Source of the DNA: Pseudomonadota bacterium
GTDB lineage: Bacteria; Pseudomonadota; Gammaproteobacteria; Burkholderiales; Gallionellaceae
DNA: 64,000 bases
Assembly (NCBI GenBank): GCA_021800795.1
Contig: JAJYYO010000011.1
Coordinates: forward strand, 1-64,000
Reading direction: 5' to 3'
Shown: positions 1-64,000 of the stretch, piece by piece
How the letters are laid out: every line of letters starts with the position of its first letter
Position numbering within the stretch: position 1 is the stretch's first letter
The notes under the pieces: model-generated
The model's input: the letters and a program-made list of their open reading frames with translations, nothing else
Told to the model about the DNA's origin: nothing
The model's database searches: none
Translations under genes and position numbers: made by a program

Positions 1-129
1 CTTTGAGCCAAGAGAGAATGATAATTTTCAAATGGAACCGGATTAAGACGCGTCGTTTAGGCGACGCGTATCAGGACTTTTAGTCCGTATTTCAAACCCA
101 CCGGCTTTAGCCGGTGGTTGTTTAGTCAA
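1..129 (+). mobile_element. Right end of an IS200/IS605-type element (partial)
   Basis: Three stem-loops follow each other: ACGCGTCG/CGACGCGT at 48-69, GGAC/GTCC at 74-86 and CCACCGGC/GCCGGTGG with a TTTA loop at 98-117. They are followed at 126-129 by TCAA, a tetranucleotide used as right cleavage site by known IS608/ISDra2-type elements. Elements of this family end in exactly such a subterminal hairpin, and in tnpB-carrying members the same stretch is the 3' part of the omega RNA. The tnpA/tnpB genes would lie upstream of the window. Nothing recognisable as TnpB protein is visible in the first 50 bases, so the element may be a remnant. The family assignment is inference from the hairpin-plus-TCAA layout. 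Confidence 0.5.
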
Positions 130-317
130 CTGGGTTCCCGCCTGATGAAACAACTAAGTATTGACTAAGCAATCAAAAAACGATTGCCAAGTCACTACTT
201 ATACGCGGGATAAACAGAATCTTGGCTGGCGTCTTTTACCAGCTTAGATAATGTTTAGTCGCCTCATCAACGACAAAACCGAATAAATCAGCAGTTCCTT
301 AGACAAAAAATTCCTTA

Positions 318-333
318 TGTGCGACAGCGCACA
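318..333. promoter_or_regulatory. Short perfect inverted repeat upstream of the lipoprotein gene
   Basis: TGTGCG at 318-323 and CGCACA at 328-333 form a perfect 6-bp inverted repeat with a 4-base spacer. It lies about 180 bases before the start of the ice-binding-like lipoprotein gene, in the otherwise featureless stretch 130-515. It could be a regulator binding site or a small hairpin in a leader. No regulator can be named from the sequence. Confidence 0.25.
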
Positions 334-515
334 GAGCGTCATGGGCGAAAGTGGGATAAAGGCGGCGTATGTATTAAATCACGTTGGCTATGTTTGATTT
401 TGAGCCGGTGAAGGTTTACGTAGTCGTGTTACATGCGGGCGGCAAGTGTTGCGTGGCAGCAATGGATCGGTGGATTGCGCCGATGCTTTTCAGGATCAAA
501 TAAAAGGGGAACGAA

Positions 516-2480
516 ATGAACAGATTTGCGAGCGTTACCAGACCACTGATGTGGTTCATGGCATTATTGTTTGCCGCTTTGGCGGCAGGATGCGGAGGAG
601 GCGGAGGAGGTGGATCCGCAATTTTGGGTAGCGGCGGTGCCGGAACACCGCCCACGGTGACTGCCGTCGTCCCGCTTGCTAATACCGCGGGTGTGGCAAT
701 CAACTTGAAAAAAATCACTGCCGCCTTCAGCAAGGCGATGGATCCCGCCACGCTCACCAACGCAAGCTTTACGCTGGCATGCCCTGCCGCAACGCCGATA
801 ACAGGAGGCGTAGTTACTTATCTGGCGGCAGGCAATGTGGCAACGCTTACGCTTCCGGCAGCTAATCTTCCGGTCAGTACCGTCTGTACTGCCACGATTA
901 CGACGGCCGCCAAGGACACGACAGGCATGGCGCTGGCCAGTAACTTTATCTGGACTTTTACAACGGGTGCAACGCCAGACACGACGCGGCCCACAGTGAC
1001 GCTCACCGTGCCTGCTAATCTTGCTCCAAGCGCGCCGACCAACACGGCCATTACCGCAGCCTTTTCCAAGGATATGGATCCTGCAACGATCACCGCAACC
1101 AGCTTTACGCTGACAGGGCCTGGCGGAGTTGCCGTAACAGGTGCCGCGATCCCCGTAACTTACTCAGTCGGCAGCAGAACCGCGACCTTTACGCCGGCGG
1201 CAGCGCTTGCGGCCGGCACGACCTATACCGCCACGATTAAAGGAACCGGTGCAGCACCGGCCGCAGATCTGTTCGGCAATGCACTGGCCGGCAATCCAGC
1301 CTTACCGCTCGTGGCAAACGACTATGTATGGACCTTTACTACCGCAGCGCCGGTCTCGGCGTCACCTGTCTCGGTATTGTCCACCAACCCTGTTAATGCT
1401 GCCACTGCGTGTAGCAACAGCAGCATCAACGCGACCTTCAGCGTACCTTCAGGTTTGCGGATGGATCCTACAACGGTCACCACGGGAACCTTTACCGTGA
1501 TGGATACCACTACATTGACTGCCGTCACCGCGGCATCGGTGGCTCTTGATACCGCTACAGGCACCATTGCGACCTTTACGCCGCTAAGTTCGCTCACTTC
1601 AGGCCATGGCTATACGGTCACGATTGTAGGCGGTGCCGCCGGAGTCAAGGATCTGGCCATCCCGGCCAATACAATGACAAGCAACAAGGTATGGAGTTTT
1701 ACCGCAGGGCCTAATACAGCGAGTTGCCCGGCGCCGGTAGCCCTTAACACCGCGGCGCCTTTCGGAGATTTGGGGGGTACCGCCGGAACTACCAACCAGG
1801 GAACTTTAACCGTGGTTACGGGTAGTCTTAGCAGCACGGCTACTGCCACTAGCTCGATCACCGGATTCCACGATTCGGCAAACGATATCTACACGCAAAC
1901 GGGATCGAATATTGGATTGGTGACCGGGCTGATCTACTCGTGTACCGTTTCTACCACGGGCCCGACGTCGGGTGCCGTAAATCCTGCCTCATGCACGATT
2001 GCCACCAATGCCTTAGCCGACGCACAAACGGCGTATAACAAACTGGCTGCACTGCCGGGCGGCGCAGACCCGGGCGCCGGTCAGTTGGGCGGACTCACCC
2101 TCGCCCCGGGCACCTATACAGCCGCAGGGGGTTCGTTCCTGCTGACGGGAACTGATCTGACGCTGGATGGGCAGGGCAACGCCAATGCTGTCTGGGTGTT
2201 CCAGATGGCGACTACGCTCACTGTGGGCGCTGCTGGAGCACCTCGCAGCGTTATCCTGATCAACGGCGCACAGGCCAAGAACGTGTTCTGGCAGGTCGGC
2301 AGTTCGGCTACGATCAACGGGGCGGGCGGCGGCACCATGGTAGGAAACATTCTTGCATCTTCGGCAGTCTCGTTTTCAACCGCCGGCAACGCCGCAATCA
2401 CGACGCTGAACGGTAGAGCGGTGGGCCTGAATGCTTCGGTGACCATGGTGAACACACACATCAACGTACCTGCCCCGTAG
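516..2480 (+). CDS. Ig-like (Big_5) and ice-binding-like (DUF3494) lipoprotein
   Basis: A 654-residue exported lipoprotein. The N-terminus has a hydrophobic signal and lipobox ending at Cys26 (LAAGC), followed by a poly-Gly spacer. Three Ig-like Big_5 (SbsA-type) repeats follow at roughly 45-150, 155-275 and 285-400. Each carries the hallmark of this family (AFSK.MDP..., then WTFTT at its end). The last about 240 residues match the DUF3494 ice-binding-like beta-solenoid: APFGDLGGTAGT near the start, then TLAPGTY, a VFQ segment and VFWQVGSSATI. Such proteins are surface anchored or released; some bind ice, but many act in adhesion or have no known role. The start is set by AAGGGG, 7 bases before ATG. 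A hairpin at 2487-2516 follows the stop. Confidence 0.85.
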   Translation: MNRFASVTRPLMWFMALLFAALAAGCGGGGGGGSAILGSGGAGTPPTVTAVVPLANTAGVAINLKKITAAFSKAMDPATLTNASFTLACPAATPITGGVVTYLAAGNVATLTLPAANLPVSTVCTATITTAAKDTTGMALASNFIWTFTTGATPDTTRPTVTLTVPANLAPSAPTNTAITAAFSKDMDPATITATSFTLTGPGGVAVTGAAIPVTYSVGSRTATFTPAAALAAGTTYTATIKGTGAAPAADLFGNALAGNPALPLVANDYVWTFTTAAPVSASPVSVLSTNPVNAATACSNSSINATFSVPSGLRMDPTTVTTGTFTVMDTTTLTAVTAASVALDTATGTIATFTPLSSLTSGHGYTVTIVGGAAGVKDLAIPANTMTSNKVWSFTAGPNTASCPAPVALNTAAPFGDLGGTAGTTNQGTLTVVTGSLSSTATATSSITGFHDSANDIYTQTGSNIGLVTGLIYSCTVSTTGPTSGAVNPASCTIATNALADAQTAYNKLAALPGGADPGAGQLGGLTLAPGTYTAAGGSFLLTGTDLTLDGQGNANAVWVFQMATTLTVGAAGAPRSVILINGAQAKNVFWQVGSSATINGAGGGTMVGNILASSAVSFSTAGNAAITTLNGRAVGLNASVTMVNTHINVPAP

Positions 2481-2486
2481 GGTTTG

Positions 2487-2516
2487 AGGCAGGCCGGCCA
2501 AGCTGCCGACCTGCCT
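2487..2516 (+). terminator. Stem-loop after the ice-binding-like gene
   Basis: AGGCAGGCCGGC (2487-2498) pairs with GCCGACCTGCCT (2505-2516) at 11 of 12 positions around a 6-base loop, 6 bases after the stop codon. There is no long T run, so it is a terminator-like or mRNA-stabilising hairpin rather than a textbook intrinsic terminator. Confidence 0.45.
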
Positions 2517-2571
2517 AATCAATATCAAAGTCAGGTTGCCGAAAAATGCACCGTAACTTTTGGAGAAAATC

Positions 2572-3720
2572 ATGAAATTTGCTAGAAAAACAGGGACGCT
2601 GAGTCTGGCCGTGCTCGCTGCGATCGCCAGCCCATTTGCAGTTGCAGACGATGCCGGCTGGTACGGCGGGGCCAACGTAGGTCAGTCCAGGGCGAAAATA
2701 GACGATCCGAGGATCGCCGCACAGTTGTTGGGAGCCGGTCTTACGACGACTTCAATCGTTGATAGCAACCGCGATACCGGCTACAAACTTTTTGGCGGGT
2801 ACCGGGTCAACAAAAATTTTGCCCTTGAAGGCGGCTATTTCAATCTGGGACAGTTCGGTTATACGACCACCACCAGCCCGCTGGGTAGACTGAACGGGAA
2901 TATCAAGCTTCAGGGGGTGAATCTCGACGCAGTCGGCATGCTGCCCCTCAGTGAGAAGTTTTCAGCGTTTGGCAGGGTCGGGCTGAACTACGCGCAAGCA
3001 CGGGATAGTTTCACCAGCAGCGGATTTGTTACTGTGCCCAATCCGAATCCCAGCAAGAGTCAATTGAACTACAAGTTCGGCGCCGGAGTTCAGTACGACT
3101 TCACTCAAGCGCTCGGTATGCGTCTCGAAGCGGAGCGTTACCGGATCAACGATGCCGTCGGCAATATGGGCGACATCGACCTTGTATCGCTCGGCCTGGT
3201 CTATCGTTTCGGCATGGAAAAGCCAGCGCCCGCGCCGCGCGTGGCGGAGCCTGCCCCGGTGGTCGCAGCGCCTGTGCCGGTGGTCGCTGCGCCTCCGCCG
3301 CCCGTTCACAGGAAGGTCGTTTTCGCCGCCGACTCTTCAGCAGATTCGCTGTTTGATTTCGGCAAGGCGGATATCAAACCCTCCGGTAAGCAGGCGCTGG
3401 ATAAGTTTTCTACAGACCTTGCCGGTGCTGACTTTGCGGTCATCACGGTAACCGGGCACACCGACCGGATTGGTACGCATGACTACAACATGAAGCTGTC
3501 CCAGCGCCGCGCCGAAGCGGTCAAGGCTTATCTGGTTGAGTCCGCAGGCATCCCGGCCGACAAGATCGAGGCTACCGGTGTAGATGGGGCTGACCCTGTT
3601 ACCAAGCCTGGCGAGTGCAAAAGCCGGAAAAGCGCGAAAGCAAGCCGTGCGCTGATCGCCTGTCTGGCGCCGGATCGTCGCGTGGAAGTGGAAGTAAATG
3701 CGACGCGTACCGCCAAGTAA
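2572..3720 (+). CDS. OmpA family outer membrane protein
   Basis: A 382-residue outer membrane protein. A Sec signal peptide (residues 1-25, ending in AVA before DDAGWYGG) precedes an eight-stranded beta-barrel domain (about 26-210, ending in YRF). A Pro/Ala/Val-rich linker (about 215-250) leads to an OmpA C-terminal peptidoglycan-binding domain (FDFGKADIKPSG, VTGHTDRIG, LSQRRAEAVKAYL). It anchors the outer membrane to the cell wall and may be a minor porin. The ATG at 2572 has GGAG 6 bases upstream; an upstream in-frame TTG at 2560 lacks a ribosome site. The OmpA domain has a short Cys/Ser-rich insertion (KPGECKSRKS ... LIACLAP) typical of betaproteobacterial members. A large stem-loop follows the gene. 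Confidence 0.9.
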   Translation: MKFARKTGTLSLAVLAAIASPFAVADDAGWYGGANVGQSRAKIDDPRIAAQLLGAGLTTTSIVDSNRDTGYKLFGGYRVNKNFALEGGYFNLGQFGYTTTTSPLGRLNGNIKLQGVNLDAVGMLPLSEKFSAFGRVGLNYAQARDSFTSSGFVTVPNPNPSKSQLNYKFGAGVQYDFTQALGMRLEAERYRINDAVGNMGDIDLVSLGLVYRFGMEKPAPAPRVAEPAPVVAAPVPVVAAPPPPVHRKVVFAADSSADSLFDFGKADIKPSGKQALDKFSTDLAGADFAVITVTGHTDRIGTHDYNMKLSQRRAEAVKAYLVESAGIPADKIEATGVDGADPVTKPGECKSRKSAKASRALIACLAPDRRVEVEVNATRTAK

Positions 3721-3735
3721 TTGAATTGACCGACT

Positions 3736-3780
3736 GTCAAACAGCTCCTGGAATTTCCCATCTTTCAGGGGATGTTTGAC
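3736..3780 (+). terminator. Long stem-loop after ompA-like gene
   Basis: GTCAAACAGCTCCTG (3736-3750) pairs with CAGGGGATGTTTGAC (3766-3780) at 13 of 15 positions with a 15-base loop. It sits 15 bases after the OmpA stop codon. The tract after it (GCTCTTCG) is not T-rich, so termination is only probable. Confidence 0.45.
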
Positions 3781-3854
3781 GCTCTTCGATTAATCCGTCA
3801 ATCAATTGCAGGTTTGTTTTCGGCGACACGCTTTATTTGAATAAGGGGATCAAA

Positions 3855-4277
3855 ATGAACATGCTGGATAATTTAAAACTAATCGGTGTTTCGGCATTGC
3901 TGTTTGTCGGACTGGCTGCGTGCGACAGGCCGGGACCGGCTGAAAGTGCGGGGAAAAAACTGGATCAGGCGTTTGATCAGGCAGGCAATAAAATAGCCGA
4001 TACCGCCGATAAAGCGGCCGACAAGCTGGTTGAACAAGGCGATAAAGCAGATGTCGGTATCAAAGATGCCGAGATTACCGCCAAGGTCAAGGCTGCGATT
4101 TTTGCGGAGCCCGGCCTCAAGACGTTGCAAATCAGCGTGGATACCATAAAAGGGGTGGTGACCCTGAGCGGATCGGTTGATACGCAGCAGAATAGCGATA
4201 CTGCCCGTGCGCTGGCCGGTGCAGTGTCTGGCGTACATGAAGTGAATAATCGCCTGGTGATAAAGCCTGGAAAATAG
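3855..4277 (+). CDS. BON domain lipoprotein
   Basis: A 140-residue periplasmic lipoprotein. A hydrophobic segment (FVGLAAC) ends in a lipobox Cys. A charged, probably helical linker rich in Asp/Lys/Ala follows, then one BON domain (about 60-138, with the pattern ITAKVKAAIF, GVVTLSGSVDT and GVHEVNNRL). BON domains bind phospholipid or peptidoglycan, and OsmY-type proteins of this class are induced by osmotic and envelope stress. AAGGGG at 3843-3848 supports the ATG at 3855 over the in-frame TTG at 3837. It is probably co-transcribed with the coiled-coil gene 24 bases downstream. Confidence 0.8.
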   Translation: MNMLDNLKLIGVSALLFVGLAACDRPGPAESAGKKLDQAFDQAGNKIADTADKAADKLVEQGDKADVGIKDAEITAKVKAAIFAEPGLKTLQISVDTIKGVVTLSGSVDTQQNSDTARALAGAVSGVHEVNNRLVIKPGK

Positions 4278-4301
4278 CACCAACTAATCAAGGAGCAACT
4301 C

Positions 4302-4589
4302 ATGGAAATTCAAGAAGCCTATAAACAAAAGATGGCGGCACAACTGAAAGAATGGAACGCTCAAATTGATTTGTTGAAAGCCCGTGCGGAAAACGCGGGG
4401 GCCGATATGACGGTCAAACGTGCGGAGGTGTTGCATGAACTGAGCGCCAAACAGCGTGCCGCCGCTGAAAAAATGCAGGAACTTGAGAAATCAACGGGCG
4501 CCGCATGGGAACAGGTCAAGGAAACTGCCGATAAAATATGGGAGGATCTTAAAGCCGGTGTGGCTGACGCGCATGCCAAATTCAAGTAA
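4302..4589 (+). CDS. Small coiled-coil protein
   Basis: A 95-residue, Lys/Glu/Ala-rich soluble protein with no signal peptide, predicted from its heptad-like composition to be almost entirely helical. It resembles the small coiled-coil proteins found beside BON-domain stress genes in environmental betaproteobacteria; no biochemical function is known for them. AAGGAG lies 7 bases before the ATG. Its 24-base distance from the BON gene suggests one operon. Confidence 0.65.
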   Translation: MEIQEAYKQKMAAQLKEWNAQIDLLKARAENAGADMTVKRAEVLHELSAKQRAAAEKMQELEKSTGAAWEQVKETADKIWEDLKAGVADAHAKFK

Positions 4590-5149
4590 TCAATCGACAG
4601 GCGACGAGGCTGCAAGCGAGCTCCCGGCATCGCAAGCGATCCAGCAAAGGCAGGCGCCGCCATTCGCGCTTTATCCATCCTGTCCATGCATCAACAGTTA
4701 ACGATGACATAGCTATTTTGCGTTGCCTTCGCGAAAGCCTCTTCCCAATACTCGGGACTGCCCTGCGGGCTGGTGCTCGGGCGATGCCCTCGTTTCTCGT
4801 TTTACTCGAAACCGCCCTGCGGGCGTCCTGCATCGCTTTTCGATTGATCCGGCTCCTGGTTGAACCCATGGGGTTTCGTCCATACTCCTTGCGCAATAAA
4901 AACTGTCCACAGGGGCGGATTTTTTCCACCATCAGGTTGAAACACCGGCTTCGAGTTGTAATCGAGTCCGGTGCACAGGCAGCTTGCAGATGTAATCCGG
5001 GCTACCCCAATCCGGGCAGATTCAGGCTGATTGAGTCAGCGCTTCCCTGAATGAAACTTTTGTCATAATCGTTCAATGGCTTCCATATCGGTTTAGTATT
5101 TGGCAACGGTTCCATCCAGACGGCTGGGGCTGCCGAGGAAGGAGGTCAC
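4590..5149. other. 560-bp intergenic stretch, no convincing gene
   Basis: No ORF here has a ribosome site together with recognisable protein character. Short GC-rich palindromes of the type GCCCTGCGGGC occur twice (near 4760 and 4815). The last part, before the transaldolase remnant, is less GC-rich and contains TTGTCA near 5060 and AGGAAGGAGGT at 5138-5148, a very strong ribosome site. The stretch may include decayed sequence. Confidence 0.4.
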
Positions 5150-6229
5150 ATGAATCCATTGCTTCAAGTTGCACAACAAGGTCAGCGCATATGGCTGCAC
5201 AACCTTTCCCGAGCGCTGCTGCGCGAGGGGAGGCTGGGCAGGCTGATCGAGGAAGGCGCTGTGAGCGGAGTGACTTCCAATCCCGTCGTTTTTCATCGGG
5301 CGGTTTCCGGCAGCCTTCACTATCAAAAGGAGCTGGCACGGCTCAGGGAAAGCGGCCTGAAGCCGGAGGCGCGCTACGAGTCCCTGGCCATCGCGGATGT
5401 CCGGGAAGCCTGCGACGCGCTGTCCCCGATATTCGAAGAAAGCCATGGGGACGACGGTTATGTCAGCCTGGACGTTTCTCCATTTCTGGCTCGCGATGTC
5501 GAAGGCGCCGTGGCGGCCGGGCAGCGTCTGAATGACACCGTAAACCGTCGCAACCTGCTGATCAGAGTGCCTGCCACACGGGAGGGTTTTGTCGCAGCCG
5601 AGGAGCTTGTCGCGATGGGCATCAATGTCAATGTGACGCTGATGTTTTCCCTGTGCCATACGGAGAGTGCGGCGGAAAGTTACATGCGAGGTGCCAGGCG
5701 ATGGGTGGCGGGTGGCGGTGATCCGGGTCGCCTCAAGTCTGTGGCGAGCTTTTTTCTGAGCCGCATCGATACTGCCGTGGACAGGATACTCGAACGGACA
5801 GGCATGGAGGAAATCATCGCCATGCGGGGGCTGAGCGCCATCGCATTGGCCAAGCTCGCCTATTGACGCTACCGGGAAATTTTTCACGGGAGGGCGTTCG
5901 CGGATCTGGCCGCTCTCGGGGTGCGCCCGCAGAATCTGTTGTGGGCCAGCACCGGCACCAAAAATCCATCCTACAGCGACGTGCACTATATGGAACCCCT
6001 GATCGGCCCGGAAACCGTCAGCACGCTGCCGGATGCCACACTTGCAGCTTTCAGGGATCATGGCAAGGTGGATGCCACTCTTGAGAGGGATCAGGATGAT
6101 GCCGAAGGCTGGATAGTCGCTCTGGGCCGCCTGGGAGTGGATATGAGCGAACTCGGAGAAGAGCTGCAAGCTGCGGGTCTGAAATCTTTCGAGCTTGCAT
6201 TCGGCAAACTGTTGAGGCTCACAAACTGA
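5150..6229 (+). pseudogene. tal: Transaldolase (Tal, long type) with in-frame TGA and lost active site
   Basis: The reading frame 5150-6229 aligns along its whole length with the roughly 360-residue transaldolase type (TIGR00876-like): VTSNP near residue 41, NVNVTLMFS near 155, SVASFFLSRIDT near 190 and LLWASTGTKNPSYSD after the break. It is interrupted by an in-frame TGA at 5864-5866, between LAKLAY and RYREIF, where relatives have one ordinary residue. The three catalytic residues are also changed: Asp to His17 (IWLHNLSR), Glu to Asp108 (VSLDVSP) and the Schiff-base Lys to Arg139 (LLIRVPAT). It lies 19 bases before glgP in a sugar cluster and keeps a strong ribosome site. Most likely it is a decaying gene. 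Read-through or a moonlighting N-terminal fragment cannot be excluded, and neither can a sequencing error for the stop alone. Confidence 0.85.
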
Positions 6230-6248
6230 ATTAATTACGGGAAAAATC

Positions 6249-8726
6249 ATGAACAAAAAAATCAATACCGCTGCTTTCAATCATGAAAAGCTTGGGCGTG
6301 ATGTCGGCAGCATCACGCATTCCCTGGCAAACAGATTGACCTATACCATCGGCAAGGATCCGCTGACTGCGACGGACCGCGACTGGTTTCATGCCGTCGC
6401 TTATGCGGTAAGGGATCGCCTTGCGGAGTCCTGGATGGAAACCATGCGCAGCTATTACCAGGAAGACGCGAAGCGGATTTATTATTTTTCCATGGAGTTT
6501 CTCGTCGGTCGCATGCTGGTAAACAGCCTCAGCAATGTCGGCCTTTATGAACAATGCCGGGAAGCGCTGTCCGAACTGGGGCTGGATCTCGATGAACTGC
6601 GCGAAATCGAGCCCGATGCAGGACTGGGCAACGGCGGGCTGGGAAGGCTGGCCGCCTGTTTTCTCGATTCCATGGCGACGCTCGGTTTGCCCGGATACGG
6701 TTGCGGAATACGTTACGAATACGGCATGTTCAATCAGGGCATCGAAAAAGGGCAGCAGGTCGAGCACCCTGACAACTGGTTGAGATACGGCAATCCCTGG
6801 GAGTTTCCCCGGCCGGAAGTGCTCTATCCGGTGAAGTTTTTCGGCCATGTGTTGGAGTATGTCGATGAGCAGGGCAACGATCACCACCAATGGATGGATG
6901 CGGAGGAAGTCATGGCGATGGCATACGATACCCCCATTCCGGGTTATGCCAATGATGTGGTGAACAATATGAGGCTCTGGGCGGCCAAGTCTACGCGCGA
7001 TCTCAAACTCCAATATTTCAACGAAGGCAATTACATCAAAGCGGTCGAGGAAAAGAACGACTCCGAGAATCTTTCGAAAGTGCTTTATCCCAATGACACC
7101 ACCCTGATGGGCAGGGAATTGCGTCTCAAACAGCAGTTTTTTTTCGTGAGCGCTTCCCTGCAGGATATTCTCCATCGCTTCAGTAAATTCCACGAATCGT
7201 TCGACGACCTTCCCGGCAAGGTTGCCATCCAGCTCAATGATACCCATCCCTCCATTGCCATACCCGAGCTGATGCACCTGCTGATGGACAAGTATCATCT
7301 GATGTGGGAAAAGGCATGGGATATCACCAGCAAAACTTTTTCATATACCAATCACACACTCATGCCAGAAGCGCTCGAAACATGGCCGGTGCCTCTGATG
7401 GAGCGGGTGCTGCCCCGTCATGTGCAAATCATTATGGAAATCAACCGGCGCTTCCTGAAGGATGTGATGCACAGCTATCCCGGGGACAGGGATGTGGTTC
7501 AGCGCATGTCCATCATCGGGGAGGGCGGCGAGAAGTACATACGCATGGCCCATCTTGCCATCGTCGGCAGCCACAGGGTCAACGGGGTGTCGCACATCCA
7601 CACTGAATTGATGAAAAGTACGATTTTTGCCGATTTCGACCGTTTTTTCCCCGGAAGAATCATCAATCTGACCAACGGAATTACACCCAGACTTTGGCTC
7701 AAGCAGGCCAATCCCCTTCTGTCCGAGCTGATTACATCGCGCATAGGAGAAGGCTGGCCGGCCGACCTGGATCAGCTGGAAAAATTGACTCCGCTTGCGG
7801 AGGATGCCGATTTCCGCAGCAGATTCCGCGCAATCAAACATGCGAACAAGGTCAGGCTGGCCGGGCTCATCAGGGAGCGCATGGGGATTGAAGTCGATCC
7901 GGATTCTCTGTTCGATGTCCAGATCAAGCGGATTCATGAATACAAGCGGCAATTGCTCAATGTGCTGCACATCGTCACCCGCTATAACCGAATCCGCAAT
8001 AACCCTCAAATGGAGTTCGTGCCGCGCACCATCATTTTCGGCGGAAAGGCTGCTCCGGGTTATGCCATGGCCAAGCTGGTCATCAGGCTGATCCACGACG
8101 TGGCGGATATCATAAACAACGATCCTGCGGTGAACAGTCTGCTCAAGGTGGTTTTCATTCCCAATTACGACGTCTCCACTGCAATGGACATCATTCCCGC
8201 AGCCGATCTTTCCGAACAGATCTCGACCGCCGGAACGGAAGCGTCCGGTACAGGCAACATGAAGCTGTCCATGAACGGGGCGCTTACCATCGGAACGCTG
8301 GATGGCGCCAACGTTGAAATCCGGGAAGCGGTCGGGGAAGACAATATCTTCATCTTCGGTCTCGATGCGGCAGAGGTGGCCCAGTGCCACCTCAAGGGGT
8401 ATCGTTCCATGGATTATTACGAAGCCAATATGGAGTTGAAGACGACGCTGGACATGATAGGTTCCGGTTTTTTTTCCCCGGATGAACCCGCTCGTTTCGG
8501 CGCAGTCGTGGAAAATCTGACCAGCGGGAATGATCCCTACCTCGTGCTCGCGGACTATGTCTCCTATGTCGATACCCAGGAAAGGGTCGATGATCTTTAC
8601 CGAGACGTCGACGAATGGTCGCGCAAGGCCATTCTCAATGTCTCCAGGATGGGAAGCTTCTCAAGCGATCGCACCATCAGGCAGTATGCGGCGGAAATCT
8701 GGGGAGTAAAACCGGTAGCGAGGTAG
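6249..8726 (+). CDS. glgP: Glycogen/starch phosphorylase
   Basis: An 825-residue cytoplasmic enzyme that releases glucose-1-phosphate from glycogen using phosphate. The length is normal for the family. Visible signatures are YFSMEFLVGRML near the N-terminus, GLGNGGLGRLAACF, QLNDTHPSIAIPELM, the loop IKRIHEYKRQLLN, and the pyridoxal-phosphate motif EASGTGNMKLSMNG with the cofactor lysine at residue 672. It sits between the transaldolase remnant and gnd-zwf. The cluster therefore joins glycogen breakdown to the oxidative pentose phosphate pathway. Confidence 0.96.
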   Translation: MNKKINTAAFNHEKLGRDVGSITHSLANRLTYTIGKDPLTATDRDWFHAVAYAVRDRLAESWMETMRSYYQEDAKRIYYFSMEFLVGRMLVNSLSNVGLYEQCREALSELGLDLDELREIEPDAGLGNGGLGRLAACFLDSMATLGLPGYGCGIRYEYGMFNQGIEKGQQVEHPDNWLRYGNPWEFPRPEVLYPVKFFGHVLEYVDEQGNDHHQWMDAEEVMAMAYDTPIPGYANDVVNNMRLWAAKSTRDLKLQYFNEGNYIKAVEEKNDSENLSKVLYPNDTTLMGRELRLKQQFFFVSASLQDILHRFSKFHESFDDLPGKVAIQLNDTHPSIAIPELMHLLMDKYHLMWEKAWDITSKTFSYTNHTLMPEALETWPVPLMERVLPRHVQIIMEINRRFLKDVMHSYPGDRDVVQRMSIIGEGGEKYIRMAHLAIVGSHRVNGVSHIHTELMKSTIFADFDRFFPGRIINLTNGITPRLWLKQANPLLSELITSRIGEGWPADLDQLEKLTPLAEDADFRSRFRAIKHANKVRLAGLIRERMGIEVDPDSLFDVQIKRIHEYKRQLLNVLHIVTRYNRIRNNPQMEFVPRTIIFGGKAAPGYAMAKLVIRLIHDVADIINNDPAVNSLLKVVFIPNYDVSTAMDIIPAADLSEQISTAGTEASGTGNMKLSMNGALTIGTLDGANVEIREAVGEDNIFIFGLDAAEVAQCHLKGYRSMDYYEANMELKTTLDMIGSGFFSPDEPARFGAVVENLTSGNDPYLVLADYVSYVDTQERVDDLYRDVDEWSRKAILNVSRMGSFSSDRTIRQYAAEIWGVKPVAR

Positions 8727-8799
8727 CCGCAGGATAGAAAAAATACTGTTCCGGAAACGGTGCAGCTGGAATAATTTTTTGTAATGCAACAGGAGAAAT

Positions 8800-9723
8800 A
8801 TGATGCGCATGGCGATGATCGGGCTCGGCAAAATGGGCGGCAACATGGCAAGACGGTTGCGACGGGGTGGAGTTGAGGTTGTGGGCTACGACAGGTCAGG
8901 GGACGTCGTGGAAAAGCTGGTTTCTGAGTGCGGCATGATAGGCGCGGCTTCGGTGGTCGATGCAATCGCAGAACTTGCCTCCCCGAGGATCGTCTGGATC
9001 ATGCTGCCCAGCGGGGAACCGACGGAAATCCAGATCAGGGAGCTGGCGACGCTGTTGTCCGGCGGCGACATCGTCATCGACGGCGGCAACTCGAATTACC
9101 ACGACAGCCGGCGGCGGGGCGCATGGCTACGGGAGCGAGGCATCGGCTTCATGGATGCGGGCACTTCAGGCGGCGTGTGGGGGCTGGAAAACGGCTACTG
9201 CCTGATGGTCGGCGCAGAGCCGGAGGTCGCAGCGACTGTCGAGCCTGTGCTCAAGGCGCTTGCGCCGGCGCCCGACCGCGGATGGGCGCATGTCGGACCG
9301 GTGGGTTCGGGGCATTTCACGAAAATGGTTCACAACGGCATCGAATACGGCATGATGCAGGCCTTGTCCGAAGGGCTCGCACTCATCGAAGGGAAGCGCG
9401 AGTTTGCCCTCGACCTTGCCCAGATCACCGAACTCTGGCGCCATAGTTCGGTGGTGAGGAGCTGGTTATTGGATCTTACCGCTGAGGCGCTACACTCGGA
9501 TCAGAAGCTGGAGGGAATCGCTCCCTATGTCGCGGATTCAGGGGAAGGGCGATGGACTGCCATCGAGGCGATCGATCAGGGGGTGGCCGCCCCCGTGCTG
9601 AGTATGGCGCTTCAGATGCGCTTTCTGAGCCAGGACGACCAGGGTTACGGGTTCAAGCTGCTTTCCCTGATGAGAAATGCCTTCGGCGGACACGCCGTGA
9701 AAGCGCAGCATGAAAATAACTGA
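8800..9723 (+). CDS. gnd: 6-phosphogluconate dehydrogenase (decarboxylating), short type
   Basis: A 307-residue enzyme that oxidises and decarboxylates 6-phosphogluconate to ribulose-5-phosphate. An N-terminal Rossmann motif ([15 protein letters not shown]) is followed by [11 protein letters not shown], the substrate loop [14 protein letters not shown] and the catalytic lysine in [12 protein letters not shown] (Lys175). The roughly 300-residue length marks it as the short, often NAD-preferring GndA/YqeC-like form rather than the 470-residue form. AGGAGAAAT precedes the start. Its 3' end overlaps zwf by 14 bases, so the two are translationally coupled. Confidence 0.93.
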
Positions 9724-11215
9724 TCCCTGCACGCTGGTCATCTTCGGCGCCGGAGGGAATCTCTCCCGGCGCAAATTGATTCCTGCGTTGTTTCAGCTCG
9801 AAACTTCGGCACGCCTGCCCGACAATATGGTGATTCTGGCTTCAAGTCTGGATCAGTGGAGCCGTGAACAATGGCTGGAAGAAGTGGCGAAAATGCTGCT
9901 CGCAAAATACCCGAACGGGATAGACGAGAAGGCTTTCGAGCGATTCAGGAGCAGGTTGTACTACCACCAGAGCAGCCTGGACGATCCGGAGGCCTACCAG
10001 AGATTGCAGGCAATGCTGGAAGAGACGCCCGAGTTTCCCTCGAATATCGTGTTTTACATGGCGGTCAGGCCTGCCGAGTTCATGGCGCTCATCGAGAAAC
10101 TGACTTCGGTCAACCTGCTCAGGGAAACCAGGGGATGGCGGCGGGTGGTGATCGAGAAGCCTTTCGGCTATGACCTGTTGAGCGCGCAGATCCTTCAGAA
10201 CGGGCTTTATAAGCATCTGAACGAACCCCAGATCTACCGGATAGACCATTATCTCGGGAAGGGGACGGTGCAGAACGTGATGCTTTTCCGCTTTGCCAAT
10301 CTGCTGCTCGAACCGCTCTGGAATCGCCATTACATCGACCACGTTCAGATCACGCACTCGGAAACCCTGGGTATCGAAGGCAGGGCGGATTATTACGAAG
10401 GTTCGGGCGCGTTGCGCGACATGATTCAGAGCCATCTGCTGCAATTGCTCACGATCGTCGCAATGGAGCCGCCGGTCTCGATCAGCGCCGAACACTTGCG
10501 CGACGAAAAAGTAAAGGTGCTGAAAGCCATTCGGCCGATCCCGCAAAATGCGGTGCATGCCCACGCTTTCAGGGGCCAGTATGCAAGCGGCATGGTGGAC
10601 GGCAAAGCTGTGCCCGGATATCTGGATGAAGCCGGGGTCGCCCCCGGCAGTTCGACCGAAACTTATGCGGCGCTCAAGCTGTTCGTCGACAACTGGCGCT
10701 GGATGGGCGTGCCGTTCTATCTCAGGACGGGCAAGCGCATGGCGGAAAACAGTTCCGCCATCTCGATACGCTTTAAAACACCTCCCCAGGATCTGTTGCG
10801 CCATACGCGCCGCGAGCCGCCGAAGCCGAACTGGATATTGCTCGGCATCCAGCCGAACGACTGCCTCAAGATGGAAATGCAGGTCAAGGTGCCGGGCCTC
10901 GATCTGCATACCCGCACCGTCAGCCTCGATGCGACTTATCACAAGGGCGGCGATCAGGACTACGACGCTTACGAAGGACTGTTGCTCGATGTGATGAACG
11001 GCGATCATTCCCTTTTTCTGCGTATCGACGAAGTGGAATGCGCGTGGAGCACCGTGGACCCGATCCTGAAGGTATGGTCGATGGAACGCGATTTCATCAA
11101 TACCTATCCGGCAGGCTCATGGGGCCCGCGCGGCACCTACCGGCTGTTCGACCGGGACGACCAGTTCTGGCGTCACTCGCTCGATACCGACGGCGGCGAT
11201 TTGCACGCATTTTAA
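9710..11215 (+). CDS. zwf: Glucose-6-phosphate 1-dehydrogenase
   Basis: A 501-residue enzyme that oxidises glucose-6-phosphate to 6-phosphogluconolactone and produces NADPH. The cofactor loop reads [17 protein letters not shown], where most relatives have GASGDL. The substrate motif [13 protein letters not shown] is intact, as are [26 protein letters not shown] and [10 protein letters not shown]. The start lies inside the end of gnd (14-base overlap). The DUF2934 gene follows 34 bases downstream, and no lactonase gene is present here. Confidence 0.94.
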
Positions 11216-11249
11216 CGACTCACTACCCGCTCGATACAGGAGGATTGAA

Positions 11250-11501
11250 ATGGAACATATCGAAAAGTTGCCGAAAACAAGGGCGGGGAAGTTGCCTGCA
11301 GAAAGCCCTGCCGAGGCAAAACCCGCAGTGCGTCGGCGCAAGAAGGTTGCGATCGCTCACGAGGAGCGCCATGGCATGATCGCCGATGCGGCCTATTTTC
11401 GCTCTCAAAAGCGGGGTGCGTCGGAACAGGGCGATCATTTTGCCGACTGGCTTGCCGCAGAAGCGGAGATAGACGCGATCATTTCGGGTAGTCAAAGATG
11501 A
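11250..11501 (+). CDS. DUF2934 small protein
   Basis: An 83-residue basic protein. After a Lys/Arg/Ala/Pro-rich N-terminal half (RRRKK), the C-terminal 40 residues match DUF2934: ERHGMIADAAYFRSQKRG followed by DWLAAEAEI. The family is common in environmental proteobacteria, often near glycogen and carbohydrate-storage genes. Its function is unknown. GGAGGATTGAA precedes the ATG. It follows zwf by 34 bases, so it is probably the last gene of the sugar operon. Confidence 0.8.
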   Translation: MEHIEKLPKTRAGKLPAESPAEAKPAVRRRKKVAIAHEERHGMIADAAYFRSQKRGASEQGDHFADWLAAEAEIDAIISGSQR

Positions 11502-11646
11502 GAACCCGCTTGTCGTGCCGGTAAATTGTTAATAAGTTGATTGCAATCATACTATTGCATAGCTGTTAAGACGTTCTGGCGAGTTTTTCAGGATGGTCAG
11601 TGGTTCTCCCAGACCGGTGTTTTTCGAGCGGTAACGGGCGGCATCT

Positions 11647-11666
11647 GGCATGTTTAGGCATGTTTA
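11647..11666 (+). repeat. Two tandem 10-bp direct repeats before the RpfE-like gene
   Basis: GGCATGTTTA occurs twice in tandem, followed by GGCG, about 40 bases before the ATG at 11704. It lies in the 200-base spacer 11502-11703, which otherwise holds no gene. It could be a regulator site or a replication slip. Confidence 0.35.
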
Positions 11667-11703
11667 GGCGAGAATAACGATGATCTGGGTTAAACTCGCG
11701 GTC

Positions 11704-12729
11704 ATGAAAAACGTTCATCTGGTCGTTGCCGATTTATTCCTGCCCAAAGATTTTGCCGCCGAGGCGTGCGCGGGGTTGCGTCTGCCTGCGCTGGAAAGAA
11801 TTCTGGCGCGTGGACGCAGTGAAATACATCCGGCGATTTCGCTGGAAGAGGCTCTGTGCGGGCTGTTTGCTGTGCCCGGCAAGACGGGGTTGGCAACAAT
11901 TTCAGCGGCATTTGACGGGCTGGAACGCGGTTGCTGGCTGCGCGCCGATCCGGTGCATGTGCGTTTGCAGCGCGAGCAGGTCGTATTGCTGCCCGATGTG
12001 ACTGTCAGTGTTGAGGAGGCCGCACTTTTTTGCGCCAGCCTGAACGAGCACTTCGCGGGCCAGGGCATGGCGTTTTTTGCGCCGCATCCGCTCCGCTGGT
12101 ATGTGCGGCTGGATGCGCTGCCTGACATTACAACGGTGCCGTTGTCGCAGGCGGGCGGGCGCAATATTCACGGCAATTTGCCGGCGGGGCCGGATGCGCG
12201 GCACTGGCATCAGTTGTTCAACGAGATACAGATGCTGCTGTTCGCACATCCGCTCAACGAGGCGCGGGAAGCGCGCGGCGAAATGCCGGTCAACAGCGTG
12301 TGGTTCTGGGGGGATATGGCAGGGCAAATGCCTCCGCAAAGCCGTATCGAGTGCGCGAGTTCGGATGAATTGCTGGTGGAAATGCTGGCGTCTCAAGCCG
12401 GGATTCCCTGCGCATCGTGGCAGCCGACATGGCGCAACCCCCTCGCCCCCGATGGGGAAAGGGCCGGGGAATTGCTGGTCTGGACGGGTTTGCGCAGCGC
12501 CTTGCAGCGCGGCGATCCGGCGGCGTGGCGCGATGCATTGCAGGATTTTGAGACCGGTTACGCACAGCCTTTATGGCAGGCTTTGCGAACGGGTAGAATC
12601 GCCCGATTAAGGCTTGACGTGCTGGGCGGCGATGGCCTGCGGAGTGTCGCTCTGGCACGCGCCGATAGTTGGTCGTTCTGGAGGAAAACCAGGCGGCTGG
12701 CCGAGTATTCTGTAGCGAACGGAATCTAG
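11704..12729 (+). CDS. RpfE-type protein (phosphoglycerate mutase-like annotation)
   Basis: A 341-residue cytoplasmic protein of the betaproteobacterial family usually annotated as RpfE-like or as 2,3-bisphosphoglycerate-independent phosphoglycerate mutase-like. It opens with HLVVADLFLP. It contains the conserved core LRADPVHVRLQREQVVLL, RNIHGNLPAGPDARHWHQ, NEIQMLLF and NSVWFWGDM. I see no complete metal-binding set of a true mutase, so catalytic activity is doubtful. An in-frame ATG at 11680 is an alternative start; 11704 fits the family. The segment around 12438-12470 (NPLAPDGERAG) is encoded by a GC-rich palindrome and may be an in-frame repeat insertion. Confidence 0.65.
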   Translation: MKNVHLVVADLFLPKDFAAEACAGLRLPALERILARGRSEIHPAISLEEALCGLFAVPGKTGLATISAAFDGLERGCWLRADPVHVRLQREQVVLLPDVTVSVEEAALFCASLNEHFAGQGMAFFAPHPLRWYVRLDALPDITTVPLSQAGGRNIHGNLPAGPDARHWHQLFNEIQMLLFAHPLNEAREARGEMPVNSVWFWGDMAGQMPPQSRIECASSDELLVEMLASQAGIPCASWQPTWRNPLAPDGERAGELLVWTGLRSALQRGDPAAWRDALQDFETGYAQPLWQALRTGRIARLRLDVLGGDGLRSVALARADSWSFWRKTRRLAEYSVANGI

Positions 12730-12739
12730 CGGAGAAATC

Positions 12740-14269
12740 ATGGGTTTCTGGCATACAGCGATACAGTATTTCTGGCGTGAGGAAGCGATTTTTGTGTTCC
12801 TGCTGGTACTTGGCCTGTCATTTTTACTGGCCTCTCTTCTCAGGGAAGACCGCAAAAGCGTCGTCAATACGCTGGTTTTCTTTCTTACCTGCAATGTGCT
12901 GGCGTTTATCAGCGGGCTGCTGTATGCCTTGCAATTTACCTTTGCTGCATCGGTCTCTCATGAAGCCGCGGTGATCGGGGCAGGCATTGCGGCTATCCGT
13001 CTGTCAGGCCTGTTGCTGTTTCGCATCGTGTTGCCCCTGATCCGTTTGCAACCGCCGCGCATCACCGAAGATATTTTTGTCATTATCGCTTACATCACCT
13101 GGGGGCTGGTGCGGCTGCGTTACGCCGGACTGGATCTTTCCAGCATCGTGGCGACCTCGGCAATGATTACGGCGGTGATTGCGTTCGCCATGCAGGATAC
13201 ACTGGGCAATATTCTGGGTGGACTAGCCCTGCAACTGGATAATTCCGTTGATATCGGCGACTGGATCAGCCTGGACGAGGTGGTCGGCCGCGTGGTGGAT
13301 ATACGCTGGCGCTCGACCCTGGTCGAGACGCGCAACTGGGAAACGGTGGTGTTTCCCAACAGCCAGCTGATGAAAAACAGATTTCTGGTCTTGGGTCGCC
13401 GCAGCGGCCAGCCTGTGCAGCTGCGACGCTGGATATGGTTCGATGTCAGCCTGAATACCACACCGAGGCAAGTGATCGCGGCGGTAGAGGATACTATCCT
13501 GCTTGCCGATATTAAAAATGTCGCCAAGTTGCCCGCGCCCAATTGCGTGCTGATGGAAATTGACAAGGGCGTGTCGCGCTATGCCTTGCGCTACTGGCTG
13601 ACCGATCTGGCACAGGATGATCCGACCGATGCGACGGTGCGCTGGCATGTTTATACCGCGCTGGAGCGCGCCGGCATCCGTCTGGAAGTCGAAAAGAAAA
13701 ATGTTCACTATGTCAAGGAAAACGAGAAATACGAAGGGGTAGTGCATCAGCGCGAATCGCAGCAACGCGTCAAGACGCTCAAGCGCGTTGAACTGTTTGC
13801 ACAAATGACCGATGATGAGCTGCGTTCGCTGGCCGAGCGGCTCAAGTATGCGCAGTTTGCCAAGGGTAATATCATTTCCAGGCAGGGTGCGATTGCGCAC
13901 TGGCTGTATATCATCATCAACGGTGAGGCAGAGGTCTACTTGGAAACGCCGGAAGGTGAGCGGCGCAGCGTGAACGTGCTGTCCAAAGGCAGTTTTTTCG
14001 GCGAGATGGGCATGATGACCGGTGCGCCGCGTTCGGCTTCGGTAGTCGCCATAACCGATGTGGAATGCTACCGTCTCGACAAGGAGGCGTTTGCCGGGAT
14101 CATGCAGGCCCGGCCCGGTCTTGCCGAAGAAATCACGCATATTCTGGTGGAACGGCGCGCACAACTGGACAGCGTGCTGCACCACCTGGATGTCCAAACC
14201 AGCCAACAGGAGAAGAGCACACAACACAATGAGTTGCTGGTGAGCGTTAAACGATTCTTCGGTTTGTAG
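12740..14269 (+). CDS. MscS-type mechanosensitive channel with cyclic-nucleotide-binding domain
   Basis: A 509-residue inner membrane protein. About four hydrophobic helices lie in residues 1-130. The MscS pore and beta domain follow (AFAMQDTLGNILGGL, DNSVDIGDWISLDEVVGRV, RNWETVVFPNSQLMKN) at about 140-220. A C-terminal cNMP-binding domain lies at about 350-460 (INGEAEVYLET, KGSFFGEMGMMTGAPRSASV). Such chimeras release solutes on swelling and may be tuned by a nucleotide. It starts 10 bases after the RpfE-like gene, with GGAG 8 bases upstream of the ATG. Confidence 0.88.
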   Translation: MGFWHTAIQYFWREEAIFVFLLVLGLSFLLASLLREDRKSVVNTLVFFLTCNVLAFISGLLYALQFTFAASVSHEAAVIGAGIAAIRLSGLLLFRIVLPLIRLQPPRITEDIFVIIAYITWGLVRLRYAGLDLSSIVATSAMITAVIAFAMQDTLGNILGGLALQLDNSVDIGDWISLDEVVGRVVDIRWRSTLVETRNWETVVFPNSQLMKNRFLVLGRRSGQPVQLRRWIWFDVSLNTTPRQVIAAVEDTILLADIKNVAKLPAPNCVLMEIDKGVSRYALRYWLTDLAQDDPTDATVRWHVYTALERAGIRLEVEKKNVHYVKENEKYEGVVHQRESQQRVKTLKRVELFAQMTDDELRSLAERLKYAQFAKGNIISRQGAIAHWLYIIINGEAEVYLETPEGERRSVNVLSKGSFFGEMGMMTGAPRSASVVAITDVECYRLDKEAFAGIMQARPGLAEEITHILVERRAQLDSVLHHLDVQTSQQEKSTQHNELLVSVKRFFGL

Positions 14270-14322
14270 TATCATCGCGCCGCAATCGACGGGGCGCCTG
14301 TCGAACGAATTTATTAAATAGT

Positions 14323-14382
14323 CTGTAGCGAGTAGCGTGTAGCCCACCCATCAGATGAGCTGCCGGCTGCCGGCTACCGGCT
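14323..14382 (+). repeat. GTAGC-rich imperfect hairpin upstream of accA
   Basis: A block of GTAGC units (CTGTAGCGAGTAGCGTGTAGC split over 14323-14343) is followed by GCCGGCTGCCGGCTACCGGC at 14363-14382. The arms can pair imperfectly. It lies 18 bases before the accA start and resembles the clearer elements at 32031, 61270 and 63744, which also lie just upstream of genes. Confidence 0.5.
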
Positions 14383-14399
14383 CATAGCCAGGGACAACT

Positions 14400-15371
14400 A
14401 TGAAAGTTACATTTTTGGATTTTGAAGGTCCCATTGCGGATCTGGAAGACAAGATCGAGCAATTGCGCGGCATGCACGATGATACGGCAGCGCTCGATAT
14501 TGCGGATGAGATCGCGCAACTGTCGAAAAAAAGCGAAGTCTTGACCCGCGATATTTATGCCAAACTCACGCCCTGGCAGATTTCCAAGGTGTCGCGTCAT
14601 CCGCAGAGGCCGTATACACTTGATTATATTGAACATTTATTTACAGACTTCGAAGAGTTGCACGGCGACCGCAGCTTTGCCGATGATAAGGCGATCATAG
14701 GTGGGCTTGCGCGTTTCAATGGTCAGAGCGTGATGGTGATCGGTCACCAGAAGGGGCGCGATACCAGGGAAAAAATCCTGCGCAATTTCGGCATGCCGCG
14801 CCCGGAAGGTTACCGCAAGGCGATGCGACTGATGCGGCTGGCGGAAAAATTCGGCATTCCCATCATGACGTTCGTCGATACGCCGGGCGCCTATCCCGGT
14901 GTGGGGGCGGAGGAGCGCGGGCAGTCCGAGGCGATCGGGCGCAATCTGTATGAGATGAGCGAATTGCGTGTGCCCATCATCTGTACCATCATCGGCGAAG
15001 GCGGTTCGGGCGGCGCGCTGGCGATTGCGGTGGGCGACGCCATGCTGATGATGCAATACAGCACGTATTCGGTGATTTCGCCGGAAGGGTGCGCGTCGAT
15101 TCTGTGGAAGAGCGCCGACAAAGCGGAGGATGCGGCGGAGACGCTGGGCATCACGGCGACCCGTCTGAAGTCGCTGGGCATTGTGGACAAGATCATTCAT
15201 GAACCCCTGGGCGGTGCGCACCGGGATTACGAGGCGACCATGCAGAGCGTGAAAAAGGCGTTGCAGGATGCGCTGAAAACTGCGCAGAATAAATCGACCA
15301 ACGACCTGTTGCGTGACCGCTTCAATCGCCTGATGAGTTATGGAAAGTTCAAGGAAGTCGAGCTCGGCTGA
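14400..15371 (+). CDS. accA: Acetyl-CoA carboxylase carboxyltransferase subunit alpha
   Basis: A 323-residue subunit that, with AccD, transfers carboxyl from biotin to acetyl-CoA in the first step of fatty acid synthesis. The N-terminal helical part ([17 protein letters not shown]) and the crotonase-like carboxyltransferase domain are complete: [71 protein letters not shown]. The length is normal. tilS follows directly, as in many betaproteobacteria, but a repeat element now occupies the junction. Confidence 0.97.
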
Positions 15372-15372
15372 T

Positions 15373-15492
15373 CTAACGGGCATGGCAAAAAAATCGCCCC
15401 TGACGATGAAACCCGCCATGCCCGTTTCCCTCACCTCAACCCTCTCCCAAAGGGCGAGGGGGCCAACGAATCGTTGCGCGAGTTCCACGTTA
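15373..15492 (+). repeat. Leader repeat copy 1, at the tilS 5' end
   Basis: This 120-bp element begins CTAACGGGCATGGC one base after the accA stop and ends TCCACGTTA. It contains an inverted pair AACGGGCATGGC/GCCATGCCCGTT, a palindromic CCCTCACC...GGGCGAGGGGG core, and a tail AACGAATCGTTGCGCGAG. Copies 2 (18177-18374) and 3 (48395-48554) share both ends and the tail. The ends form a short TAACG/CGTTA inverted repeat. The frame opened by ATG at 15418 reads MPVSLTSTLSQRARGPTN and on into TilS. Confidence 0.8.
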
Positions 15493-16839
15493 ATTGAGCG
15501 CATCGAGGCGGGTTTGCCGCCCGCAGGCAGCGCTGTCATGGTGGGCTTGAGCGGCGGCGTGGACTCGGTGGTGCTGTTGCATCTGTTCAGTCAGCTCGCG
15601 CCGCGTTTCTCATGGCAGCTCACCGCCATCCATGTGCACCACGGCATCAGCGCAAATGCCGACCGCTGGGCGGCATTTTGCTCAACCCTTTGTGCGCGTT
15701 TGTGCATTCCATTGCATATCGAACGGGTGGATATCGCTCCGCTGAGAGCGCATGGACTGGAAGCGGCCGCCCGCCGTTTGCGCCATGCGGCATTTGCCAA
15801 TCAGCCATGCGATTATGTGGCCCTGGCGCATCACGCGGACGATCAGGTGGAAACCCTGTTTTTGCAACTATTGCGCGGCGCAGGCGTGCGCGGCGCAAGT
15901 GCGATGCCATTTATTAAACGTGTCTCTCAATCCCCCCCCTTGAAGGAAGAGGGTTGGGGTGATGTGCCCCGTTGTCCTGTTTTGCTGCGTCCCCTGCTGT
16001 CTTTGACGCGCCAGGAAATTCTGGATTATGCCGCCCTGCATGATCTTGAGTGGATAGAAGACGAGAGCAATGCGGATGAGGGTTACCCGCGCAATTTTCT
16101 GCGGCACCGATTGCTGCCTCTGTTGAGTGAAAAATTCCCCGCCTATCGCGAAACGCTGACGCGCAGCACGCGACATTTCGCCGAGGCTGCCGAGTTGCTG
16201 GATGATCTGGCGCGGCTGGATGCCGTGAAAGCCATGTCGGCTGACACGCTGTCTGTTGCTGCTTTGCAGACCTTGAGCCTGCCGCGCGCCAAAAATCTGC
16301 TGCGCTACTTTCTGCATCAACTCGGCGCGCCTATGCCGCAAGTCGTGCAACTGGACGACATGCTGCATCAACTGTGTGGCGCGCGGGAGGATGCGGTTGT
16401 CTGCATCAGTTTTGGCGGCTGGCAGGTGCGCCGCTATCAGGGCAGGGTATATGGGTCGCGCGCCCTGGGTGAATTTAACCGGGGTCTTGTCTTGCCGTGG
16501 AGCGGCGAAGACAGACTGGGCTGGCCGGCGACAGGTTCATGCGTCGTATTCGAACATGGTGCGGGGCAGGGCATCAGTCTGGCTAAATTGCAGCGCGCCC
16601 CTGTTACACTGCGTCTGCGTCAGGGCGGGGAGTCGCTGCGGCCATCGTCAAACGCTGCAACCCGTACCCTGAAAAACCTGTTGCAGGAGCACCGCATCCC
16701 GCCCTGGCTGCGCGACCGTTTGCCGCTGCTTTATTGCGGTGAGGAACTGGCTTGCATGCCGGGAGTTGCGATTGCGGCGGAGTACCAGACTACGGAAAAT
16801 GAGGCGGGTATCGGGGTGTATCCGGCGGAGCTGTCCTGA
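15418..16839 (+). CDS. tilS: tRNA(Ile)-lysidine synthase
   Basis: An ATP-dependent enzyme that attaches lysine to C34 of tRNA-Ile(CAU), giving the AUA-reading anticodon. The PP-loop motif SGGVDSVVLLHLF, the HHGIS strand, LALAHHADDQVETLFLQLLRGAG and the C-terminal TilS_C region (VTLRLRQGGESLRPS) are visible. The start is uncertain: codons 1-24 from 15418 come from repeat copy 1, and other in-frame ATGs lie at 15382 and 15406, none with a clear ribosome site. The native start may have been replaced. A second palindromic insertion encodes QSPPLKEEGWGDV at 15928-15963, without breaking the frame. Confidence 0.9.
   Translation: MPVSLTSTLSQRARGPTNRCASSTLIERIEAGLPPAGSAVMVGLSGGVDSVVLLHLFSQLAPRFSWQLTAIHVHHGISANADRWAAFCSTLCARLCIPLHIERVDIAPLRAHGLEAAARRLRHAAFANQPCDYVALAHHADDQVETLFLQLLRGAGVRGASAMPFIKRVSQSPPLKEEGWGDVPRCPVLLRPLLSLTRQEILDYAALHDLEWIEDESNADEGYPRNFLRHRLLPLLSEKFPAYRETLTRSTRHFAEAAELLDDLARLDAVKAMSADTLSVAALQTLSLPRAKNLLRYFLHQLGAPMPQVVQLDDMLHQLCGAREDAVVCISFGGWQVRRYQGRVYGSRALGEFNRGLVLPWSGEDRLGWPATGSCVVFEHGAGQGISLAKLQRAPVTLRLRQGGESLRPSSNAATRTLKNLLQEHRIPPWLRDRLPLLYCGEELACMPGVAIAAEYQTTENEAGIGVYPAELS
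15928..15963 (+). repeat. Palindromic insert inside tilS
   Basis: TCAATCCCCCCCC and GGGTTGGGGTGA flank TTGAAGGAAGA, forming a GC-rich imperfect palindrome. It adds about a dozen residues between GASAMPF and the LLRPLL strand, where TilS relatives are shorter. The length keeps the reading frame. It resembles the core of the leader repeats but lacks their ends. Confidence 0.5.
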
Positions 16840-16868
16840 AGCCCGGGCCGTGGCAGTCAGATAGGCGG

Positions 16869-18248
16869 TCAGGAATCGTCTTGTTTTTTTGACCATTCGA
16901 TCTTTTTCAGTTTGATGAGCGGTTTGCCGGGTATCCCGGTTCCAGGTTCCTGAGCCTCATGCATCAGCGGATGCTTCAGTTCTTCATCGGTCAGTTCGGT
17001 TTTTGCCGGATATTTTTTGCTGCTGACCACACCGATCCCGCCGGTCACCCGGGTCTTGTTCTGTTCATTCACTGCGCCGCTATCAACACGGGTTTGCTGT
17101 TCTTTGACAGGATTTTTGAGCGGAGAGGGAGCGTCGCGCATTGCTATATCGGCCTGTGGCTTGTCCGAGTGCTTTACTTCGGTAACGCCGGTTTTTAAGC
17201 TTTTGGCATGTCTTGTTTCCGCCGCTATTTCCCTTTTGCGTTGCGCAGTTTCAGCATTGATTTCGGCCCGGCGTCGCGCCATTTCGACTTCGAGTTCGCT
17301 TTTGCGTTGCGCCGCCGCGCTATTGCGTTCGGATCCGGCTTGCTGCTCTGCTTTTTTCCTGGCCGATTTTTCCGCTATATCCGCCAGCTTTTTAGCCTGA
17401 ATCTGCGCATTGAGTGCGGCCTTTTCCGAGGCTTGCTGCCTGGCCTGCTCGGCGGCGGCCTGCTCTGCCTTCATACGCGCGGCCTCCGCCAGCGCGGCTT
17501 CGGCGGCCTTGATGCGTGCGGCCTCGGTGCGGGCCTGCTGTTGCTGTTCGGCCAGTTTCCGACTCGCGATACCCTTCTCAATTGCGTCCCGCCGAGCCAG
17601 ATAGGCAAGGCGACTGCTCTCGTCGTTTGCATAGCTCGCTGCGCCGGCAAGCCACTTGGATGCTGCAACGCTGTCCTGTGCAACACCCAGCCCGTTTTCA
17701 TAACAGTCGCTCAGTCTGGCATGCGCTGCGGCATTTCCCTGGTCGGCGGCCAGACGGTACCACTTGATGGCCTCAACGTAGTCTTGCGGTACGCCCATGC
17801 CTGTCGCATACATCTGTCCGGTCTCCAGTTGCGCGGATGAATTTCCCTGCTTTGCGGACAAGGTCAACCAATGCATGGCCTTTTTAAAGTCCTGCGGTAC
17901 GCCGTTGCCACGTTCATACATCAGGCCCAGATTGGCCTGAGCCTGAGCATGGCCTTGTTCAGCCGCAGCCAGATACCATTGCAAGGCCACGGGGTAGTTT
18001 CGCTGGATGATCAGACCCTGCGTATACAGCAGACCCAGATTGAACTGAGCGACCGGATCGCCTTTGGCGGCCAGGGGCAGAAACAGCGTGGCGGCGCGGG
18101 CGTAATCGCCTGCCTCCTGCGCCCTTTGCGCCTCTCCCAGCGGTCCGGCCTGCGCGACCCCCGCCAGCAGGAACAGTAACGTGAAACTCGCACAGCGATT
18201 CGTTCGTTCCCTCTCCCTCCGGGACGAATACGGGATTTCGGAAAGCAT
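16869..18248 (-). CDS. Sel1-repeat protein with signal peptide and coiled-coil tail
   Basis: A 459-residue exported protein. A signal peptide with hydrophobic core TLLFLLAGVAQA precedes four or five Sel1-like TPR repeats (AQFNLGLLYTQG, AQANLGLMYERGNGVPQD, AQLETGQMYATGMGVPQD, AHARLSDCYENGLGVAQD). A long Ala/Glu/Arg/Lys coiled coil follows (about 200-350), then a polar tail ending IKLKKIEWSKKQDDS. Sel1 proteins scaffold envelope complexes; the partner here is unknown. The frame stays open to 18473, and ATGs at 18248 (GGAAAG upstream) and 18329 both lie inside leader repeat copy 2. So the whole n-region of the signal peptide is repeat-derived. It is convergent with tilS. Confidence 0.8.
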   Translation of the reverse strand: MLSEIPYSSRRERERTNRCASFTLLFLLAGVAQAGPLGEAQRAQEAGDYARAATLFLPLAAKGDPVAQFNLGLLYTQGLIIQRNYPVALQWYLAAAEQGHAQAQANLGLMYERGNGVPQDFKKAMHWLTLSAKQGNSSAQLETGQMYATGMGVPQDYVEAIKWYRLAADQGNAAAHARLSDCYENGLGVAQDSVAASKWLAGAASYANDESSRLAYLARRDAIEKGIASRKLAEQQQQARTEAARIKAAEAALAEAARMKAEQAAAEQARQQASEKAALNAQIQAKKLADIAEKSARKKAEQQAGSERNSAAAQRKSELEVEMARRRAEINAETAQRKREIAAETRHAKSLKTGVTEVKHSDKPQADIAMRDAPSPLKNPVKEQQTRVDSGAVNEQNKTRVTGGIGVVSSKKYPAKTELTDEELKHPLMHEAQEPGTGIPGKPLIKLKKIEWSKKQDDS

Positions 18249-18374
18249 GCTTTCCGCCGTATGAGTCGGCTGGCTGTGTAAAGCCAGTCGTGGGGCGCGA
18301 AGCGGGGTTTGGGTGAGGGAAGCGGGCATGCAAAATTCCATCATCAGGGATAGTATTTTTGCAATGCCCGTTAG
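18177..18374 (-). repeat. Leader repeat copy 2, at the 5' end of the Sel1 gene
   Basis: On the minus strand this 198-bp copy starts CTAACGGGCATTGC and ends TTTCACGTTA, like the other two copies. It differs by an internal insertion of about 80 bases between the CAAACC and GGAGGGAGAGGG parts. The insertion is itself made of palindromes (CTGGCTTTACACAGCCAG; GCGGAAAGCATGCTTTCCG). The coding frame is preserved and runs into the Sel1 protein. The ATG at 18248 lies within the insertion. Confidence 0.78.
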
Positions 18375-18403
18375 TGCAATCACTATCTGCATGGGCGATT
18401 GAC

Positions 18404-18532
18404 TCACACTTTGCGGTAAAGCGATCTGATGGCAGCATAAAATTCGGCCTGGGTGATTTCGATACCATCGCAAAAGAAGCGCGCAGGGTAAGCGCGGTAG
18501 ATGTGCTGGTTGATTTTGAATGTTTCGCTCAT
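18404..18532 (-). CDS. Small protein of 42 residues
   Basis: The frame encodes a soluble 42-residue protein beginning MSETFKINQHIYRAYPARFF and ending AAIRSLYRKV. A strong ribosome site (GGAGCAGAGATC, then ATG) lies upstream. The stop of the preceding small ORF is 12 bases before the start, which suggests translational coupling. Aromatic residues are frequent. I do not recognise the family. Its 3' end lies just outside leader repeat copy 2. Confidence 0.45.
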   Translation of the reverse strand: MSETFKINQHIYRAYPARFFCDGIEITQAEFYAAIRSLYRKV

Positions 18533-18544
18533 GATCTCTGCTCC

Positions 18545-18727
18545 TCAGGTTTTACGCGGCGGGAATAGTATGATGAATTCATCATGAAATTCCAGCCGGT
18601 TGATGTCAATATCGGCAACGATCGATAAAACTTTACTTCCTGCATGATTTTCAGGGTGCAGCCGGGTTGCAAGCGCACTGGAAAAATTTCCCGTCGGAGC
18701 TTGCTCTGATTTTTGTGGTAACGGCAT
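18545..18727 (-). CDS. Small hypothetical protein, 60 residues
   Basis: A 60-residue frame with a Gln/Pro/Ala-rich N-terminus and a more protein-like C-terminal half (KVLSIVADIDINRLEF, then FIILFPPRKT). The ribosome site (GGGAAAATTCTAA before ATG) is weak. The C-terminal half and the 12-base spacing to the well-initiated 42-residue ORF argue that it is real. The true start could be further in. The family is not recognised. Confidence 0.35.
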   Translation of the reverse strand: MPLPQKSEQAPTGNFSSALATRLHPENHAGSKVLSIVADIDINRLEFHDEFIILFPPRKT

Positions 18728-18833
18728 TTAGAATTTTCCCTGCCAATTTGTTATCATGCCCGAGTCAAACACGAATCAATCTATACGCAATGCAAACCTG
18801 TCAATTAAACTTGAAATTCAGCTCTTTTTCCCG

Positions 18834-19580
18834 ATGCGCATCCTGATCAGCAATGACGACGGTTATTTTGCGCCCGGACTGGCCTGTCTGGCCGAGCATC
18901 TGTCAAAAGTTGCCGATGTCGTGGTTGTCGCGCCCGAACGAGACCGCAGCGGCGCCAGCAATTCACTGACGCTCGACCGGCCGCTTAAACTAAGGCGCGC
19001 CGCCAGTGGCTTTTATTATGTCAACGGAACGCCGACCGATTGTGTGCATCTGGCGGTGACCGGCATGCTCGATTACCAGCCGGATATGGTGGTCTCCGGC
19101 ATCAATGCGGGTGCCAACATGGGTGATGACACGATCTACTCCGGGACGGTCGCCGCCGCGACAGAAGGTTTTCTGCTGGGCATTCCGGCAATCGGCATTT
19201 CGCTGGTAGGCAGTGAGTTGAAAAATTACGATACGGCGGCCAGGGTCGCCAGCGATCTGGTGCAGCGCTTTTCGCGGCAGACGCACCAGACGCCCTGGCT
19301 GCTCAACGTGAATGTGCCTGATGTGCCTTATGAACAACTGCAAGGACTGAGGGTCACGAGGCTGGGCAAGCGGCACAAGGCCGAACCGGTTATCAAGGCG
19401 CTGAGCCCCACCGGCGAGACGGTGTATTGGGTGGGTGCGGCAGGCGCTGCGCAGGATGCGGGCGAGGGCACGGATTTTTATGCTCTGAGCCAGCACTGCG
19501 TCTCGCTGACACCCTTGCAGATAGACCTGACTCAATACGCCCAGATGGATGCGCTGGGCGCATGGCTGGGGCAGAAATGA
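18834..19580 (+). CDS. surE: 5'/3'-nucleotidase SurE
   Basis: A 248-residue metal-dependent phosphatase acting on nucleoside monophosphates and involved in survival in stationary phase. The N-terminal motif [15 protein letters not shown] holds the metal-binding Asp pair, followed by [16 protein letters not shown] and [36 protein letters not shown]. The frame is open upstream to 18756, but the family starts at MRIL, which is the ATG at 18834. The stop overlaps the pcm start (ATGA), giving the classic surE-pcm-nlpD block. Confidence 0.95.
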
Positions 19581-20239
19581 CGCTGCGGCACAACGGCATA
19601 GGCATGACTTCGGCCAGAACCCGCCTGCGCATGATAGAGCGTCTGCGCGATCAGGGCATCAGGGACGAGGCGGTGCTCGCAGCGATGTATGAGGTGCCGC
19701 GGCATTTGTTTGTCGATGAGGCGTTGGCCAGCCGCGCCTACGATGATGTGTCCTTGCCGATTAACTATGAGCAAACCATTTCCCAGCCGTATATCGTCGC
19801 GCGCATGATCGAAGTGCTGCGCGCCTCATCAACCCGTCCGATCAGACGGGTGCTGGAAGTGGGTACGGGCTGCGGTTATCAGGCAGCCGTTCTTGCGCAT
19901 GTATTTCATGAAGTCTACAGCATGGAGCGCATCGCCCCGCTTTATGAGCGTGCCAGAAAAAATCTGGCCGAGCTGAAAATCAACAACGTCGTCGTGCACC
20001 ATGCGGACGGCAGTGCCGGCCTGTCGCAGGGCGCCCCCTTTGACGGGATCATCCTGGCAGCGGCAGCCCCTGTGATGTCGGCGGCGTTGCGCGAACAACT
20101 GGCGATAGGCGGGCGTATGGTGCTGCCGATGGGGCGTCAGGAACAGTGGTTGTATCTGGTCGAGCGTGAAGCGCGGGGTTTTTGCGAGTCCAGGCTTGAA
20201 ACAGTGAAATTTGTACCTCTCTTGATGGGAAAAGCATGA
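19577..20239 (+). CDS. pcm: Protein-L-isoaspartate O-methyltransferase
   Basis: A 220-residue SAM-dependent enzyme that methylates isoaspartyl residues so that damaged proteins can be repaired. Visible motifs are [21 protein letters not shown], the substrate loop [20 protein letters not shown], the SAM motif [16 protein letters not shown] and [12 protein letters not shown]. The start overlaps the surE stop by 4 bases and the stop overlaps the nlpD start by 4 bases. The frame extends upstream inside surE, but only 19577 fits the family length. Confidence 0.95.
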
Positions 20240-21144
20240 AAAGGATTTTTGCAGGTCTGCTTGTAGCGACCTTGCTGGCTGGATGTGCATCGAGCGGACA
20301 TCGTGCGCCGGTAGCCGAACGCGGCGCAGCGGGTACGAAGAACGTTAAAGAGCCTGTAACGGAAAAATCGACGGATAAGGACTGGCGGCCCAGGGTTTAT
20401 GTGGTACAAAAAGGTGACACCCTGTTTGCCATCGCCTTCAATTATGGTCTTGATCCGCGCGAACTGGCCGAGTTGAACGGGATACAGGACCCCAATCTGA
20501 TTCAGGTCGGACAGCAGATCAAGCTGTTTTCCGCTACGACCGGGACTGCCGTTGAAGCTCGTCCGGCCCAGTCGCTGGTGAAAGATCAACCCAAGGTTGT
20601 GAAGTATCCATATAGTGAAGCCGCTGTTGCGAAGGCTGAAGCGGTCCAGGGCGAAAGTCCCCGCGTGCCGGTGATTGCCAGAATCGAAGCCAAACCTGAG
20701 GTCAAATCTGAAGCCAAGCCTGAGGCGAAACCGGAAACTCAAGCCGGGAGTCAGGCTGGCGGAGAAGATGCGCTGGAATGGAGCATGCCGACTCAGGGCA
20801 AGCTGATTGGCGGTTTTTCCGAAGCGGACAATCGCAAGGGCATCGATATTGCCGGCAAACTCGGTCAGCCGATTTATGCCAGTGCGCCGGGCAAGGTTGT
20901 ATATAGTGGAAGCGGTTTGCGTGGTTACGGTAAGTTATTGATTATAAAGCATAATAAGACTTATCTTAGCGCTTACGCGCACAATGATAAGTTGCTGGTG
21001 AAAGAAGGGGATGTAGTCACGCGCGGTCAAAAAATCGCCGAAATGGGTAATTCCGACAGCGATCAGGTCAAGTTGCACTTCGAGGTACGCCGTTTGGGTA
21101 AACCGGTGGACCCGGCGAACTATCTGCCACTCGGCAAGCCCTGA
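20236..21144 (+). CDS. nlpD: NlpD-like lipoprotein, LysM and degenerate M23 domain
   Basis: A 302-residue outer membrane lipoprotein that probably activates cell-wall amidases during division. It has a lipobox (LLAGC), a LysM domain (about 55-100: YVVQKGDTLFAIAFNYGLD), and a Lys/Glu/Pro/Ala repeat linker (about 150-175). The C-terminal LytM/M23 domain ends LHFEVRRLGKPVDPANYL. The zinc ligands are incomplete: the usual HxGxD reads RKGIDI, and the HLHFE motif reads KLHFE. That matches non-catalytic NlpD/EnvC regulators rather than peptidases. In many genomes rpoS follows; here an HDOD gene does. Confidence 0.9.
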   Translation: MKRIFAGLLVATLLAGCASSGHRAPVAERGAAGTKNVKEPVTEKSTDKDWRPRVYVVQKGDTLFAIAFNYGLDPRELAELNGIQDPNLIQVGQQIKLFSATTGTAVEARPAQSLVKDQPKVVKYPYSEAAVAKAEAVQGESPRVPVIARIEAKPEVKSEAKPEAKPETQAGSQAGGEDALEWSMPTQGKLIGGFSEADNRKGIDIAGKLGQPIYASAPGKVVYSGSGLRGYGKLLIIKHNKTYLSAYAHNDKLLVKEGDVVTRGQKIAEMGNSDSDQVKLHFEVRRLGKPVDPANYLPLGKP

Positions 21145-21248
21145 GTAATTCCAGTGCGAGGATGCAAGGCAGGCGATAATTTACTGTCCGTTCGTTGTGC
21201 TCATTAAATAACTATATGATTATTAACATAATATATTAAAAATTTCAT

Positions 21249-22115
21249 ATGAAAAATCAAAAACAAATCGAGAGTCAGGCGGCAGAAAATATTCTTAAAA
21301 CCATCCGCATCCCGCCTTGTCCCGAGGTGGTATTGGCGCTGATGGAAGAAGCGCGTCAGGATGAAGTGGATTTTACCAGGCTGGTCAAACTCATCAGTGG
21401 TGACGTGGCTCTGGCAGCTTCCATGTTAAAAACGGCCAACTCGCCGTTTTTCGCCTTGCGCAACAAAGCCAACTCGGTTCAGCAGGCGGTGTCGGTGCTT
21501 GGACTCAAGAATCTGATACAGATCGCGAGGGGATCGGCGCTGCAAAATGCATTGGGGGGCGAAAAAATACATATGGAACGCTTCTGGGAGCGCTCCAATT
21601 TCACGGCAGTGGTGGCCGCCAACATGGCGGGCCATGTAGCAGGCATCTCCCGTGAGGATGCTTATACCTACGGCCTGTTTCACGACTGCGGCGTTCCCGT
21701 CCTGATGGCGAAATTTTCCGAGTACACAGAAAAACTGGCCGCTTCAAACAGAACCGCAGAGCTCGTCATCCACATCGAAGATCAGCATTACGCTACCAAT
21801 CACGCCATCGTCGGCAACATGCTGGCCCGCAACTGGTGTCTGCCGGAGTCTATCTGCCAGGCGATACTGGTGCACCACGACCCCACCATTTTCACCCACA
21901 GCAATGACCGTATCCCGCCGGTGGCATGCACACTGGTTGCCATACAGCTGGTGTCCGAGCACATAGTCGCGGCCTTCCAGGGTAAGTCTGATGATGCGGA
22001 ATGGCATCTTGGCGGACAGCTGGCTCAGGATTATCTCGGTCTGAACGACGATGATATGGCGGATATCAGAGAAGATGCATTGACGGAGCTGGAGGAGGCG
22101 CGCGCCTACCGCTGA
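21249..22115 (+). CDS. HDOD domain signalling protein
   Basis: A 288-residue cytoplasmic protein that is essentially one HDOD domain: IPPCPEVVLALMEEAR, then LVKLISGDVALAASMLKTAN and KANSVQQAVSVLGLKNLIQIA. It also has a retained helix-His-Asp element (YTYGLFHDCGVPVL) and AILVHHDP. HDOD proteins are regulatory relatives of HD phosphohydrolases and usually lack catalysis. Its 3' end overlaps the radical SAM gene (TGATG). An AT-rich 100-base spacer separates it from nlpD. Confidence 0.88.
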   Translation: MKNQKQIESQAAENILKTIRIPPCPEVVLALMEEARQDEVDFTRLVKLISGDVALAASMLKTANSPFFALRNKANSVQQAVSVLGLKNLIQIARGSALQNALGGEKIHMERFWERSNFTAVVAANMAGHVAGISREDAYTYGLFHDCGVPVLMAKFSEYTEKLAASNRTAELVIHIEDQHYATNHAIVGNMLARNWCLPESICQAILVHHDPTIFTHSNDRIPPVACTLVAIQLVSEHIVAAFQGKSDDAEWHLGGQLAQDYLGLNDDDMADIREDALTELEEARAYR

Positions 22116-22987
22116 TGAGCATACTCAATGTAATCGACCATGACCGCAACAGCGCGGCACTGCGCTACGTTTATCCTGTGGTGTCGCGCCGCGCGGGCGG
22201 CGTGTCGGTCGGTATCAATCTCAATCCTAACAATGCCTGCAACTGGCGCTGCATCTATTGTCAGGTGCCTGGTCTGACGCGCGGCAGCGCACCGCCGGTG
22301 GATATGGCGCTGCTGGAAGCCGAGCTGCGCGCCTTTTTAACCGAACTGCTGCATGGCGATTTCATGCAGACTCGTGTTCCGGAAGGCGCGCGGCGCATCA
22401 ACGATATCGCCTTGTCCGGCAATGGAGAACCCACCAGTGCAGCCGAGTTCTTACAGGTCATCAGGCTGCTGGCTCGCGTGCGTCGCGAGCTGTCCCTTCG
22501 GCCCGGCTCGGGACAGGCTTTGCCGGACACGCTAAAAACCGTGCTGATTACCAACGGCAGTCTGTTGCACCGCGATGATGTAAAGCTGGGTCTGCGTGAA
22601 ATGGCTGAAATCGGCGGCGAGGTGTGGTTCAAGCTGGATCGCGCAAGCGAGGCCGGCATGCTGCGAGTCAACGACACCCATGCACGCATCGGAAAAGTGC
22701 GCGAGAATCTGATTTTGTCGATCGCCAGCTGTCCGACCTGGCTGCAAACCTGCTGGTTCGCACTGGATAATGAACCGCCGTCCAGACAGGACGAGGACGA
22801 CTACCTGAATTTTGTGGCAGAACTGCTGCGTGACGGATATGCGCTGCAAGGTGTGTTGCTGTATGGTCTGGCACGCCCTTCGCAGCAGGCCGAAGCGCCG
22901 CGACTGTCTGCCTTGCCTGCCAGTACGCTTGAGGCGTTCGCCGAGCGCATCACCAGCCTGGGTTTGCCGGTCAAGGTCAGCGCCTAG
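22115..22987 (+). CDS. Radical SAM protein
   Basis: A 290-residue protein with the radical SAM cluster motif at Cys42, Cys46 and Cys49 (NNACNWRCIYCQVPG), a SAM-binding LSGNGEPTSA strand and a TIM-barrel core. It resembles uncharacterised radical SAM proteins often annotated wyosine-like or YgiQ-unrelated; the substrate is unknown. Ser/Gly/Glu positions of the GGEPT-equivalent (SGNGEPT) are intact, so it should bind SAM. The start overlaps the HDOD stop, suggesting coupled expression. Confidence 0.82.
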   Translation: MSILNVIDHDRNSAALRYVYPVVSRRAGGVSVGINLNPNNACNWRCIYCQVPGLTRGSAPPVDMALLEAELRAFLTELLHGDFMQTRVPEGARRINDIALSGNGEPTSAAEFLQVIRLLARVRRELSLRPGSGQALPDTLKTVLITNGSLLHRDDVKLGLREMAEIGGEVWFKLDRASEAGMLRVNDTHARIGKVRENLILSIASCPTWLQTCWFALDNEPPSRQDEDDYLNFVAELLRDGYALQGVLLYGLARPSQQAEAPRLSALPASTLEAFAERITSLGLPVKVSA

Positions 22988-23007
22988 TTTTCAGGTATCT
23001 GATCAGC

Positions 23008-23844
23008 ATGGACTTTAACCGGGACTATCTGCTGCAATCTCCGATTTTCGCGCCGCTGCATCCGGTTATCGCCACCCTGAAGACTGAGCGATTTCCCGGG
23101 CTCGAAGAATTGAATGCGCAGCTTTCGGCTCATCCCATTACCGTGCAAACCGGTCGTGAGCTGCGCTTCGTGGAACAGGCTGCCGGCAAGTTGGCGTTTG
23201 AGGCGCAATACGAGCCGCGCTGTTATTTGACGGGTGAGGTACAGACGCGCAGAGATAACTGGCATGATTTACTGAACGCGCTGGTGTGGCTGACCTTTCC
23301 CAAGGCCAAGGCGGCGATCAATGCGCGGCATTACCGGGCCCTGACGGCGATTGCGCCGCAGACCGATAGCCAGCGGGGCGCTACGCGCGATACCAATACG
23401 CTGCTGGATGAATCCGGGGTAATCGTGGCCTGTGCCGACGACGAATTGGCGGGTTTGCTGCGACATTTTCAGTGGCGTGAATTGTTCTGGCAGCGGCGTG
23501 AGCAGGTTCAATCCAAGATGGGATTCTACCTGTTCGGTCACGGCCTGTATGAGAAATCCTTGCAGCCATATATCGGCATGACAGGGCAGGGGCTGCTGCT
23601 GGCGGTGGAGCAGGAATTCTTCAACTGGTCTAAAATGCAGCAACTGGCGTATCTGGATAGTCGGGTGGCGGATTATCTTGCCGATGCCGGGCATTGCCTC
23701 TCTACCGGCGAGTTGTCTCCTGTGCCCCTGCTGGGCGTGCCGGGATGGTGGGTGGGCAATGAATTTGCAACGTTTTACGAAAATACGGCCTATTTTCGTC
23801 CCGGCAGGCGCAAGTCGGTTGCAAAAGCCGAATTTCAGGATTGA
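23008..23844 (+). CDS. DUF3025 domain protein
   Basis: A 278-residue soluble protein matching DUF3025. Conserved segments are QSPIFAPLHPVIATL at the N-terminus, RDNWHDLLNALVWLTFPKAKAAIN in the middle, RDTNTLLDESGVIVAC, and LFGHGLYEKSLQPYIGMTG. The C-terminus has the family's VPLLGVPGWW motif and FARPGRRK-like end (FRPGRRK). Found mainly in beta- and gammaproteobacteria; function unknown. It follows the radical SAM gene by 20 bases. Confidence 0.85.
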   Translation: MDFNRDYLLQSPIFAPLHPVIATLKTERFPGLEELNAQLSAHPITVQTGRELRFVEQAAGKLAFEAQYEPRCYLTGEVQTRRDNWHDLLNALVWLTFPKAKAAINARHYRALTAIAPQTDSQRGATRDTNTLLDESGVIVACADDELAGLLRHFQWRELFWQRREQVQSKMGFYLFGHGLYEKSLQPYIGMTGQGLLLAVEQEFFNWSKMQQLAYLDSRVADYLADAGHCLSTGELSPVPLLGVPGWWVGNEFATFYENTAYFRPGRRKSVAKAEFQD

Positions 23845-23936
23845 ACCGGCGAGTAAAAAGAATGATATTTGTCAGCTGGTTGTAAATTGACCGGCGAACA
23901 ATCATAATTGCTTCGTTTTTTACTTCTGAGGTGAAT

Positions 23937-24341
23937 ATGCTCTTTTTTGACATGTTTCGACACGATCCTGAGTACATTGAAATTAAAGCGGGTGAGCTAT
24001 TGTTCAGGGAGGGTGACCGCGGTGATGAGATGTATATCCTGATAGAGGGGGAGGCTGAAATCACCATTTCAGGGGTGTTTTTCGAAAAGTGTGTGCCCGG
24101 GAGTTTTATGGGGGAGCTGGCTGTCATCGACGGCTCTCCGCGTTACGCTACGGTGCGCGCATTGACAGACTGCAAATTTGTCGTCGTTGACAGCAAACGC
24201 TTTCATTTCCTGGTGGACGAAGCCCCTCACTTTGCCATCGATGTCATGCGCGTCATGGCGAAGCGAATCAGAAATTGCGATCAGCGCATCCTGGCACAAG
24301 CGCAGGGTTCGTCCGGCCGACGGGAACTTGCCGAGGCTTAG
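23937..24341 (+). CDS. Cyclic-nucleotide-binding domain protein
   Basis: A 134-residue single-domain protein: KAGELLFREGDRGDEMYILIEGEAEI, then PGSFMGELAVIDGSPRYATVRA, which is the cNMP-binding jelly-roll with its phosphate-binding cassette (FMGELAVIDGSPRYA). There is no DNA-binding domain, so it is a stand-alone sensor or scaffold. GAGGTG lies just before the ATG; an in-frame GTG at 23931 is the alternative. The TAG stop is part of the terminal repeat of the element that follows. Confidence 0.8.
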   Translation: MLFFDMFRHDPEYIEIKAGELLFREGDRGDEMYILIEGEAEITISGVFFEKCVPGSFMGELAVIDGSPRYATVRALTDCKFVVVDSKRFHFLVDEAPHFAIDVMRVMAKRIRNCDQRILAQAQGSSGRRELAEA

Positions 24342-24610
24342 GGGTCGAGAAATAATAAGTTGGACAATCGCCGGGGTTTATTTGCGATGCAGCCCGCGGA
24401 GCACGACGCGCCGTTGTGTTATTCACAACAAGCGGCTTGCGACAAAGGGATGCGCGCAAATAAGCACCGGCCCACAGGGTTGCTGCGAATCCGTGCGTTT
24501 GCGGCGTTGCGAAGCTTGCGAATGGAATAACCATTCGCTGCTCTTCGCGTCTTGCATCCATCGCGGATGCGCAGCAACGAATGTTCAACTTATTATTTTT
24601 CGACCCCTTA
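24338..24610. repeat. 273-bp MITE-like element with 31-bp terminal inverted repeats
   Basis: The ends at 24338-24368 and 24580-24610 are inverted copies matching at 27 of 31 positions (core GGGGTCG, then AATAATAAGTTG). Inside are further nested pairs: GCCGG-GTTTATTTGCG with CGCAAATAAGCACCGG, GTTGCTGCGAATCCG with CGGATGCGCAGCAAC, and a perfect hairpin GCGAATGG/CCATTCGC at 24518-24538. No transposase gene is inside. The left end contains the stop codon of the upstream gene, and the right end finishes 3 bases before the next ATG. Confidence 0.8.
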
Positions 24611-24613
24611 ACC

Positions 24614-24976
24614 ATGAGCAAACTGCCCGATCATGCACGGCTCGACCGCATCGTCACCGAGGCGCGCCGGCTGAGTGAGCTGCGTGAGGCCGGCTATCGC
24701 GAACGTGCGCTTAAATTATATCCGTGGATATGCGGGCGATGCGCACGGGAGTTTTCCGGGGTGCGGCTGCGTGAGTTGACGGTGCATCACAAAGACCATA
24801 ACCACGACAATAATCCGGCGGACGGCAGTAACTGGGAGTTGCTCTGTCTGTACTGTCACGATAACGAACATTCGCGAGTTCTGGATGAGGAACAGCGCAG
24901 GCGTGGCGCAGAGAATCAGACCGTGGCAACGCACAATCCCTTCGCCAGTCTTCATGCGATGCTGAAAAAAGAGTGA
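24614..24976 (+). CDS. HNH nuclease, YajD-like
   Basis: A 120-residue protein with Cys pairs (ICGRCAREF and CLYCHDNEH) and the HNH core LTVHHKDHNHDNNPADGSNWELLCLYCH. This is the layout of YajD-type HNH endonucleases, small zinc-stabilised nucleases whose cellular role is unsettled. The start is taken at ATG 24614. The frame is open 11 codons further into the adjacent inverted-repeat element (ATG 24581), and no good ribosome site is visible for either. Confidence 0.85.
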   Translation: MSKLPDHARLDRIVTEARRLSELREAGYRERALKLYPWICGRCAREFSGVRLRELTVHHKDHNHDNNPADGSNWELLCLYCHDNEHSRVLDEEQRRRGAENQTVATHNPFASLHAMLKKE

Positions 24977-25225
24977 AATCGCGTGAATTACGATCACGCT
25001 TAAAACCACTTTTCAGTCACCCCATCCGTCAGTCGCAGCTGGGGATACGATCGGTGGTCTAGCATTCTGCTCGTTTCAATCTTCAAGAATGTTGCGCGCT
25101 TTACGAAAACGCGCATTGCTGGAGTTTATGGTTTTGTCGTCTAGTCCCACGCCCTTGTTCGGAATTTCATTGCAACCCAACGGTGCCTGGATGCCACACA
25201 CGAGCATAGCTCCCATGGCCGGCGT

Positions 25226-25516
25226 TCAGGCTGTCATACTCAGATACTGGGTAATGATTGAATTTATCACCATTGGCATTTCGGGCATCAATTGCTCGCC
25301 GTGTGATATTCCTCTATGAGCTTTCTCGGCGCAATTCTTCAGCCATGTATCCACATCCTCTTTAAACCAGCCAATGGCGCCGCCTCCTGGTGAAAATTTC
25401 TTCGGAAAGGTTGGGGCGTATCGTGGAGAGCGCTCGTTCATCCTGTCATAGATGGCTGAACGTGAAAGCTTTGTGTAATCAATCATTTCAGACAGGCGAA
25501 AAATAGAACCAGCCAT
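25226..25516 (-). CDS. AlpA-family helix-turn-helix regulator
   Basis: A 96-residue DNA-binding protein with the prophage/island AlpA layout: RLSEMIDYTKLSRSAIYDRM (helix-turn-helix), then FPKKFSPGGGAIGWFKEDVDTWL. AlpA proteins activate excision of cryptic prophages and islands. GAGGT lies before the ATG. It stands alone, 240 bases from a tRNA-Ser gene and flanked by sequence without genes (24977-25225 and 25517-25755). That suggests the remnant of an integrated element. Confidence 0.8.
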   Translation of the reverse strand: MAGSIFRLSEMIDYTKLSRSAIYDRMNERSPRYAPTFPKKFSPGGGAIGWFKEDVDTWLKNCAEKAHRGISHGEQLMPEMPMVINSIITQYLSMTA

Positions 25517-25755
25517 AATCTACCTCTTTTGCTTGTTGCGTTGTAGCGTGAACTATTATTCAGTCCGAAGCCAGCATTAGGGTGGATTCTATATGAGCCA
25601 GTGCATAATCGGCTGGGTTTTAATCGTTGCAGGAGATGCACAAGCGAGGTCATCCTAATTTTGATTGATGAAGTTACTTACCCATATGGATGGCATACCG
25701 CAATGATAATTAATTAATCAACATATTGAATAATAAGCGATTTATAGCATTATGC

Positions 25756-25845
25756 TGGCGGAAGCGGTGAGATTCGAACTCACGGAGGACTCTCATCCTC
25801 GCTAGTTTTCAAGACTAGTGCCTTAAACCGCTCGGCCACACTTCC
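25756..25845 (-). tRNA. tRNA-Ser (anticodon UGA)
   Basis: On the minus strand the 90-nt gene begins GGAAGTG and ends CGCTTCCGCCA, giving a 7-bp acceptor stem with encoded CCA. The D arm is GTGGCCGAGCGG, the anticodon stem-loop CTAGTCTTGAAAACTAG has anticodon TGA, the variable arm is long (GAGGATGAGAGTCCTC) as in class II tRNAs, and the T arm contains GTTCGAATC. All arms pair well. Confidence 0.97.
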
Positions 25846-25924
25846 TGTTTTCCTGGCAGTCAGCGTAAGCTGACTTATGAAGGCGCGCATTCTGACGTAA
25901 GCCGCGCTGCCTGTCCAGAAAATT

Positions 25925-26368
25925 TTAGTTTCGTATGCAGTCCGCCCAGTTGTTCGGGGTCTCGAACAGACGGATGCGCTTAAGGCGCAGATGGTTGCCG
26001 TAATTGTCCCGATACGCCGGGTTGAGGATGTTGAAGGCGATCTCGGCCAGGTTCTCGGCGGTAGGAACCACCTCCATGATGACGGTTTTGTGGTCGGGGA
26101 GGGTCGCCAGAAAATCGCACACCGGCTTATCGCCGCGATAGACCAGAAAAGCATGATCCCATACATTTACCAGTTTTTCCTGAGCGATGCGTTTGACATC
26201 GGAAAAGTCCATCACCATGCCTTGCTCGGATTGCCCTTCGGTGTTGATGATCTCGCCTGACAGGGTGATTTCGATCGCATAGCGATGGCCGTGCAGGTGT
26301 CTGCACTGGCTGTTGTGGTTGGGGATGCGATGTCCGGCATCGAATTCAAGGCGGCGGGTGATGAGCAT
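25925..26368 (-). CDS. queD: 6-carboxy-5,6,7,8-tetrahydropterin synthase
   Basis: A 147-residue enzyme of queuosine biosynthesis that converts dihydroneopterin triphosphate to 6-carboxytetrahydropterin. Zinc ligands His13, His26 and His28 are visible (FDAGHR; HLHGH), as are the catalytic Cys22 (SQCRHLHGH) and the VWDHAFLVY strand with the second active-site His. The ATG at 26368 is chosen over an in-frame TTG at 26374. The neighbours are the tRNA gene and the transglutaminase operon; no other queuosine gene is in the window. Confidence 0.93.
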   Translation of the reverse strand: MLITRRLEFDAGHRIPNHNSQCRHLHGHRYAIEITLSGEIINTEGQSEQGMVMDFSDVKRIAQEKLVNVWDHAFLVYRGDKPVCDFLATLPDHKTVIMEVVPTAENLAEIAFNILNPAYRDNYGNHLRLKRIRLFETPNNWADCIRN

Positions 26369-26408
26369 GATCAATACAGTTTTTTTGTGTGGCGCGGATT
26401 ATACCGCG

Positions 26409-28313
26409 TCAGGCTTTAAATGCTGCGGCATGGCGGATGAATTGTGTGTTTTCATCCTGCGATGGTTCATATCTCAGTGCGATGTAGCGTTCGGCGAGAT
26501 CTTCGATGGCGGCGGCCAGATCGGGGCGGGCGGCTGCAACGCGTGCTGCGTAATCATGCGGGCCTTCGTGAGGCGCGCGCGGCAGTCCTGCGCGGGACAG
26601 TTTGCGGCAAACCTTGAGCCAGGCGGATTGCGTCTTGTCACGTTCGCGTTTGAGCAGGTGGCGCAGCATATACAGAGCGAACAGAGTAATCACGATTCCC
26701 AGGCCGGCAGCGAGGTACATTACCTGTTGGCTTAACGACGCCAGGCCGAGGCGCGACAGATAGGCGAACTGGCGTTCGCTGTTGTAGCCGATGACCCACT
26801 GATTCCACTGATAGGACAACGCATCCCAGTTCATGCGCAGATCATGCAGCCATTGTGCGCCGCCCATGAGCGGCAGTGCGGTCTCGTCGTTTAGCGCAGT
26901 GGACAGGCCGCGTTCCACCCGTTCGGGAGCGATGGCCGCCGTCGGGTCTATGCGCTGCCAGCCTGTGGCGTCCAGCCAGACTTCCGCCCAGGCGTGGGCA
27001 TCGGATTGACGCACGATGTAATAATTGCCGACTGCGTTATATTCGCCGCCCAGATAGCCGGTCACCACGCGCGCAGGTATGCCTGCCGCGCGCATCAGGA
27101 ACACGAAGCTCGACGCATAGTGTTCGCAATATCCCTGGCGGGTGGTGAAAAGGAAATCGTCTATGCTGTCAACGGGCTGAGGGTCCAGCGTGTAGTGAAA
27201 GTTTTGCTGATGGAAATTGGCGAGCGCCAGCCGGATGACTTCCATATTGTCGCGGCTTTGTTCGTGCCAGCTCATGGCCAGTTGCTGCGCACGCGGATTG
27301 AGTCCCGGCGGCAATTGCAGCGCTCGCTTGAGTTGCGTTGCAGATTCCTGCAAATTGGCGTGATAGGTCAGTTCTGAACGCGCCTGATAGCGCAGCCGGG
27401 CGTTGACGGGTTCCGGGCTGAGTATTTGAAAATCGGAAGTGATTCTGGCGGGTACGGAAATTTTATCCGGCATCTCCAGCGCGAACAGCCAGTTTTTGTT
27501 ATGGGGTTCGAGCGTGACGTTGTATTCGACCGGCTGTCCGGTATCTGAAAAATGGGGCGCGACGCCGTGCGTTGCATGGCCGGGGGTCCAGGTGCGTCCG
27601 TCGAAGTCCCACAATACCGGCCCGCGCCAGTACATCTGATCGCGGCGCGGCACCTTGCCCTGATAAGTGACGCGAAACGCCACTGCATCCGACAGGCTCA
27701 GCCGCCCCAGGCTGCCCGGCGACATCTTGTCGTCCAGTCCGCTGCCGGCATAGGCATCCTGCGGCAAGCCCCACAACGGCCCTTGCACACGCGGGAACAG
27801 GACAAACAGGATGAGGGTCAGCGGAATGGCTTGCCACAGCAAAATTGCCGCGATTTTCAGGCGTGATTTGAATGCGCTGCCCGGTGCATGCAGATGTACC
27901 CAGACAACCGTGATGACCAGCAGGGTGACGAGCAGGTACAGTCCTGTCAGCAGGCTCTGCGAGTAGAAGAAATTGGTGATGATGATAAAACATAAGGGGT
28001 AAATCAGCCCCATCGCATCGCGATTTGTTTTGACCTCCATCAGTTTGAGTGCGGAGAGCAGCATCAGCAGCGTGACACCGACCTCGCGCCCGAACAGGGT
28101 GTGAAACTCTACGAGGATGCCGGTAAGGGATGCGACGGTGATGGTTAATAGCAGAGGCCGGTTCGGCAGCGGGCGACCCGTGAAAGCCAGATAGCCGCGC
28201 CACAGCAAAAGCATCGTGCTCAAAGCGCTGACCCATAGCGGCAGGTGCGCGGCATGGGGGGCCGTGACCATCAGCACGCACAGCAGCAGGCCGTAGATGA
28301 GAGACTTGCTCAT
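26409..28313 (-). CDS. DUF3488/transglutaminase-like membrane protein (TgpA type)
   Basis: A 634-residue inner membrane protein. Six or seven membrane helices (about 1-190) are followed by a periplasmic transglutaminase-like domain with the Cys-His-Asp triad (RQGYCEHYASSFVFLMRAAG; SDAHAWAEVWL; WQRIDPTAAI). Another membrane helix and a DUF4129-like cytoplasmic tail follow. TgpA of Pseudomonas is the characterised relative. ATG 28313 overlaps the DUF58 stop (ATGA). It forms the usual MoxR-DUF58-TgpA operon, thought to act in envelope protein maturation. Confidence 0.92.
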   Translation of the reverse strand: MSKSLIYGLLLCVLMVTAPHAAHLPLWVSALSTMLLLWRGYLAFTGRPLPNRPLLLTITVASLTGILVEFHTLFGREVGVTLLMLLSALKLMEVKTNRDAMGLIYPLCFIIITNFFYSQSLLTGLYLLVTLLVITVVWVHLHAPGSAFKSRLKIAAILLWQAIPLTLILFVLFPRVQGPLWGLPQDAYAGSGLDDKMSPGSLGRLSLSDAVAFRVTYQGKVPRRDQMYWRGPVLWDFDGRTWTPGHATHGVAPHFSDTGQPVEYNVTLEPHNKNWLFALEMPDKISVPARITSDFQILSPEPVNARLRYQARSELTYHANLQESATQLKRALQLPPGLNPRAQQLAMSWHEQSRDNMEVIRLALANFHQQNFHYTLDPQPVDSIDDFLFTTRQGYCEHYASSFVFLMRAAGIPARVVTGYLGGEYNAVGNYYIVRQSDAHAWAEVWLDATGWQRIDPTAAIAPERVERGLSTALNDETALPLMGGAQWLHDLRMNWDALSYQWNQWVIGYNSERQFAYLSRLGLASLSQQVMYLAAGLGIVITLFALYMLRHLLKRERDKTQSAWLKVCRKLSRAGLPRAPHEGPHDYAARVAAARPDLAAAIEDLAERYIALRYEPSQDENTQFIRHAAAFKA

Positions 28314-29272
28314 GGCTGGTTTGGAAAGGTATCGTTTAGGCCGAACAAGGCAATCCGGCGCAGGCATGCGTCTCGATGTGCGGTGCCGTTGCCTGCGGGA
28401 ATATTTTCATCGTTCAGACACAGTGCGTAGCGCAGCCCCAGGGAATCGGCATCCAGCACCCAGCGCGTCATGCGGGATAACTTTGCTTCCAGGTCGGATT
28501 CCGGCGCATCCGCAATGTTCAATAATAATTCGCCGCCTTCCTGGTTCGCGAACTGCTTGACCAGCAAACCCTGTCCGCGCGCATAGGCTTTCCATGCAAT
28601 GCGCGGTTGTGCATCGCCCGGAACATAAGTGCGCAATCCGGCGAAATCGTCATCGCCCGCATTGCTGCGTTTTCCGTCGCCATCGGACCCCGACGGCAAG
28701 GGTGCCTCGTTGAGCGGTTTCGGATAGACCAGACAGCGCGCATCGAAATGCAGATAGGCCCAGGCGTGGAACAGGCCGAGCGGGAATTCGGTGTACAGCG
28801 TCAACCTGCCAGGCATCAGCCAGCCGCGATGCGTAGCTGGCACGGGGAGGAAGATATCGCTGCTCTGTCCTGCGGGCAGATCGAAGGTAATCTTGTTGTC
28901 CGAATTGCTTTGCAGTACCAGCTGATAGCGCGGCAAATGCTCGGGATTATTGAAATGCAGCAGAAATTGCGCCTTTCCGCCGCTGTATACGGACTCTGTG
29001 CGGCCTGCATGTATTTCAAGGTGTGCCAGATTGCGATAGGCGTGCAGTATGGACATCACAGCCATCATCGCCAGCAGAAAGGTAAGTATGTAGCCCAGAC
29101 TCAGGCTGTAGTTGATGTCGCCCAGCAGCATCAGTAACAGCACAGAAGCCAGAACCAGACCTTGCCGGGTGGGCAGGATGAAGATGCGGCGTTGCGTGAG
29201 AACGACGGTTCCGTGCTCGATTTTCGGGCGGAACAGCCAGTTGCGGAATTTTTGCTTGAGTGCGGCGAACAC
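28310..29272 (-). CDS. DUF58 domain protein
   Basis: A 320-residue membrane-associated protein. Two hydrophobic helices (VLASVLLLMLLGDINYSL and ILTFLLAMMAVMSIL) precede the DUF58 domain. The signature DDFAGLRTYVPGDAQPRIAWKAYARGQGLLVKQF is intact. The gene starts with GTG overlapping the MoxR stop (TAGTG) and ends overlapping TgpA, so the three are translated in series. DUF58 proteins are thought to be handled by the neighbouring MoxR ATPase. Confidence 0.9.
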   Translation of the reverse strand: MFAALKQKFRNWLFRPKIEHGTVVLTQRRIFILPTRQGLVLASVLLLMLLGDINYSLSLGYILTFLLAMMAVMSILHAYRNLAHLEIHAGRTESVYSGGKAQFLLHFNNPEHLPRYQLVLQSNSDNKITFDLPAGQSSDIFLPVPATHRGWLMPGRLTLYTEFPLGLFHAWAYLHFDARCLVYPKPLNEAPLPSGSDGDGKRSNAGDDDFAGLRTYVPGDAQPRIAWKAYARGQGLLVKQFANQEGGELLLNIADAPESDLEAKLSRMTRWVLDADSLGLRYALCLNDENIPAGNGTAHRDACLRRIALFGLNDTFPNQP

Positions 29273-30165
29273 TAGGGAATCGCCACCGCTTCGATCAGAT
29301 CCTGAGCCGACTGATATGCACCTGCCGTTTGCAGGCGATGGCTGACCACGCCGGGCAGGATGGTCTGCACGTCTTCGGGAATGACCGCATTGCGGCCATC
29401 GATCAGCGCCCAGGCGCGGGCGGCGGCCAGGATGGCGAGACCTGCACGCGGGCTCAAGCCGTGCATATAGCGTGCCGACTCGCGGGTGTGACGCAGGATG
29501 GCCTGCACATAGTCGAGTAGTGCAGGGGATACGAATATTTCCCTCGCGCGCTGCTGTAAGCCCAGCAGTTCTGCCGCGTCCATTTGCGGACTGAGCCTGG
29601 CGATGATTTCGCGCCGGTCGACGCCAGACAGCAGACCTCGTTCGGCCAGCGCGTCCGGATAGCCCATCTGAATGCGCATCAGAAAGCGATCGAGTTGCGA
29701 TTCGGGTAGCGGGAAAGTGCCGATCTGGTGGGATGGATTCTGTGTGGCGATGACGAAGAAGGGCATCGGGAGCGCTCGCGTCGCGCCTTCGATGGTAACC
29801 TGATGTTCTTCCATCGCTTCGAGCAAAGCGCTCTGTGCCTTGGGGGTGGCGCGGTTCACTTCGTCCGCCAGTATCATTTGCGCAAAAATCGGGCCGGGAT
29901 GGAATCTGAAGCTGTCGCGCTCAAATACCGATACGCCCAGGATGTCGGCGGGCAGCATGTCGCTGGTGAACTGGATGCGACCGAACTGCAAACCCAGCGT
30001 GCGCGCCAGCACATGGGCCAGCGTGGTTTTGCCGACCCCTGGCAGATCCTCGATCAGCAGATGACCGCGCGCGAGCAAACAGGTCAGCGCAAAACGGATC
30101 TGCTGCGGCTTGCCGAGTATCGCGCTTTCAGCTTGCCGGATGACGTTGTTCAGGTTCTGGTTCAT
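29272..30165 (-). CDS. MoxR-family AAA+ ATPase
   Basis: A 297-residue AAA+ chaperone-like ATPase. Walker A is LPGVGKTTLAHVLART, the MoxR signature is RIQFTSDMLPADILGVSVF, Walker B is MILADEVNRATPKAQSALLEAMEE, and sensor 1 is FFVIATQNPSHQIGTFPLPESQLDRFLM. ATG 30165 is chosen because it matches the family start; the frame is open to 30228. It is the first gene of the MoxR-DUF58-TgpA operon. Confidence 0.94.
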   Translation of the reverse strand: MNQNLNNVIRQAESAILGKPQQIRFALTCLLARGHLLIEDLPGVGKTTLAHVLARTLGLQFGRIQFTSDMLPADILGVSVFERDSFRFHPGPIFAQMILADEVNRATPKAQSALLEAMEEHQVTIEGATRALPMPFFVIATQNPSHQIGTFPLPESQLDRFLMRIQMGYPDALAERGLLSGVDRREIIARLSPQMDAAELLGLQQRAREIFVSPALLDYVQAILRHTRESARYMHGLSPRAGLAILAAARAWALIDGRNAVIPEDVQTILPGVVSHRLQTAGAYQSAQDLIEAVAIP

Positions 30166-30243
30166 GGGTTTTCTTTTTTGATGGATGGAAATGGTTTGCT
30201 TCTTGCAGTTGCAATCCTCAATCCACAATCCTTGATCCTGTTT

Positions 30244-30612
30244 TTAAAATAAGATTGCTGCGATCACCTTGCGGTCTTCCGCTACCAGGATATTGTAGGT
30301 GCGGCAGGCGGCAGGGGTGTCCATGCACTCCACGCCGATGCCTGCGTTGGTCAGCGCGCGATACAGTCGCGGGTGAGCAAAATGTTGCTGCATGCCTGTG
30401 CCCAGCAGCAGTACTTCCGGTTGCAGGGCCAGAAAATATTCGAAATGGCTCTCGCTCAATTCATCAAAGGTGCTGACATCCCAGTCGCTGCGGACTTCTT
30501 CCGCCCTTACCACGATGCTGCTCTCGAAGCGCTCCTTATTGACCATCACATGATCGTCCGCGTAGCCGGTGAAAAGCTTGGTGTCGCCGAGATTGGCCAG
30601 ATGCAGTTTCAT
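30244..30612 (-). CDS. Mth938-like (DUF498) protein
   Basis: A 122-residue protein of the Mth938/NDUFAF3-like fold. Conserved segments are ITGYADDHVMVN-like (LFTGYADDHVMVN) near the start, PEVLLLGTGMQQHF in the middle and CMDTPAACRTYNILVAEDRKVIAAIL at the end. Bacterial function is unknown; the eukaryotic relative assists complex I assembly. It is divergent from alaA. The 190-base intergenic space contains a GCCGTC/GACGGC hairpin near 30660-30690. Confidence 0.85.
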   Translation of the reverse strand: MKLHLANLGDTKLFTGYADDHVMVNKERFESSIVVRAEEVRSDWDVSTFDELSESHFEYFLALQPEVLLLGTGMQQHFAHPRLYRALTNAGIGVECMDTPAACRTYNILVAEDRKVIAAILF

Positions 30613-30804
30613 AAAACCTCGCGAATAAATAAGACGTAGTGGCGATTTTGGGGCCAGCCTTGCGTGCCGTCAAATCAAAGTGGTGACGGCAAGGCAGCAG
30701 GGAGATAGCGCCGCTCGGACGACGGCAATGCTATTCGATTTGCTGTGCGCGTGCTGCGCAGGTAAAATCGCGTTTTTCGCGCCGGTGCGCTGAGTAAACG
30801 ACAA

Positions 30805-32031
30805 GTGAAGCCAATTTTAAAGTCCAACAAGCTGTCCAATGTGTGCTACGACATACGCGGGCCGGTCATGGAACGCGCCAAGCAGATGGAAGAGGAAGGC
30901 CAGCGCATCATCAAGCTGAATATCGGCAATCTAGCGCCGTTCGGTTTTGAAGCGCCCGAGGAAATCCAGCAGGACGTGATTCTGAATCTGCCCAATTCGT
31001 CCGGATATTCGGATTCCAAGGGCATGTTCGCCGCGCGCAAGGCGATCATGCATTACTGCCAGTCCAAGAAAATCGCAGGCGTGGGCCTGGATGATATCTA
31101 TATCGGCAACGGCGCATCCGAACTGATCGTGATGGCGATGCAGGGACTGCTCAATACCGGGGACGAAGTGCTGGTGCCCGCGCCGGATTACCCGCTGTGG
31201 ACGGCGGCGGTCACGCTGGCAGGCGGCACGCCGCGCCATTACCTGTGCGACGAAGCCAATGACTGGAATCCCGATCTGGCCGACATGCGCGCCAAGATCA
31301 CCGAAAAAACGCGCGCCATCGTGATCATCAATCCGAACAATCCGACCGGCGCGTTGTATTCGGATGACATTCTCAAGGAAATCGTGCAGATCGCGCGCGA
31401 GCACGATCTGATTATTTTCGCAGACGAAATCTACGACAAGATGTTGTACGACGGAGCGACGCACACCTCGATCGCATCGCTGGCGGACGATGTGCTGTTC
31501 GTTACGCTGAACGGACTGTCAAAGAATTACCGCGCCTGCGGTTACCGCTCAGGCTGGATGGTGGTATCCGGTGAGAAGAAGCATGCGCAGGACTATATCA
31601 ACGGATTGACGATACTGGCGTCGATGCGATTGTGTTCCAACGTGCCCGGGCAATTTGCGATTCAGACGGCGTTGGGCGGCTATCAGAGCATCAACGATCT
31701 GGTGATACCCACCGGACGGTTGTGCAAGCAGCGCGATCTGGCTTACCGGTTGCTGACCGAAATACCCGGGGTTTCCTGCGTCAAGCCGAAGGCCGGTCTG
31801 TATCTGTTTCCGCGCCTTGATCCTGCGATTTACCCGATTGAAAACGATCAGCAGTTCATACTGGAATTGCTGGAAACCGAAAAAGTGCTGGTGGTGCAGG
31901 GTACCGGCTTTAACTGGGTACACCCCGATCATCTGCGTCTGGTGTTTTTGCCTAACGTGGACGATCTGACGGATGCCTTCAAACGTATCGCGCGCTTTCT
32001 GGAACATTACCGCAAGCGGCACGGAACATAA
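30805..32031 (+). CDS. alaA: PLP-dependent aminotransferase, AlaA-like
   Basis: A 408-residue class I/II aminotransferase closest in style to glutamate-pyruvate transaminase AlaA (YfbQ). It begins KSNKLSNVCYDIRGPVMERA and shows NIGNLAPFGFEAPEEI, NPNNPTGALYSDD, FADEIYDKMLYDG and the cofactor-lysine motif TLNGLSKNYRACGYRSGWM. It should interconvert alanine and pyruvate. The start is GTG, without a strong ribosome site. hom and thrC follow on the same strand, the arrangement usual in betaproteobacteria. Confidence 0.9.
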   Translation: MKPILKSNKLSNVCYDIRGPVMERAKQMEEEGQRIIKLNIGNLAPFGFEAPEEIQQDVILNLPNSSGYSDSKGMFAARKAIMHYCQSKKIAGVGLDDIYIGNGASELIVMAMQGLLNTGDEVLVPAPDYPLWTAAVTLAGGTPRHYLCDEANDWNPDLADMRAKITEKTRAIVIINPNNPTGALYSDDILKEIVQIAREHDLIIFADEIYDKMLYDGATHTSIASLADDVLFVTLNGLSKNYRACGYRSGWMVVSGEKKHAQDYINGLTILASMRLCSNVPGQFAIQTALGGYQSINDLVIPTGRLCKQRDLAYRLLTEIPGVSCVKPKAGLYLFPRLDPAIYPIENDQQFILELLETEKVLVVQGTGFNWVHPDHLRLVFLPNVDDLTDAFKRIARFLEHYRKRHGT

Positions 32032-32105
32032 GCTTGTAGCGGGTAGCATGTGGCGGGTAGTCAACCCCGCATGTGCTACAGGCCACAAGCTACAAGCTAC
32101 AAGCT
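32031..32105 (+). repeat. GTAG/CTAC hairpin element upstream of hom
   Basis: The left arm AGCTTGTAGCGGGTAGC and the right arm (GGCCACAAGC, TACAAGCT) pair across a centre that itself contains GCGGG/CCCGC. The element starts at the alaA stop codon and ends 20 bases before the hom ATG. Related hairpins lie at 14323, 61270 and 63744. Confidence 0.65.
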
Positions 32106-32125
32106 CATTAACAATAGGAAGAAAA

Positions 32126-33439
32126 ATGCAACCAATCAACGTAGGACTACTCGGTATCGGCACCGTCGGTGGCGGCACTTTCACGGTATTGCAGCGCAAC
32201 GCGGAAGAAATCACCCGGCGTGCCGGACGCCCGATCCGCATCGTGGCCGTCGCCGACAAAAATATGGAGCTGGCAAAACAGGTCACAGGGGGCGCCTGCC
32301 GCGTGACGGATGACGCATTTTCGGTGGTGAACGACCCTGCCGTTGACATTGTCATCGAGCTGATCGGAGGCTTAGGCGTGGCGAAAGAGCTGGTATTGCA
32401 AGCCATTGCAAACGGCAAGCATGTGGTCACCGCCAACAAGGCGCTGCTGGCCACGCACGGCAACGAAATCTTCAAGGCCGCGCAGGACAAGGGCGTGATG
32501 ATCGGATTCGAGGCGGCGGTGGCGGGCGGCATTCCGATCATCAAGGCGGTGCGCGAAGGGCTGACCGCGAACCGCATCGAGTGGATCGCCGGCATCATCA
32601 ACGGCACCACCAATTTCATCCTGTCCGAGATGCGCGACAAGGGACTGCCTTTCGATACTGTCTTGAAGGAAGCGCAGCGTCTGGGTTATGCCGAAGCCGA
32701 TCCGACTTTCGACATCGAAGGCGTGGATGCCGCACACAAGATCACGCTGCTGGCTTCCCTTGCGTTCGGCATCCCGGTGCAGTTCGACAAGGCTTACATC
32801 GAAGGCATTTCCAAACTGGATGCGATCGATATCAAGTATGCCGAGCAACTGGGTTACCGCATCAAGCTGCTGGGCATCACCAAGCGCACATCCGAGGGCG
32901 TCGAGTTGCGCGTGCATCCGACGCTGATTCCGTCAAAACGCCTGATTGCCAATGTTGAAGGCGCGATGAACGCGGTGCTGGTGCAGGCCGATGCGGTCGG
33001 CGCGACGTTGTATTACGGCAAGGGTGCGGGCGCGGAACCCACTGCGAGTGCTGTGATCGCGGATCTGGTGGATATCACACGCATGCACACGGCAGATCCC
33101 GAGAATCGCGTGCCGCACCTGGCGTTCCAGCCGGATGCGATGGTCGATCTGCCGATGTTGCCGATCAACGAAGTGATCACCAGCTACTATCTGCGCCTGC
33201 GAGTGGCGGACAAGACCGGCGTGCTGGCCGACATTACGCGCATTCTGGCGGATGAGCAGATTTCGATCGACGCGGTGATCCAGAAGGAACCGCTTGAGGG
33301 TGAAAAAGAGGCAGACCTGATCATGCTCACCCATCAGACGCGCGAGAAATGCATCAACGCGGCGATCGTGAAGATCGAAGCTCTGGGCGTAGTGGCGGGC
33401 CATGTCACCAAGTTGCGCATGGAAGAGTTGGGGAAGTAA
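32126..33439 (+). CDS. hom: Homoserine dehydrogenase
   Basis: A 437-residue enzyme reducing aspartate semialdehyde to homoserine for threonine and methionine synthesis. The Rossmann motif is VGLLGIGTVGGGTF, the substrate-side signature GFEAAVAGGIPIIKAVREGL, and the catalytic Lys region YAEADPTFDIEGVDAAHK. A C-terminal ACT domain (about 350-430, with VADKTGVLADITRIL) gives threonine feedback control in relatives. ATG 32126 has AGGAAG upstream; the longer frame from 31973 overlaps alaA and is not used. Confidence 0.96.
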   Translation: MQPINVGLLGIGTVGGGTFTVLQRNAEEITRRAGRPIRIVAVADKNMELAKQVTGGACRVTDDAFSVVNDPAVDIVIELIGGLGVAKELVLQAIANGKHVVTANKALLATHGNEIFKAAQDKGVMIGFEAAVAGGIPIIKAVREGLTANRIEWIAGIINGTTNFILSEMRDKGLPFDTVLKEAQRLGYAEADPTFDIEGVDAAHKITLLASLAFGIPVQFDKAYIEGISKLDAIDIKYAEQLGYRIKLLGITKRTSEGVELRVHPTLIPSKRLIANVEGAMNAVLVQADAVGATLYYGKGAGAEPTASAVIADLVDITRMHTADPENRVPHLAFQPDAMVDLPMLPINEVITSYYLRLRVADKTGVLADITRILADEQISIDAVIQKEPLEGEKEADLIMLTHQTREKCINAAIVKIEALGVVAGHVTKLRMEELGK

Positions 33440-33444
33440 GAGTC

Positions 33445-33567
33445 TGTCATTCCCGCGAAAGCGGGAATCCAGTCTGTTGATAAGTCCGCGCAGCGGGACA
33501 AAAAATTGGTTGTCGGCTACGCCGGATTACATATTGTTGCTGGATTCCCGCCTGCGCGGGAATGACA
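33445..33567. repeat. ATTCCCGC-type inverted-repeat element, copy 1
   Basis: This 123-bp element has 28-bp terminal inverted repeats matching at 26 of 28 positions. They begin TGTCATTCCCGCG and each is itself palindromic (ATTCCCGC...GCGGGAAT). It starts 5 bases after hom and ends 22 bases before thrC. The layout is like Neisseria dRS3-type or other small non-autonomous elements. Copy 2 is at 53011-53137 and shares an internal CCGCG(A/C)AGCGG-GACAAA segment. Confidence 0.75.
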
Positions 33568-33589
33568 GCTATAGAGTAGAGAGCAAACG

Positions 33590-35038
33590 ATGAAATACAT
33601 TTCCACCCGTGGGCTGGCGCCCGCCAAGACCTTCACCGAAATTTTGCTGGCGGGTCTGGCGCCCGATGGCGGGCTGTATCTGCCGGAAGCATATCCGCAG
33701 GTGACCCGCGCTGAACTGGAAGCCTGGCGCAATCTGTCTTATGCGGAGCTTGCTTTTGCCGTGCTGTCCAAGTTCGCCACCGACATTCCGGCGGACGATC
33801 TGAAAGCCATTATCAGCAAGACATATACGAGCGAGGTATACAGCAACGGCCGCGCGGATTCAGATTTCTCTCAGATTACGCCGCTCAGAACCCTGGCGCC
33901 GGGCGTGCATATTCTGGAACTGTCCAACGGGCCGACGCTGGCGTTCAAGGACATGGCGATGCAGTTGCTCGGCAACCTGTTCGAATACGCGCTGGACAAA
34001 CAACATGCCGAGCTGAATATTCTGGGTGCGACGTCAGGGGATACCGGTTCGGCAGCCGAATATGCGATGCGCGGCAAGCGCGGCATCCGCGTGTTCATGC
34101 TGTCGCCCAACGGCAAGATGAGCGCTTTTCAGCGCGCGCAGATGTATTCGTTGCAGGACGAAAATATATATAACATTGCGATCAACGGCATGTTTGACGA
34201 CGCTCAGGACATGGTGAAAGCCGTGTCCAACGACCACGCCTTCAAGGCGGCGCACAAGATCGGCACGGTCAATTCGATCAACTGGGGGCGCGTGTCGGCG
34301 CAGATCGTGTATTACTTCAAGGGCTACTTCGCGGCCACAAAATCGAACGACGAGCAGGTGGCATTCTCGGTGCCTTCCGGCAACTTCGGCAATATCTGCG
34401 CCGGGCACATCGCGCGCATGATGGGCTTGCCGATCGGCCAGCTGATCCTCGCCACCAATGAAAACGACGTGCTGGACGAGTTCTTCCGCACCGGCGTGTA
34501 TCGCCCGCGCGGCTCCGAGCACACCTACGAGACCAGCAGCCCGTCGATGGATATTTCCAAGGCGTCCAACTTCGAGCGCTTCGTATATGACCTGGTCGGG
34601 CGCGACGGGGCCAAGGTGCGCGAATTCTGGAGTCGCGTGGACGCGGGCAGCGCGCCCGATACGGCTGCGTTTGACATTAAAGGTACGCCGTACTGGAATG
34701 AGTTGCCGAAGTTCGGTTTTGCTTCAGGCAAGAGCACGCATCTGGATCGCCTGAAGACGATACGCGAGATGTGGGGGCAATACGGCGTGATGATCGACAC
34801 GCACACCGCCGACGGGCTGAAAGTGGGTCTGGAACAGCGCCGTCCCGGCCTGCCGCTGATCTGTCTGGAAACCGCGCTGCCTGCCAAGTTCGAGGAAACC
34901 ATCGTCGAAGCCCTGGGCCGTAAACCGGAACGGCCCGCCGCTATGGAAGGCATCGAAGACTTGCCGCAGCGTGTGACGGTGATGGATGCGGATGTGGCGA
35001 CCTTGAAGGCGTTCATTGCCAAAAAACTGTCTGAATAG
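33590..35038 (+). CDS. thrC: Threonine synthase
   Basis: A 482-residue PLP enzyme that converts O-phosphohomoserine to threonine. The N-terminal signature is YISTRGLAPAKTFTEILLAGLAPDGGLYLPE, and the cofactor lysine lies in GPTLAFKDMAMQLLG. The phosphate loop is ATSGDTGSAAEYAM, and VPSGNFGNICAGH is also present. The length marks it as the longer (yeast/E. coli-like class 2) form. The upstream spacer is filled by a repeat element. Confidence 0.96.
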   Translation: MKYISTRGLAPAKTFTEILLAGLAPDGGLYLPEAYPQVTRAELEAWRNLSYAELAFAVLSKFATDIPADDLKAIISKTYTSEVYSNGRADSDFSQITPLRTLAPGVHILELSNGPTLAFKDMAMQLLGNLFEYALDKQHAELNILGATSGDTGSAAEYAMRGKRGIRVFMLSPNGKMSAFQRAQMYSLQDENIYNIAINGMFDDAQDMVKAVSNDHAFKAAHKIGTVNSINWGRVSAQIVYYFKGYFAATKSNDEQVAFSVPSGNFGNICAGHIARMMGLPIGQLILATNENDVLDEFFRTGVYRPRGSEHTYETSSPSMDISKASNFERFVYDLVGRDGAKVREFWSRVDAGSAPDTAAFDIKGTPYWNELPKFGFASGKSTHLDRLKTIREMWGQYGVMIDTHTADGLKVGLEQRRPGLPLICLETALPAKFEETIVEALGRKPERPAAMEGIEDLPQRVTVMDADVATLKAFIAKKLSE

Positions 35039-35071
35039 TTATTCTGGTGTGGGCGGGATGGACGGAAAAAT

Positions 35072-35977
35072 ATGAACAACATCATCCTGCTCATTCTGTG
35101 TTTTGTCGCCGGTGTGCTGCTGCACCGCTACAAGCGCATGCCGGTCAACACGCCCGCCGTGCTCAACAGCTTCATCATCCACATCTCGCTGCCCGCGCTG
35201 ACGCTGCTGTATGTGCACGATCTGAAGCTGGGTGCGCACGTCGGTTTGATGGCGGCGATGGGCTGGCTGTTGTTTGCCATGTCGGCCGGGTTTTTCTGGT
35301 TGTTGGGGCGCTGGATGAACTGGCAGCGCTCTACCGTCGGCGCGCTTGTACTGACCTGCGGCCTGGGCAATACCTCCTATCTGGGGTTGCCGATGATCGA
35401 GGCATATTACGGTCATCAGGGGCTCGCCAGCGGCATCATTATCGATCAGCTGGGCTCGTTCCTGGTGCTCTCCACGCTGGGAATTACCTTCGCCGGGCTT
35501 TATTCTTCGGGCCGTCCGAAGTTGAGCGAAATGGCGCAGCGGGTGCTGCGTTTTCCGCCTTTCATCGCGCTGCTGATCGCCTTGCTGCTGATTCCGGTGT
35601 CCTATCCGGAATGGATGAGCGTGGTGCTCAAACGCATGGGAGACACGCTGGCGCCGCTGGCGTTGCTGTCGGTCGGTTTTCAGCTGCGCCTGGGGCATCT
35701 GGCGGGAAATGGCGTGAAACTGGCGATCGGTCTGGGCTTCAAGCTGGTGCTGGCGCCGCTGGTGCTGTTCATTTTATACGTGCCCCTGCTGGGTGCGCAC
35801 GGTCAGGCGATACAGATCACGCTGTTCGAATCGGCCATGCCGCCGATGATCACCGCGGCGATACTCGCCACCGAACATGACCTTGACCCGCCCTTTGCCA
35901 CCCTGATGGTGGCAGTCGGACTGGTGTTCTCGTTTATCACGCTCACTGCCTGGTGGTGGCTGATGCGGGGCGTATGA
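35072..35977 (+). CDS. AEC-family transporter
   Basis: A 301-residue inner membrane protein with about ten membrane helices in two halves, matching the auxin efflux carrier (AEC) family. The N-half contains NTPAVLNSFIIHISLPALTLLY and a CGLGNTSYLGLPMIEAYYG segment. The C-half contains FESAMPPMITAAILATEHDLDP, the family's characteristic cross-over helix motif. Substrates of bacterial members include malate and malonate; here it is unknown. It follows thrC by 33 bases. Confidence 0.88.
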   Translation: MNNIILLILCFVAGVLLHRYKRMPVNTPAVLNSFIIHISLPALTLLYVHDLKLGAHVGLMAAMGWLLFAMSAGFFWLLGRWMNWQRSTVGALVLTCGLGNTSYLGLPMIEAYYGHQGLASGIIIDQLGSFLVLSTLGITFAGLYSSGRPKLSEMAQRVLRFPPFIALLIALLLIPVSYPEWMSVVLKRMGDTLAPLALLSVGFQLRLGHLAGNGVKLAIGLGFKLVLAPLVLFILYVPLLGAHGQAIQITLFESAMPPMITAAILATEHDLDPPFATLMVAVGLVFSFITLTAWWWLMRGV

Positions 35978-36081
35978 AAGAGTCGTGAGATTGTTATGTA
36001 TCAGGATATGCTTGATAAGTTTTTATTGAAGAGTAGTATCCATCCATAACCGGAACCGAAAAAAATCTCAAGGAGGCGGCG

Positions 36082-36528
36082 ATGTTCAAGCGTATTTTAG
36101 TTGCAGTAGATGGCAGTCACAGTTCGGAACAGGCTTTGCAGGAAGCGATCAAGCTGACACAAGAAAATCAGGCGCAATTGCGTATCGTGCATGTTATTGA
36201 TATGGCGAACATCGGCCTGGATGCAGAATTTCCCAATCTGACCGATATTATCGACATGGTCGCCAAAAGTGGACGGGAAATTCTTCGCAAGGCGGAGGAG
36301 GTGGCGAAAGAGGGCGGGATTCAGGCCGAAACTCACCTGATTGAAGTTGAGACACTGGCGGGTCGCATCCCGGAAATGATTGCGGCAGATGCCGATGCCT
36401 GGCAGGCGGATCTTATTGTGATCAGCACCCATGGCCGCAGGGGTCTGAAGCACCTGTTTCTTGGCAGCGTCGCCGAGGGGTTGGTGCGCGTTGCCACAAA
36501 ACCTGTGCTGTTGATTCGTGCAAAGTGA
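36082..36528 (+). CDS. Universal stress protein (UspA family)
   Basis: A 148-residue single Usp domain: FKRILVAVDGSHSSEQALQEA at the N-terminus, AWQADLIVISTHGRRGLKHLFLGSVAEGLVRVATKPVLLI at the C-terminus. The latter contains the ATP-binding G-2x-G-9x-G(S/T) pattern. AAGGAGG lies 6 bases before the ATG. Its end overlaps the proton ATPase start by 11 bases, suggesting that both respond to the same stress. Confidence 0.93.
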   Translation: MFKRILVAVDGSHSSEQALQEAIKLTQENQAQLRIVHVIDMANIGLDAEFPNLTDIIDMVAKSGREILRKAEEVAKEGGIQAETHLIEVETLAGRIPEMIAADADAWQADLIVISTHGRRGLKHLFLGSVAEGLVRVATKPVLLIRAK

Positions 36529-38989
36529 ATCTGAAACGGAGTTTTTGCGAGTAATATCGGCGACGGCAGCCGACACCGCATCGATTCCTGACACGCTGGC
36601 TGCACTCGACGTAAATCCGGAGGCAGGTCTTACGAGTGCGGAAGTGGCCGCACGCCGTAATGCAAACGGTTACAACGAAGTGACCGAACAAAAAGCCCAC
36701 CCATTCCGCAAGTTTCTCGGCAAATTCTGGGGCGTGTCGGCGTGGATGCTTGAGCTTATCATGCTTTTGTCAGCCATCCTCGGTAAATACTCAGACCTTG
36801 CTGTGGTGAGCGCGCTGCTGGTTGTCAATGCCGTACTGAGCTTTATGCAGGAGCACCGGGCAGCCGGCGTCGTCGAAACGCTGCGACAACGCCTGCAGGT
36901 CAGTGCACGCGTGCTGCGCGAGTCAGTGTGGCAGGTTGTTCCCGCGCGTGAACTGGTTCCCGGCGACATCATCCGCGTGCGCTCCGGCGACATCATTCCC
37001 GCCGATGTGATGCTGCTTGCCGGTGCATTGAGTATTGACCAATCCGCGCTCACAGGCGAATCGAAGAACGCAGACAAGGTTTCCGCACAAGCGCTTGCAT
37101 CGGGTTCAGTCGTCCGCCGGGGTGAAGGCAACGGCGTGGTGATTCTGACCGGTGCAAAAACCTTTTTTGGTCGCACCACGCAACTGGTGCAGGAGGCTCG
37201 TCCTAAGCTGCACATCGAAGCGGTGGTCGCCAAGGTTGTGCGCTGGCTGTTCGTCATTGTCGGCGCGCTGCTAGGCTTGGTGATCGTGCTGTCGCTGATC
37301 CGGCATGTGCCGCTGCTCGAAATGATTCCGCTCATGCTCGTGCTGCTGATGAGCGCTGTGCCGGTCGCCCTCCCGGTGATGTTCACGGTCAGCATGGCTG
37401 TCGGGGCGAAAGAGCTGGCGCGCCGCGGCGTGCTGGTCACGCGCCTCAGTGCAGCTGAGGATGCCGCGACGATGGACGTGCTGTGTGTGGACAAGACGGG
37501 CACGATCACGATGAACCAACTGGCCGTCACCGGCGTGATCCCGCTGGAACATGCGACAGAATCCGATGTATTGTTTGCCGCCGCACTCGCATCACAGGAG
37601 TCCAACCAGGACCCGATCGACTTGGCGTTTCTGGCTGCGGCAAAAGAGCGGCACGTCTTTGATAATCCGGCTGCGGTCACGACGATCTCCTTCATACCGT
37701 TCGATGCAACAAACCGGCGCACGGAAGCCGTGGTCGAGCAGAACGGCCAGCGGCAGCGCGTGATGAAAGGCGCGGTGCGGACCGTCGCCGAGGCCTGCGG
37801 ACTCCGGAATCCGGCGATCGAGGCGTTGGAGACGCGGGCCGGCGAATCGGCACTGAAGGGATACCGGACGCTGGCGGTGGCGCGCGGCCCGGAGACCGGG
37901 GTGCCGGTATTGCTTGGGCTGGTGACGCTGTTTGACCCGCCCCGCCCTGACGCCAGACAACTCATCGCTGAACTTCACGGCCTCGGCGTTTCGGTGAAGA
38001 TGCTCACCGGCGATGCGCTGGCGATCGCGAGTGAAATCGCACAGGGCGTGGGATTGACCAATATCCAGCGCGTGTCGGACCTGAAGGCCGCGAGCGCGCA
38101 GGCCGGCAACCATGCGGTTGACTTTCTGGCGGGCGCCGATGGTTTTGCCGAAGTGTATCCGGAGGACAAATATATCGTGGTGCAGCAGTTGCAGGCCGCC
38201 GGGCATGTGACCGGCATGACGGGAGACGGCGTCAACGATGCGCCCGCGTTGCGCCAGGCCGAAGTGGGTATTGCCGTCAGTTCGGCCACCGACGTCGCCA
38301 AGGGCGCCGCAAGCGTGGTTCTGACTGAACCGGGGCTGACAAACATCGTGGCCTTGATCGAGCAGGGGCGGACGATTTATCAGCGTATTCTGACATGGAT
38401 CATCAACAAGATCAGCCGGACGATCCTGAAGGCTGCTTTCGTGGCCATCGCTTTCATGGTGACCGGCAAGTTCGTCGTTTCCGCCTTTGCGATGTTGCTG
38501 CTCGTTTTTGTGCTGGACTTTGCGACGATCACCATGGCTACCGACTACGTTCGGACATCCAAAAAACCGGAGACATGGAACATCGGGGGCTTCATCACGG
38601 TATCCGGAGTGCTGGGCGTCGCGATGGTCGCAGAGTCGCTCCTCCTTTTGTGGATCGGCTGGTCAGGTTTCGGTTTGGCAACGGATAACGACGCTCTCTG
38701 TACCTTCAGCTTCCTGACGCTTCTTTATTTCAGCGCTTTTTCAAGCGTGTCCGCGCGAGAACGGCGCTGGTTCTGGGGGTCGATGCCCAGCAAGTCCTTC
38801 ATGGCGGCTCTCATGGCGGGCGCGCTGACAGGCACGGGGCTGACACTTGTGGGTCTCCCGGGTCTGACGCCATTGCCCTGGTGGCAGACGCTTGCGATAT
38901 TTATCTACGCGATGGCGGCGTGCCTGATCGTGAACGATGCCGTGAAGGTCGCGATGATCAAATGGAAAATGCCTTCTGCGGTGGCATAG
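36518..38989 (+). CDS. Plasma-membrane proton-efflux P-type ATPase
   Basis: An 823-residue P3A-type ATPase that pumps H+ out using ATP. It shows the N-terminal cation-ATPase domain (GLTSAEVAARRNANGYNEV), the A-domain loop LTGES, the P-domain VDKTGTITMNQL with phosphorylated Asp325, and MTGDGVNDAPALRQAEVGIAV. About ten membrane helices are present. The start is GTG inside the end of the usp gene. Bacterial members occur mainly in acid-exposed or metal-rich habitats and may support pH homeostasis. Confidence 0.93.
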   Translation: MQSESETEFLRVISATAADTASIPDTLAALDVNPEAGLTSAEVAARRNANGYNEVTEQKAHPFRKFLGKFWGVSAWMLELIMLLSAILGKYSDLAVVSALLVVNAVLSFMQEHRAAGVVETLRQRLQVSARVLRESVWQVVPARELVPGDIIRVRSGDIIPADVMLLAGALSIDQSALTGESKNADKVSAQALASGSVVRRGEGNGVVILTGAKTFFGRTTQLVQEARPKLHIEAVVAKVVRWLFVIVGALLGLVIVLSLIRHVPLLEMIPLMLVLLMSAVPVALPVMFTVSMAVGAKELARRGVLVTRLSAAEDAATMDVLCVDKTGTITMNQLAVTGVIPLEHATESDVLFAAALASQESNQDPIDLAFLAAAKERHVFDNPAAVTTISFIPFDATNRRTEAVVEQNGQRQRVMKGAVRTVAEACGLRNPAIEALETRAGESALKGYRTLAVARGPETGVPVLLGLVTLFDPPRPDARQLIAELHGLGVSVKMLTGDALAIASEIAQGVGLTNIQRVSDLKAASAQAGNHAVDFLAGADGFAEVYPEDKYIVVQQLQAAGHVTGMTGDGVNDAPALRQAEVGIAVSSATDVAKGAASVVLTEPGLTNIVALIEQGRTIYQRILTWIINKISRTILKAAFVAIAFMVTGKFVVSAFAMLLLVFVLDFATITMATDYVRTSKKPETWNIGGFITVSGVLGVAMVAESLLLLWIGWSGFGLATDNDALCTFSFLTLLYFSAFSSVSARERRWFWGSMPSKSFMAALMAGALTGTGLTLVGLPGLTPLPWWQTLAIFIYAMAACLIVNDAVKVAMIKWKMPSAVA

Positions 38990-39024
38990 AATCTGCAACG
39001 CTGCATGGGTTGTGATTTAATTAT

Positions 39025-39657
39025 TTATGCGGGTGCAAGAATCAGCAGGACTCGATAAGGTCCGTGCGCGCCCAGCGTGACGGTCTGTTCGATATCGGCG
39101 GTGCGCGAAGGGCCGGAGATGAAATTGACCGATCGCGGCGGCTGTTTGAATTCCCGGCGCAACAGATCCCATGCATCTTCCATGGTCGCTACGATGCGGG
39201 TCGGATCGACGATGGCTACATGCGTTTCCGGCAGCAGGCTGGTGGTAGCCGGCGTCTGTTCGCCGCCCAGCAGCAACAGCGTGCCCGTTTCCGCAATGGC
39301 GCAGAAAGTGCCGGTTACGCCGACCAAGTCATGGCCATTTGCGGGGCGGGGCTGCATATCGAGGCCCGCCTGACGCCACGGCAGGTTTGTAAGCGACGGC
39401 CAGCACACGCCGCGCATCGGCAGGGAATTTTGTTGCAGATAGCGTGCCAGCATTGCCGGCACCTCTGCGCGTTCGCTCGTTTCCAGGATGTCGCTGGATA
39501 ATTTGAGGGCGCGTTCCGCAAAGTGTGCGAGCAGATTTTCCGGCGGTGGTGGCAGCGGCCCGCGCGGATGTTGCGCAAGATACGCTGCAATTTCTTCACC
39601 GGACTCGGCGCAGGCTGTGCGAGCTATCCTGCCGAGTATTTTATCGCGTGCGTTCAT
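39025..39657 (-). CDS. lutC: Lactate utilization protein C (LUD domain)
   Basis: A 210-residue protein with one LUD domain: VGVTGTFCAIAETGTLLLLGGEQT, then LLPETHVAIVDPTRIV and NFISGPSRTADIEQTVTLGAHGPYRVLLIL. With LutA and LutB it forms the iron-sulphur L-lactate dehydrogenase complex. The start overlaps the lutB stop by 4 bases. It is the last gene of the lutABC operon. Confidence 0.93.
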   Translation of the reverse strand: MNARDKILGRIARTACAESGEEIAAYLAQHPRGPLPPPPENLLAHFAERALKLSSDILETSERAEVPAMLARYLQQNSLPMRGVCWPSLTNLPWRQAGLDMQPRPANGHDLVGVTGTFCAIAETGTLLLLGGEQTPATTSLLPETHVAIVDPTRIVATMEDAWDLLRREFKQPPRSVNFISGPSRTADIEQTVTLGAHGPYRVLLILAPA

Positions 39658-41060
39658 AGGCGTTTTCCCTGACGGTATAACTCACGGAAGGTCATGCCCT
39701 GTGGTGCGGGAAAGTCGCGGCCGCCGCTCCAGCCGCGCGCACCGGGCAAGCTATGCAGTAATTTTTTTTCACCGCCCAGCAATCGCATCAATCGCACGGC
39801 TATGCCGGTCGTCATGCCGTATATTCCCGGGTGCAGGGCCAGCCATGCCCAGGCGCGGAGCAGCAAGGTCTCCTGCCTCGATTTCATGCCCAGTTGCATC
39901 TGTTTTTCGCGCAGTTTGCGCAGCAGGTCCGGCAGGGGAATTTTGACCGGGCAGACAACCGCACACGCACCGCACAGGGTCGATGCATTGGGCAGATCAG
40001 GCGCGTTTTCCATTCCGCCCAGCAGCGGCGTCAGAATCGATCCCATCGGGCCGGGGTAAACCCAGCCGTAAGCGTGCCCGCCGATGTTCTGGTAAACAGG
40101 ACAGTGGTTCATGCACGCGCCGCAACGTATGCAGCGCAGCATGTCCTGCATCTCTCCGCCCAACAGCCTGCTGCGCCCGTTGTCCAGCAGGATGATGTGG
40201 AAATGCTCAGGCCCTTCATGGTCATTTTTGTCTTTGGTGCCGGTCAGCACGGACACATAGTTGGTGATGGACTGTCCGGTGGCGGAACGGGGTAACAGGC
40301 GCAGCAGCGTGCTCGCGTCCTCCAGTGTAGGCACCACTTTTTCGATGCCGGTAATGGCGACATGCACGCGCGGCAATGTCGTCACCAGACGGCCATTGCC
40401 TTCATTGGTGACGATCAGGGTGGAGCCGGTTTCGGCTATCAGAAAATTGGCGCCCGAGATGCCCATGTCCGCATTCAAAAAAGCCGGGCGCAATATTTCG
40501 CGCGCCTCGCGGCACAACTCTGCGATGCCTGTCTTGCGCGGCAACCGGTGTGTTTTTGCGAACAGATCCGATATTTCTTCCTTGTTCTTGTGTACCACGG
40601 GGGCGACGATGTGCGAGGGGGCTTCATGGGCGATCTGCAAAATATATTCGCCCAGATCGGTTTCCATCACCTCGACGCCCGCACGTTCGAGCGCCTCGTT
40701 CAACCCGCATTCTTCGCTCACCATGGACTTGGATTTGACGGCGCTGCGCACGCCATGCCCAACTGCGATTTCTGCGACGATGCGGTTCACATCTGCGCCT
40801 GTCTCGGCCCAGTGCACGATCGCGCCGCGTTTAGTCGCCTGTTGTTCAAAATACAGCAGCCAGTGCTCCAGATCGTTCAGCACGCGGTCGCGAATTTCTG
40901 CCGCCGCGTTGCGCGTCTTTTGCAGATCGTGGATTTCGCCGATGACTGCCGAGCGGCCTTCGACGAAGCGTGTCTGCAAGTGCGACAGGGCTTCCTGCAG
41001 CCTTACGTCGGCCAGCTTGATGGTGACCTGGCGCTTGAAGTCGGCGGAGTTGTTCTGCAT
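39654..41060 (-). CDS. lutB: Lactate utilization iron-sulphur protein B
   Basis: A 468-residue protein. An N-terminal LUD domain (about 60-300, with ISGANFLIAETGSTLIVTNEGNGRL) is followed by two 4Fe-4S motifs (CIRCGACMNHCPVYQ; CGACAVVCPVKIPLPDLL) and a C-terminal helical part (DUF3390-like). It passes electrons from lactate within LutABC. It overlaps both lutA and lutC. Confidence 0.94.
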   Translation of the reverse strand: MQNNSADFKRQVTIKLADVRLQEALSHLQTRFVEGRSAVIGEIHDLQKTRNAAAEIRDRVLNDLEHWLLYFEQQATKRGAIVHWAETGADVNRIVAEIAVGHGVRSAVKSKSMVSEECGLNEALERAGVEVMETDLGEYILQIAHEAPSHIVAPVVHKNKEEISDLFAKTHRLPRKTGIAELCREAREILRPAFLNADMGISGANFLIAETGSTLIVTNEGNGRLVTTLPRVHVAITGIEKVVPTLEDASTLLRLLPRSATGQSITNYVSVLTGTKDKNDHEGPEHFHIILLDNGRSRLLGGEMQDMLRCIRCGACMNHCPVYQNIGGHAYGWVYPGPMGSILTPLLGGMENAPDLPNASTLCGACAVVCPVKIPLPDLLRKLREKQMQLGMKSRQETLLLRAWAWLALHPGIYGMTTGIAVRLMRLLGGEKKLLHSLPGARGWSGGRDFPAPQGMTFRELYRQGKRL

Positions 41061-41788
41061 TACGCCTCCTTGTCAGCCAGGATTTGTGCGATATGCAGCA
41101 CACGGGTGGTGTGATCCCCGTTGCGGCGCAAGCGCCCTTCGATATTGAGCAGACAACCCAAATCGCCGCCTGTAACGGTGCCGGCATGGCTGTCTGTGAT
41201 GTGCCGGCATTTGTTGTCCGCCATGCGCGTGGACAGTTCGCCGTACTTGACCGAGAATGTCCCGCCGAAGCCGCAGCAGGCGGTCGACTCCCCCATCTCT
41301 TGCAGGCTGACTTCGGGCATGCACGCCAGCAGCGCGCGTGGCTGTTGGTAGACGTCGAGCTCACGCAGACCCGAGCATGAATCGTGATAGGTCAACTTCC
41401 CTTTGAAGTTGCCGGGTATTTTTTTCAGTTTGGCAACGTTATGCAGAAAATCGGTCAACTCGAACGTGCGCGATCCCAGTGCGATGAATCTTGCCAGCAG
41501 GGCAGGGTCGTCCTTGAAAAGATCGGGGTAGTGCACGCGTATCATTCCGGCGCATGAGCCGGACGGCAGAACGACATAATCGAATGACTCGAATTCGTCG
41601 AGGAATTTCAGTGCCAGCGCCTGGGCGGATTTCCGGTCGCCCGAGTTGTAACCGGGTTGCCCGCAGCAGGTTTGTCGATCGGGCACGATGACCTCGCAGT
41701 CGGCCGCTTCCAGTAATTCGATGGCGGCAAAGCCAATGCGGGGACGCATGGCATCAACCAGACATGTGACAAATAATCCAACACGCAT
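41060..41788 (-). CDS. lutA: Lactate utilization Fe-S oxidoreductase A
   Basis: A 242-residue protein with two CCG (cysteine-rich) domains: PDRQTCCGQPGYNSGDRKSA, SGSCAGMIRVHYP, TYHDSCSGLRELDV and TACCGFGGTFSVKYG. These bind the noncubane iron-sulphur cluster of heterodisulfide-reductase-like subunits. It is the first gene of lutABC and is divergent from the HD-GYP gene. No lactate permease or LutR regulator lies beside it. Confidence 0.94.
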   Translation of the reverse strand: MRVGLFVTCLVDAMRPRIGFAAIELLEAADCEVIVPDRQTCCGQPGYNSGDRKSAQALALKFLDEFESFDYVVLPSGSCAGMIRVHYPDLFKDDPALLARFIALGSRTFELTDFLHNVAKLKKIPGNFKGKLTYHDSCSGLRELDVYQQPRALLACMPEVSLQEMGESTACCGFGGTFSVKYGELSTRMADNKCRHITDSHAGTVTGGDLGCLLNIEGRLRRNGDHTTRVLHIAQILADKEA

Positions 41789-42212
41789 TGTTTTTCTCCG
41801 GGCCTGCGTTGCGAGATGTAACTATACGCCTGCGGCATTGCGCATACGAATTATTAATCCGGCAAAAGCGCTTGTACGCGAAAAGATTTCCGCAAGGGCA
41901 GTGTACAATACATCGTGCCTAAGACCGAATTTCGGCTCGCTGGGCGGGGCGCCGATTTTTAGGCGCTGCCCTTTCGCCAGGCAACAACTTAAATTTTATT
42001 TAATTTCAGGCTGAATGATTATGAGTCACAATCTTGCCGGTTTGTATTCGATTGCACCTTGTTTTTAACAAGGAGTTCATTCAAAAAGTCATGATCCTCC
42101 TGGTGTTTCAGCCGACAGCCATAATTCAGCCAATAGCGAAGAATCTGCAAGTGGGGCCCGCTCCAGACGACTAGAAAGTTCAGTTCAGAAATCATTGTCT
42201 TTACTTATATGC
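41789..42212. other. Intergenic region between lutA and the HD-GYP gene
   Basis: About 420 bases without a convincing gene. It must hold the divergent lutA promoter and the upstream region of the HD-GYP gene. A hairpin GGCGCC...GGCGCT lies near 41950-41970. Two short frames (one of 17 codons after 42017) have no supporting features. Confidence 0.4.
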
Positions 42213-43490
42213 ATGCAGAACATCCATAAAAAAATCGTCAAACGCCTGTCAATTGGTTGGGTCTTGCTGTCCCTGATCGTCGGCGGTGTGGTCGCCTATC
42301 TGGAAATAAAGAAGGTGGATAAGCTGGTGTTGGGGCTGGCCGTGAATGAGTCGAGGCTCTTAACAGACGAACTCGACCGGAGCAGTGCCAGCCATATTGA
42401 CATCCTGAAGAGCCGGGTAAATGAATTCCTCAAAGGTCATTTCATCGTCATCGAGATCTACGATGAAAACAGGAAACAAATTCTTCGCGAGATTAACCCG
42501 CGCGGTGTGGCCGTCGAGAAAAAACTCGAATTGTATTTTCATCCTTTACCGATGGAGGATGCCACCCATTACGATAATTCCTTGATCGACGGGGAATTGC
42601 TCCTGCAGTTGTTGTTGCCGCTGCACGATAAGAGCGGGGAGTTGATCGGCTATTTGGGAGGTATCTATCATGTCGATACCGAAACCCTTCGCAATATCGA
42701 AATCGACATTATCGGCACCTTGCTTCTGGTGGTTGCGGTTATCCTTATCACGACCGTGATGCTCTATCCCATCATTATTTCTCTCAATAAGGGGCTGCTC
42801 AAACTCTCCTTTGAACTGATCAGGGGCAACATCGATCTGATGGATGTGCTGGGCAGCGCTATTGCGAAGCGGGATTCCGACACCAATAGTCATAATTACC
42901 GGGTGACTATTTATGCAATTCGTTTCGCCGAAAAACTGGGACTCACCAGCGCGCAAATCCGGAATCTGATAGCAGGGGCGTTTCTGCATGACGTGGGCAA
43001 GATTGGCATCAGGGACAGTATTCTGCTCAAATCCGCCAGCCTGACCGAAGAGGAGTTTTTCGTGATGCGCACCCATGTACTGCTGGGTTCTGACATCATC
43101 AGCAGATCAAAATGGCTGGAGGGAGCGAAAGACGTAGTGGAGTTTCATCACGAGAAATTCGACGGGAGCGGTTACATGAAGGGGCTGCAAGGGAATGCAA
43201 TTCCGTTAAATGCAAGAATCTTTGCGATCGTCGATGTGTTCGATGCGCTCACCTCGAAACGCCCTTATAAGCAGCCTTTCGATTTTAATAAGACCATGGA
43301 AATCCTCAAGCAAGGCAGCGGCGGGCATTTCGACCCCGAATTGTTTCCCGTCTTCCAGGGGATGGCCTATTCACTGCATCAAGAGATTGCACGTGCTCCC
43401 GACAGTGTGCTGGAGGCTATGCTGGGCAGCCTGATCGAAAAACATTTTTTTGAGTTTTCCCCGATGAACCGGTTTCGCGGGGCGACTTAA
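42213..43490 (+). CDS. HD-GYP domain membrane protein
   Basis: A 425-residue inner membrane signalling protein. Helix 1 (about 10-30) and helix 2 (about 170-195, LLLVVAVILITTVMLY) enclose a periplasmic sensor region. The cytoplasmic HD-GYP domain has FLHDVGKIGIRDSIL, HVLLGSDII, VVEFHHEKFDGSGYMKGL and IVDVFDALTSKRPYK. Most metal ligands for c-di-GMP hydrolysis are in place, but the name-giving GYP reads GYM. ATG 42213 is chosen over a TTG at 42195; neither has a strong ribosome site. Confidence 0.87.
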   Translation: MQNIHKKIVKRLSIGWVLLSLIVGGVVAYLEIKKVDKLVLGLAVNESRLLTDELDRSSASHIDILKSRVNEFLKGHFIVIEIYDENRKQILREINPRGVAVEKKLELYFHPLPMEDATHYDNSLIDGELLLQLLLPLHDKSGELIGYLGGIYHVDTETLRNIEIDIIGTLLLVVAVILITTVMLYPIIISLNKGLLKLSFELIRGNIDLMDVLGSAIAKRDSDTNSHNYRVTIYAIRFAEKLGLTSAQIRNLIAGAFLHDVGKIGIRDSILLKSASLTEEEFFVMRTHVLLGSDIISRSKWLEGAKDVVEFHHEKFDGSGYMKGLQGNAIPLNARIFAIVDVFDALTSKRPYKQPFDFNKTMEILKQGSGGHFDPELFPVFQGMAYSLHQEIARAPDSVLEAMLGSLIEKHFFEFSPMNRFRGAT

Positions 43491-43537
43491 AATCAGCATT
43501 GCTTTTGAAGCGTAAAAAGATGAAGAGGATCAGTTAA

Positions 43538-44866
43538 ATGATGGATTCGCCAGTTACTGAAGATCCCGAATCGCAAAACGGAGGCAATTTGCAATTGCTC
43601 AGACTGCTGGGTGTGGCCGTTTTGGTGGGGGTGCTTGGCGCGCTGGCGGTGTTGATGTTCCACAAATTCCTGTTGCTGTTTGAATCTTTTTTGTATATTT
43701 CAAACAATGGGCTGGTGGCTGACGCCGCCGGTATGTCTCCCGAAAGACGCATCATTTTCCCTGCGCTGGGCGGACTGGTTGCGGGGCTGATCTTGCAATA
43801 TTTCCTGATGCGCAGTAAAAATGAGCATGGGTCTGACTACATGGAATCCATCATCGCCGGCCTGGATGTGCCGCTGCGATCAACACTTTTGAAATCACTG
43901 TCATCGGCAGCAACCATTATCTCCGGCGGTTCAATCGGGCGCGAGGGCTCAATGGTGCAGTTGTCCGCCCTGTTGGGAGGCTTGTCGGGAAAAGTACTTA
44001 AACTGTCCTACAGTGAACGGCGTTTCGCCGTTGCCTGTGGCGCAGCAGCAGGTCTGGCAGGTGCGTACAACACGCCGATAGCCGGCGCACTGTTCGTGGC
44101 GGAAATCGTACTGGGTAGTATTAGCGTCGGGAGTTTCGGCCCCCTGTTGCTGGCCGCAGTCATTTCCGATTCGGTGGTGCGCCACATAACCCACGTGGGA
44201 CCAATTTTCGCCACGACATCCAGTCAACTGCAAAGCATACCGGAACTGCTTTTTGTACTGGCAACAGGAGTCATGGCGGGCCTGTTCGGGCCATTGTTCA
44301 TTGCTGCGCTGAATAAGGCGCACCTGAAATTTGCATCATTACGCATACCGCTATGGTTGAAAATGGCACTCGCCGGACTCGCGGTCGGCGGCTTGTCGGC
44401 GATACGTCCGGAAGTGTGGGGGAACGGCTATTCGACGGTCAATTCCCTGTTGCACCAAGAATGGCTGTGGCAGAGTGTGCTGCTGATCATGCTGCTGAAA
44501 TTTTTCGCTACCGTGTTGACTTCCAGTTCAGGGGCAGTCGGCGGGGTATTTACGCCAACGCTGTTTATCGGTGCGGCACTGGGCACGCTGGCGGGCGGCA
44601 TAACGCAGTTTTTTCTACCCTCTGTTTCTGTGACCGCTTTTACATTGGTTGGCATGAGCGCGTTTCTCGCGGCTGTCACCCACGCGCCGCTTACCGCGGT
44701 GGTAATGGTCAGCGAAATGACCTCCGGATATGATCTTGTCCCCGCATTGGTGCTGTCGAGTTTGGCAGGTTATTACATCTCGTCGGTGTTACATCCCGCC
44801 TCAATTTACGCACGATCAATACCAAGCACCCATCCGACTCAAAAGCCACCCTCGCCGACCTTTTGA
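43538..44866 (+). CDS. ClC-family chloride channel/antiporter
   Basis: A 442-residue membrane protein with about ten to twelve helices. Family motifs are GGSIGREGSMVQLSALLGG (with the gating glutamate in GREG), AGAYNTPIAGALFVAEIVLG, and GAVGGVFTPTLFIGAALG. The gating Glu suggests Cl-/H+ exchange rather than a passive channel. There is no CBS domain. It follows the HD-GYP gene by 47 bases. Confidence 0.92.
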   Translation: MMDSPVTEDPESQNGGNLQLLRLLGVAVLVGVLGALAVLMFHKFLLLFESFLYISNNGLVADAAGMSPERRIIFPALGGLVAGLILQYFLMRSKNEHGSDYMESIIAGLDVPLRSTLLKSLSSAATIISGGSIGREGSMVQLSALLGGLSGKVLKLSYSERRFAVACGAAAGLAGAYNTPIAGALFVAEIVLGSISVGSFGPLLLAAVISDSVVRHITHVGPIFATTSSQLQSIPELLFVLATGVMAGLFGPLFIAALNKAHLKFASLRIPLWLKMALAGLAVGGLSAIRPEVWGNGYSTVNSLLHQEWLWQSVLLIMLLKFFATVLTSSSGAVGGVFTPTLFIGAALGTLAGGITQFFLPSVSVTAFTLVGMSAFLAAVTHAPLTAVVMVSEMTSGYDLVPALVLSSLAGYYISSVLHPASIYARSIPSTHPTQKPPSPTF

Positions 44867-45007
44867 TGTTCTCATTCCGGTTGTCATGCTGGAGTTAACA
44901 TGCAGCCGTTTACCGTCCGTTGCGACAACCCGGCAGCTTGCGCCTGCCTGCTGCACTGCGCAAACTGTCCTCGACAGCTTCCGCAATGGCAGCAGCTATC
45001 GCCAGCT

Positions 45008-46210
45008 TCACAGTTGCTTGAACTGCTTGGCTAATTTAAGGCTTTGTCCTTGATAGTTAGAGTGGATGTCCTGTCCGTACAGAAGCTCGGGCCGGGCTGC
45101 CATACGCTCATAGCGCAGCCATCCGACCGTTTGCCCATGTTCGAGCAGGAAGGGTACTTCGTGTGAGCGCACTTCCAGAACGCCCCTGCTGCTTCCCGCT
45201 TTAGTTGCCTTGGCGCTCCAGCCGAATCCGGGATCAAAAAAACCGGCATAATGCACCCGGAATTCGCCCGCACGGGTGTCGTACGGCAGCATCTCGGCCG
45301 CATATTCCGGCGGCACCGCAATCGCTTCTTTGGTCATGAGAATATAGAATTCATCGGGATCCAATATCAGCGACGATGTCTTGTGATAAAAAATGGGCTC
45401 CCAGAAATCCAGCGGATCGTAATCCCGTCTTTCCAGATCAATGCGTTTGGCATGTTTTTTCGAGCGGTATCCGATTATGTCACCTTCGTTCCCGGAGCCT
45501 TTCAAATCCACCGTAAAAGGCAATAAACCAGTTTTGATCGATCTCGCGTTTGTCTCGTGGTCACTGGAATCAACAATCTGGCCTTCATCGAGAAGCTTTT
45601 TCCATTCCGATGCCGAGATGGCTTTCGCTCCCTCTCCCCGCGTGCGGCGAAATCTTAGCTGGTTCAGGCGGGCGCCGGTTTTGACCACGATACTGAAACT
45701 CCGCGGGGCGACCTCTATGAACAGCTTGCCCTTATATCCCTCGCTTACCTGGTCAAAACTGGTCGCTTCATCGGCAATCAAACGCGTCAGAATATCCAGT
45801 CTGCCCGTCGAGCTCTTCGGGTTGGCAAAGGCAGCAACGTCACTTCTGAGATTGATGGATTCGAGCAAAGGAATAACGTATACGCGCCCCTTTTCAAGCA
45901 CGGCACCCTGGCTGAGATCGATTTTGAAGTCGGCAAAGCGGTCGTCAAGCTGTTTCAGTTTGTCGAGCACTTTTATTCCCTTGCCGGGAAGAAAACTCGT
46001 ATCTACGGGATATGCGTAATCGCCAAGGCGCAGGTCTATGCTGGCCGGCTGGATTTGGTCGTGATCCGGCATCATCGTGCTGATCTCGCCGCTATTCAGC
46101 ATCTCCTGAATCTTCTGACTCGGAAGGATGCCGGTGTAGTCGCCCCCGCGTATCGGCGCTATCGAACCAGGACTGGCTGTTGAACCGTTTTTCGTCATCA
46201 CTTCATTCAT
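45008..46210 (-). CDS. 2'-deoxycytidine 5'-triphosphate deaminase, double-domain type
   Basis: A 400-residue protein built of two dUTPase/Dcd-like trimeric-fold halves. The first half contains GILPSQKIQEMLNSG, QIQPASIDLRLGDYAY, FANPKSSTGRLDILTRLI and GYKGKLFIEVAPRSF. The second contains LILDPDEFYILMTKEAIAVPPEYAAEM and HYAGFFDPGFGW. Long forms of this kind occur mainly in alphaproteobacteria; E. coli Dcd has a single domain. It should supply dUTP for dTMP synthesis. ATG 46210 fits the family; the frame is open to 46288. Confidence 0.85.
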   Translation of the reverse strand: MNEVMTKNGSTASPGSIAPIRGGDYTGILPSQKIQEMLNSGEISTMMPDHDQIQPASIDLRLGDYAYPVDTSFLPGKGIKVLDKLKQLDDRFADFKIDLSQGAVLEKGRVYVIPLLESINLRSDVAAFANPKSSTGRLDILTRLIADEATSFDQVSEGYKGKLFIEVAPRSFSIVVKTGARLNQLRFRRTRGEGAKAISASEWKKLLDEGQIVDSSDHETNARSIKTGLLPFTVDLKGSGNEGDIIGYRSKKHAKRIDLERRDYDPLDFWEPIFYHKTSSLILDPDEFYILMTKEAIAVPPEYAAEMLPYDTRAGEFRVHYAGFFDPGFGWSAKATKAGSSRGVLEVRSHEVPFLLEHGQTVGWLRYERMAARPELLYGQDIHSNYQGQSLKLAKQFKQL

Positions 46211-46445
46211 CGGATTTACTTTTCTGCACCTTGTCTTTGTCGTATCAGCAATGCCTTGTTCCATTCCGTGCGGCAATTCAAGGAACAAAATACACCGTTT
46301 TTGAATGGGTCACTGCCAAACTTTGGCGCAAATAATCTTCTTCATTATCCGCTACTGGAATAGTTCAGGTTTTGAACAATAACACCTCCTGAACAATTAT
46401 AACCGAACTGCCAAAGGGGTTGGCTTGGTATTGTTTTAGCTGCCG

Positions 46446-47648
46446 TTATCCCGGCATCCCGTCTGTGCGGGGTTTGACAAGGATGGGCGCGTACACGCTG
46501 ATAAACATGGCAAAGGCGAACAGCCAGGCAGCCTGTGCCAGGCCTATCCACAACAGGTAATGACCCGGTGCGATCAACGGCAACAGCACACGGGCAAGGT
46601 AGGCTGCGAACAATGAGATGAAGATTGGGATCAGCAGCTTCGAGTATTGCCGGAGATCGCGGCCGGTGTGTGCGAGCGAAATGCGCGACATCATGCCTGC
46701 GGTGATCATGCCGATGCCGCCCAGTGCGAATGCGTGCAACGCCAGAGAAGGCGGCGCAGATAAAAACGGCGCGAGCGCCTTGAGCAGGAATCCGAACACG
46801 GCGCCTATATATCCCACGTATAACACCCACAGCAGCGGCTTTTTCCAGATGCCCCTGGTGTGCCAGCCCGCCAGCCGCAGGGTGTGAGCTATAAACAGCA
46901 ATCCTGCAAGTGCAGCGGTTGCCGGCACATTGCGCCAGAACACATCGGCAATCAGGAACAGCACAAACACATAGAGGGCGGCGCGGTCCAGCCACAAACG
47001 GTTCTTCAGTTTCACGGGATAGCCTGCACCCTGTTCGATGAAGAACGGCAACACGCGCCGCGCCATGGAAAAGACCAGCGCGAGCAGCACATACAGGCCG
47101 GAATACAAACCCCATACGATGCCCTGTTCCAGCACGCCCGACACGCCAAGATAAAAGAGGAGGTTGGCCAGCATCAGCAGCACCAGTTTGGATGCGATGC
47201 CGATCTGCGGGTATTGTTTTGCACGCAAAATCGGCGTAAATACCGCAACGATGAGCCACAGATCGAACAGCACATCCGGCAGCGCCATCGCCAGTATTTG
47301 TCCTGGCAACAGCCAGCAGGCCATCCGTGCCGCCAGCCACAGAGCCGCCAGTCCTGCCAGCGGGAATCCTTTGGGCATGGGCATTCTGGTCCAGTTGCCC
47401 ACCGCAGTCAGCAAAAATCCGGCAGCCACTGCCATGCCGTAACCGAAGATCATTTCATGCGCATGCCAGTGCATGGGTGAAAACGGCAGGGAGGGCTGCC
47501 GCCAGCCGTAGACGAAAAATCCGCCCCAGATCAATAGCGTGACCAGCGCATAGAGGCCGGCCAACAGAAAGAACGGACGAAAGCCGAGATTGAACAGGGC
47601 AAATCGGGGTGCGAGGCGTGCCGGATCCTGGATGGTCAGGGTTTTCAT
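46446..47648 (-). CDS. NnrS family membrane protein
   Basis: A 400-residue protein with about twelve membrane helices. It has the family opening FALFNLGFRPFFLLAGLYAL, the His-bearing segment MHWHAHEMIFGYGMAVAAGFLLTAVGNWT, and ALHAFALGGIGMITAGMMSRISLAHTGR. NnrS is a haem- and copper-containing protein linked to nitric oxide stress and denitrification. No nitrogen oxide reductase gene is nearby. It lies 67 bases after the Dcd gene's upstream region and 30 bases downstream of YebC's end. Confidence 0.92.
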   Translation of the reverse strand: MKTLTIQDPARLAPRFALFNLGFRPFFLLAGLYALVTLLIWGGFFVYGWRQPSLPFSPMHWHAHEMIFGYGMAVAAGFLLTAVGNWTRMPMPKGFPLAGLAALWLAARMACWLLPGQILAMALPDVLFDLWLIVAVFTPILRAKQYPQIGIASKLVLLMLANLLFYLGVSGVLEQGIVWGLYSGLYVLLALVFSMARRVLPFFIEQGAGYPVKLKNRLWLDRAALYVFVLFLIADVFWRNVPATAALAGLLFIAHTLRLAGWHTRGIWKKPLLWVLYVGYIGAVFGFLLKALAPFLSAPPSLALHAFALGGIGMITAGMMSRISLAHTGRDLRQYSKLLIPIFISLFAAYLARVLLPLIAPGHYLLWIGLAQAAWLFAFAMFISVYAPILVKPRTDGMPG

Positions 47649-47677
47649 TGCAGGCAGGGTTTGTCCGTCACGTGCAA

Positions 47678-48379
47678 TTAGCCCGCCAGTCCGACATACA
47701 CGTTCTGCACATCATCGTCGGCGTCGATCGCGTCCAGAAATGCTTCGACTTCTTCGCGCTCGGCGTCGTTCAGCGTCAGCGGATTCTTGGGCCGGTAACC
47801 CAGTTGCGCTGATTGCACCGTAAAGCCGAACGCGGGCAAGGCGCGGCACACCGCGTCCAGATCGGCAGGTTCGGTCAGAAACAGCGTCGCCCCTTCTTCA
47901 CCGGGCTCGAAATCCTGAGCGCCTGCCTCGATGGCCGCGAGCTCCGCATCTGCATCTTTAGTCGCGGGCGCAGCTTCTATCATCCCAAGATAGTCGAAAT
48001 CCCACGAAACCGAACCCGATGCGCCGAGCTGCCCTTTGCGAAACAGCACGCGTATGTTCGGGTAAGTGCGGTTGGCATTGTCGGTCAGACATTCGACGAT
48101 CACGGGCACCCTGTGCGGTGCGAAACCCTCGTAGGTGAGTTTTTCCAGAACCATGCCTTCTTCGAGCAGACCCGCGCCTTTCTTGATGGCGCGCTCCAGC
48201 GTTTCCTTGGGCATGGATGCTTTTTTGGCCTGTTCGACCAGCAGTCGCAGACGCGGGTTCATATCGGGGTCCGCGCCAGCGCGGGCGGCTACCATGATTT
48301 CCTTGGACAGCTTGCCGAAAACTTTTCCCTTGGCATTTGCGGCTACTTCCTTATGTCTGGCTTTCCACTGTGCGCCCAT
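47678..48379 (-). CDS. YebC/PmpR family transcriptional regulator
   Basis: A 233-residue cytoplasmic protein: [56 protein letters not shown] and [17 protein letters not shown] are all family signatures. YebC proteins act as regulators, and recent work links the group to ribosome stalling at proline runs. The native ATG is taken at 48379. A second ATG at 48391 and, through leader repeat copy 3, an ATG at 48469 are in the same frame. Confidence 0.92.
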
Positions 48380-48394
48380 CTTTATTTTCATCCT

Positions 48395-48554
48395 TAACGT
48401 GAAACTCGCGCAAGCGCTCGTTTGTCCCCTCTCCCTCCGGGAGAGGGTTTGGGTGAGGGGAACGGGCATGGAAGTTTGCGAGTTGATGCCCGCAGGGCAT
48501 CATCCCTGCGAGAATCTTTGCATTATTCGGGGTGGCTTCTGCCATGCCCGTTAG
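48395..48554 (-). repeat. Leader repeat copy 3, at the yebC 5' end
   Basis: This 160-bp copy begins CTAACGGGCATGGC and ends TTTCACGTTA on the minus strand, 15 bases before the YebC ATG. The inner inverted pair CCATGCCCGTT/AACGGGCATGG encloses about 70 bases with another hairpin (ATGCCC/GGGCAT). The GGGAGAGGG core and the GCGCAAGCGAGCG-like tail follow. The frame from ATG 48469 reads [18 protein letters not shown] and runs on without a stop into YebC. Confidence 0.8.
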
Positions 48555-48699
48555 TTTATATCCCGCATATCTTGCCTTAACTGATGCGATGTATCAATCG
48601 CTAAGTCGGGTGATCTGACGAAAACGACGTGCAGATGGGCTGTCGTCCGGCGTGCGACCTGCTAAAATGCACCAACTTTTCAAATCCGAAAAATCCGCC

Positions 48700-50100
48700 A
48701 TGAAACTGGAAATAAATACCATGACTGCGACAGAACGCAGGGCAAGTATCGGTCTTGCAAGCATTTACGGTCTGCGCATGCTGGGTTTGTTCATTATTTT
48801 GCCGATTTTTGCCTTGTATGCCCAGAAGTTGCCGGGTGGAAAGAGTCATCTGCTGATGGGAATTGCGCTGGGCGCTTATGGCCTGACGCAGGCGATCCTG
48901 CAAATTCCGGCGGGCTGGATGTCCGACCGCTACGGGCGCAAGCCGATCATATACGGCGGACTGGTGATATTTGCGCTGGGCAGTTTTATCGCGGCTTCCG
49001 CCGACAATATATATTGGGTGATTGCAGGTCGTGCGATTCAGGGCGCGGGCGCGATCAACGCAGCGGTCATGGCGCTCACCGCCGACCTGACCCGTGAGGA
49101 GCACCGCACCAAGGCCATGGCGACCATCGGCATGACGATAGGCATCACCTTTTCCTTCTCGCTGATTCTCTCCCCGCTGCTTAACGGCGTGCTGGGCGTG
49201 CCGGGCATCTTCGCGCTGACCGGGGTGCTGGCGTTGCTGGCGCTGGGCATCGTGCGTTTCGTTATTCCGAATCCTGCGATCACGCGTTTTCACAGCGATA
49301 CGGAGGCCAGCGGCAGCAAGTTTGCCGAGGTGTTGAAGAACCGCGATCTGCTGCGTCTGGATTTCGGCATCTTTTCCTTGCATGCGATTCTGATGTCGGT
49401 GTTTATGCAGGTGCCGTTCGTGTTGCAGCGCGACGGGCTGGCGGTGTCGCAACACTGGAAGATCTATCTGCCGGTGATGCTGGTCGCCTTCGCGTTGATG
49501 GTGCCGCCCATCATCATCGCCGAGAGCCGTGGCAAGATGAAACAGGTATTCATGGGCGCGGTGGCGCTGGCTTTGTGCGGGCAGCTGACTTTGATGCTGA
49601 TGCAGGATAGTTTGTGGGGTGTGGCGGCTGCACTGCTGATTTTTTTCACCGCATTCAACGTGCTGGAAGCGACATTGCCCTCGATGATTTCCAAGATCGC
49701 GCCGCTGGCCGCCAAGGGAACGGCGATGGGCGTGTACAGCAGCGTGCAGTTTCTGGGCGCGTTTTTCGGCGCTTCAGTGGGCGGCGCGCTGATGCAGTTT
49801 GTCGGGGGCAATGCCGTGTTCGCGTTTGCCGTCGTCCTGCTGCTGGTGTGGCTGGTGGTGGTTACAGGCATGCGCCCGCCGGCTGTGGTGCGTACCAAAT
49901 TGTATCACCTGGGGGAAATGAGCAATGCCGAGGGCGCGCAATTGCAGCAAAGACTCTCACAACTGCAAGGCGTGCATGAAGCGATGGTGGTGGCGGCAGA
50001 AGGAATGGCCTGCCTCAAGGTGGACATGCAGGGGTTTGATGAGCAGGCCGCAGAACGTATGCTGATACCGGCGGCCAACAGTTCTTTGGCCGACAACTGA
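48700..50100 (+). CDS. MFS transporter, YajR-like with C-terminal YAM domain
   Basis: A 466-residue inner membrane protein. Twelve membrane helices carry the MFS motif A (GWMSDRYGRKPIIYGG). A C-terminal soluble domain of about 70 residues (LYHLGEMSNAEGAQLQQRLSQLQGVHEAMV, then CLKVDMQGFDEQ) has the ferredoxin-like pattern of the YajR YAM domain. E. coli YajR is the structural relative; the substrate is unknown. Start choice is uncertain: ATGs lie at 48652, 48700 and 48721, and the last has GGAA about 12 bases upstream. Confidence 0.87.
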   Translation: MKLEINTMTATERRASIGLASIYGLRMLGLFIILPIFALYAQKLPGGKSHLLMGIALGAYGLTQAILQIPAGWMSDRYGRKPIIYGGLVIFALGSFIAASADNIYWVIAGRAIQGAGAINAAVMALTADLTREEHRTKAMATIGMTIGITFSFSLILSPLLNGVLGVPGIFALTGVLALLALGIVRFVIPNPAITRFHSDTEASGSKFAEVLKNRDLLRLDFGIFSLHAILMSVFMQVPFVLQRDGLAVSQHWKIYLPVMLVAFALMVPPIIIAESRGKMKQVFMGAVALALCGQLTLMLMQDSLWGVAAALLIFFTAFNVLEATLPSMISKIAPLAAKGTAMGVYSSVQFLGAFFGASVGGALMQFVGGNAVFAFAVVLLLVWLVVVTGMRPPAVVRTKLYHLGEMSNAEGAQLQQRLSQLQGVHEAMVVAAEGMACLKVDMQGFDEQAAERMLIPAANSSLADN

Positions 50101-50107
50101 ATCAGCC

Positions 50108-50137
50108 TTAAACAAATGGCAGTCGGTCGGCTATAAT
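50108..50137 (+). promoter_or_regulatory. Probable ssb promoter
   Basis: A perfect -10 hexamer TATAAT at 50132-50137 lies 18 bases after TTAAAC (50108-50113), a weaker -35 match. It begins 8 bases after the MFS stop and 44 bases before the ssb start codon. Confidence 0.5.
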
Positions 50138-50181
50138 CCGGTAACAATTCTGCATAGCGGACAACATAGAGGGAGCATGAA

Positions 50182-50661
50182 ATGTCGGTAAATAAGGTAA
50201 TTTTGATCGGACGTCTGGGCAAAGACCCGGAAACTCGTTATATGCCCAATGGCGAAGCAGTCACCAACGCTACGCTGGCGACATCCGAAACCTGGAAGGA
50301 CAAGAGCGGCGCAAAACAGGAAAAAACCGAGTGGCACAATCTGGTGTTCTATCGCCGTCTTGCCGAGGTGGCCGGCGAATATTTGAAAAAGGGCTCGATG
50401 ATCTACGTTGAGGGCAGGCTGCAAACCCGCAAGTGGCAGGACAAGGAAGGCAAAGACCGTTACACCACGGAAATCATTGCCAACGAAATGACCATGCTGG
50501 GCGGCAAGTCGTCAGGCGGGTTTGAAGTGGTCGAAGAAAATCAGTCCGCACCTAAGCCATCGGCGGCGCCGGCAAGATCAGCGCCGGCGGCACCGGCTGC
50601 ATCATCCGGTTCGGCTCAGGGGCGCAGTTTCGATAATTTCGACGACGACATTCCGTTCTGA
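50182..50661 (+). CDS. ssb: Single-stranded DNA-binding protein
   Basis: A 159-residue SSB. The OB fold spans residues 1-110 ([57 protein letters not shown]). A Pro/Ala/Ser linker follows, and the protein ends in the acidic tip DDDIPF that recruits repair and replication partners. A consensus promoter lies upstream and an intrinsic terminator at 50696-50724 downstream, so it is a single-gene unit. Confidence 0.97.
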
Positions 50662-50695
50662 ATGTTGAATGATATAAAAGATAAAGTATCAAACT

Positions 50696-50724
50696 AAAGC
50701 CCATGTTTACATGGGCTTTTTTTA
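50696..50724 (+). terminator. Intrinsic terminator after ssb
   Basis: AAAGCCCATG (50696-50705) pairs perfectly with CATGGGCTTT (50710-50719) around a TTTA loop and continues into a run of seven T. This is the clearest Rho-independent terminator in the window. Confidence 0.92.
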
Positions 50725-50772
50725 TAATAATTGTTGTTGATTGATCATGCTGTGTGATTGTCGCGTAGAAAT

Positions 50773-50809
50773 ATCACAAGTTGACAATATCATAATGTGA
50801 TGTTAATTT
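50773..50809 (+). promoter_or_regulatory. Candidate promoter and operator of the marR-like gene
   Basis: A perfect -35 TTGACA at 50781-50786 is followed after 17 bases by TAATTT (50804-50809). ATCACA (50773-50778) and TGTGAT (50796-50801) form an inverted repeat flanking the -35. A MarR-type dimer could bind it for autoregulation, but this is inference. Confidence 0.4.
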
Positions 50810-50840
50810 ACCGACACGTGATGAGCAGACAAAATATACG

Positions 50841-51278
50841 ATGAAAACCGGCTTAAGCAAGAATGAGTTCGAGTCGCTTTCCGACTTCCGTCATCAGTTG
50901 CGATGTTTCATGCGCTTTAGTGAGCAACTGACCCATGAACATGGGGTTACCAATCTCCAGTATCTGTTGCTGCTGCATGTCAAGGGATATAAGGGACGTG
51001 AATGGGCGACCATCAGCGAATTGGCTGTGAGGTTGCAATCACACCATCACGGTGTTGTGTCACTGGCATCGCGTTGCGAGAAGCTGGGCCTGGTATCCAG
51101 AAAACGCGGAACGGTGGATAAACGCGAGGTGGAAATACATCTCACGACGGCAGGCGACCAGTTGGTAACGGAGCTTGCCGGTCTGCATCGCAAGGAGTTG
51201 TCCGGTTTGCAGGGAATTTTCAATGTTCCCGGAATATTCAGTCCGCAACCTGACCAGACCATTGCTGATTCACCGTGA
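50841..51278 (+). CDS. MarR-family transcriptional regulator
   Basis: A 145-residue winged-helix regulator. The N-terminal dimer helix (FESLSDFRHQLRCFMRFSEQ) is followed by the HTH (WATISELAVRLQSHHHGVVSLASRCEKLG) and the wing VSRKRGTVDKREVEIHLTTAG. It probably controls itself and the CBS-HPP genes that follow 97 bases later; the ligand is unknown. Confidence 0.88.
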   Translation: MKTGLSKNEFESLSDFRHQLRCFMRFSEQLTHEHGVTNLQYLLLLHVKGYKGREWATISELAVRLQSHHHGVVSLASRCEKLGLVSRKRGTVDKREVEIHLTTAGDQLVTELAGLHRKELSGLQGIFNVPGIFSPQPDQTIADSP

Positions 51279-51374
51279 GAGCATAAGGCATGCGAATGAG
51301 TGTTGCTTCCATCGCCTTCAGCTTGCCGGCAAAATTTTACGGTTAAACGCGTTTCTCTAAAAGACGATAAAAAT

Positions 51375-52001
51375 ATGATGCCGAAGTTTCCTGACAATAC
51401 GGATGACATTCCAGACGACAATGTGTCCGAGATGGAGTTGACCGACGACGACGTTCTGGATGCGATGCGGCATATTCCCGGTTATCTGGATATCACCATA
51501 GAAGATTTTCGTGAAATATACCATCTGGCACATCGTCATGCGGTTGGGCGCCTGTTCGCGGGAGTTACGGCCGGCAGCATCATGCGGACTGACGTAGAAC
51601 CCCTGCAGCCGAGTATTACGCTCGATCAGGCGGCAAAAACACTTGCCGATTCAAACTACAAAGGGCTGCCGGTGGTGGATGCCGAAGGCCGTGTGGTCGG
51701 CATGCTCACGGAAACGGATTTCCTGAAACGCCTGAAGGCTGACAGCTTTCTGGAATTGTTGCTGAAAATGCTCGATGATACGTTTGAGTTTACGCACTGT
51801 TGCCATGATACGACAGTTGGTCAGGCCATGACGAAACCGCCAGTCACGGTCAGAGCAGACGCGGGATTCCTGGCAATTGTGGAAGCGTTTCATTGCCATC
51901 CCGGACGCAGTATGGCGGTGGTAGATGCTGAGGGACATTTGCTGGGCTTGTTGCTGCGCAAGGACTTTTTCGCGGCATACAAGTTAAGAGAATTATCATG
52001 A
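51375..52001 (+). CDS. CBS-pair domain protein
   Basis: A 208-residue soluble protein. An acidic N-terminal arm (about 1-50, DDIPDDNVSEMELTDDDV) precedes two CBS motifs: MRTDVEPLQPSITLDQAAKTLADSNYKGLPVVDAEGRVVGMLTETDFL, and a second ending MAVVDAEGHLLGLLLRKDFF. A His/Cys cluster (FTHCCHD) lies between them. The 3' end overlaps the HPP gene by 4 bases. In other genomes CBS and HPP domains are fused in one protein, so this is likely a regulatory subunit for the membrane partner. Confidence 0.87.
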   Translation: MMPKFPDNTDDIPDDNVSEMELTDDDVLDAMRHIPGYLDITIEDFREIYHLAHRHAVGRLFAGVTAGSIMRTDVEPLQPSITLDQAAKTLADSNYKGLPVVDAEGRVVGMLTETDFLKRLKADSFLELLLKMLDDTFEFTHCCHDTTVGQAMTKPPVTVRADAGFLAIVEAFHCHPGRSMAVVDAEGHLLGLLLRKDFFAAYKLRELS

Positions 52002-52546
52002 AATTTCGTGAATATATTTACAAAATGAAAGGCTCAACCCGTGGCACGCCACCGCGAGTCAGCAATACCGAAATCCTCTGGTCATGGATAGGCGCATTTT
52101 TGGGTATATCGGTTGTAGCTTGGCTGGATCACTTTTTTTTCGAAGGGACTGATCTCTCACTGATGGTCGGCTCTCTGGGCGCCTCATCCGTTCTCATTTA
52201 CGGTGCGATACGAAGCCCTTTGGCTCAACCGCGCAATTTGGTGGGGGGGCATTTCCTCTCCGCTATCGTAGGCGTCAGCTGCTGGAAGATTTTTCACCAA
52301 TATCCATGGCTCGCGGAGGCGATGGCTGTTGCTACTTCCATCGCTATCATGCATGCCAGCAGGACGTTGCATCCGCCTGCCGCCGCTACGGCACTGATAG
52401 CGGTAATCGGATCTCCGGTACTTCATAAATTGGGATATTTATACGTACTGATACCGGCTACCATAGCGCCATTAATTTTGCTTTTTGTAGCATTGCTGGT
52501 GAATAACATACCGGCCTCGCGGCGTTACCCTGAAATCTGGTTTTGA
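51998..52546 (+). CDS. HPP family membrane protein
   Basis: A 182-residue protein with about four membrane helices and the defining motif TLHPPAAATALIAVIGSP, plus LGASSVLIYGAIRSPLAQPRNLVGGH. Some plant and cyanobacterial HPP proteins transport nitrite; no substrate is shown here. Its start overlaps the CBS gene (ATGA), so the two are probably made in fixed ratio. Confidence 0.87.
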   Translation: MKFREYIYKMKGSTRGTPPRVSNTEILWSWIGAFLGISVVAWLDHFFFEGTDLSLMVGSLGASSVLIYGAIRSPLAQPRNLVGGHFLSAIVGVSCWKIFHQYPWLAEAMAVATSIAIMHASRTLHPPAAATALIAVIGSPVLHKLGYLYVLIPATIAPLILLFVALLVNNIPASRRYPEIWF

Positions 52547-52585
52547 ATTGAAAGATTAATTTGAAAATGAAAGGATGGTAAGCAT

Positions 52586-52900
52586 ATGCAACTGCCCGAT
52601 ACTGATGAAGAAGGATACCTGGTCGATCCGCTAACCTGGGATGAAGAGATTGCCCGTGAGTTCGCCAGCCAGGAAAGTATTCAACTGACGGAAGATCACT
52701 GGGATGCGATTAATTTCATGCGCGAATATTACGCCGAACATCAGATCGCGCCCGATGTTCGTCACGTGATGAAGCATCTGGCCGGGCGGCTGGGTTCCGA
52801 GTCCCGCAACAGGATATTTGAGCTGTTTCCGTACGGTTATGTGAAGCAGGCATGCAAGATAGCTGGCATGAAACGTCCGAGAGCATGGAGTACGGGTTGA
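52586..52900 (+). CDS. DsrC/TusE-family protein lacking the terminal cysteine
   Basis: A 104-residue protein with the DsrC fold signatures DEEGYLVDPLTWDEEIA, LTEDHWDAINFMREYY, QIAPDVRHVMKHLAGRLG and LFPYGYVKQACKIAG. The cysteine of KQAC (CysB position) is present. The C-terminus reads MKRPRAWSTG instead of the usual PKPTGC-type end, so the persulfide-carrying CysA is absent. It therefore cannot work like TusE and is likely a regulatory or non-canonical DsrC paralogue. Confidence 0.88.
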   Translation: MQLPDTDEEGYLVDPLTWDEEIAREFASQESIQLTEDHWDAINFMREYYAEHQIAPDVRHVMKHLAGRLGSESRNRIFELFPYGYVKQACKIAGMKRPRAWSTG

Positions 52901-53383
52901 GTCCTTTGCAGCGCCCTGAACCCGGGAAAACCTTGGGGAACCGCGGATTTAATCCGTTCGTGCTCAGCCAATATTATTTACGTTAGAGCCTGATAAAATA
53001 ATTCATTAGGGCGTCATACCGGCGCAGGCCGGTATCCATCAATAAAAAGAGACCGCGAAGCGGACAAAATCAAGGTGTTGTCCCATTTCGCGGGAATTTT
53101 TTAATCAACTGGATTCCGGCCTGCGCCGGAATGACGCAATTTTGGCCTGACGGACAATCCGGGGTAAATACATGGCAATCAATTTGTTATGCCACTCTCT
53201 TTGACAAGTTCAGGGCGAACGAGTGATTTATTCGCTGTTTCCCCTGGATAGTTTGCCGATGAGCGAGACTCTGTAGGGGCAAAGTTGTGCGTGGTGCTCT
53301 CTCCTGAGAAATACCTCACGGCACGATGCGTATGGCTTTAGCCAGCCTGCATCTACCCCCTCAAAAAAAATTGAAAGTATATC
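52901..53383. other. Intergenic region with one inverted-repeat element
   Basis: About 480 bases without a gene. Bases 53011-53137 are repeat copy 2. The remainder has no ORF with coding character. An A-run (CCTCAAAAAAAATTG) lies just before the next gene's TTG start. Confidence 0.5.
53011..53137. repeat. ATTCC-type inverted-repeat element, copy 2
   Basis: A 127-bp element with 28-bp ends matching at 26 of 28 positions (starting GCGTCAT, then CCGGCGCAGGCCGG). It shares the overall design and an internal CCGCGAAGCGGACAAAA stretch with copy 1 at 33445-33567. Its ends carry CCGG rather than CCCGC, so it is a diverged subfamily member. Confidence 0.72.
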
Positions 53384-54346
53384 TTGGCACCACAATTTAG
53401 AAAATTTATCGGACTGCTCCTCATCGGCGAAATGACATCGCTTGCGTATATCGGCGGGATAGCCGAGATTGCCGCCTTGACCGGTATCGCCTATGTTCTT
53501 TTTCCGGAACTCGCCGCTTTGGCCTATGATGTTTTTACCCGTCCCAGGGGAACATGGGCCAAAGCGCCGATCATGTTGATTGTTACTCCGTTGCTTACTG
53601 CCATAATCGGCGTATTGATCGAACAGAACCTGGGTTATAGCGTCGTGTCTGTTTTACTGGCTATCTCATCTGCATTGCTGCTCATCAAACTGTTAAATTC
53701 CCCCATTGCACCAGCCATTTCGGCCGGATTACTCCCGATTGTCCTGGAAGAAAAAAGCTGGGGGTATCCCGCCTCAATTATTTTGGGTACCTCGTTATTG
53801 GTGCTCAGTTTGTTCATTTATAAAAAAATATTTTCCACGCTTATCGACAAGACAACAAATTTGGCAGACGTGATCGACGACATTGTCGAACTGCCACCCA
53901 GGCATTATTCATGGCTGCCTTTCTTTGTGATTTTTTTGCTGGCTGATATTTATCTGGCAAAACTGACCGGGTTGCGCTTCATCATTTTTCCTCCGCTCAT
54001 CGTGATTGCCTTTGAAATGTTTGCCCATTCAGAGGTCTGCCCATGGGCAGGCAAGCCTGTTCTGCTGGTGCTTGCCTGCATGCTGACGGCAACCGTCGGT
54101 GTCAGTGCCGTGATGGCATTGGGTAACAGTCCTCTGGCGGTTGTCATTGTCATTGCCTTTGCGATGGGCATAATCAGGGCATTCAGGCTGCACGCGCCTC
54201 CTGCGGTTGCGGTCGGACTATTGCCTTTTGTGATTGAACACCCTGATTTTTGGTTCCCGCTCGCAGTCGGTACCGGCACATCGCTGCTAGCCGGAATATT
54301 CATTATTTATCGTACTTTTATTCTTCAAAAAAATGCTCAAGTTTAG
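53384..54346 (+). CDS. Membrane protein with two HPP-like halves
   Basis: A 320-residue protein with about eight to ten membrane helices. The two halves are alignable: FPELAALAYDVFTRPRGTWA with FPPLIVIAFEMFAHSEVCPW, and SPIAPAISAGLLPIVLEE with HAPPAVAVGLLPFVIEH. Each half ends in GTSLL. The HAPPA and SPIAPA segments occupy the position of the HPP motif, so it looks like a tandem-duplicated HPP-type protein. The start is TTG without a strong ribosome site; an ATG 17 codons later is the alternative. It probably belongs functionally with the upstream CBS-HPP pair. Confidence 0.7.
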   Translation: MAPQFRKFIGLLLIGEMTSLAYIGGIAEIAALTGIAYVLFPELAALAYDVFTRPRGTWAKAPIMLIVTPLLTAIIGVLIEQNLGYSVVSVLLAISSALLLIKLLNSPIAPAISAGLLPIVLEEKSWGYPASIILGTSLLVLSLFIYKKIFSTLIDKTTNLADVIDDIVELPPRHYSWLPFFVIFLLADIYLAKLTGLRFIIFPPLIVIAFEMFAHSEVCPWAGKPVLLVLACMLTATVGVSAVMALGNSPLAVVIVIAFAMGIIRAFRLHAPPAVAVGLLPFVIEHPDFWFPLAVGTGTSLLAGIFIIYRTFILQKNAQV

Positions 54347-54416
54347 ACACTCATCATTAAAATAGCAGTCGTCACCTGTCCTCCCCTTGCGGGTAATACC
54401 TTGAATTGAGAGAGCC

Positions 54417-54896
54417 ATGATTGAATTTACCACCCTTGTTACCCTGAGCATTCTGTATCTGATTTTTTTCCGTTCCGGCAAGACGCCGCCGCTGGAAAAT
54501 CCGCTGGTCATCGAACGACCCGGGCAATATCACATGACGTTGGCTCCTCACCTGAATCTGGCGCAACCCTTTATCGAGGAACTCGCGCGCCGTATCGGAC
54601 CCTCTGATGAAGCATCCTGCGAGACGAAATACTTCGAGGTGCGCGACAGGCAGGTTACCTCGCATGGTTTTGAGTTTTATCTGCTGGCCATCACCCGCCG
54701 CCGCGGGATGTTGTTTTTTCAGGCGGCACGTCCGTTGACCAAGGATCAAACCGGACAGCTTCACACTATCAGCGAATTTGCCCGCAGCGTACTGGCGCGT
54801 TTTCCGGACGACGATGAACATGTGCTCTGCGAAGAAATCGTCACAGCCGTGCAGCAAGTGGCCGGGCAACGTGGTATGCAGGCCAGAACGCTCTGA
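54417..54896 (+). CDS. Hypothetical protein with one N-terminal membrane helix
   Basis: A 159-residue protein. Residues 4-18 are hydrophobic (FTTLVTLSILYLIFF) and probably anchor it in the membrane. The rest is soluble, with ENPLVIERPGQYHMTLAPHLNLAQPFIEELARRIG and an acidic FPDDDEHV near the end. AGAG lies about 7 bases upstream of ATG. I do not recognise a family. It is convergent with the uracil-DNA glycosylase gene, 11 bases away. Confidence 0.65.
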   Translation: MIEFTTLVTLSILYLIFFRSGKTPPLENPLVIERPGQYHMTLAPHLNLAQPFIEELARRIGPSDEASCETKYFEVRDRQVTSHGFEFYLLAITRRRGMLFFQAARPLTKDQTGQLHTISEFARSVLARFPDDDEHVLCEEIVTAVQQVAGQRGMQARTL

Positions 54897-54907
54897 TCCG
54901 CCTCGTA

Positions 54908-55489
54908 TTATGCTTCGAGTGCCTCGGATACTCGCCGTTGAAGCACAGGAACCAGCTCTTTCTCGAACCACGGATTTCGCTTAAGCCAAATATTATTTCG
55001 CGGACTTGGGTGCGGAAGAGGGATAATTTCGGGCCAATAAGATCGCCAATCCCGAACCGTCCCGGTAAGTGAGGATCGCTTCCCATTCATGTGATATGCC
55101 TGCGCATACTGCCCAACAGCCAGCGTAACTTCAAGATGGTGCAGGTGACCGAGAAGTCGATTGCGCCATGCATGCACGCATTCAGGCCGTGGCGGAAGGT
55201 CGCCGGATTTACCCGTGCCGGGAAAACACAGGCCCATTGGCAGAATAGCTATCTGCTTCGAGTCGTAAAAGACTTCGCGCGTCACCCCCATCCATTCACG
55301 CAAACGGTCTCCGCTGGCATCGTCAAAAGGCAGACCGGATTCATGAACCTTTTTTCCCGGCGCCTGGCCTGCAATTAATAACCGAGCCTGCGGGTGAATC
55401 TGTAAAACGGGCCGGGTTCCATGTGGCAGATGTGCCTCGCATATGGTGCAGGCGCGTGCCTCGGCAAGCAGAGATGCAAATGAAGTCAT
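54908..55489 (-). CDS. Uracil-DNA glycosylase family protein
   Basis: A 193-residue protein of the UDG superfamily. The first motif is LLIAGQAPGKKVHESGLPFDD and the last LPHPSPRNNIWLKRNPWF. An N-terminal CTICEAHLP Cys pair hints at the Fe-S-type families 4/5, but the remaining ligands are not clear. It should remove damaged bases from DNA. ATG 55489 overlaps the stop of the 62-residue protein (ATGA). Confidence 0.85.
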   Translation of the reverse strand: MTSFASLLAEARACTICEAHLPHGTRPVLQIHPQARLLIAGQAPGKKVHESGLPFDDASGDRLREWMGVTREVFYDSKQIAILPMGLCFPGTGKSGDLPPRPECVHAWRNRLLGHLHHLEVTLAVGQYAQAYHMNGKRSSLTGTVRDWRSYWPEIIPLPHPSPRNNIWLKRNPWFEKELVPVLQRRVSEALEA

Positions 55490-55674
55490 GGGGAGATTTC
55501 TTCGTGACAGGCGAGCAACCAGGCCCCCCACGGCTGGAAGACAGAGCGAAGCGGGCTTGCGTCCAAGCGCAGATCATAGGCGCGTGGGTGCGGCGTCTCG
55601 TTCGCTCGCTGTTGGTCGCCTTCGACATTCTCCGTCGAGTTAAGAGTGAGCATCTCCCGCCTATTGCTGTACAT
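55486..55674 (-). CDS. Small protein of 62 residues coupled to the glycosylase gene
   Basis: The frame begins MYSNRREMLTLNS and ends GAWLLACHEEISP. Its ribosome site AAGGAGAAAGCA directly before ATG is among the best in the window, and its stop overlaps the glycosylase start by 4 bases. It lies 16 bases after the DUF488 gene. The middle is Arg/Asp/Pro-rich. No family is recognised. The three genes form one operon. Confidence 0.6.
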   Translation of the reverse strand: MYSNRREMLTLNSTENVEGDQQRANETPHPRAYDLRLDASPLRSVFQPWGAWLLACHEEISP

Positions 55675-55690
55675 TGCTTTCTCCTTCCAA

Positions 55691-56041
55691 CTAATGGAAT
55701 AACCAGCTGTTTTCCTGGATGACGACCGCCTGGTTATGCTCCTCATCCTTGGCGCCATAGACGAGTGTCACGACGCCTTTGTCCAGCTCTTGTTTCAAGA
55801 TACGGATTTGCTCGCTATTTTCTTTTAGTTCAGCAAGATATCGTTCCTTGAACTCTTCCCACCTGCCCGTGTCGTGAGCAAACCATTTTCTGAGCTCCGT
55901 GCCGGGGGCAATGTCTTTGAGCCACAGATCAATACTTGCTTTTTCCTTGGTTAAACCGCGCGGCCAGAGCCTGTCTACGAGGATACGCCGACCATCATGC
56001 TCGTCCGGTTGTTCATATACTCTTTTAATCCTGATTTTCAT
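55691..56041 (-). CDS. DUF488 family protein
   Basis: A 116-residue protein matching DUF488: [45 protein letters not shown], with [19 protein letters not shown] and a C-terminal [15 protein letters not shown]. The fold has unknown activity; conserved Arg/Asp residues suggest nucleotide or nucleic-acid binding. ATG 56041 matches relatives; an upstream ATG at 56062 is possible. It is first in the small repair operon. Confidence 0.87.
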
Positions 56042-56124
56042 GGTTTGCTCATAAGCTGTCATCTGTAGCCTGAAAATTTTTCCGCGTGAATATTGTCGTT
56101 TCCATAGCTAGTTTCTAGCAGAAA

Positions 56125-56967
56125 TCAGGTCGAACCTGTCAATGAGCGCAGTCCTTCCAGTGCCTGATGGATAACCGGATTGTCGTGCTCCTTCGGGTAG
56201 ACCATGTAGGTGGGGTGTGCATAGCTCGGCGCGCCAACCACCGCATGTAAGCGTCCGATGGAAATCAGCGGTTCAGCCATACGTTCCGGCAAATAGCAGG
56301 TGCCTCCATTTGCAAGGATCAGTTGCACACCCAACCAACCGATGTTGACCGTTTGCTGCGGCGCTTCCAGATAGGGGTAATCCTGTGTGTGTTTGATGTC
56401 GAAAGCCGGCCCCCACTCGACATAGATGTAGTCGGCTTCCGGTTTTGTATCGCCTTCCCGACTACTTACCAGCATCAGTGTCTCGTCAAAGAGATGTTCG
56501 ATGATAAGACCCGGGCTGTGACTCGGAGTGTACATCAGCCCGATGTCGAGTGTGCCCTCGATCAGATGCCGCATCAGATCCTCTTCGAAGCCGATTTCGG
56601 AACGAATACTTACATTTGTTGTTCGTTCACTCATCCAACTCATCCAGGCGGGCAGCAGGCCATCCCAGAGCGCAATGCGTCCGCCGATGCGCAGGGCGCC
56701 CCGATAGCGGCTGGGTAACCCAACGCGCTGACGCGCCTGCTCCGCAGTGAGAATCAGACGTTTGGCGTATTCGAAAAAACGGCGCCCACCCGTTGTAAGG
56801 GTGGCGCCCGAACGGTTACGCACAAATAAATGCACCCCCAATTCTTCCTCCAGTCGCTGGATGCGTGCGCTCACAGTCGATTGTGTCAAATGCAGCTTTC
56901 TCGATGCCTCGATAAAGCTTCCATGTGCTGCGATGGCTAAAAAAGTTCGTGCCTGATCAATATCCAC
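56125..56967 (-). CDS. LysR-family transcriptional regulator
   Basis: A 280-residue regulator. The N-terminal winged HTH (DQARTFLAIAAHGSFIEASRKLHLTQSTVSARIQRLEEELGVHLFVR) is followed by a periplasmic-binding-like effector domain (RIGGRIALWDGLLPAWMSWM). It is divergent from the two unknown genes at 57099-58105. A textbook LysR box lies in the shared intergenic region (56998-57022), so it most likely controls them. Confidence 0.92.
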   Translation of the reverse strand: MDIDQARTFLAIAAHGSFIEASRKLHLTQSTVSARIQRLEEELGVHLFVRNRSGATLTTGGRRFFEYAKRLILTAEQARQRVGLPSRYRGALRIGGRIALWDGLLPAWMSWMSERTTNVSIRSEIGFEEDLMRHLIEGTLDIGLMYTPSHSPGLIIEHLFDETLMLVSSREGDTKPEADYIYVEWGPAFDIKHTQDYPYLEAPQQTVNIGWLGVQLILANGGTCYLPERMAEPLISIGRLHAVVGAPSYAHPTYMVYPKEHDNPVIHQALEGLRSLTGST

Positions 56968-56997
56968 CTGTTTGACAGCCTTATGTATCGTTTATTC

Positions 56998-57022
56998 CGA
57001 TATTGTATATAAATTAATATCG
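56998..57022. promoter_or_regulatory. LysR-type operator (T-N11-A box)
   Basis: CGATATT (56998-57004) and AATATCG (57016-57022) form a perfect 7-bp inverted repeat with exactly 11 bases between. This is the canonical LysR-family recognition layout. It lies 30 bases before the lysR start and 76 bases before the divergent gene start, in a very AT-rich segment. Confidence 0.75.
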
Positions 57023-57098
57023 TTTGATTTGTATTTGTGCGCCACGGTAACATCATTAAAAGACGTATTTTAAATGCATTAAATAAGGGGTCGCAAGC

Positions 57099-57533
57099 AT
57101 GACTGTACAAATCAAGACGAAAATGGGCATCGGGGGCTACTTCATCAGCCCGGAGGGATGGGAAGATGAAGCCGCGCGCAAATTAGCCAATATTAATCGC
57201 TTAGAACCTGAATATGCCAAACGAAAAAAAATGAATTCAAAAAATATTGTGATCGTTGGTTTGTTGTCAATGGCTGTTTCCTCAACAGCAGTTGCGGGGC
57301 CTGATTGGGAAATCATTGATAAAGCTGAAGCAGACAAAATATCTCATGAACATGCGTTCATGAGTAACGATACGAAGAAAATTGTTGTTTTACTCGACCA
57401 TGGTCCACGCGCAATATCGACTCCCTATATGAATGAGGAGCGTAAATCAGAGTTAAAGCAGACAGGCGATTCCCGGAGTTCGGACAGTCCGACAGGGCTT
57501 GCGCAACCGGACGCAATCGGAGTCGCAAAATGA
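57099..57533 (+). CDS. Hypothetical protein, possible exported domain with 44-residue leader
   Basis: A 144-residue frame with a good ribosome site (AAGGGG) for ATG 57099. Residues 1-44 (MGIGGYFISPEGWEDEA, KRKK) look like a separate small protein. Residues 45-67 form a signal peptide (MNSKNIVIVGLLSMAVSSTA), and the remainder is a polar domain with DWEIIDKAEADKISHEHA. Either the whole is one protein with an internal membrane helix, or translation of the exported part starts at 57231. The family is not recognised. The stop overlaps the next gene (ATGA). Confidence 0.6.
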   Translation: MTVQIKTKMGIGGYFISPEGWEDEAARKLANINRLEPEYAKRKKMNSKNIVIVGLLSMAVSSTAVAGPDWEIIDKAEADKISHEHAFMSNDTKKIVVLLDHGPRAISTPYMNEERKSELKQTGDSRSSDSPTGLAQPDAIGVAK

Positions 57534-58105
57534 GTACGCCTGCCTATTCGACATTGTTTTCTTGCCTGTACGACGAACCGGAACCCTTCGGTTACCTCGG
57601 TTGTGGCGCCCACTACTCTGTTTTTCGCAGCGTCGAATGGCTCGACGTGGTTCGAGCACCCTTGGCGGTGCCGGAGGTTCATGACTTTGCCGTCATATGG
57701 GACGATGATCACGACACCCGTGTCCTTGACGCGATTGAGATGATTTACATGGCGGGATTGCTGTCTCCCATCCAGTTTATCGGTGAACGCAAGGGCAGGC
57801 TACATGCCATAGTCGCTGCGAAATTCTACTTTGCGCATAGTCAGGATACGCTTAATGCGTATATACAACAGCTCAATGATATATCCGGCGCTCTGAACCA
57901 CGGGGATTCCTGGACCACCAAGGTCGGCGTGTTCGAACGCTCCCCGGACACGGATCACCGTACCGCCTTATACGGTTTGATTGATGCCGACGAGCACCGC
58001 GTGATCACATACGTGAGAAATATCGATTCGCTGTGGAATCTTGGAGCTAAAACATTCACCCCTTGGCATTATCCAAACACCAATCATTCCTTTTCTACCG
58101 ATTAA
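57530..58105 (+). CDS. Hypothetical soluble protein, 191 residues
   Basis: A soluble protein with no signal or membrane helix. Recognisable patterns are YSTLFSCLYDEPEPFGYLGCG, FAVIWDDDHDTRVLDAIEMIYMAGLL and FERSPDTDHRTALYGLIDADEHRVITYVRNID. The acidic WDDDHD could bind metal, but no family is identified. It overlaps the previous gene by 4 bases. Both probably form the target operon of the divergent LysR regulator. Confidence 0.65.
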   Translation: MSTPAYSTLFSCLYDEPEPFGYLGCGAHYSVFRSVEWLDVVRAPLAVPEVHDFAVIWDDDHDTRVLDAIEMIYMAGLLSPIQFIGERKGRLHAIVAAKFYFAHSQDTLNAYIQQLNDISGALNHGDSWTTKVGVFERSPDTDHRTALYGLIDADEHRVITYVRNIDSLWNLGAKTFTPWHYPNTNHSFSTD

Positions 58106-58312
58106 GCGGCGCACGCAGGATAACGTTGTATGAGCAGTGGAGGGCGCAACTTGGGGAAGTTTTCAGGAAACTAACCCAGCACAAAGAGTTAAGCCGCTTT
58201 GAAGGGCTTACAAATTAAAGCCCCGGCTTTGCCGGGGGACACTTAATCATTTTGACTTTGGGGGAAACTGTGTTGATGCATAAATTGATCGAAAGAAAAT
58301 TCGACAAATGGG
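58106..58312 (+). other. Intergenic region with a GC-rich stem-loop
   Basis: No gene is supported here. CCCCGGC (58221-58227) and GCCGGGG (58231-58237) form a perfect stem with a TTT loop about 115 bases after the unknown gene. It resembles hairpins at ends of IS200/IS605 or REP-type elements, and could also act as a weak terminator. A short frame from ATG 58276 (MHKLIERKFDKWASENP) may be the 5' stub of the broken gene that follows. Confidence 0.4.
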
Positions 58313-58758
58313 CAAGCGAAAATCCAGCAGTTGCTCAAAGACGAGGGTGTCGCCATGAATCACGGCATTACCTCAACGGATGCCGACAGCGGAGACACTA
58401 TTCCGGGAGGCGGTGATTTCATTGATAAGTGTTTTCCCGGAAGGCGAATTGCCGCATCTTTCGCTTGTTCTGGACAAAATGCAGCGTAGCGGGCTCGAAA
58501 TTTTTGACGTGGAGAATCTGCGCCGGCACTATGCGAATACGCTAGGGATTTGGGCGGAGCGATTTGAGCAAAATAGCCAACATATATCCGGTCGCTAGTC
58601 GATGAAAAAAATATCGGATCTGGCGTATCTATCTGGCAGGCTGCGCGCATGCATTCGAAACCGACCAGATTTCAATTTATCAGATTGTTTGCCGTAAGGC
58701 AGGAAGGCCGGCAGCGTCACTTCCATGGTCAAGGCATTATATGTACGAAAAGGCATAG
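58313..58758 (+). pseudogene. Cyclopropane-fatty-acyl-phospholipid synthase remnant
   Basis: Only the C-terminal third of a Cfa-type SAM methyltransferase is left, spread over three frames. The segments are AKIQQLLKDEGVAMNHGITS with PGGGDFID (58313-58430), then FPEGELPHLSLVLDKMQRSG and LRRHYANTLGIWAERFE (58433-58590), then RIWRIYLAGCAHAFETDQIS and SLPWSRHYMYEKA, ending in TAG at 58758. Frame breaks lie near 58432 and 58588, each a net shift of about 2 bases. The N-terminal domain and SAM site are missing. It should be inactive. Confidence 0.85.
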
Positions 58759-59101
58759 CGACAGCTTGCACCAATGAAAATGTGCTTGCCGGAAAAGCTT
58801 CCTTTAATGATGGTGCGGCGCAGTGCTAACGACGATCACTCACGAATTGGAGCGGCGCCGCAGCTTCCCCTTCGCCTGGCAGCTTGACGTCGGTAAAATA
58901 ACAGGTACCGAGAAGCTGCTGCTGTTTGCTGGTACCCATCGCTGGCTGCGTCAACTAGCCGCGGATGGAAATCGAGAAGTAGCGCGGCATTTCGCCGGTC
59001 AGTTCGGCGATATGGATGGAGCACCGAGACCGGGCATCGTTTTGGCCATGGTGCAGGGATTTCTAATTGATTGTTTGGGTTTAAGACATAAGGAGCATGC
59101 A
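58759..59101 (+). other. Open stretch before fpr, no recognised gene
   Basis: The fpr frame is open upstream to 58823. The 93 extra codons (with RWLRQLAADGNREVARHF and GDMDGAPRPGIVLAMVQGFL) match no part of reductases. There is no start with a ribosome site. It may be decayed coding sequence of another gene next to the cfa remnant. Confidence 0.4.
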
Positions 59102-59845
59102 ATGGCTACCTGGAATATTGGAAAAGTGGTTGGAACCAAGCAGTGGAGCAAGACGCTGCATTCGCTTTATATCGAGTCTGATATCGATCCATTCGAGGCT
59201 GGACAGTTTGTCAAGATAGCGCTGAAAATTGACGGCGAAGTGGTAGAGCGTCCCTATTCTCTGGTGAATCCGCCCGATAGCAGACCGTTGGAAATTTACT
59301 ATGTCGAGGTGCCCAACGGTCCGCTGACTTCCCGCCTTGTCAAACTGATACCCGGTGATGAAATTCTGGTTGCATCGCGCGCTCACGGCTTCATGATTCT
59401 CGATGAAGTGCCTCAGGCTAAGCATCTGTGGCTGATGGCTACCGGTACAGGCGTCGGGCCTTTTCTTTCGATTCTGACAACCGACAAGCCTTGGCAGCGC
59501 TACGAGCGAGTGGTGCTGGTATATGCCGTACGAACCTTATCCGAACTCAGTTATCAGGAGCGTATCTTGCAGATTCAGGCGGAGCATCCTGAGAAATTTT
59601 CCTTTATTCCGTTTCTCAGTCGCGAAAATTTGGACTCTGCATTGTCCGGACGCATCCCGCAGGCGATTATCGATGGACGGCTGGAAACGCATATCGGTAT
59701 AAAAATCAGCGTGGAAAACAGCCAGATCATGCTTTGCGGCAATCCGCAAATGGTGAAAGACACAAGCAATGTATTGATTGAGCGCGGTTTAAAAAAACAC
59801 CGGCGCTTTGAGCCCGGCCAAATCACGGCTGAAAATTACTGGTAA
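59102..59845 (+). CDS. fpr: Ferredoxin--NADP reductase
   Basis: A 247-residue flavoprotein that moves electrons between NADPH and ferredoxin or flavodoxin. The FAD motif is RPYSLVNPPD, the NADP side has LMATGTGVGPFLSIL, and the C-terminus LCGNPQMVKDTSNVLIERG leads to the aromatic end ENYW. AAGGAG lies 7 bases before ATG 59102, which fixes the start against the longer open frame. It is convergent with rsmB. Confidence 0.93.
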   Translation: MATWNIGKVVGTKQWSKTLHSLYIESDIDPFEAGQFVKIALKIDGEVVERPYSLVNPPDSRPLEIYYVEVPNGPLTSRLVKLIPGDEILVASRAHGFMILDEVPQAKHLWLMATGTGVGPFLSILTTDKPWQRYERVVLVYAVRTLSELSYQERILQIQAEHPEKFSFIPFLSRENLDSALSGRIPQAIIDGRLETHIGIKISVENSQIMLCGNPQMVKDTSNVLIERGLKKHRRFEPGQITAENYW

Positions 59846-59928
59846 GAGCGGAAAATAATATTATGCCGAGCATCAGGCCACGCCGGATATTCGGCACATA
59901 ACGCCCGATAGACTGGAGTACCGGCCAC

Positions 59929-59958
59929 CGCTCACCCCGGAGCATGACCGGGTGAGCG
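59929..59958. terminator. Stem-loop between convergent fpr and rsmB
   Basis: CGCTCACCC (59929-59937) pairs perfectly with GGGTGAGCG (59950-59958) around a 12-base loop, in the 120-base gap between the two convergent stops. No T run follows on either strand, so it is a probable but non-classical bidirectional terminator. Confidence 0.5.
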
Positions 59959-59965
59959 AACCGGT

Positions 59966-61219
59966 TCAGATGCGTTCCAGCACTGCCGCAAAGAAGCCGT
60001 CGGTGGCGTGCAGGTTGGGGCGCAGTTCCAGATAATCGCCCATTTCCATCGGAATTTTCTGCTGCTGCAATATCTCTCCTGCCGGACGCAAGACGAAGTC
60101 GGGATGCGCTGACAGGAAAGCCTGCACGATATGCTGGTTTTCCTCGGGCAGTATGCTGCAAGTCGCGTAAACCAGACGACCGCCTTTTTTCAGCAAACGG
60201 CTGGCGGACGCCAGAATGGCGGCCTGTTTCTGGTTCAGTTCCGCGATGCTTTGCGGCGACTGGCGGAACTTCAGATCGGGATTGCGGCGCAAGGTGCCCA
60301 GACCGCTGCAAGGCGCATCCACCAGCACGCGGTCTATCTTGCCGGACAGTCGTTTCACCTTGAGATCGTTCTCGTGTGCGATCAGCATCGGCTGGATATT
60401 GGAAGCGCCCGAGCGTTTCAGGCGCGGCTTGAGATTGGCCAGGCGTTTCTCGGAGACATCCATCGCATACAAGCGGCCTTGGGAATTCATTAGCGCCGAG
60501 AGCATCAGTGTCTTGCCGCCAGCGCCGGCGCAGAAATCCACTACCATGTCGTTGCGTTTCGGGGCCAGCAAATATCCCAGCAACTGGCTGCCTTCGTCCT
60601 GTACTTCGACCTTTCCTTCGGTAAACAGGGCATCCTTGTTGAGCGGAATTTTTTCCTTGAGGCGGATGCCGACTGGCGAGTAGGGGGTGGCGGCCGCTTC
60701 GATGTTCTGTGCCTGCAATTGCTGCAATACGTCTTCGCGTTTTGTCAGCAAGGTATTGACGCGTATGTCCAGCGGAGCGCCTTGCTGCATGGCGCGGCCT
60801 GTCGTTAAGATTTCTTCGTCGGTATAGGACGTGCGCATTTTTTCAATCAGCCATTCGGGCAGTTCGGCCTGCACGGACAACGACTGACCCTCATATTGCA
60901 CGCCCTTTGCGGTCGCCAGCCACTCTTTTTCGTCGCGCTTCAATACCGGATCGATTTCGCGCAGGTTGTAGCCGCCGAATTTGACCAGATAGGCCAGCGC
61001 CATGCGGCGCGGCGTGGCGCGGCCTTCGCAGGCCAGTTCCAGCAGCAGACGATGGCGCAACACGCCGAATGCGGTTTCCGCGACGATGGCGCGTTCGTTC
61101 GAGCCGATGCGCTCGTTCTTGAAAAAATAGCGCAGAGTGGTGTCGGCGGGATGTTCCAGCGGCAAAATGGTGCGCAGCGCGAGGATGATTAGGTCTAGGC
61201 GGTATTCGGTAATCAGCAT
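59966..61219 (-). CDS. rsmB: RsmB/NOP-type RNA (cytosine-5) methyltransferase
   Basis: A 417-residue SAM enzyme. An N-terminal NusB-like helical domain (about 1-130, RYFFKNERIGSNERAIVAETAFGVLRH) precedes the methyltransferase domain with VVDFCAGAGGKTLMLSALM, LVDAPCSGLGTLRRNPDLKF and the nucleophile Cys in YATCSILPEENQ. It most likely methylates C967 of 16S rRNA, though other NOP-family targets are possible. ATG 61219 is used; the frame runs 26 codons further into a GTAG-type hairpin. Confidence 0.9.
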   Translation of the reverse strand: MLITEYRLDLIILALRTILPLEHPADTTLRYFFKNERIGSNERAIVAETAFGVLRHRLLLELACEGRATPRRMALAYLVKFGGYNLREIDPVLKRDEKEWLATAKGVQYEGQSLSVQAELPEWLIEKMRTSYTDEEILTTGRAMQQGAPLDIRVNTLLTKREDVLQQLQAQNIEAAATPYSPVGIRLKEKIPLNKDALFTEGKVEVQDEGSQLLGYLLAPKRNDMVVDFCAGAGGKTLMLSALMNSQGRLYAMDVSEKRLANLKPRLKRSGASNIQPMLIAHENDLKVKRLSGKIDRVLVDAPCSGLGTLRRNPDLKFRQSPQSIAELNQKQAAILASASRLLKKGGRLVYATCSILPEENQHIVQAFLSAHPDFVLRPAGEILQQQKIPMEMGDYLELRPNLHATDGFFAAVLERI

Positions 61220-61269
61220 GTCATTTAAATCTAAAAGTTCAGGTGCGGAGTTTAACAGAACAGCAGGTT

Positions 61270-61334
61270 GCTTGTGGCTTGTAGCAAGAACGGGCATTTC
61301 ACGGGTATTTGCTACCAGCTACTGGCTACAGGCT
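61270..61334 (-). repeat. GTAG/CTAC hairpin element upstream of rsmB
   Basis: On the minus strand, GCCTGTAGCCAGTAGCTGG is followed, after a loop with CCCGTGAAATGCCCG, by CTTGCTACAAGCCACAAGC. The arms are GTAGC-type and CTAC-type and pair imperfectly. It lies between the DUF3108 start-distal end and rsmB, about 50 bases before the rsmB ATG. Confidence 0.6.
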
Positions 61335-61338
61335 AATT

Positions 61339-62403
61339 TTATTCATCGGACACCCTGATGTCGGAAATCACCATTTCGCCGGCAATTTTTCCGTTTCTGT
61401 CGATCTGGCGTATTTTGACAGGCAATAAACGATATTCCAGACCCAGCCAGATTTCCAGACCTTCCTCGCCGGGTGCGTGAACTTTGCGCAGCGGCAGGAC
61501 ACGCAGACGGCCCAGGCGGGTCTGAATTTCTTCTTCCTCACCGACCTCCAGCTCATAGCTTTCCAGTTTTTTGCCGTTGCTGACATGCATGGGCAGCCTG
61601 GCCTGATCCAGCGGCATTTGCGAAAATTGATACAGAAAACTTAAAAGATCCTGCGCTCCGTCAGGCAGTGTTGAACTGCTGCCGCCCGAAAAACTGATTT
61701 GTTTGTTTTGCCAGTCGAAGGTTGCGCTTAAAGTCTGAGTTCCGCTGGATGTCCGCTTGTTTTCGCTGAATTTTTCCGGGCGTATGCCATGAGCGGTGAT
61801 CGTGCCGGTACTTTGCTGATTCAATTCAAACGTCTTGAACAGGCCGGCGATCCCGGTGGTATTCACGTCTGTCTGCAGGATGTAGCTTTTATCGTCGTTG
61901 ATATCCAGTCGTTGACGAGCTTCTCCTATTATGAAACCGTTGCCCATGTAGGCGATAAAGGTCAGTTGTGAATGTTTGGGCAGCGGGTAGGCAGGCTGGG
62001 CATTTTCATCAGACACATCAGATGCCTGTAGCGGAACGGCTGCGACGGACGATGCCTCAGCGGCTGATGTTTCAACAGGCGGTGTTTGGGCGGTTTCAGC
62101 GGGTGGCGTTTGTACAGGAGGCGTAACGGGAACGGGTATGCTGGATGCGATGACCGGCTTGACGCGTGGCTTGTGTGCGATCCTGGTCTTGTGCACCGGC
62201 TTGGGTTCGGGCGCGATCCTGATGGCAGGCAGCGGCGCCAGTCTGGCGACGAGCGGTGGCGGTGGGGGGGTGATCGCCGCGAGCCTTATCGGGTCGGGCC
62301 CGAGCAGCAGTGCGGCATGGATCAGCAGAGATAAGGCAATGGCCAGCGCGATTCTTGCTGCGGGCCGTTTCAACAAGCTCAGTAAAGCCTGAAGGCGAGT
62401 CAC
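61339..62403 (-). CDS. DUF3108 protein with TonB-like N-terminus
   Basis: A 354-residue envelope protein. One membrane helix (about 15-35, RIALAIALSLLIHAALLLG) is followed by a Pro/Ala/Val/Lys-rich stalk (about 45-145), like TonB or periplasm-spanning linkers. A C-terminal DUF3108 domain follows (GFIIGEARQRLDINDDKSYILQTD, LGRLRVLPLRKV). GTG 62403 overlaps the upstream gene's TGA. Paired with a second DUF3108 gene, it probably works in the periplasm; function unknown. Confidence 0.8.
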   Translation of the reverse strand: MTRLQALLSLLKRPAARIALAIALSLLIHAALLLGPDPIRLAAITPPPPPLVARLAPLPAIRIAPEPKPVHKTRIAHKPRVKPVIASSIPVPVTPPVQTPPAETAQTPPVETSAAEASSVAAVPLQASDVSDENAQPAYPLPKHSQLTFIAYMGNGFIIGEARQRLDINDDKSYILQTDVNTTGIAGLFKTFELNQQSTGTITAHGIRPEKFSENKRTSSGTQTLSATFDWQNKQISFSGGSSSTLPDGAQDLLSFLYQFSQMPLDQARLPMHVSNGKKLESYELEVGEEEEIQTRLGRLRVLPLRKVHAPGEEGLEIWLGLEYRLLPVKIRQIDRNGKIAGEMVISDIRVSDE

Positions 62404-63089
62404 GGCGTGATATGCAGACCACTCAGTAATTGCACGATCTGTTCGCCATGGGCATCGGTGATGATCATCTTGCAGGGCAACTTGTTCTGCGTCGAGAGCC
62501 ATATCTCGGTGCGGCTCTCGCCGGGTTTCGCCTGATTGTCCAGATACAGGCTGTCGCACGATCCTGCCGCCGTATCCAGTTTTTGCCGGGGGCCGACGGC
62601 GTAGTGGTAACTGTCCAGCTTGCTGCCGTCGGTCATCATGAAGTCCAGCGCGGCGACCTTGTCCAGCCGGAGGAACATGAACTGATACATTGCGCTTAAG
62701 CGATCCTGCGTACCTTCCGGTAAGGCTAGTCGCGTTTGTTGCGACTGATGGGTCAGGGTAAGCTGCATCGCATCCCAGTCAAATTCGGCGTGACTCTCCT
62801 TGCTTGCATCGCCTTCGCGGATATGGTCGAAGCGCTGCGGACGCAGGCCGTTTTTATCGATCAGACCACGGCTGTTGCTGATGATCTTGCCCGGTTTGAA
62901 GGCCGCCAGCAGACCGAGCGGCGTGGTGGTGCTGGTCAGCGTGTAATGGTCATCGCTGCGGGTGTAGGTTTCGGTCATTTGTCCGACCTTCATGCCGCTC
63001 ATGAACACGTCGTAACTGGCCTGTACGCCGGCAGGTGCGGCAAAGGCGGGGGAGCAAAACGCGAGCCAGAAGAATAAAAACCGCTTCAT
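62400..63089 (-). CDS. DUF3108 domain protein
   Basis: A 229-residue exported protein: signal peptide FLFFWLAFCSPAFAAPAG, then one DUF3108 domain (SYDVFMSGMKVGQMTETYTRSDDHYTLTS; LDTAAGSCDSLYLDNQ; RTEIWLSTQNKLPCKMII). The start overlaps purN by 4 bases and the stop overlaps the next gene. Gene order purN-DUF3108-DUF3108 recurs in betaproteobacteria. Confidence 0.87.
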   Translation of the reverse strand: MKRFLFFWLAFCSPAFAAPAGVQASYDVFMSGMKVGQMTETYTRSDDHYTLTSTTTPLGLLAAFKPGKIISNSRGLIDKNGLRPQRFDHIREGDASKESHAEFDWDAMQLTLTHQSQQTRLALPEGTQDRLSAMYQFMFLRLDKVAALDFMMTDGSKLDSYHYAVGPRQKLDTAAGSCDSLYLDNQAKPGESRTEIWLSTQNKLPCKMIITDAHGEQIVQLLSGLHITP

Positions 63090-63730
63090 GTTGTCTCCAG
63101 TGCGGGGGAAATCAGGGCCATACCGGCCAGACTGCGACCGTGGTGTATGACCTTGCCGTCCGTATTAAGTTTAACCTGTCCTGAACATAGCCAGCGTATG
63201 GCCTGCGGATAAATGCGATGTTCCTCAAACAGCACGCGGGCGGACAGCGAGTGCTCGGTGTCGTCGGGCAGCACAGGCACAGCGGCCTGAATGATGATGG
63301 GGCCGTGATCGAGTTCCGGCGTGACGAAATGCACGGTGCAGCCATGAATTCTTACTCCATCGTGCAGGGCGCGGGCATGGGTATGCATTCCGGTATAGGC
63401 GGGAAGCAGTGAGGGATGAATGTTGATCAGGCGGCCCTGATAATGCGCAACGAAGTCGGCGGTAAGTATGCGCATGAAGCCTGCGAGTATCACGAAGTCG
63501 GGCAGAAAACCGTCTATGACTTCCGCCAGTGCGGCATCGAAACTCTCGCGATCCGGGTAATCCTTGTGCGAGACCACCTCGGTCGCGACGCCGCGCACCT
63601 GCGCAAAAGCAAGTCCTGCGGCATCCGCACGGCTGCTGATGACCGCCGCGATGTTGCAGTTCAGACTTGCGGCAAGCAGGGCCTGCATGTTGCTGCCGCG
63701 CCCTGAGATGAGGATGACGATGTTTTTCAT
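63086..63730 (-). CDS. purN: Phosphoribosylglycinamide formyltransferase
   Basis: A 214-residue enzyme that formylates GAR with 10-formyltetrahydrofolate in purine synthesis. The phosphate loop is ISGRGSNMQALL, the catalytic Asn/His are in INIHPSLLPAYTG, and the catalytic Asp lies in TPELDHGPII. Length is normal. It follows purM on the minus strand. Confidence 0.96.
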   Translation of the reverse strand: MKNIVILISGRGSNMQALLAASLNCNIAAVISSRADAAGLAFAQVRGVATEVVSHKDYPDRESFDAALAEVIDGFLPDFVILAGFMRILTADFVAHYQGRLINIHPSLLPAYTGMHTHARALHDGVRIHGCTVHFVTPELDHGPIIIQAAVPVLPDDTEHSLSARVLFEEHRIYPQAIRWLCSGQVKLNTDGKVIHHGRSLAGMALISPALETT

Positions 63731-63743
63731 GTGATAAATGCGG

Positions 63744-63817
63744 AAAGTGGGGAGTGGTGAGTAATGAGTGGAACAGGCTTTTGTCTACTTACTACTCACC
63801 ACTCACTACTTACCCTG
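63744..63817 (-). repeat. GTAGTGAG/CTCACTAC hairpin between purM and purN
   Basis: On the minus strand AGTAGTGAGTGGTGAGTAG (63790-63812 region) faces CCACTCATTACTCACCACTC (63748-63771 region) across a loop with AAAGCCTGTT. It begins right after the purM stop and ends about 14 bases before the purN ATG. It could modulate purM-purN read-through. Confidence 0.6.
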
Positions 63818-63818
63818 T

Positions 63819-64000
63819 TCATTTTACCTGCGTCTGATGTTCATCGTTATTTCTTGCACGAATCACGCCGATGCGCGTCACGGTCTCGCCCGCCGCCTGC
63901 AACTGGCTGATCGCCTGGTCCGCATCAGCAGGAGATACGATGACCACCATACCGATCCCGCAGTTGAAGGTGCGGTACATTTCCTGCTCGGCCACATTGC
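63819..64000 (-). CDS. purM: Phosphoribosylformylglycinamidine cyclo-ligase, C-terminal part
   Basis: The last 59 codons of purM are present: [20 protein letters not shown], then a variable helix and [11 protein letters not shown] before the stop at 63819-63821. FNCGIGMV is the C-terminal signature of AIR synthetase. The remainder of the gene lies beyond the window's right edge. Confidence 0.93.

What the first reader, a model, noticed from the sequence alone, without database searches (positions are those of the whole stretch)
5198..5566. All three catalytic residues of the transaldolase are replaced
Compared with the Tal family, Asp becomes His17 (codon 5198-5200), Glu becomes Asp108 (5471-5473) and the Schiff-base Lys becomes Arg139 (AGA at 5564-5566), while the rest of the fold is well kept. 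A random pseudogene would not lose exactly these first. This suggests either long-standing relaxation, or a former change of function before the stop arose. The cell would need another transaldolase or a sedoheptulose bisphosphatase route.
Basis: partly seen in the sequence, partly recalled or inferred. Interest (0 to 1): 0.65.

Follow-up and report, generated by a model that had tools for sequence, protein, structure and literature searches.

The report
Transaldolase gene missing its catalytic residues
A bacterial sugar-metabolism gene has lost all three residues that do the chemistry while the rest of the protein stayed nearly as conserved as in intact relatives, which suggests it stopped being this enzyme and did something else before a stop codon broke it.

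Summary
Window 5150-6229 (+) is a long-type transaldolase gene with one in-frame TGA (5864-5866). His17, Asp108 and Arg139 stand where 151 of 151 homologues that reach the sites (149 distinct) have Asp, Glu and Lys. Among 33 columns invariant in 147 distinct homologues the window differs at four: these three and Ile47Val (chance 7e-4). Random decay hitting all three should also have changed several of 62 other conserved sites; one changed. There is no frameshift, codon bias is normal, and the read-through product models as a complete transaldolase. The window branch has raised dN/dS (0.23 against 0.06), poorly determined because silent sites are saturated; neighbouring glgP is not raised. The genome holds an intact TalA/B-type transaldolase, so no bypass is needed. 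Best reading: loss of transaldolase chemistry on a constrained scaffold (a pseudoenzyme stage), then a young stop, which a strain-level change or assembly error could also explain. Selenocysteine read-through was tested and is unlikely. One genome only; no function is shown.

The parts
5150..6229 (+). long-type ('mycobacterial', TIGR00876/PRK03343) transaldolase gene, 359 codons plus stop, interrupted by one in-frame TGA
   Evidence: read-through scores 431.1 bits for PRK03343 (cut-off 367) and 286.9 for TIGR00876 (cut-off 233.75)
5140..5146 (+). AGGAGGT, strong Shine-Dalgarno sequence three bases before the ATG
   Evidence: sequence; motif meaning recalled
5198..5200 (+). codon 17, CAC His, in place of the catalytic Asp
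5471..5473 (+). codon 108, GAC Asp, in place of the catalytic Glu
5564..5566 (+). codon 139, AGA Arg, in place of the Schiff-base Lys
5864..5866 (+). in-frame TGA, codon 239, at a position that varies in homologues (Q, R, K, A, G, H, L, T in the rows)
5867..6226 (+). remaining 120 codons in the same frame, open and conserved
   Evidence: (130.7 bits to PRK03343)
6249..8726 (+). glycogen phosphorylase gene (glgP), 19 bases after the transaldolase frame ends; used as the control for dN/dS
8800..9723 (+). 6-phosphogluconate dehydrogenase gene (gnd)
9710..11215 (+). glucose-6-phosphate dehydrogenase gene (zwf)

Best explanation
The gene encoded a transaldolase-family protein that lost transaldolase chemistry at the three catalytic positions while selection went on keeping the fold and the rest of the pocket, that is, a pseudoenzyme stage. 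A single TGA then arose late, or exists only in this strain or assembly. The most likely role of the pseudoenzyme stage is non-catalytic: binding of a sugar phosphate, as a sensor or as a partner of the enzymes of the same cluster (glgP, gnd, zwf), while the intact TalA/B-type enzyme does the catalysis. Shown: the three replacements, the kept remainder, the intact second transaldolase gene, the single stop. Inferred: the order of events, the loss of activity (Arg is not expected to form the Schiff base; established mechanism), and the role.
For: All three catalytic residues replaced while 151 of 151 homologues reaching the sites keep D/E/K (70 of 70, where fragment L021 does not reach them; 81 of 81; two duplicates). 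Window differs at 4 of 33 invariant columns, three of them catalytic, P = 7.3e-4; at 95% conservation 4 of 65, P = 9e-5, a total within the range of intact homologues (mean 0.9, up to 7). Null simulation: in 4000 trials at each of six divergences, none gave all three hits with at most 1 of 62 other sites changed and at most one stop (approximate). No frameshift over 359 codons; codon-position GC and codon usage like the neighbours on both sides of the stop. Residues aligned with the substrate pocket, N44, S106, N161, T163, S200, F202, R205, are all in the invariant set (pocket role recalled from E. coli TalB). Raised but sub-neutral omega on the window branch, 0.23 against 0.063, p 0.0013; omega 1 is worse by 2dlnL 7.4; control glgP 0.077 against 0.075. 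End branch 0.43, below two intact lineages.
Against: One genome only; no relative with the same replacements was found, so maintenance over time is not shown directly. There is a stop codon, and most genes with one are simply dying. Against the 33 nearest homologues the window differs at 7 of 80 invariant columns (A222I, L225M and N291S besides the four), more than any intact row (at most 5), and at 10 of 100 columns at 95% (at most 6), so some loosening elsewhere is possible; without the three catalytic ones the counts are 4 and 7. At 90% in the wide set it differs at 7 of 79, equal to the highest intact row. Silent sites are saturated (third-position difference 0.50-0.69 at shared codons of A, G, P, T, V), so omega is uncertain (between about 0.1 and 0.7), and one intact lineage (L056) also tested as raised, 0.14, p 0.011. 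The replacements are mild. No partner or ligand is known.
Confidence: 0.55

Rival explanations
1. Simple decay: once the TalA/B-type enzyme was present the long-type gene became redundant, and random mutations happened to hit the three catalytic residues and then gave a stop.
For: In-frame TGA; redundancy with an intact TalA/B-type gene; raised omega on the branch; more changes at columns invariant in the 33 nearest homologues than any intact row; only 43 of 158 genomes of the family, the window's own included, hold a long-type gene at E 1e-10, so it is dispensable.
Against: Only 1 of 30 other invariant and 1 of 62 other 95%-conserved columns changed in the wide set; joint outcome not reached in 4000 simulated trials at any of six divergences; no indel; the part after the stop is not more diverged (omega 0.11 after, 0.33 before, difference not tested formally). 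Another homologue with one in-frame stop, L123, keeps D/E/K.
Confidence: 0.3
2. The stop is not there in the living population: a sequencing or assembly error, or a change private to this strain, so that the gene is in truth an intact, conserved transaldolase pseudoenzyme. (Overlaps with the best explanation.)
For: Frame and codon bias run on for 120 codons after the TGA; the position is variable in homologues and tolerates many residues; strong Shine-Dalgarno before the start.
Against: Genome of high estimated completeness (99.99%); no reads were available; a single substitution error in an assembled contig is uncommon (general knowledge).
Confidence: 0.1
3. The TGA is decoded, as selenocysteine or by stop read-through, and the full-length protein is made today.
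For: The genome uses UGA for selenocysteine: tRNA-Sec 76.4 bits (cut-off 47) with anticodon UCA, a SelB-like frame beside it (recognised from memory), and a formate dehydrogenase alpha gene with one in-frame TGA. A hairpin can form at the transaldolase TGA.
Against: The hairpin is little better than shuffles (z -1.3, 19 of 200 as good); its loop is A/U only, whereas the formate dehydrogenase UGA is followed by a hairpin with a GU-bearing stretch at its tip, further out. No row has Cys at this position; no Rfam match above chance level.
Confidence: 0.03
4. A new catalytic activity: His17, Asp108 and Arg139 form a new active site in the same barrel. (Overlaps with the best explanation in the order of events.)
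For: Swap at all three positions with the pocket kept and a raised, sub-neutral omega.
Confidence: 0.05

Closest known systems
Transaldolase of Neisseria gonorrhoeae (3clm, 7oey; long type) and Corynebacterium glutamicum (3r5e)
   Same: Same fold over the whole length: Z 55.2, rmsd 0.9, 350 residues, 46% identity for 7oey; Z 51.5, rmsd 1.3, 37% for 3r5e.
   Different: The Neisseria sequence has D/E/K at the aligned positions (Corynebacterium recalled); the window has H/D/R and a stop. The Lys8-Cys38 redox bridge of the Neisseria enzyme (passages of PMC8964421) is not possible at the aligned window positions (Ala8, Ser39).
Bacillus methanolicus MGA3 transaldolase (PMC7092467; passages, sections 15 and 18)
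   Same: A natural transaldolase gene truncated by point mutations, whose strain still shows activity and may make a full-length protein; the authors discuss recoding of a stop.
   Different: Subfamily IV; variants restoring full length were active there, while here the catalytic residues themselves are replaced.
Transaldolase candidate F2 of Faecalicatena (PMC11659671, passages)
   Same: A transaldolase homologue with a changed catalytic residue (Glu to Gln).
   Different: One of three changed there, Lys kept; here all three.
PDX1.2, the non-catalytic paralogue of plant PLP synthase (PMC6829848, search listing and start of abstract)
   Same: Works like: a pseudoenzyme that regulates the pathway of its active relatives.
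   Different: Different family; present across eudicots, whereas this is one genome. Its fold, lost lysine and partners are recalled.

Membership tests
long-type transaldolase (TIGR00876 / PRK03343) | full-length profile match above the curated cut-off | tested here: met
   read-through 431.1 bits (cut-off 367) and 286.9 (233.75); the two pieces apart fall below the cut-offs
long-type transaldolase (TIGR00876 / PRK03343) | Asp/Glu/Lys catalytic residues | tested here: not met
   H/D/R in the window; D/E/K in 151 of 151 homologues that reach the sites (149 distinct)
long-type transaldolase (TIGR00876 / PRK03343) | fold of the family | tested here: met
   model pLDDT 94.8; 7oey Z 55.2, rmsd 0.9. 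The model is of the read-through protein and built on homologues, so it says little about the three residues
active transaldolase | transfer of dihydroxyacetone between sugar phosphates | not testable with these tools
   needs an assay; loss expected from the missing Schiff-base Lys
pseudoenzyme | catalytic motif lost on a scaffold that is otherwise conserved | tested here: met
   4 of 33 invariant columns changed, three catalytic; 4 of 49 with 69 homologues, but 7 of 80 against the 33 nearest
pseudoenzyme | kept by selection over time as an expressed protein | tested here: inconclusive
   omega below 1 but poorly determined; in-frame stop; no second species found
pseudogene | reading frame broken | tested here: met
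   one in-frame TGA
pseudogene | unselective decay (indels, several stops, loss at conserved sites generally) | tested here: not met
   no indel, one stop; normal codon bias; conserved sites kept in the wide set, with some excess in the near set
selenoprotein | UGA followed by a selenocysteine insertion hairpin with a G/U-bearing apical loop (rule recalled) | tested here: not met
   the machinery itself is in the genome

The most novel reading that the evidence does not exclude
A transaldolase pseudoenzyme that is still made as a full-length protein (the TGA being read through, or absent from the natural population) and acts as a sugar-phosphate-sensing or scaffold subunit for the glycogen phosphorylase and oxidative pentose phosphate enzymes encoded beside it.
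Probability: 0.12. Interest if true: 0.65.

Novelty: new variant of a known kind. Interest (0 to 1): 0.4.

Why it matters
Pseudoenzymes are known in many families. In the held library, 'inactive transaldolase' is in no paper, and 'transaldolase' together with 'pseudoenzyme' is in one, a review of engineered glycan-binding proteins seen only in the listing; I found no description of a transaldolase pseudoenzyme, though most subscription papers are not held. If the reading is right, this catches a core metabolic enzyme losing its chemistry cleanly while its scaffold stays under selection, and it warns annotators that a profile match far above cut-off (431 bits once the stop is read through) can name an enzyme that cannot do the reaction. 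It also shows that a stop codon can hide an earlier change of function.

Tried and rejected
General decay was tested by leave-one-out conservation, codon composition, a codon model and a mutation simulation. In the simulation the 62 other conserved sites were stood in for by 62 codons drawn at random from the gene, and the three hits occurred in at most 1.8% of trials at any divergence, so it is approximate and its resolution is about 1 in 4000. The codon model is my own script (GY94, F3x4, one or two omegas); with 14 and 17 taxa it gave 0.24 and 0.23 for the window branch. Of 13 branches tested as foreground, four besides the window had p under 0.1 (L056 raised; L069, L063 and L048 lowered, the last two with the branch length at its bound), and of six in the glgP control one (L161, lowered, p 0.011), so the test is sensitive to base composition and saturation. 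The placing of the window row in the tree is not firmly supported (92/89).

The plasmid hits (71 records) were not read for these residues.

Rows dropped before counts: L022 and L002 (TalA/B type) throughout; L021 (fragment, does not reach the sites); L020 and L021; L021, two duplicates (L075, L076) and two rows of 300 residues or fewer. 'Invariant' ignores gaps and asks that 90% of rows have a letter.

Shared cluster: a transaldolase of this type lies beside glgP in none of the 29 other glgP loci fetched (1500 bases of flank, some contigs shorter). Horizontal acquisition was not pursued further. A promoter scan found no sigma-70-like site and decides nothing. The structure listing showed only transaldolases and fructose-6-phosphate aldolases in its 50 rows, as far as their titles tell. 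Literature searches gave context only.

Full report
What is there. Window 5150-6229 on the + strand is one reading frame of 359 codons broken by a single TGA at codon 239. It is a transaldolase of the long ('mycobacterial') type: the read-through product scores 431 bits for PRK03343 (cut-off 367) and 287 for TIGR00876 (cut-off 233.75), and both pieces match Pfam TAL_FSA on their own. A strong Shine-Dalgarno sequence precedes the ATG.

The three residues. Codons 17, 108 and 139 read His, Asp and Arg. They align with the catalytic Asp, Glu and Schiff-base Lys of the family (Glu and Lys also; the D-E-K triad as catalytic is stated for transaldolases in PMC7092467, passages seen). In homologues: 70 of 70 that reach the sites (71 examined; the fragment L021 does not reach them) and 81 of 81 have D, E and K. 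Two of these are duplicates, which leaves 149 distinct.

Is it more than chance. With 69 homologues, 49 columns are invariant and the window differs at four: 17, 47, 108, 139. With 147 distinct homologues, 33 columns are invariant and the same four differ; the chance that four random changes include the three catalytic ones is 7.3e-4; at 95% conservation the figures are 4 of 65 and 9e-5, and at 90% 7 of 79 and 4e-4. Intact homologues left out one at a time differ at 0.07 invariant columns on average, at most 2; at 95% at 0.9, at most 7; at 90% at 1.7, at most 7. Against the 33 nearest homologues alone the window differs at 7 of 80 invariant columns (intact rows 0 to 5) and at 10 of 100 at 95% (0 to 6); all three catalytic ones are again among them (chance 4e-4 and 7e-4 by the same formula, worked by hand), but the four to seven others show that the rest of the protein is not perfectly kept. 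A mutation simulation from a D/E/K start, 4000 trials at each of six divergences from 0.01 to 0.12 per site, never gave all three hits with at most 1 of 62 other sites changed and at most one stop (approximate, see Tried and rejected).

State of the rest. There is no frameshift. GC by codon position and codon usage are normal before and after the stop (GC3 0.68 and 0.65; neighbours 0.52 to 0.75). The tree of the 33 nearest homologues gives the window an end branch of 0.43, shorter than two intact lineages (L069 0.59, L065 0.44) and longer than the other 31; its exact place is not firmly supported. Residues aligned with the substrate pocket (N44, S106, N161, T163, S200, F202, R205) are in the invariant set and kept (that they line the pocket is recalled from E. 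coli TalB). The model of the read-through protein has pLDDT 94.8 and matches N. gonorrhoeae transaldolase 7oey at Z 55.2, rmsd 0.9, 350 residues.

Selection. A branch model gives omega 0.23 on the window branch against 0.063 elsewhere (2dlnL 10.4, p 0.0013), 0.21 without the three codons, 0.33 before the stop and 0.11 after it (the last not different from the background, p 0.46). Fixing omega at 1 is worse by 2dlnL 7.4, and the profile is flat between 0.15 and 0.5. The control gene glgP has 0.077 on the same genome's branch against 0.075. Against over-reading: silent sites are saturated, and one intact lineage, L056, also tests as raised (0.14, p 0.011). If the rise came from a neutral phase, many more of the widely conserved sites should have changed than the one seen; this step is inference. 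The rise therefore sits mostly at more variable sites, which fits an altered constraint better than decay.

The cell's other transaldolase. The same genome holds a 319-aa TalA/B-type gene at G000:C50:21157-22113 above the curated cut-off for talAB (485.5 bits, cut-off 396.2), with the D, E and K motifs visible in its sequence (D by recalled comparison with E. coli TalB, E and K also). So the organism does not need a sedoheptulose bisphosphatase route for this reason. TalA/B-type genes are in 12 of 41 genomes examined at E 1e-40, the window's own included, and long-type genes, most of them of more distant subtypes, in 43 of 158 of the family at E 1e-10, likewise counting the window's own.

The organism. 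The window genome shares its family code with G117; the G117 protein (L023) is identical to that of L075, titled Gallionellaceae bacterium. By that inference the window is from Gallionellaceae.

The stop. The genome has a real selenocysteine system: tRNA-Sec (76.4 bits, cut-off 47; anticodon UCA), a SelB-like frame beside it (recognised from memory), and a formate dehydrogenase alpha gene with one in-frame TGA. I therefore tested selenocysteine at the transaldolase TGA. A hairpin can form there, but 19 of 200 shuffles fold as well, its loop is A/U only, and it does not resemble the hairpin after the formate dehydrogenase UGA. No row has Cys there. Selenocysteine is unlikely. A strain-level change or assembly error could not be tested.

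Conclusion. The evidence favours loss of transaldolase chemistry while the scaffold was still under selection, followed by a young stop (0.55), over simple decay (0.30). A role as sugar-phosphate-binding partner of the neighbouring enzymes is the most likely function of that stage, by inference only. The main weakness is that all of this rests on one genome.

Noticed in passing
L190:1501-1596 (+) and L190:1627-3090 (-); L198: The window's genome has a selenocysteine system: tRNA-Sec, a SelB-like frame and a formate dehydrogenase alpha gene with an in-frame TGA, all on contig C13.
   Followed up: partly
L123:11-1063: A long-type transaldolase in a Bacillota MAG also shows one in-frame stop but keeps D/E/K; a useful contrast to the window gene.
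   Followed up: no
G004:C45:20841-23273 (-): A glgP homologue of the same genus has one in-frame TGA and lies next to a TalA/B-type transaldolase gene (G004:C45:19872-20819).
   Followed up: no
window 6249-8726: The window's glgP is only about 70% identical to its nearest relatives in the family and has a long end branch (0.46), like the transaldolase gene; a second glgP lies at G000:C28:134375-136768. The cluster may have come from elsewhere.
   Followed up: partly
window 5140-5146: A very strong ribosome-binding site is kept before the broken gene.
   Followed up: no
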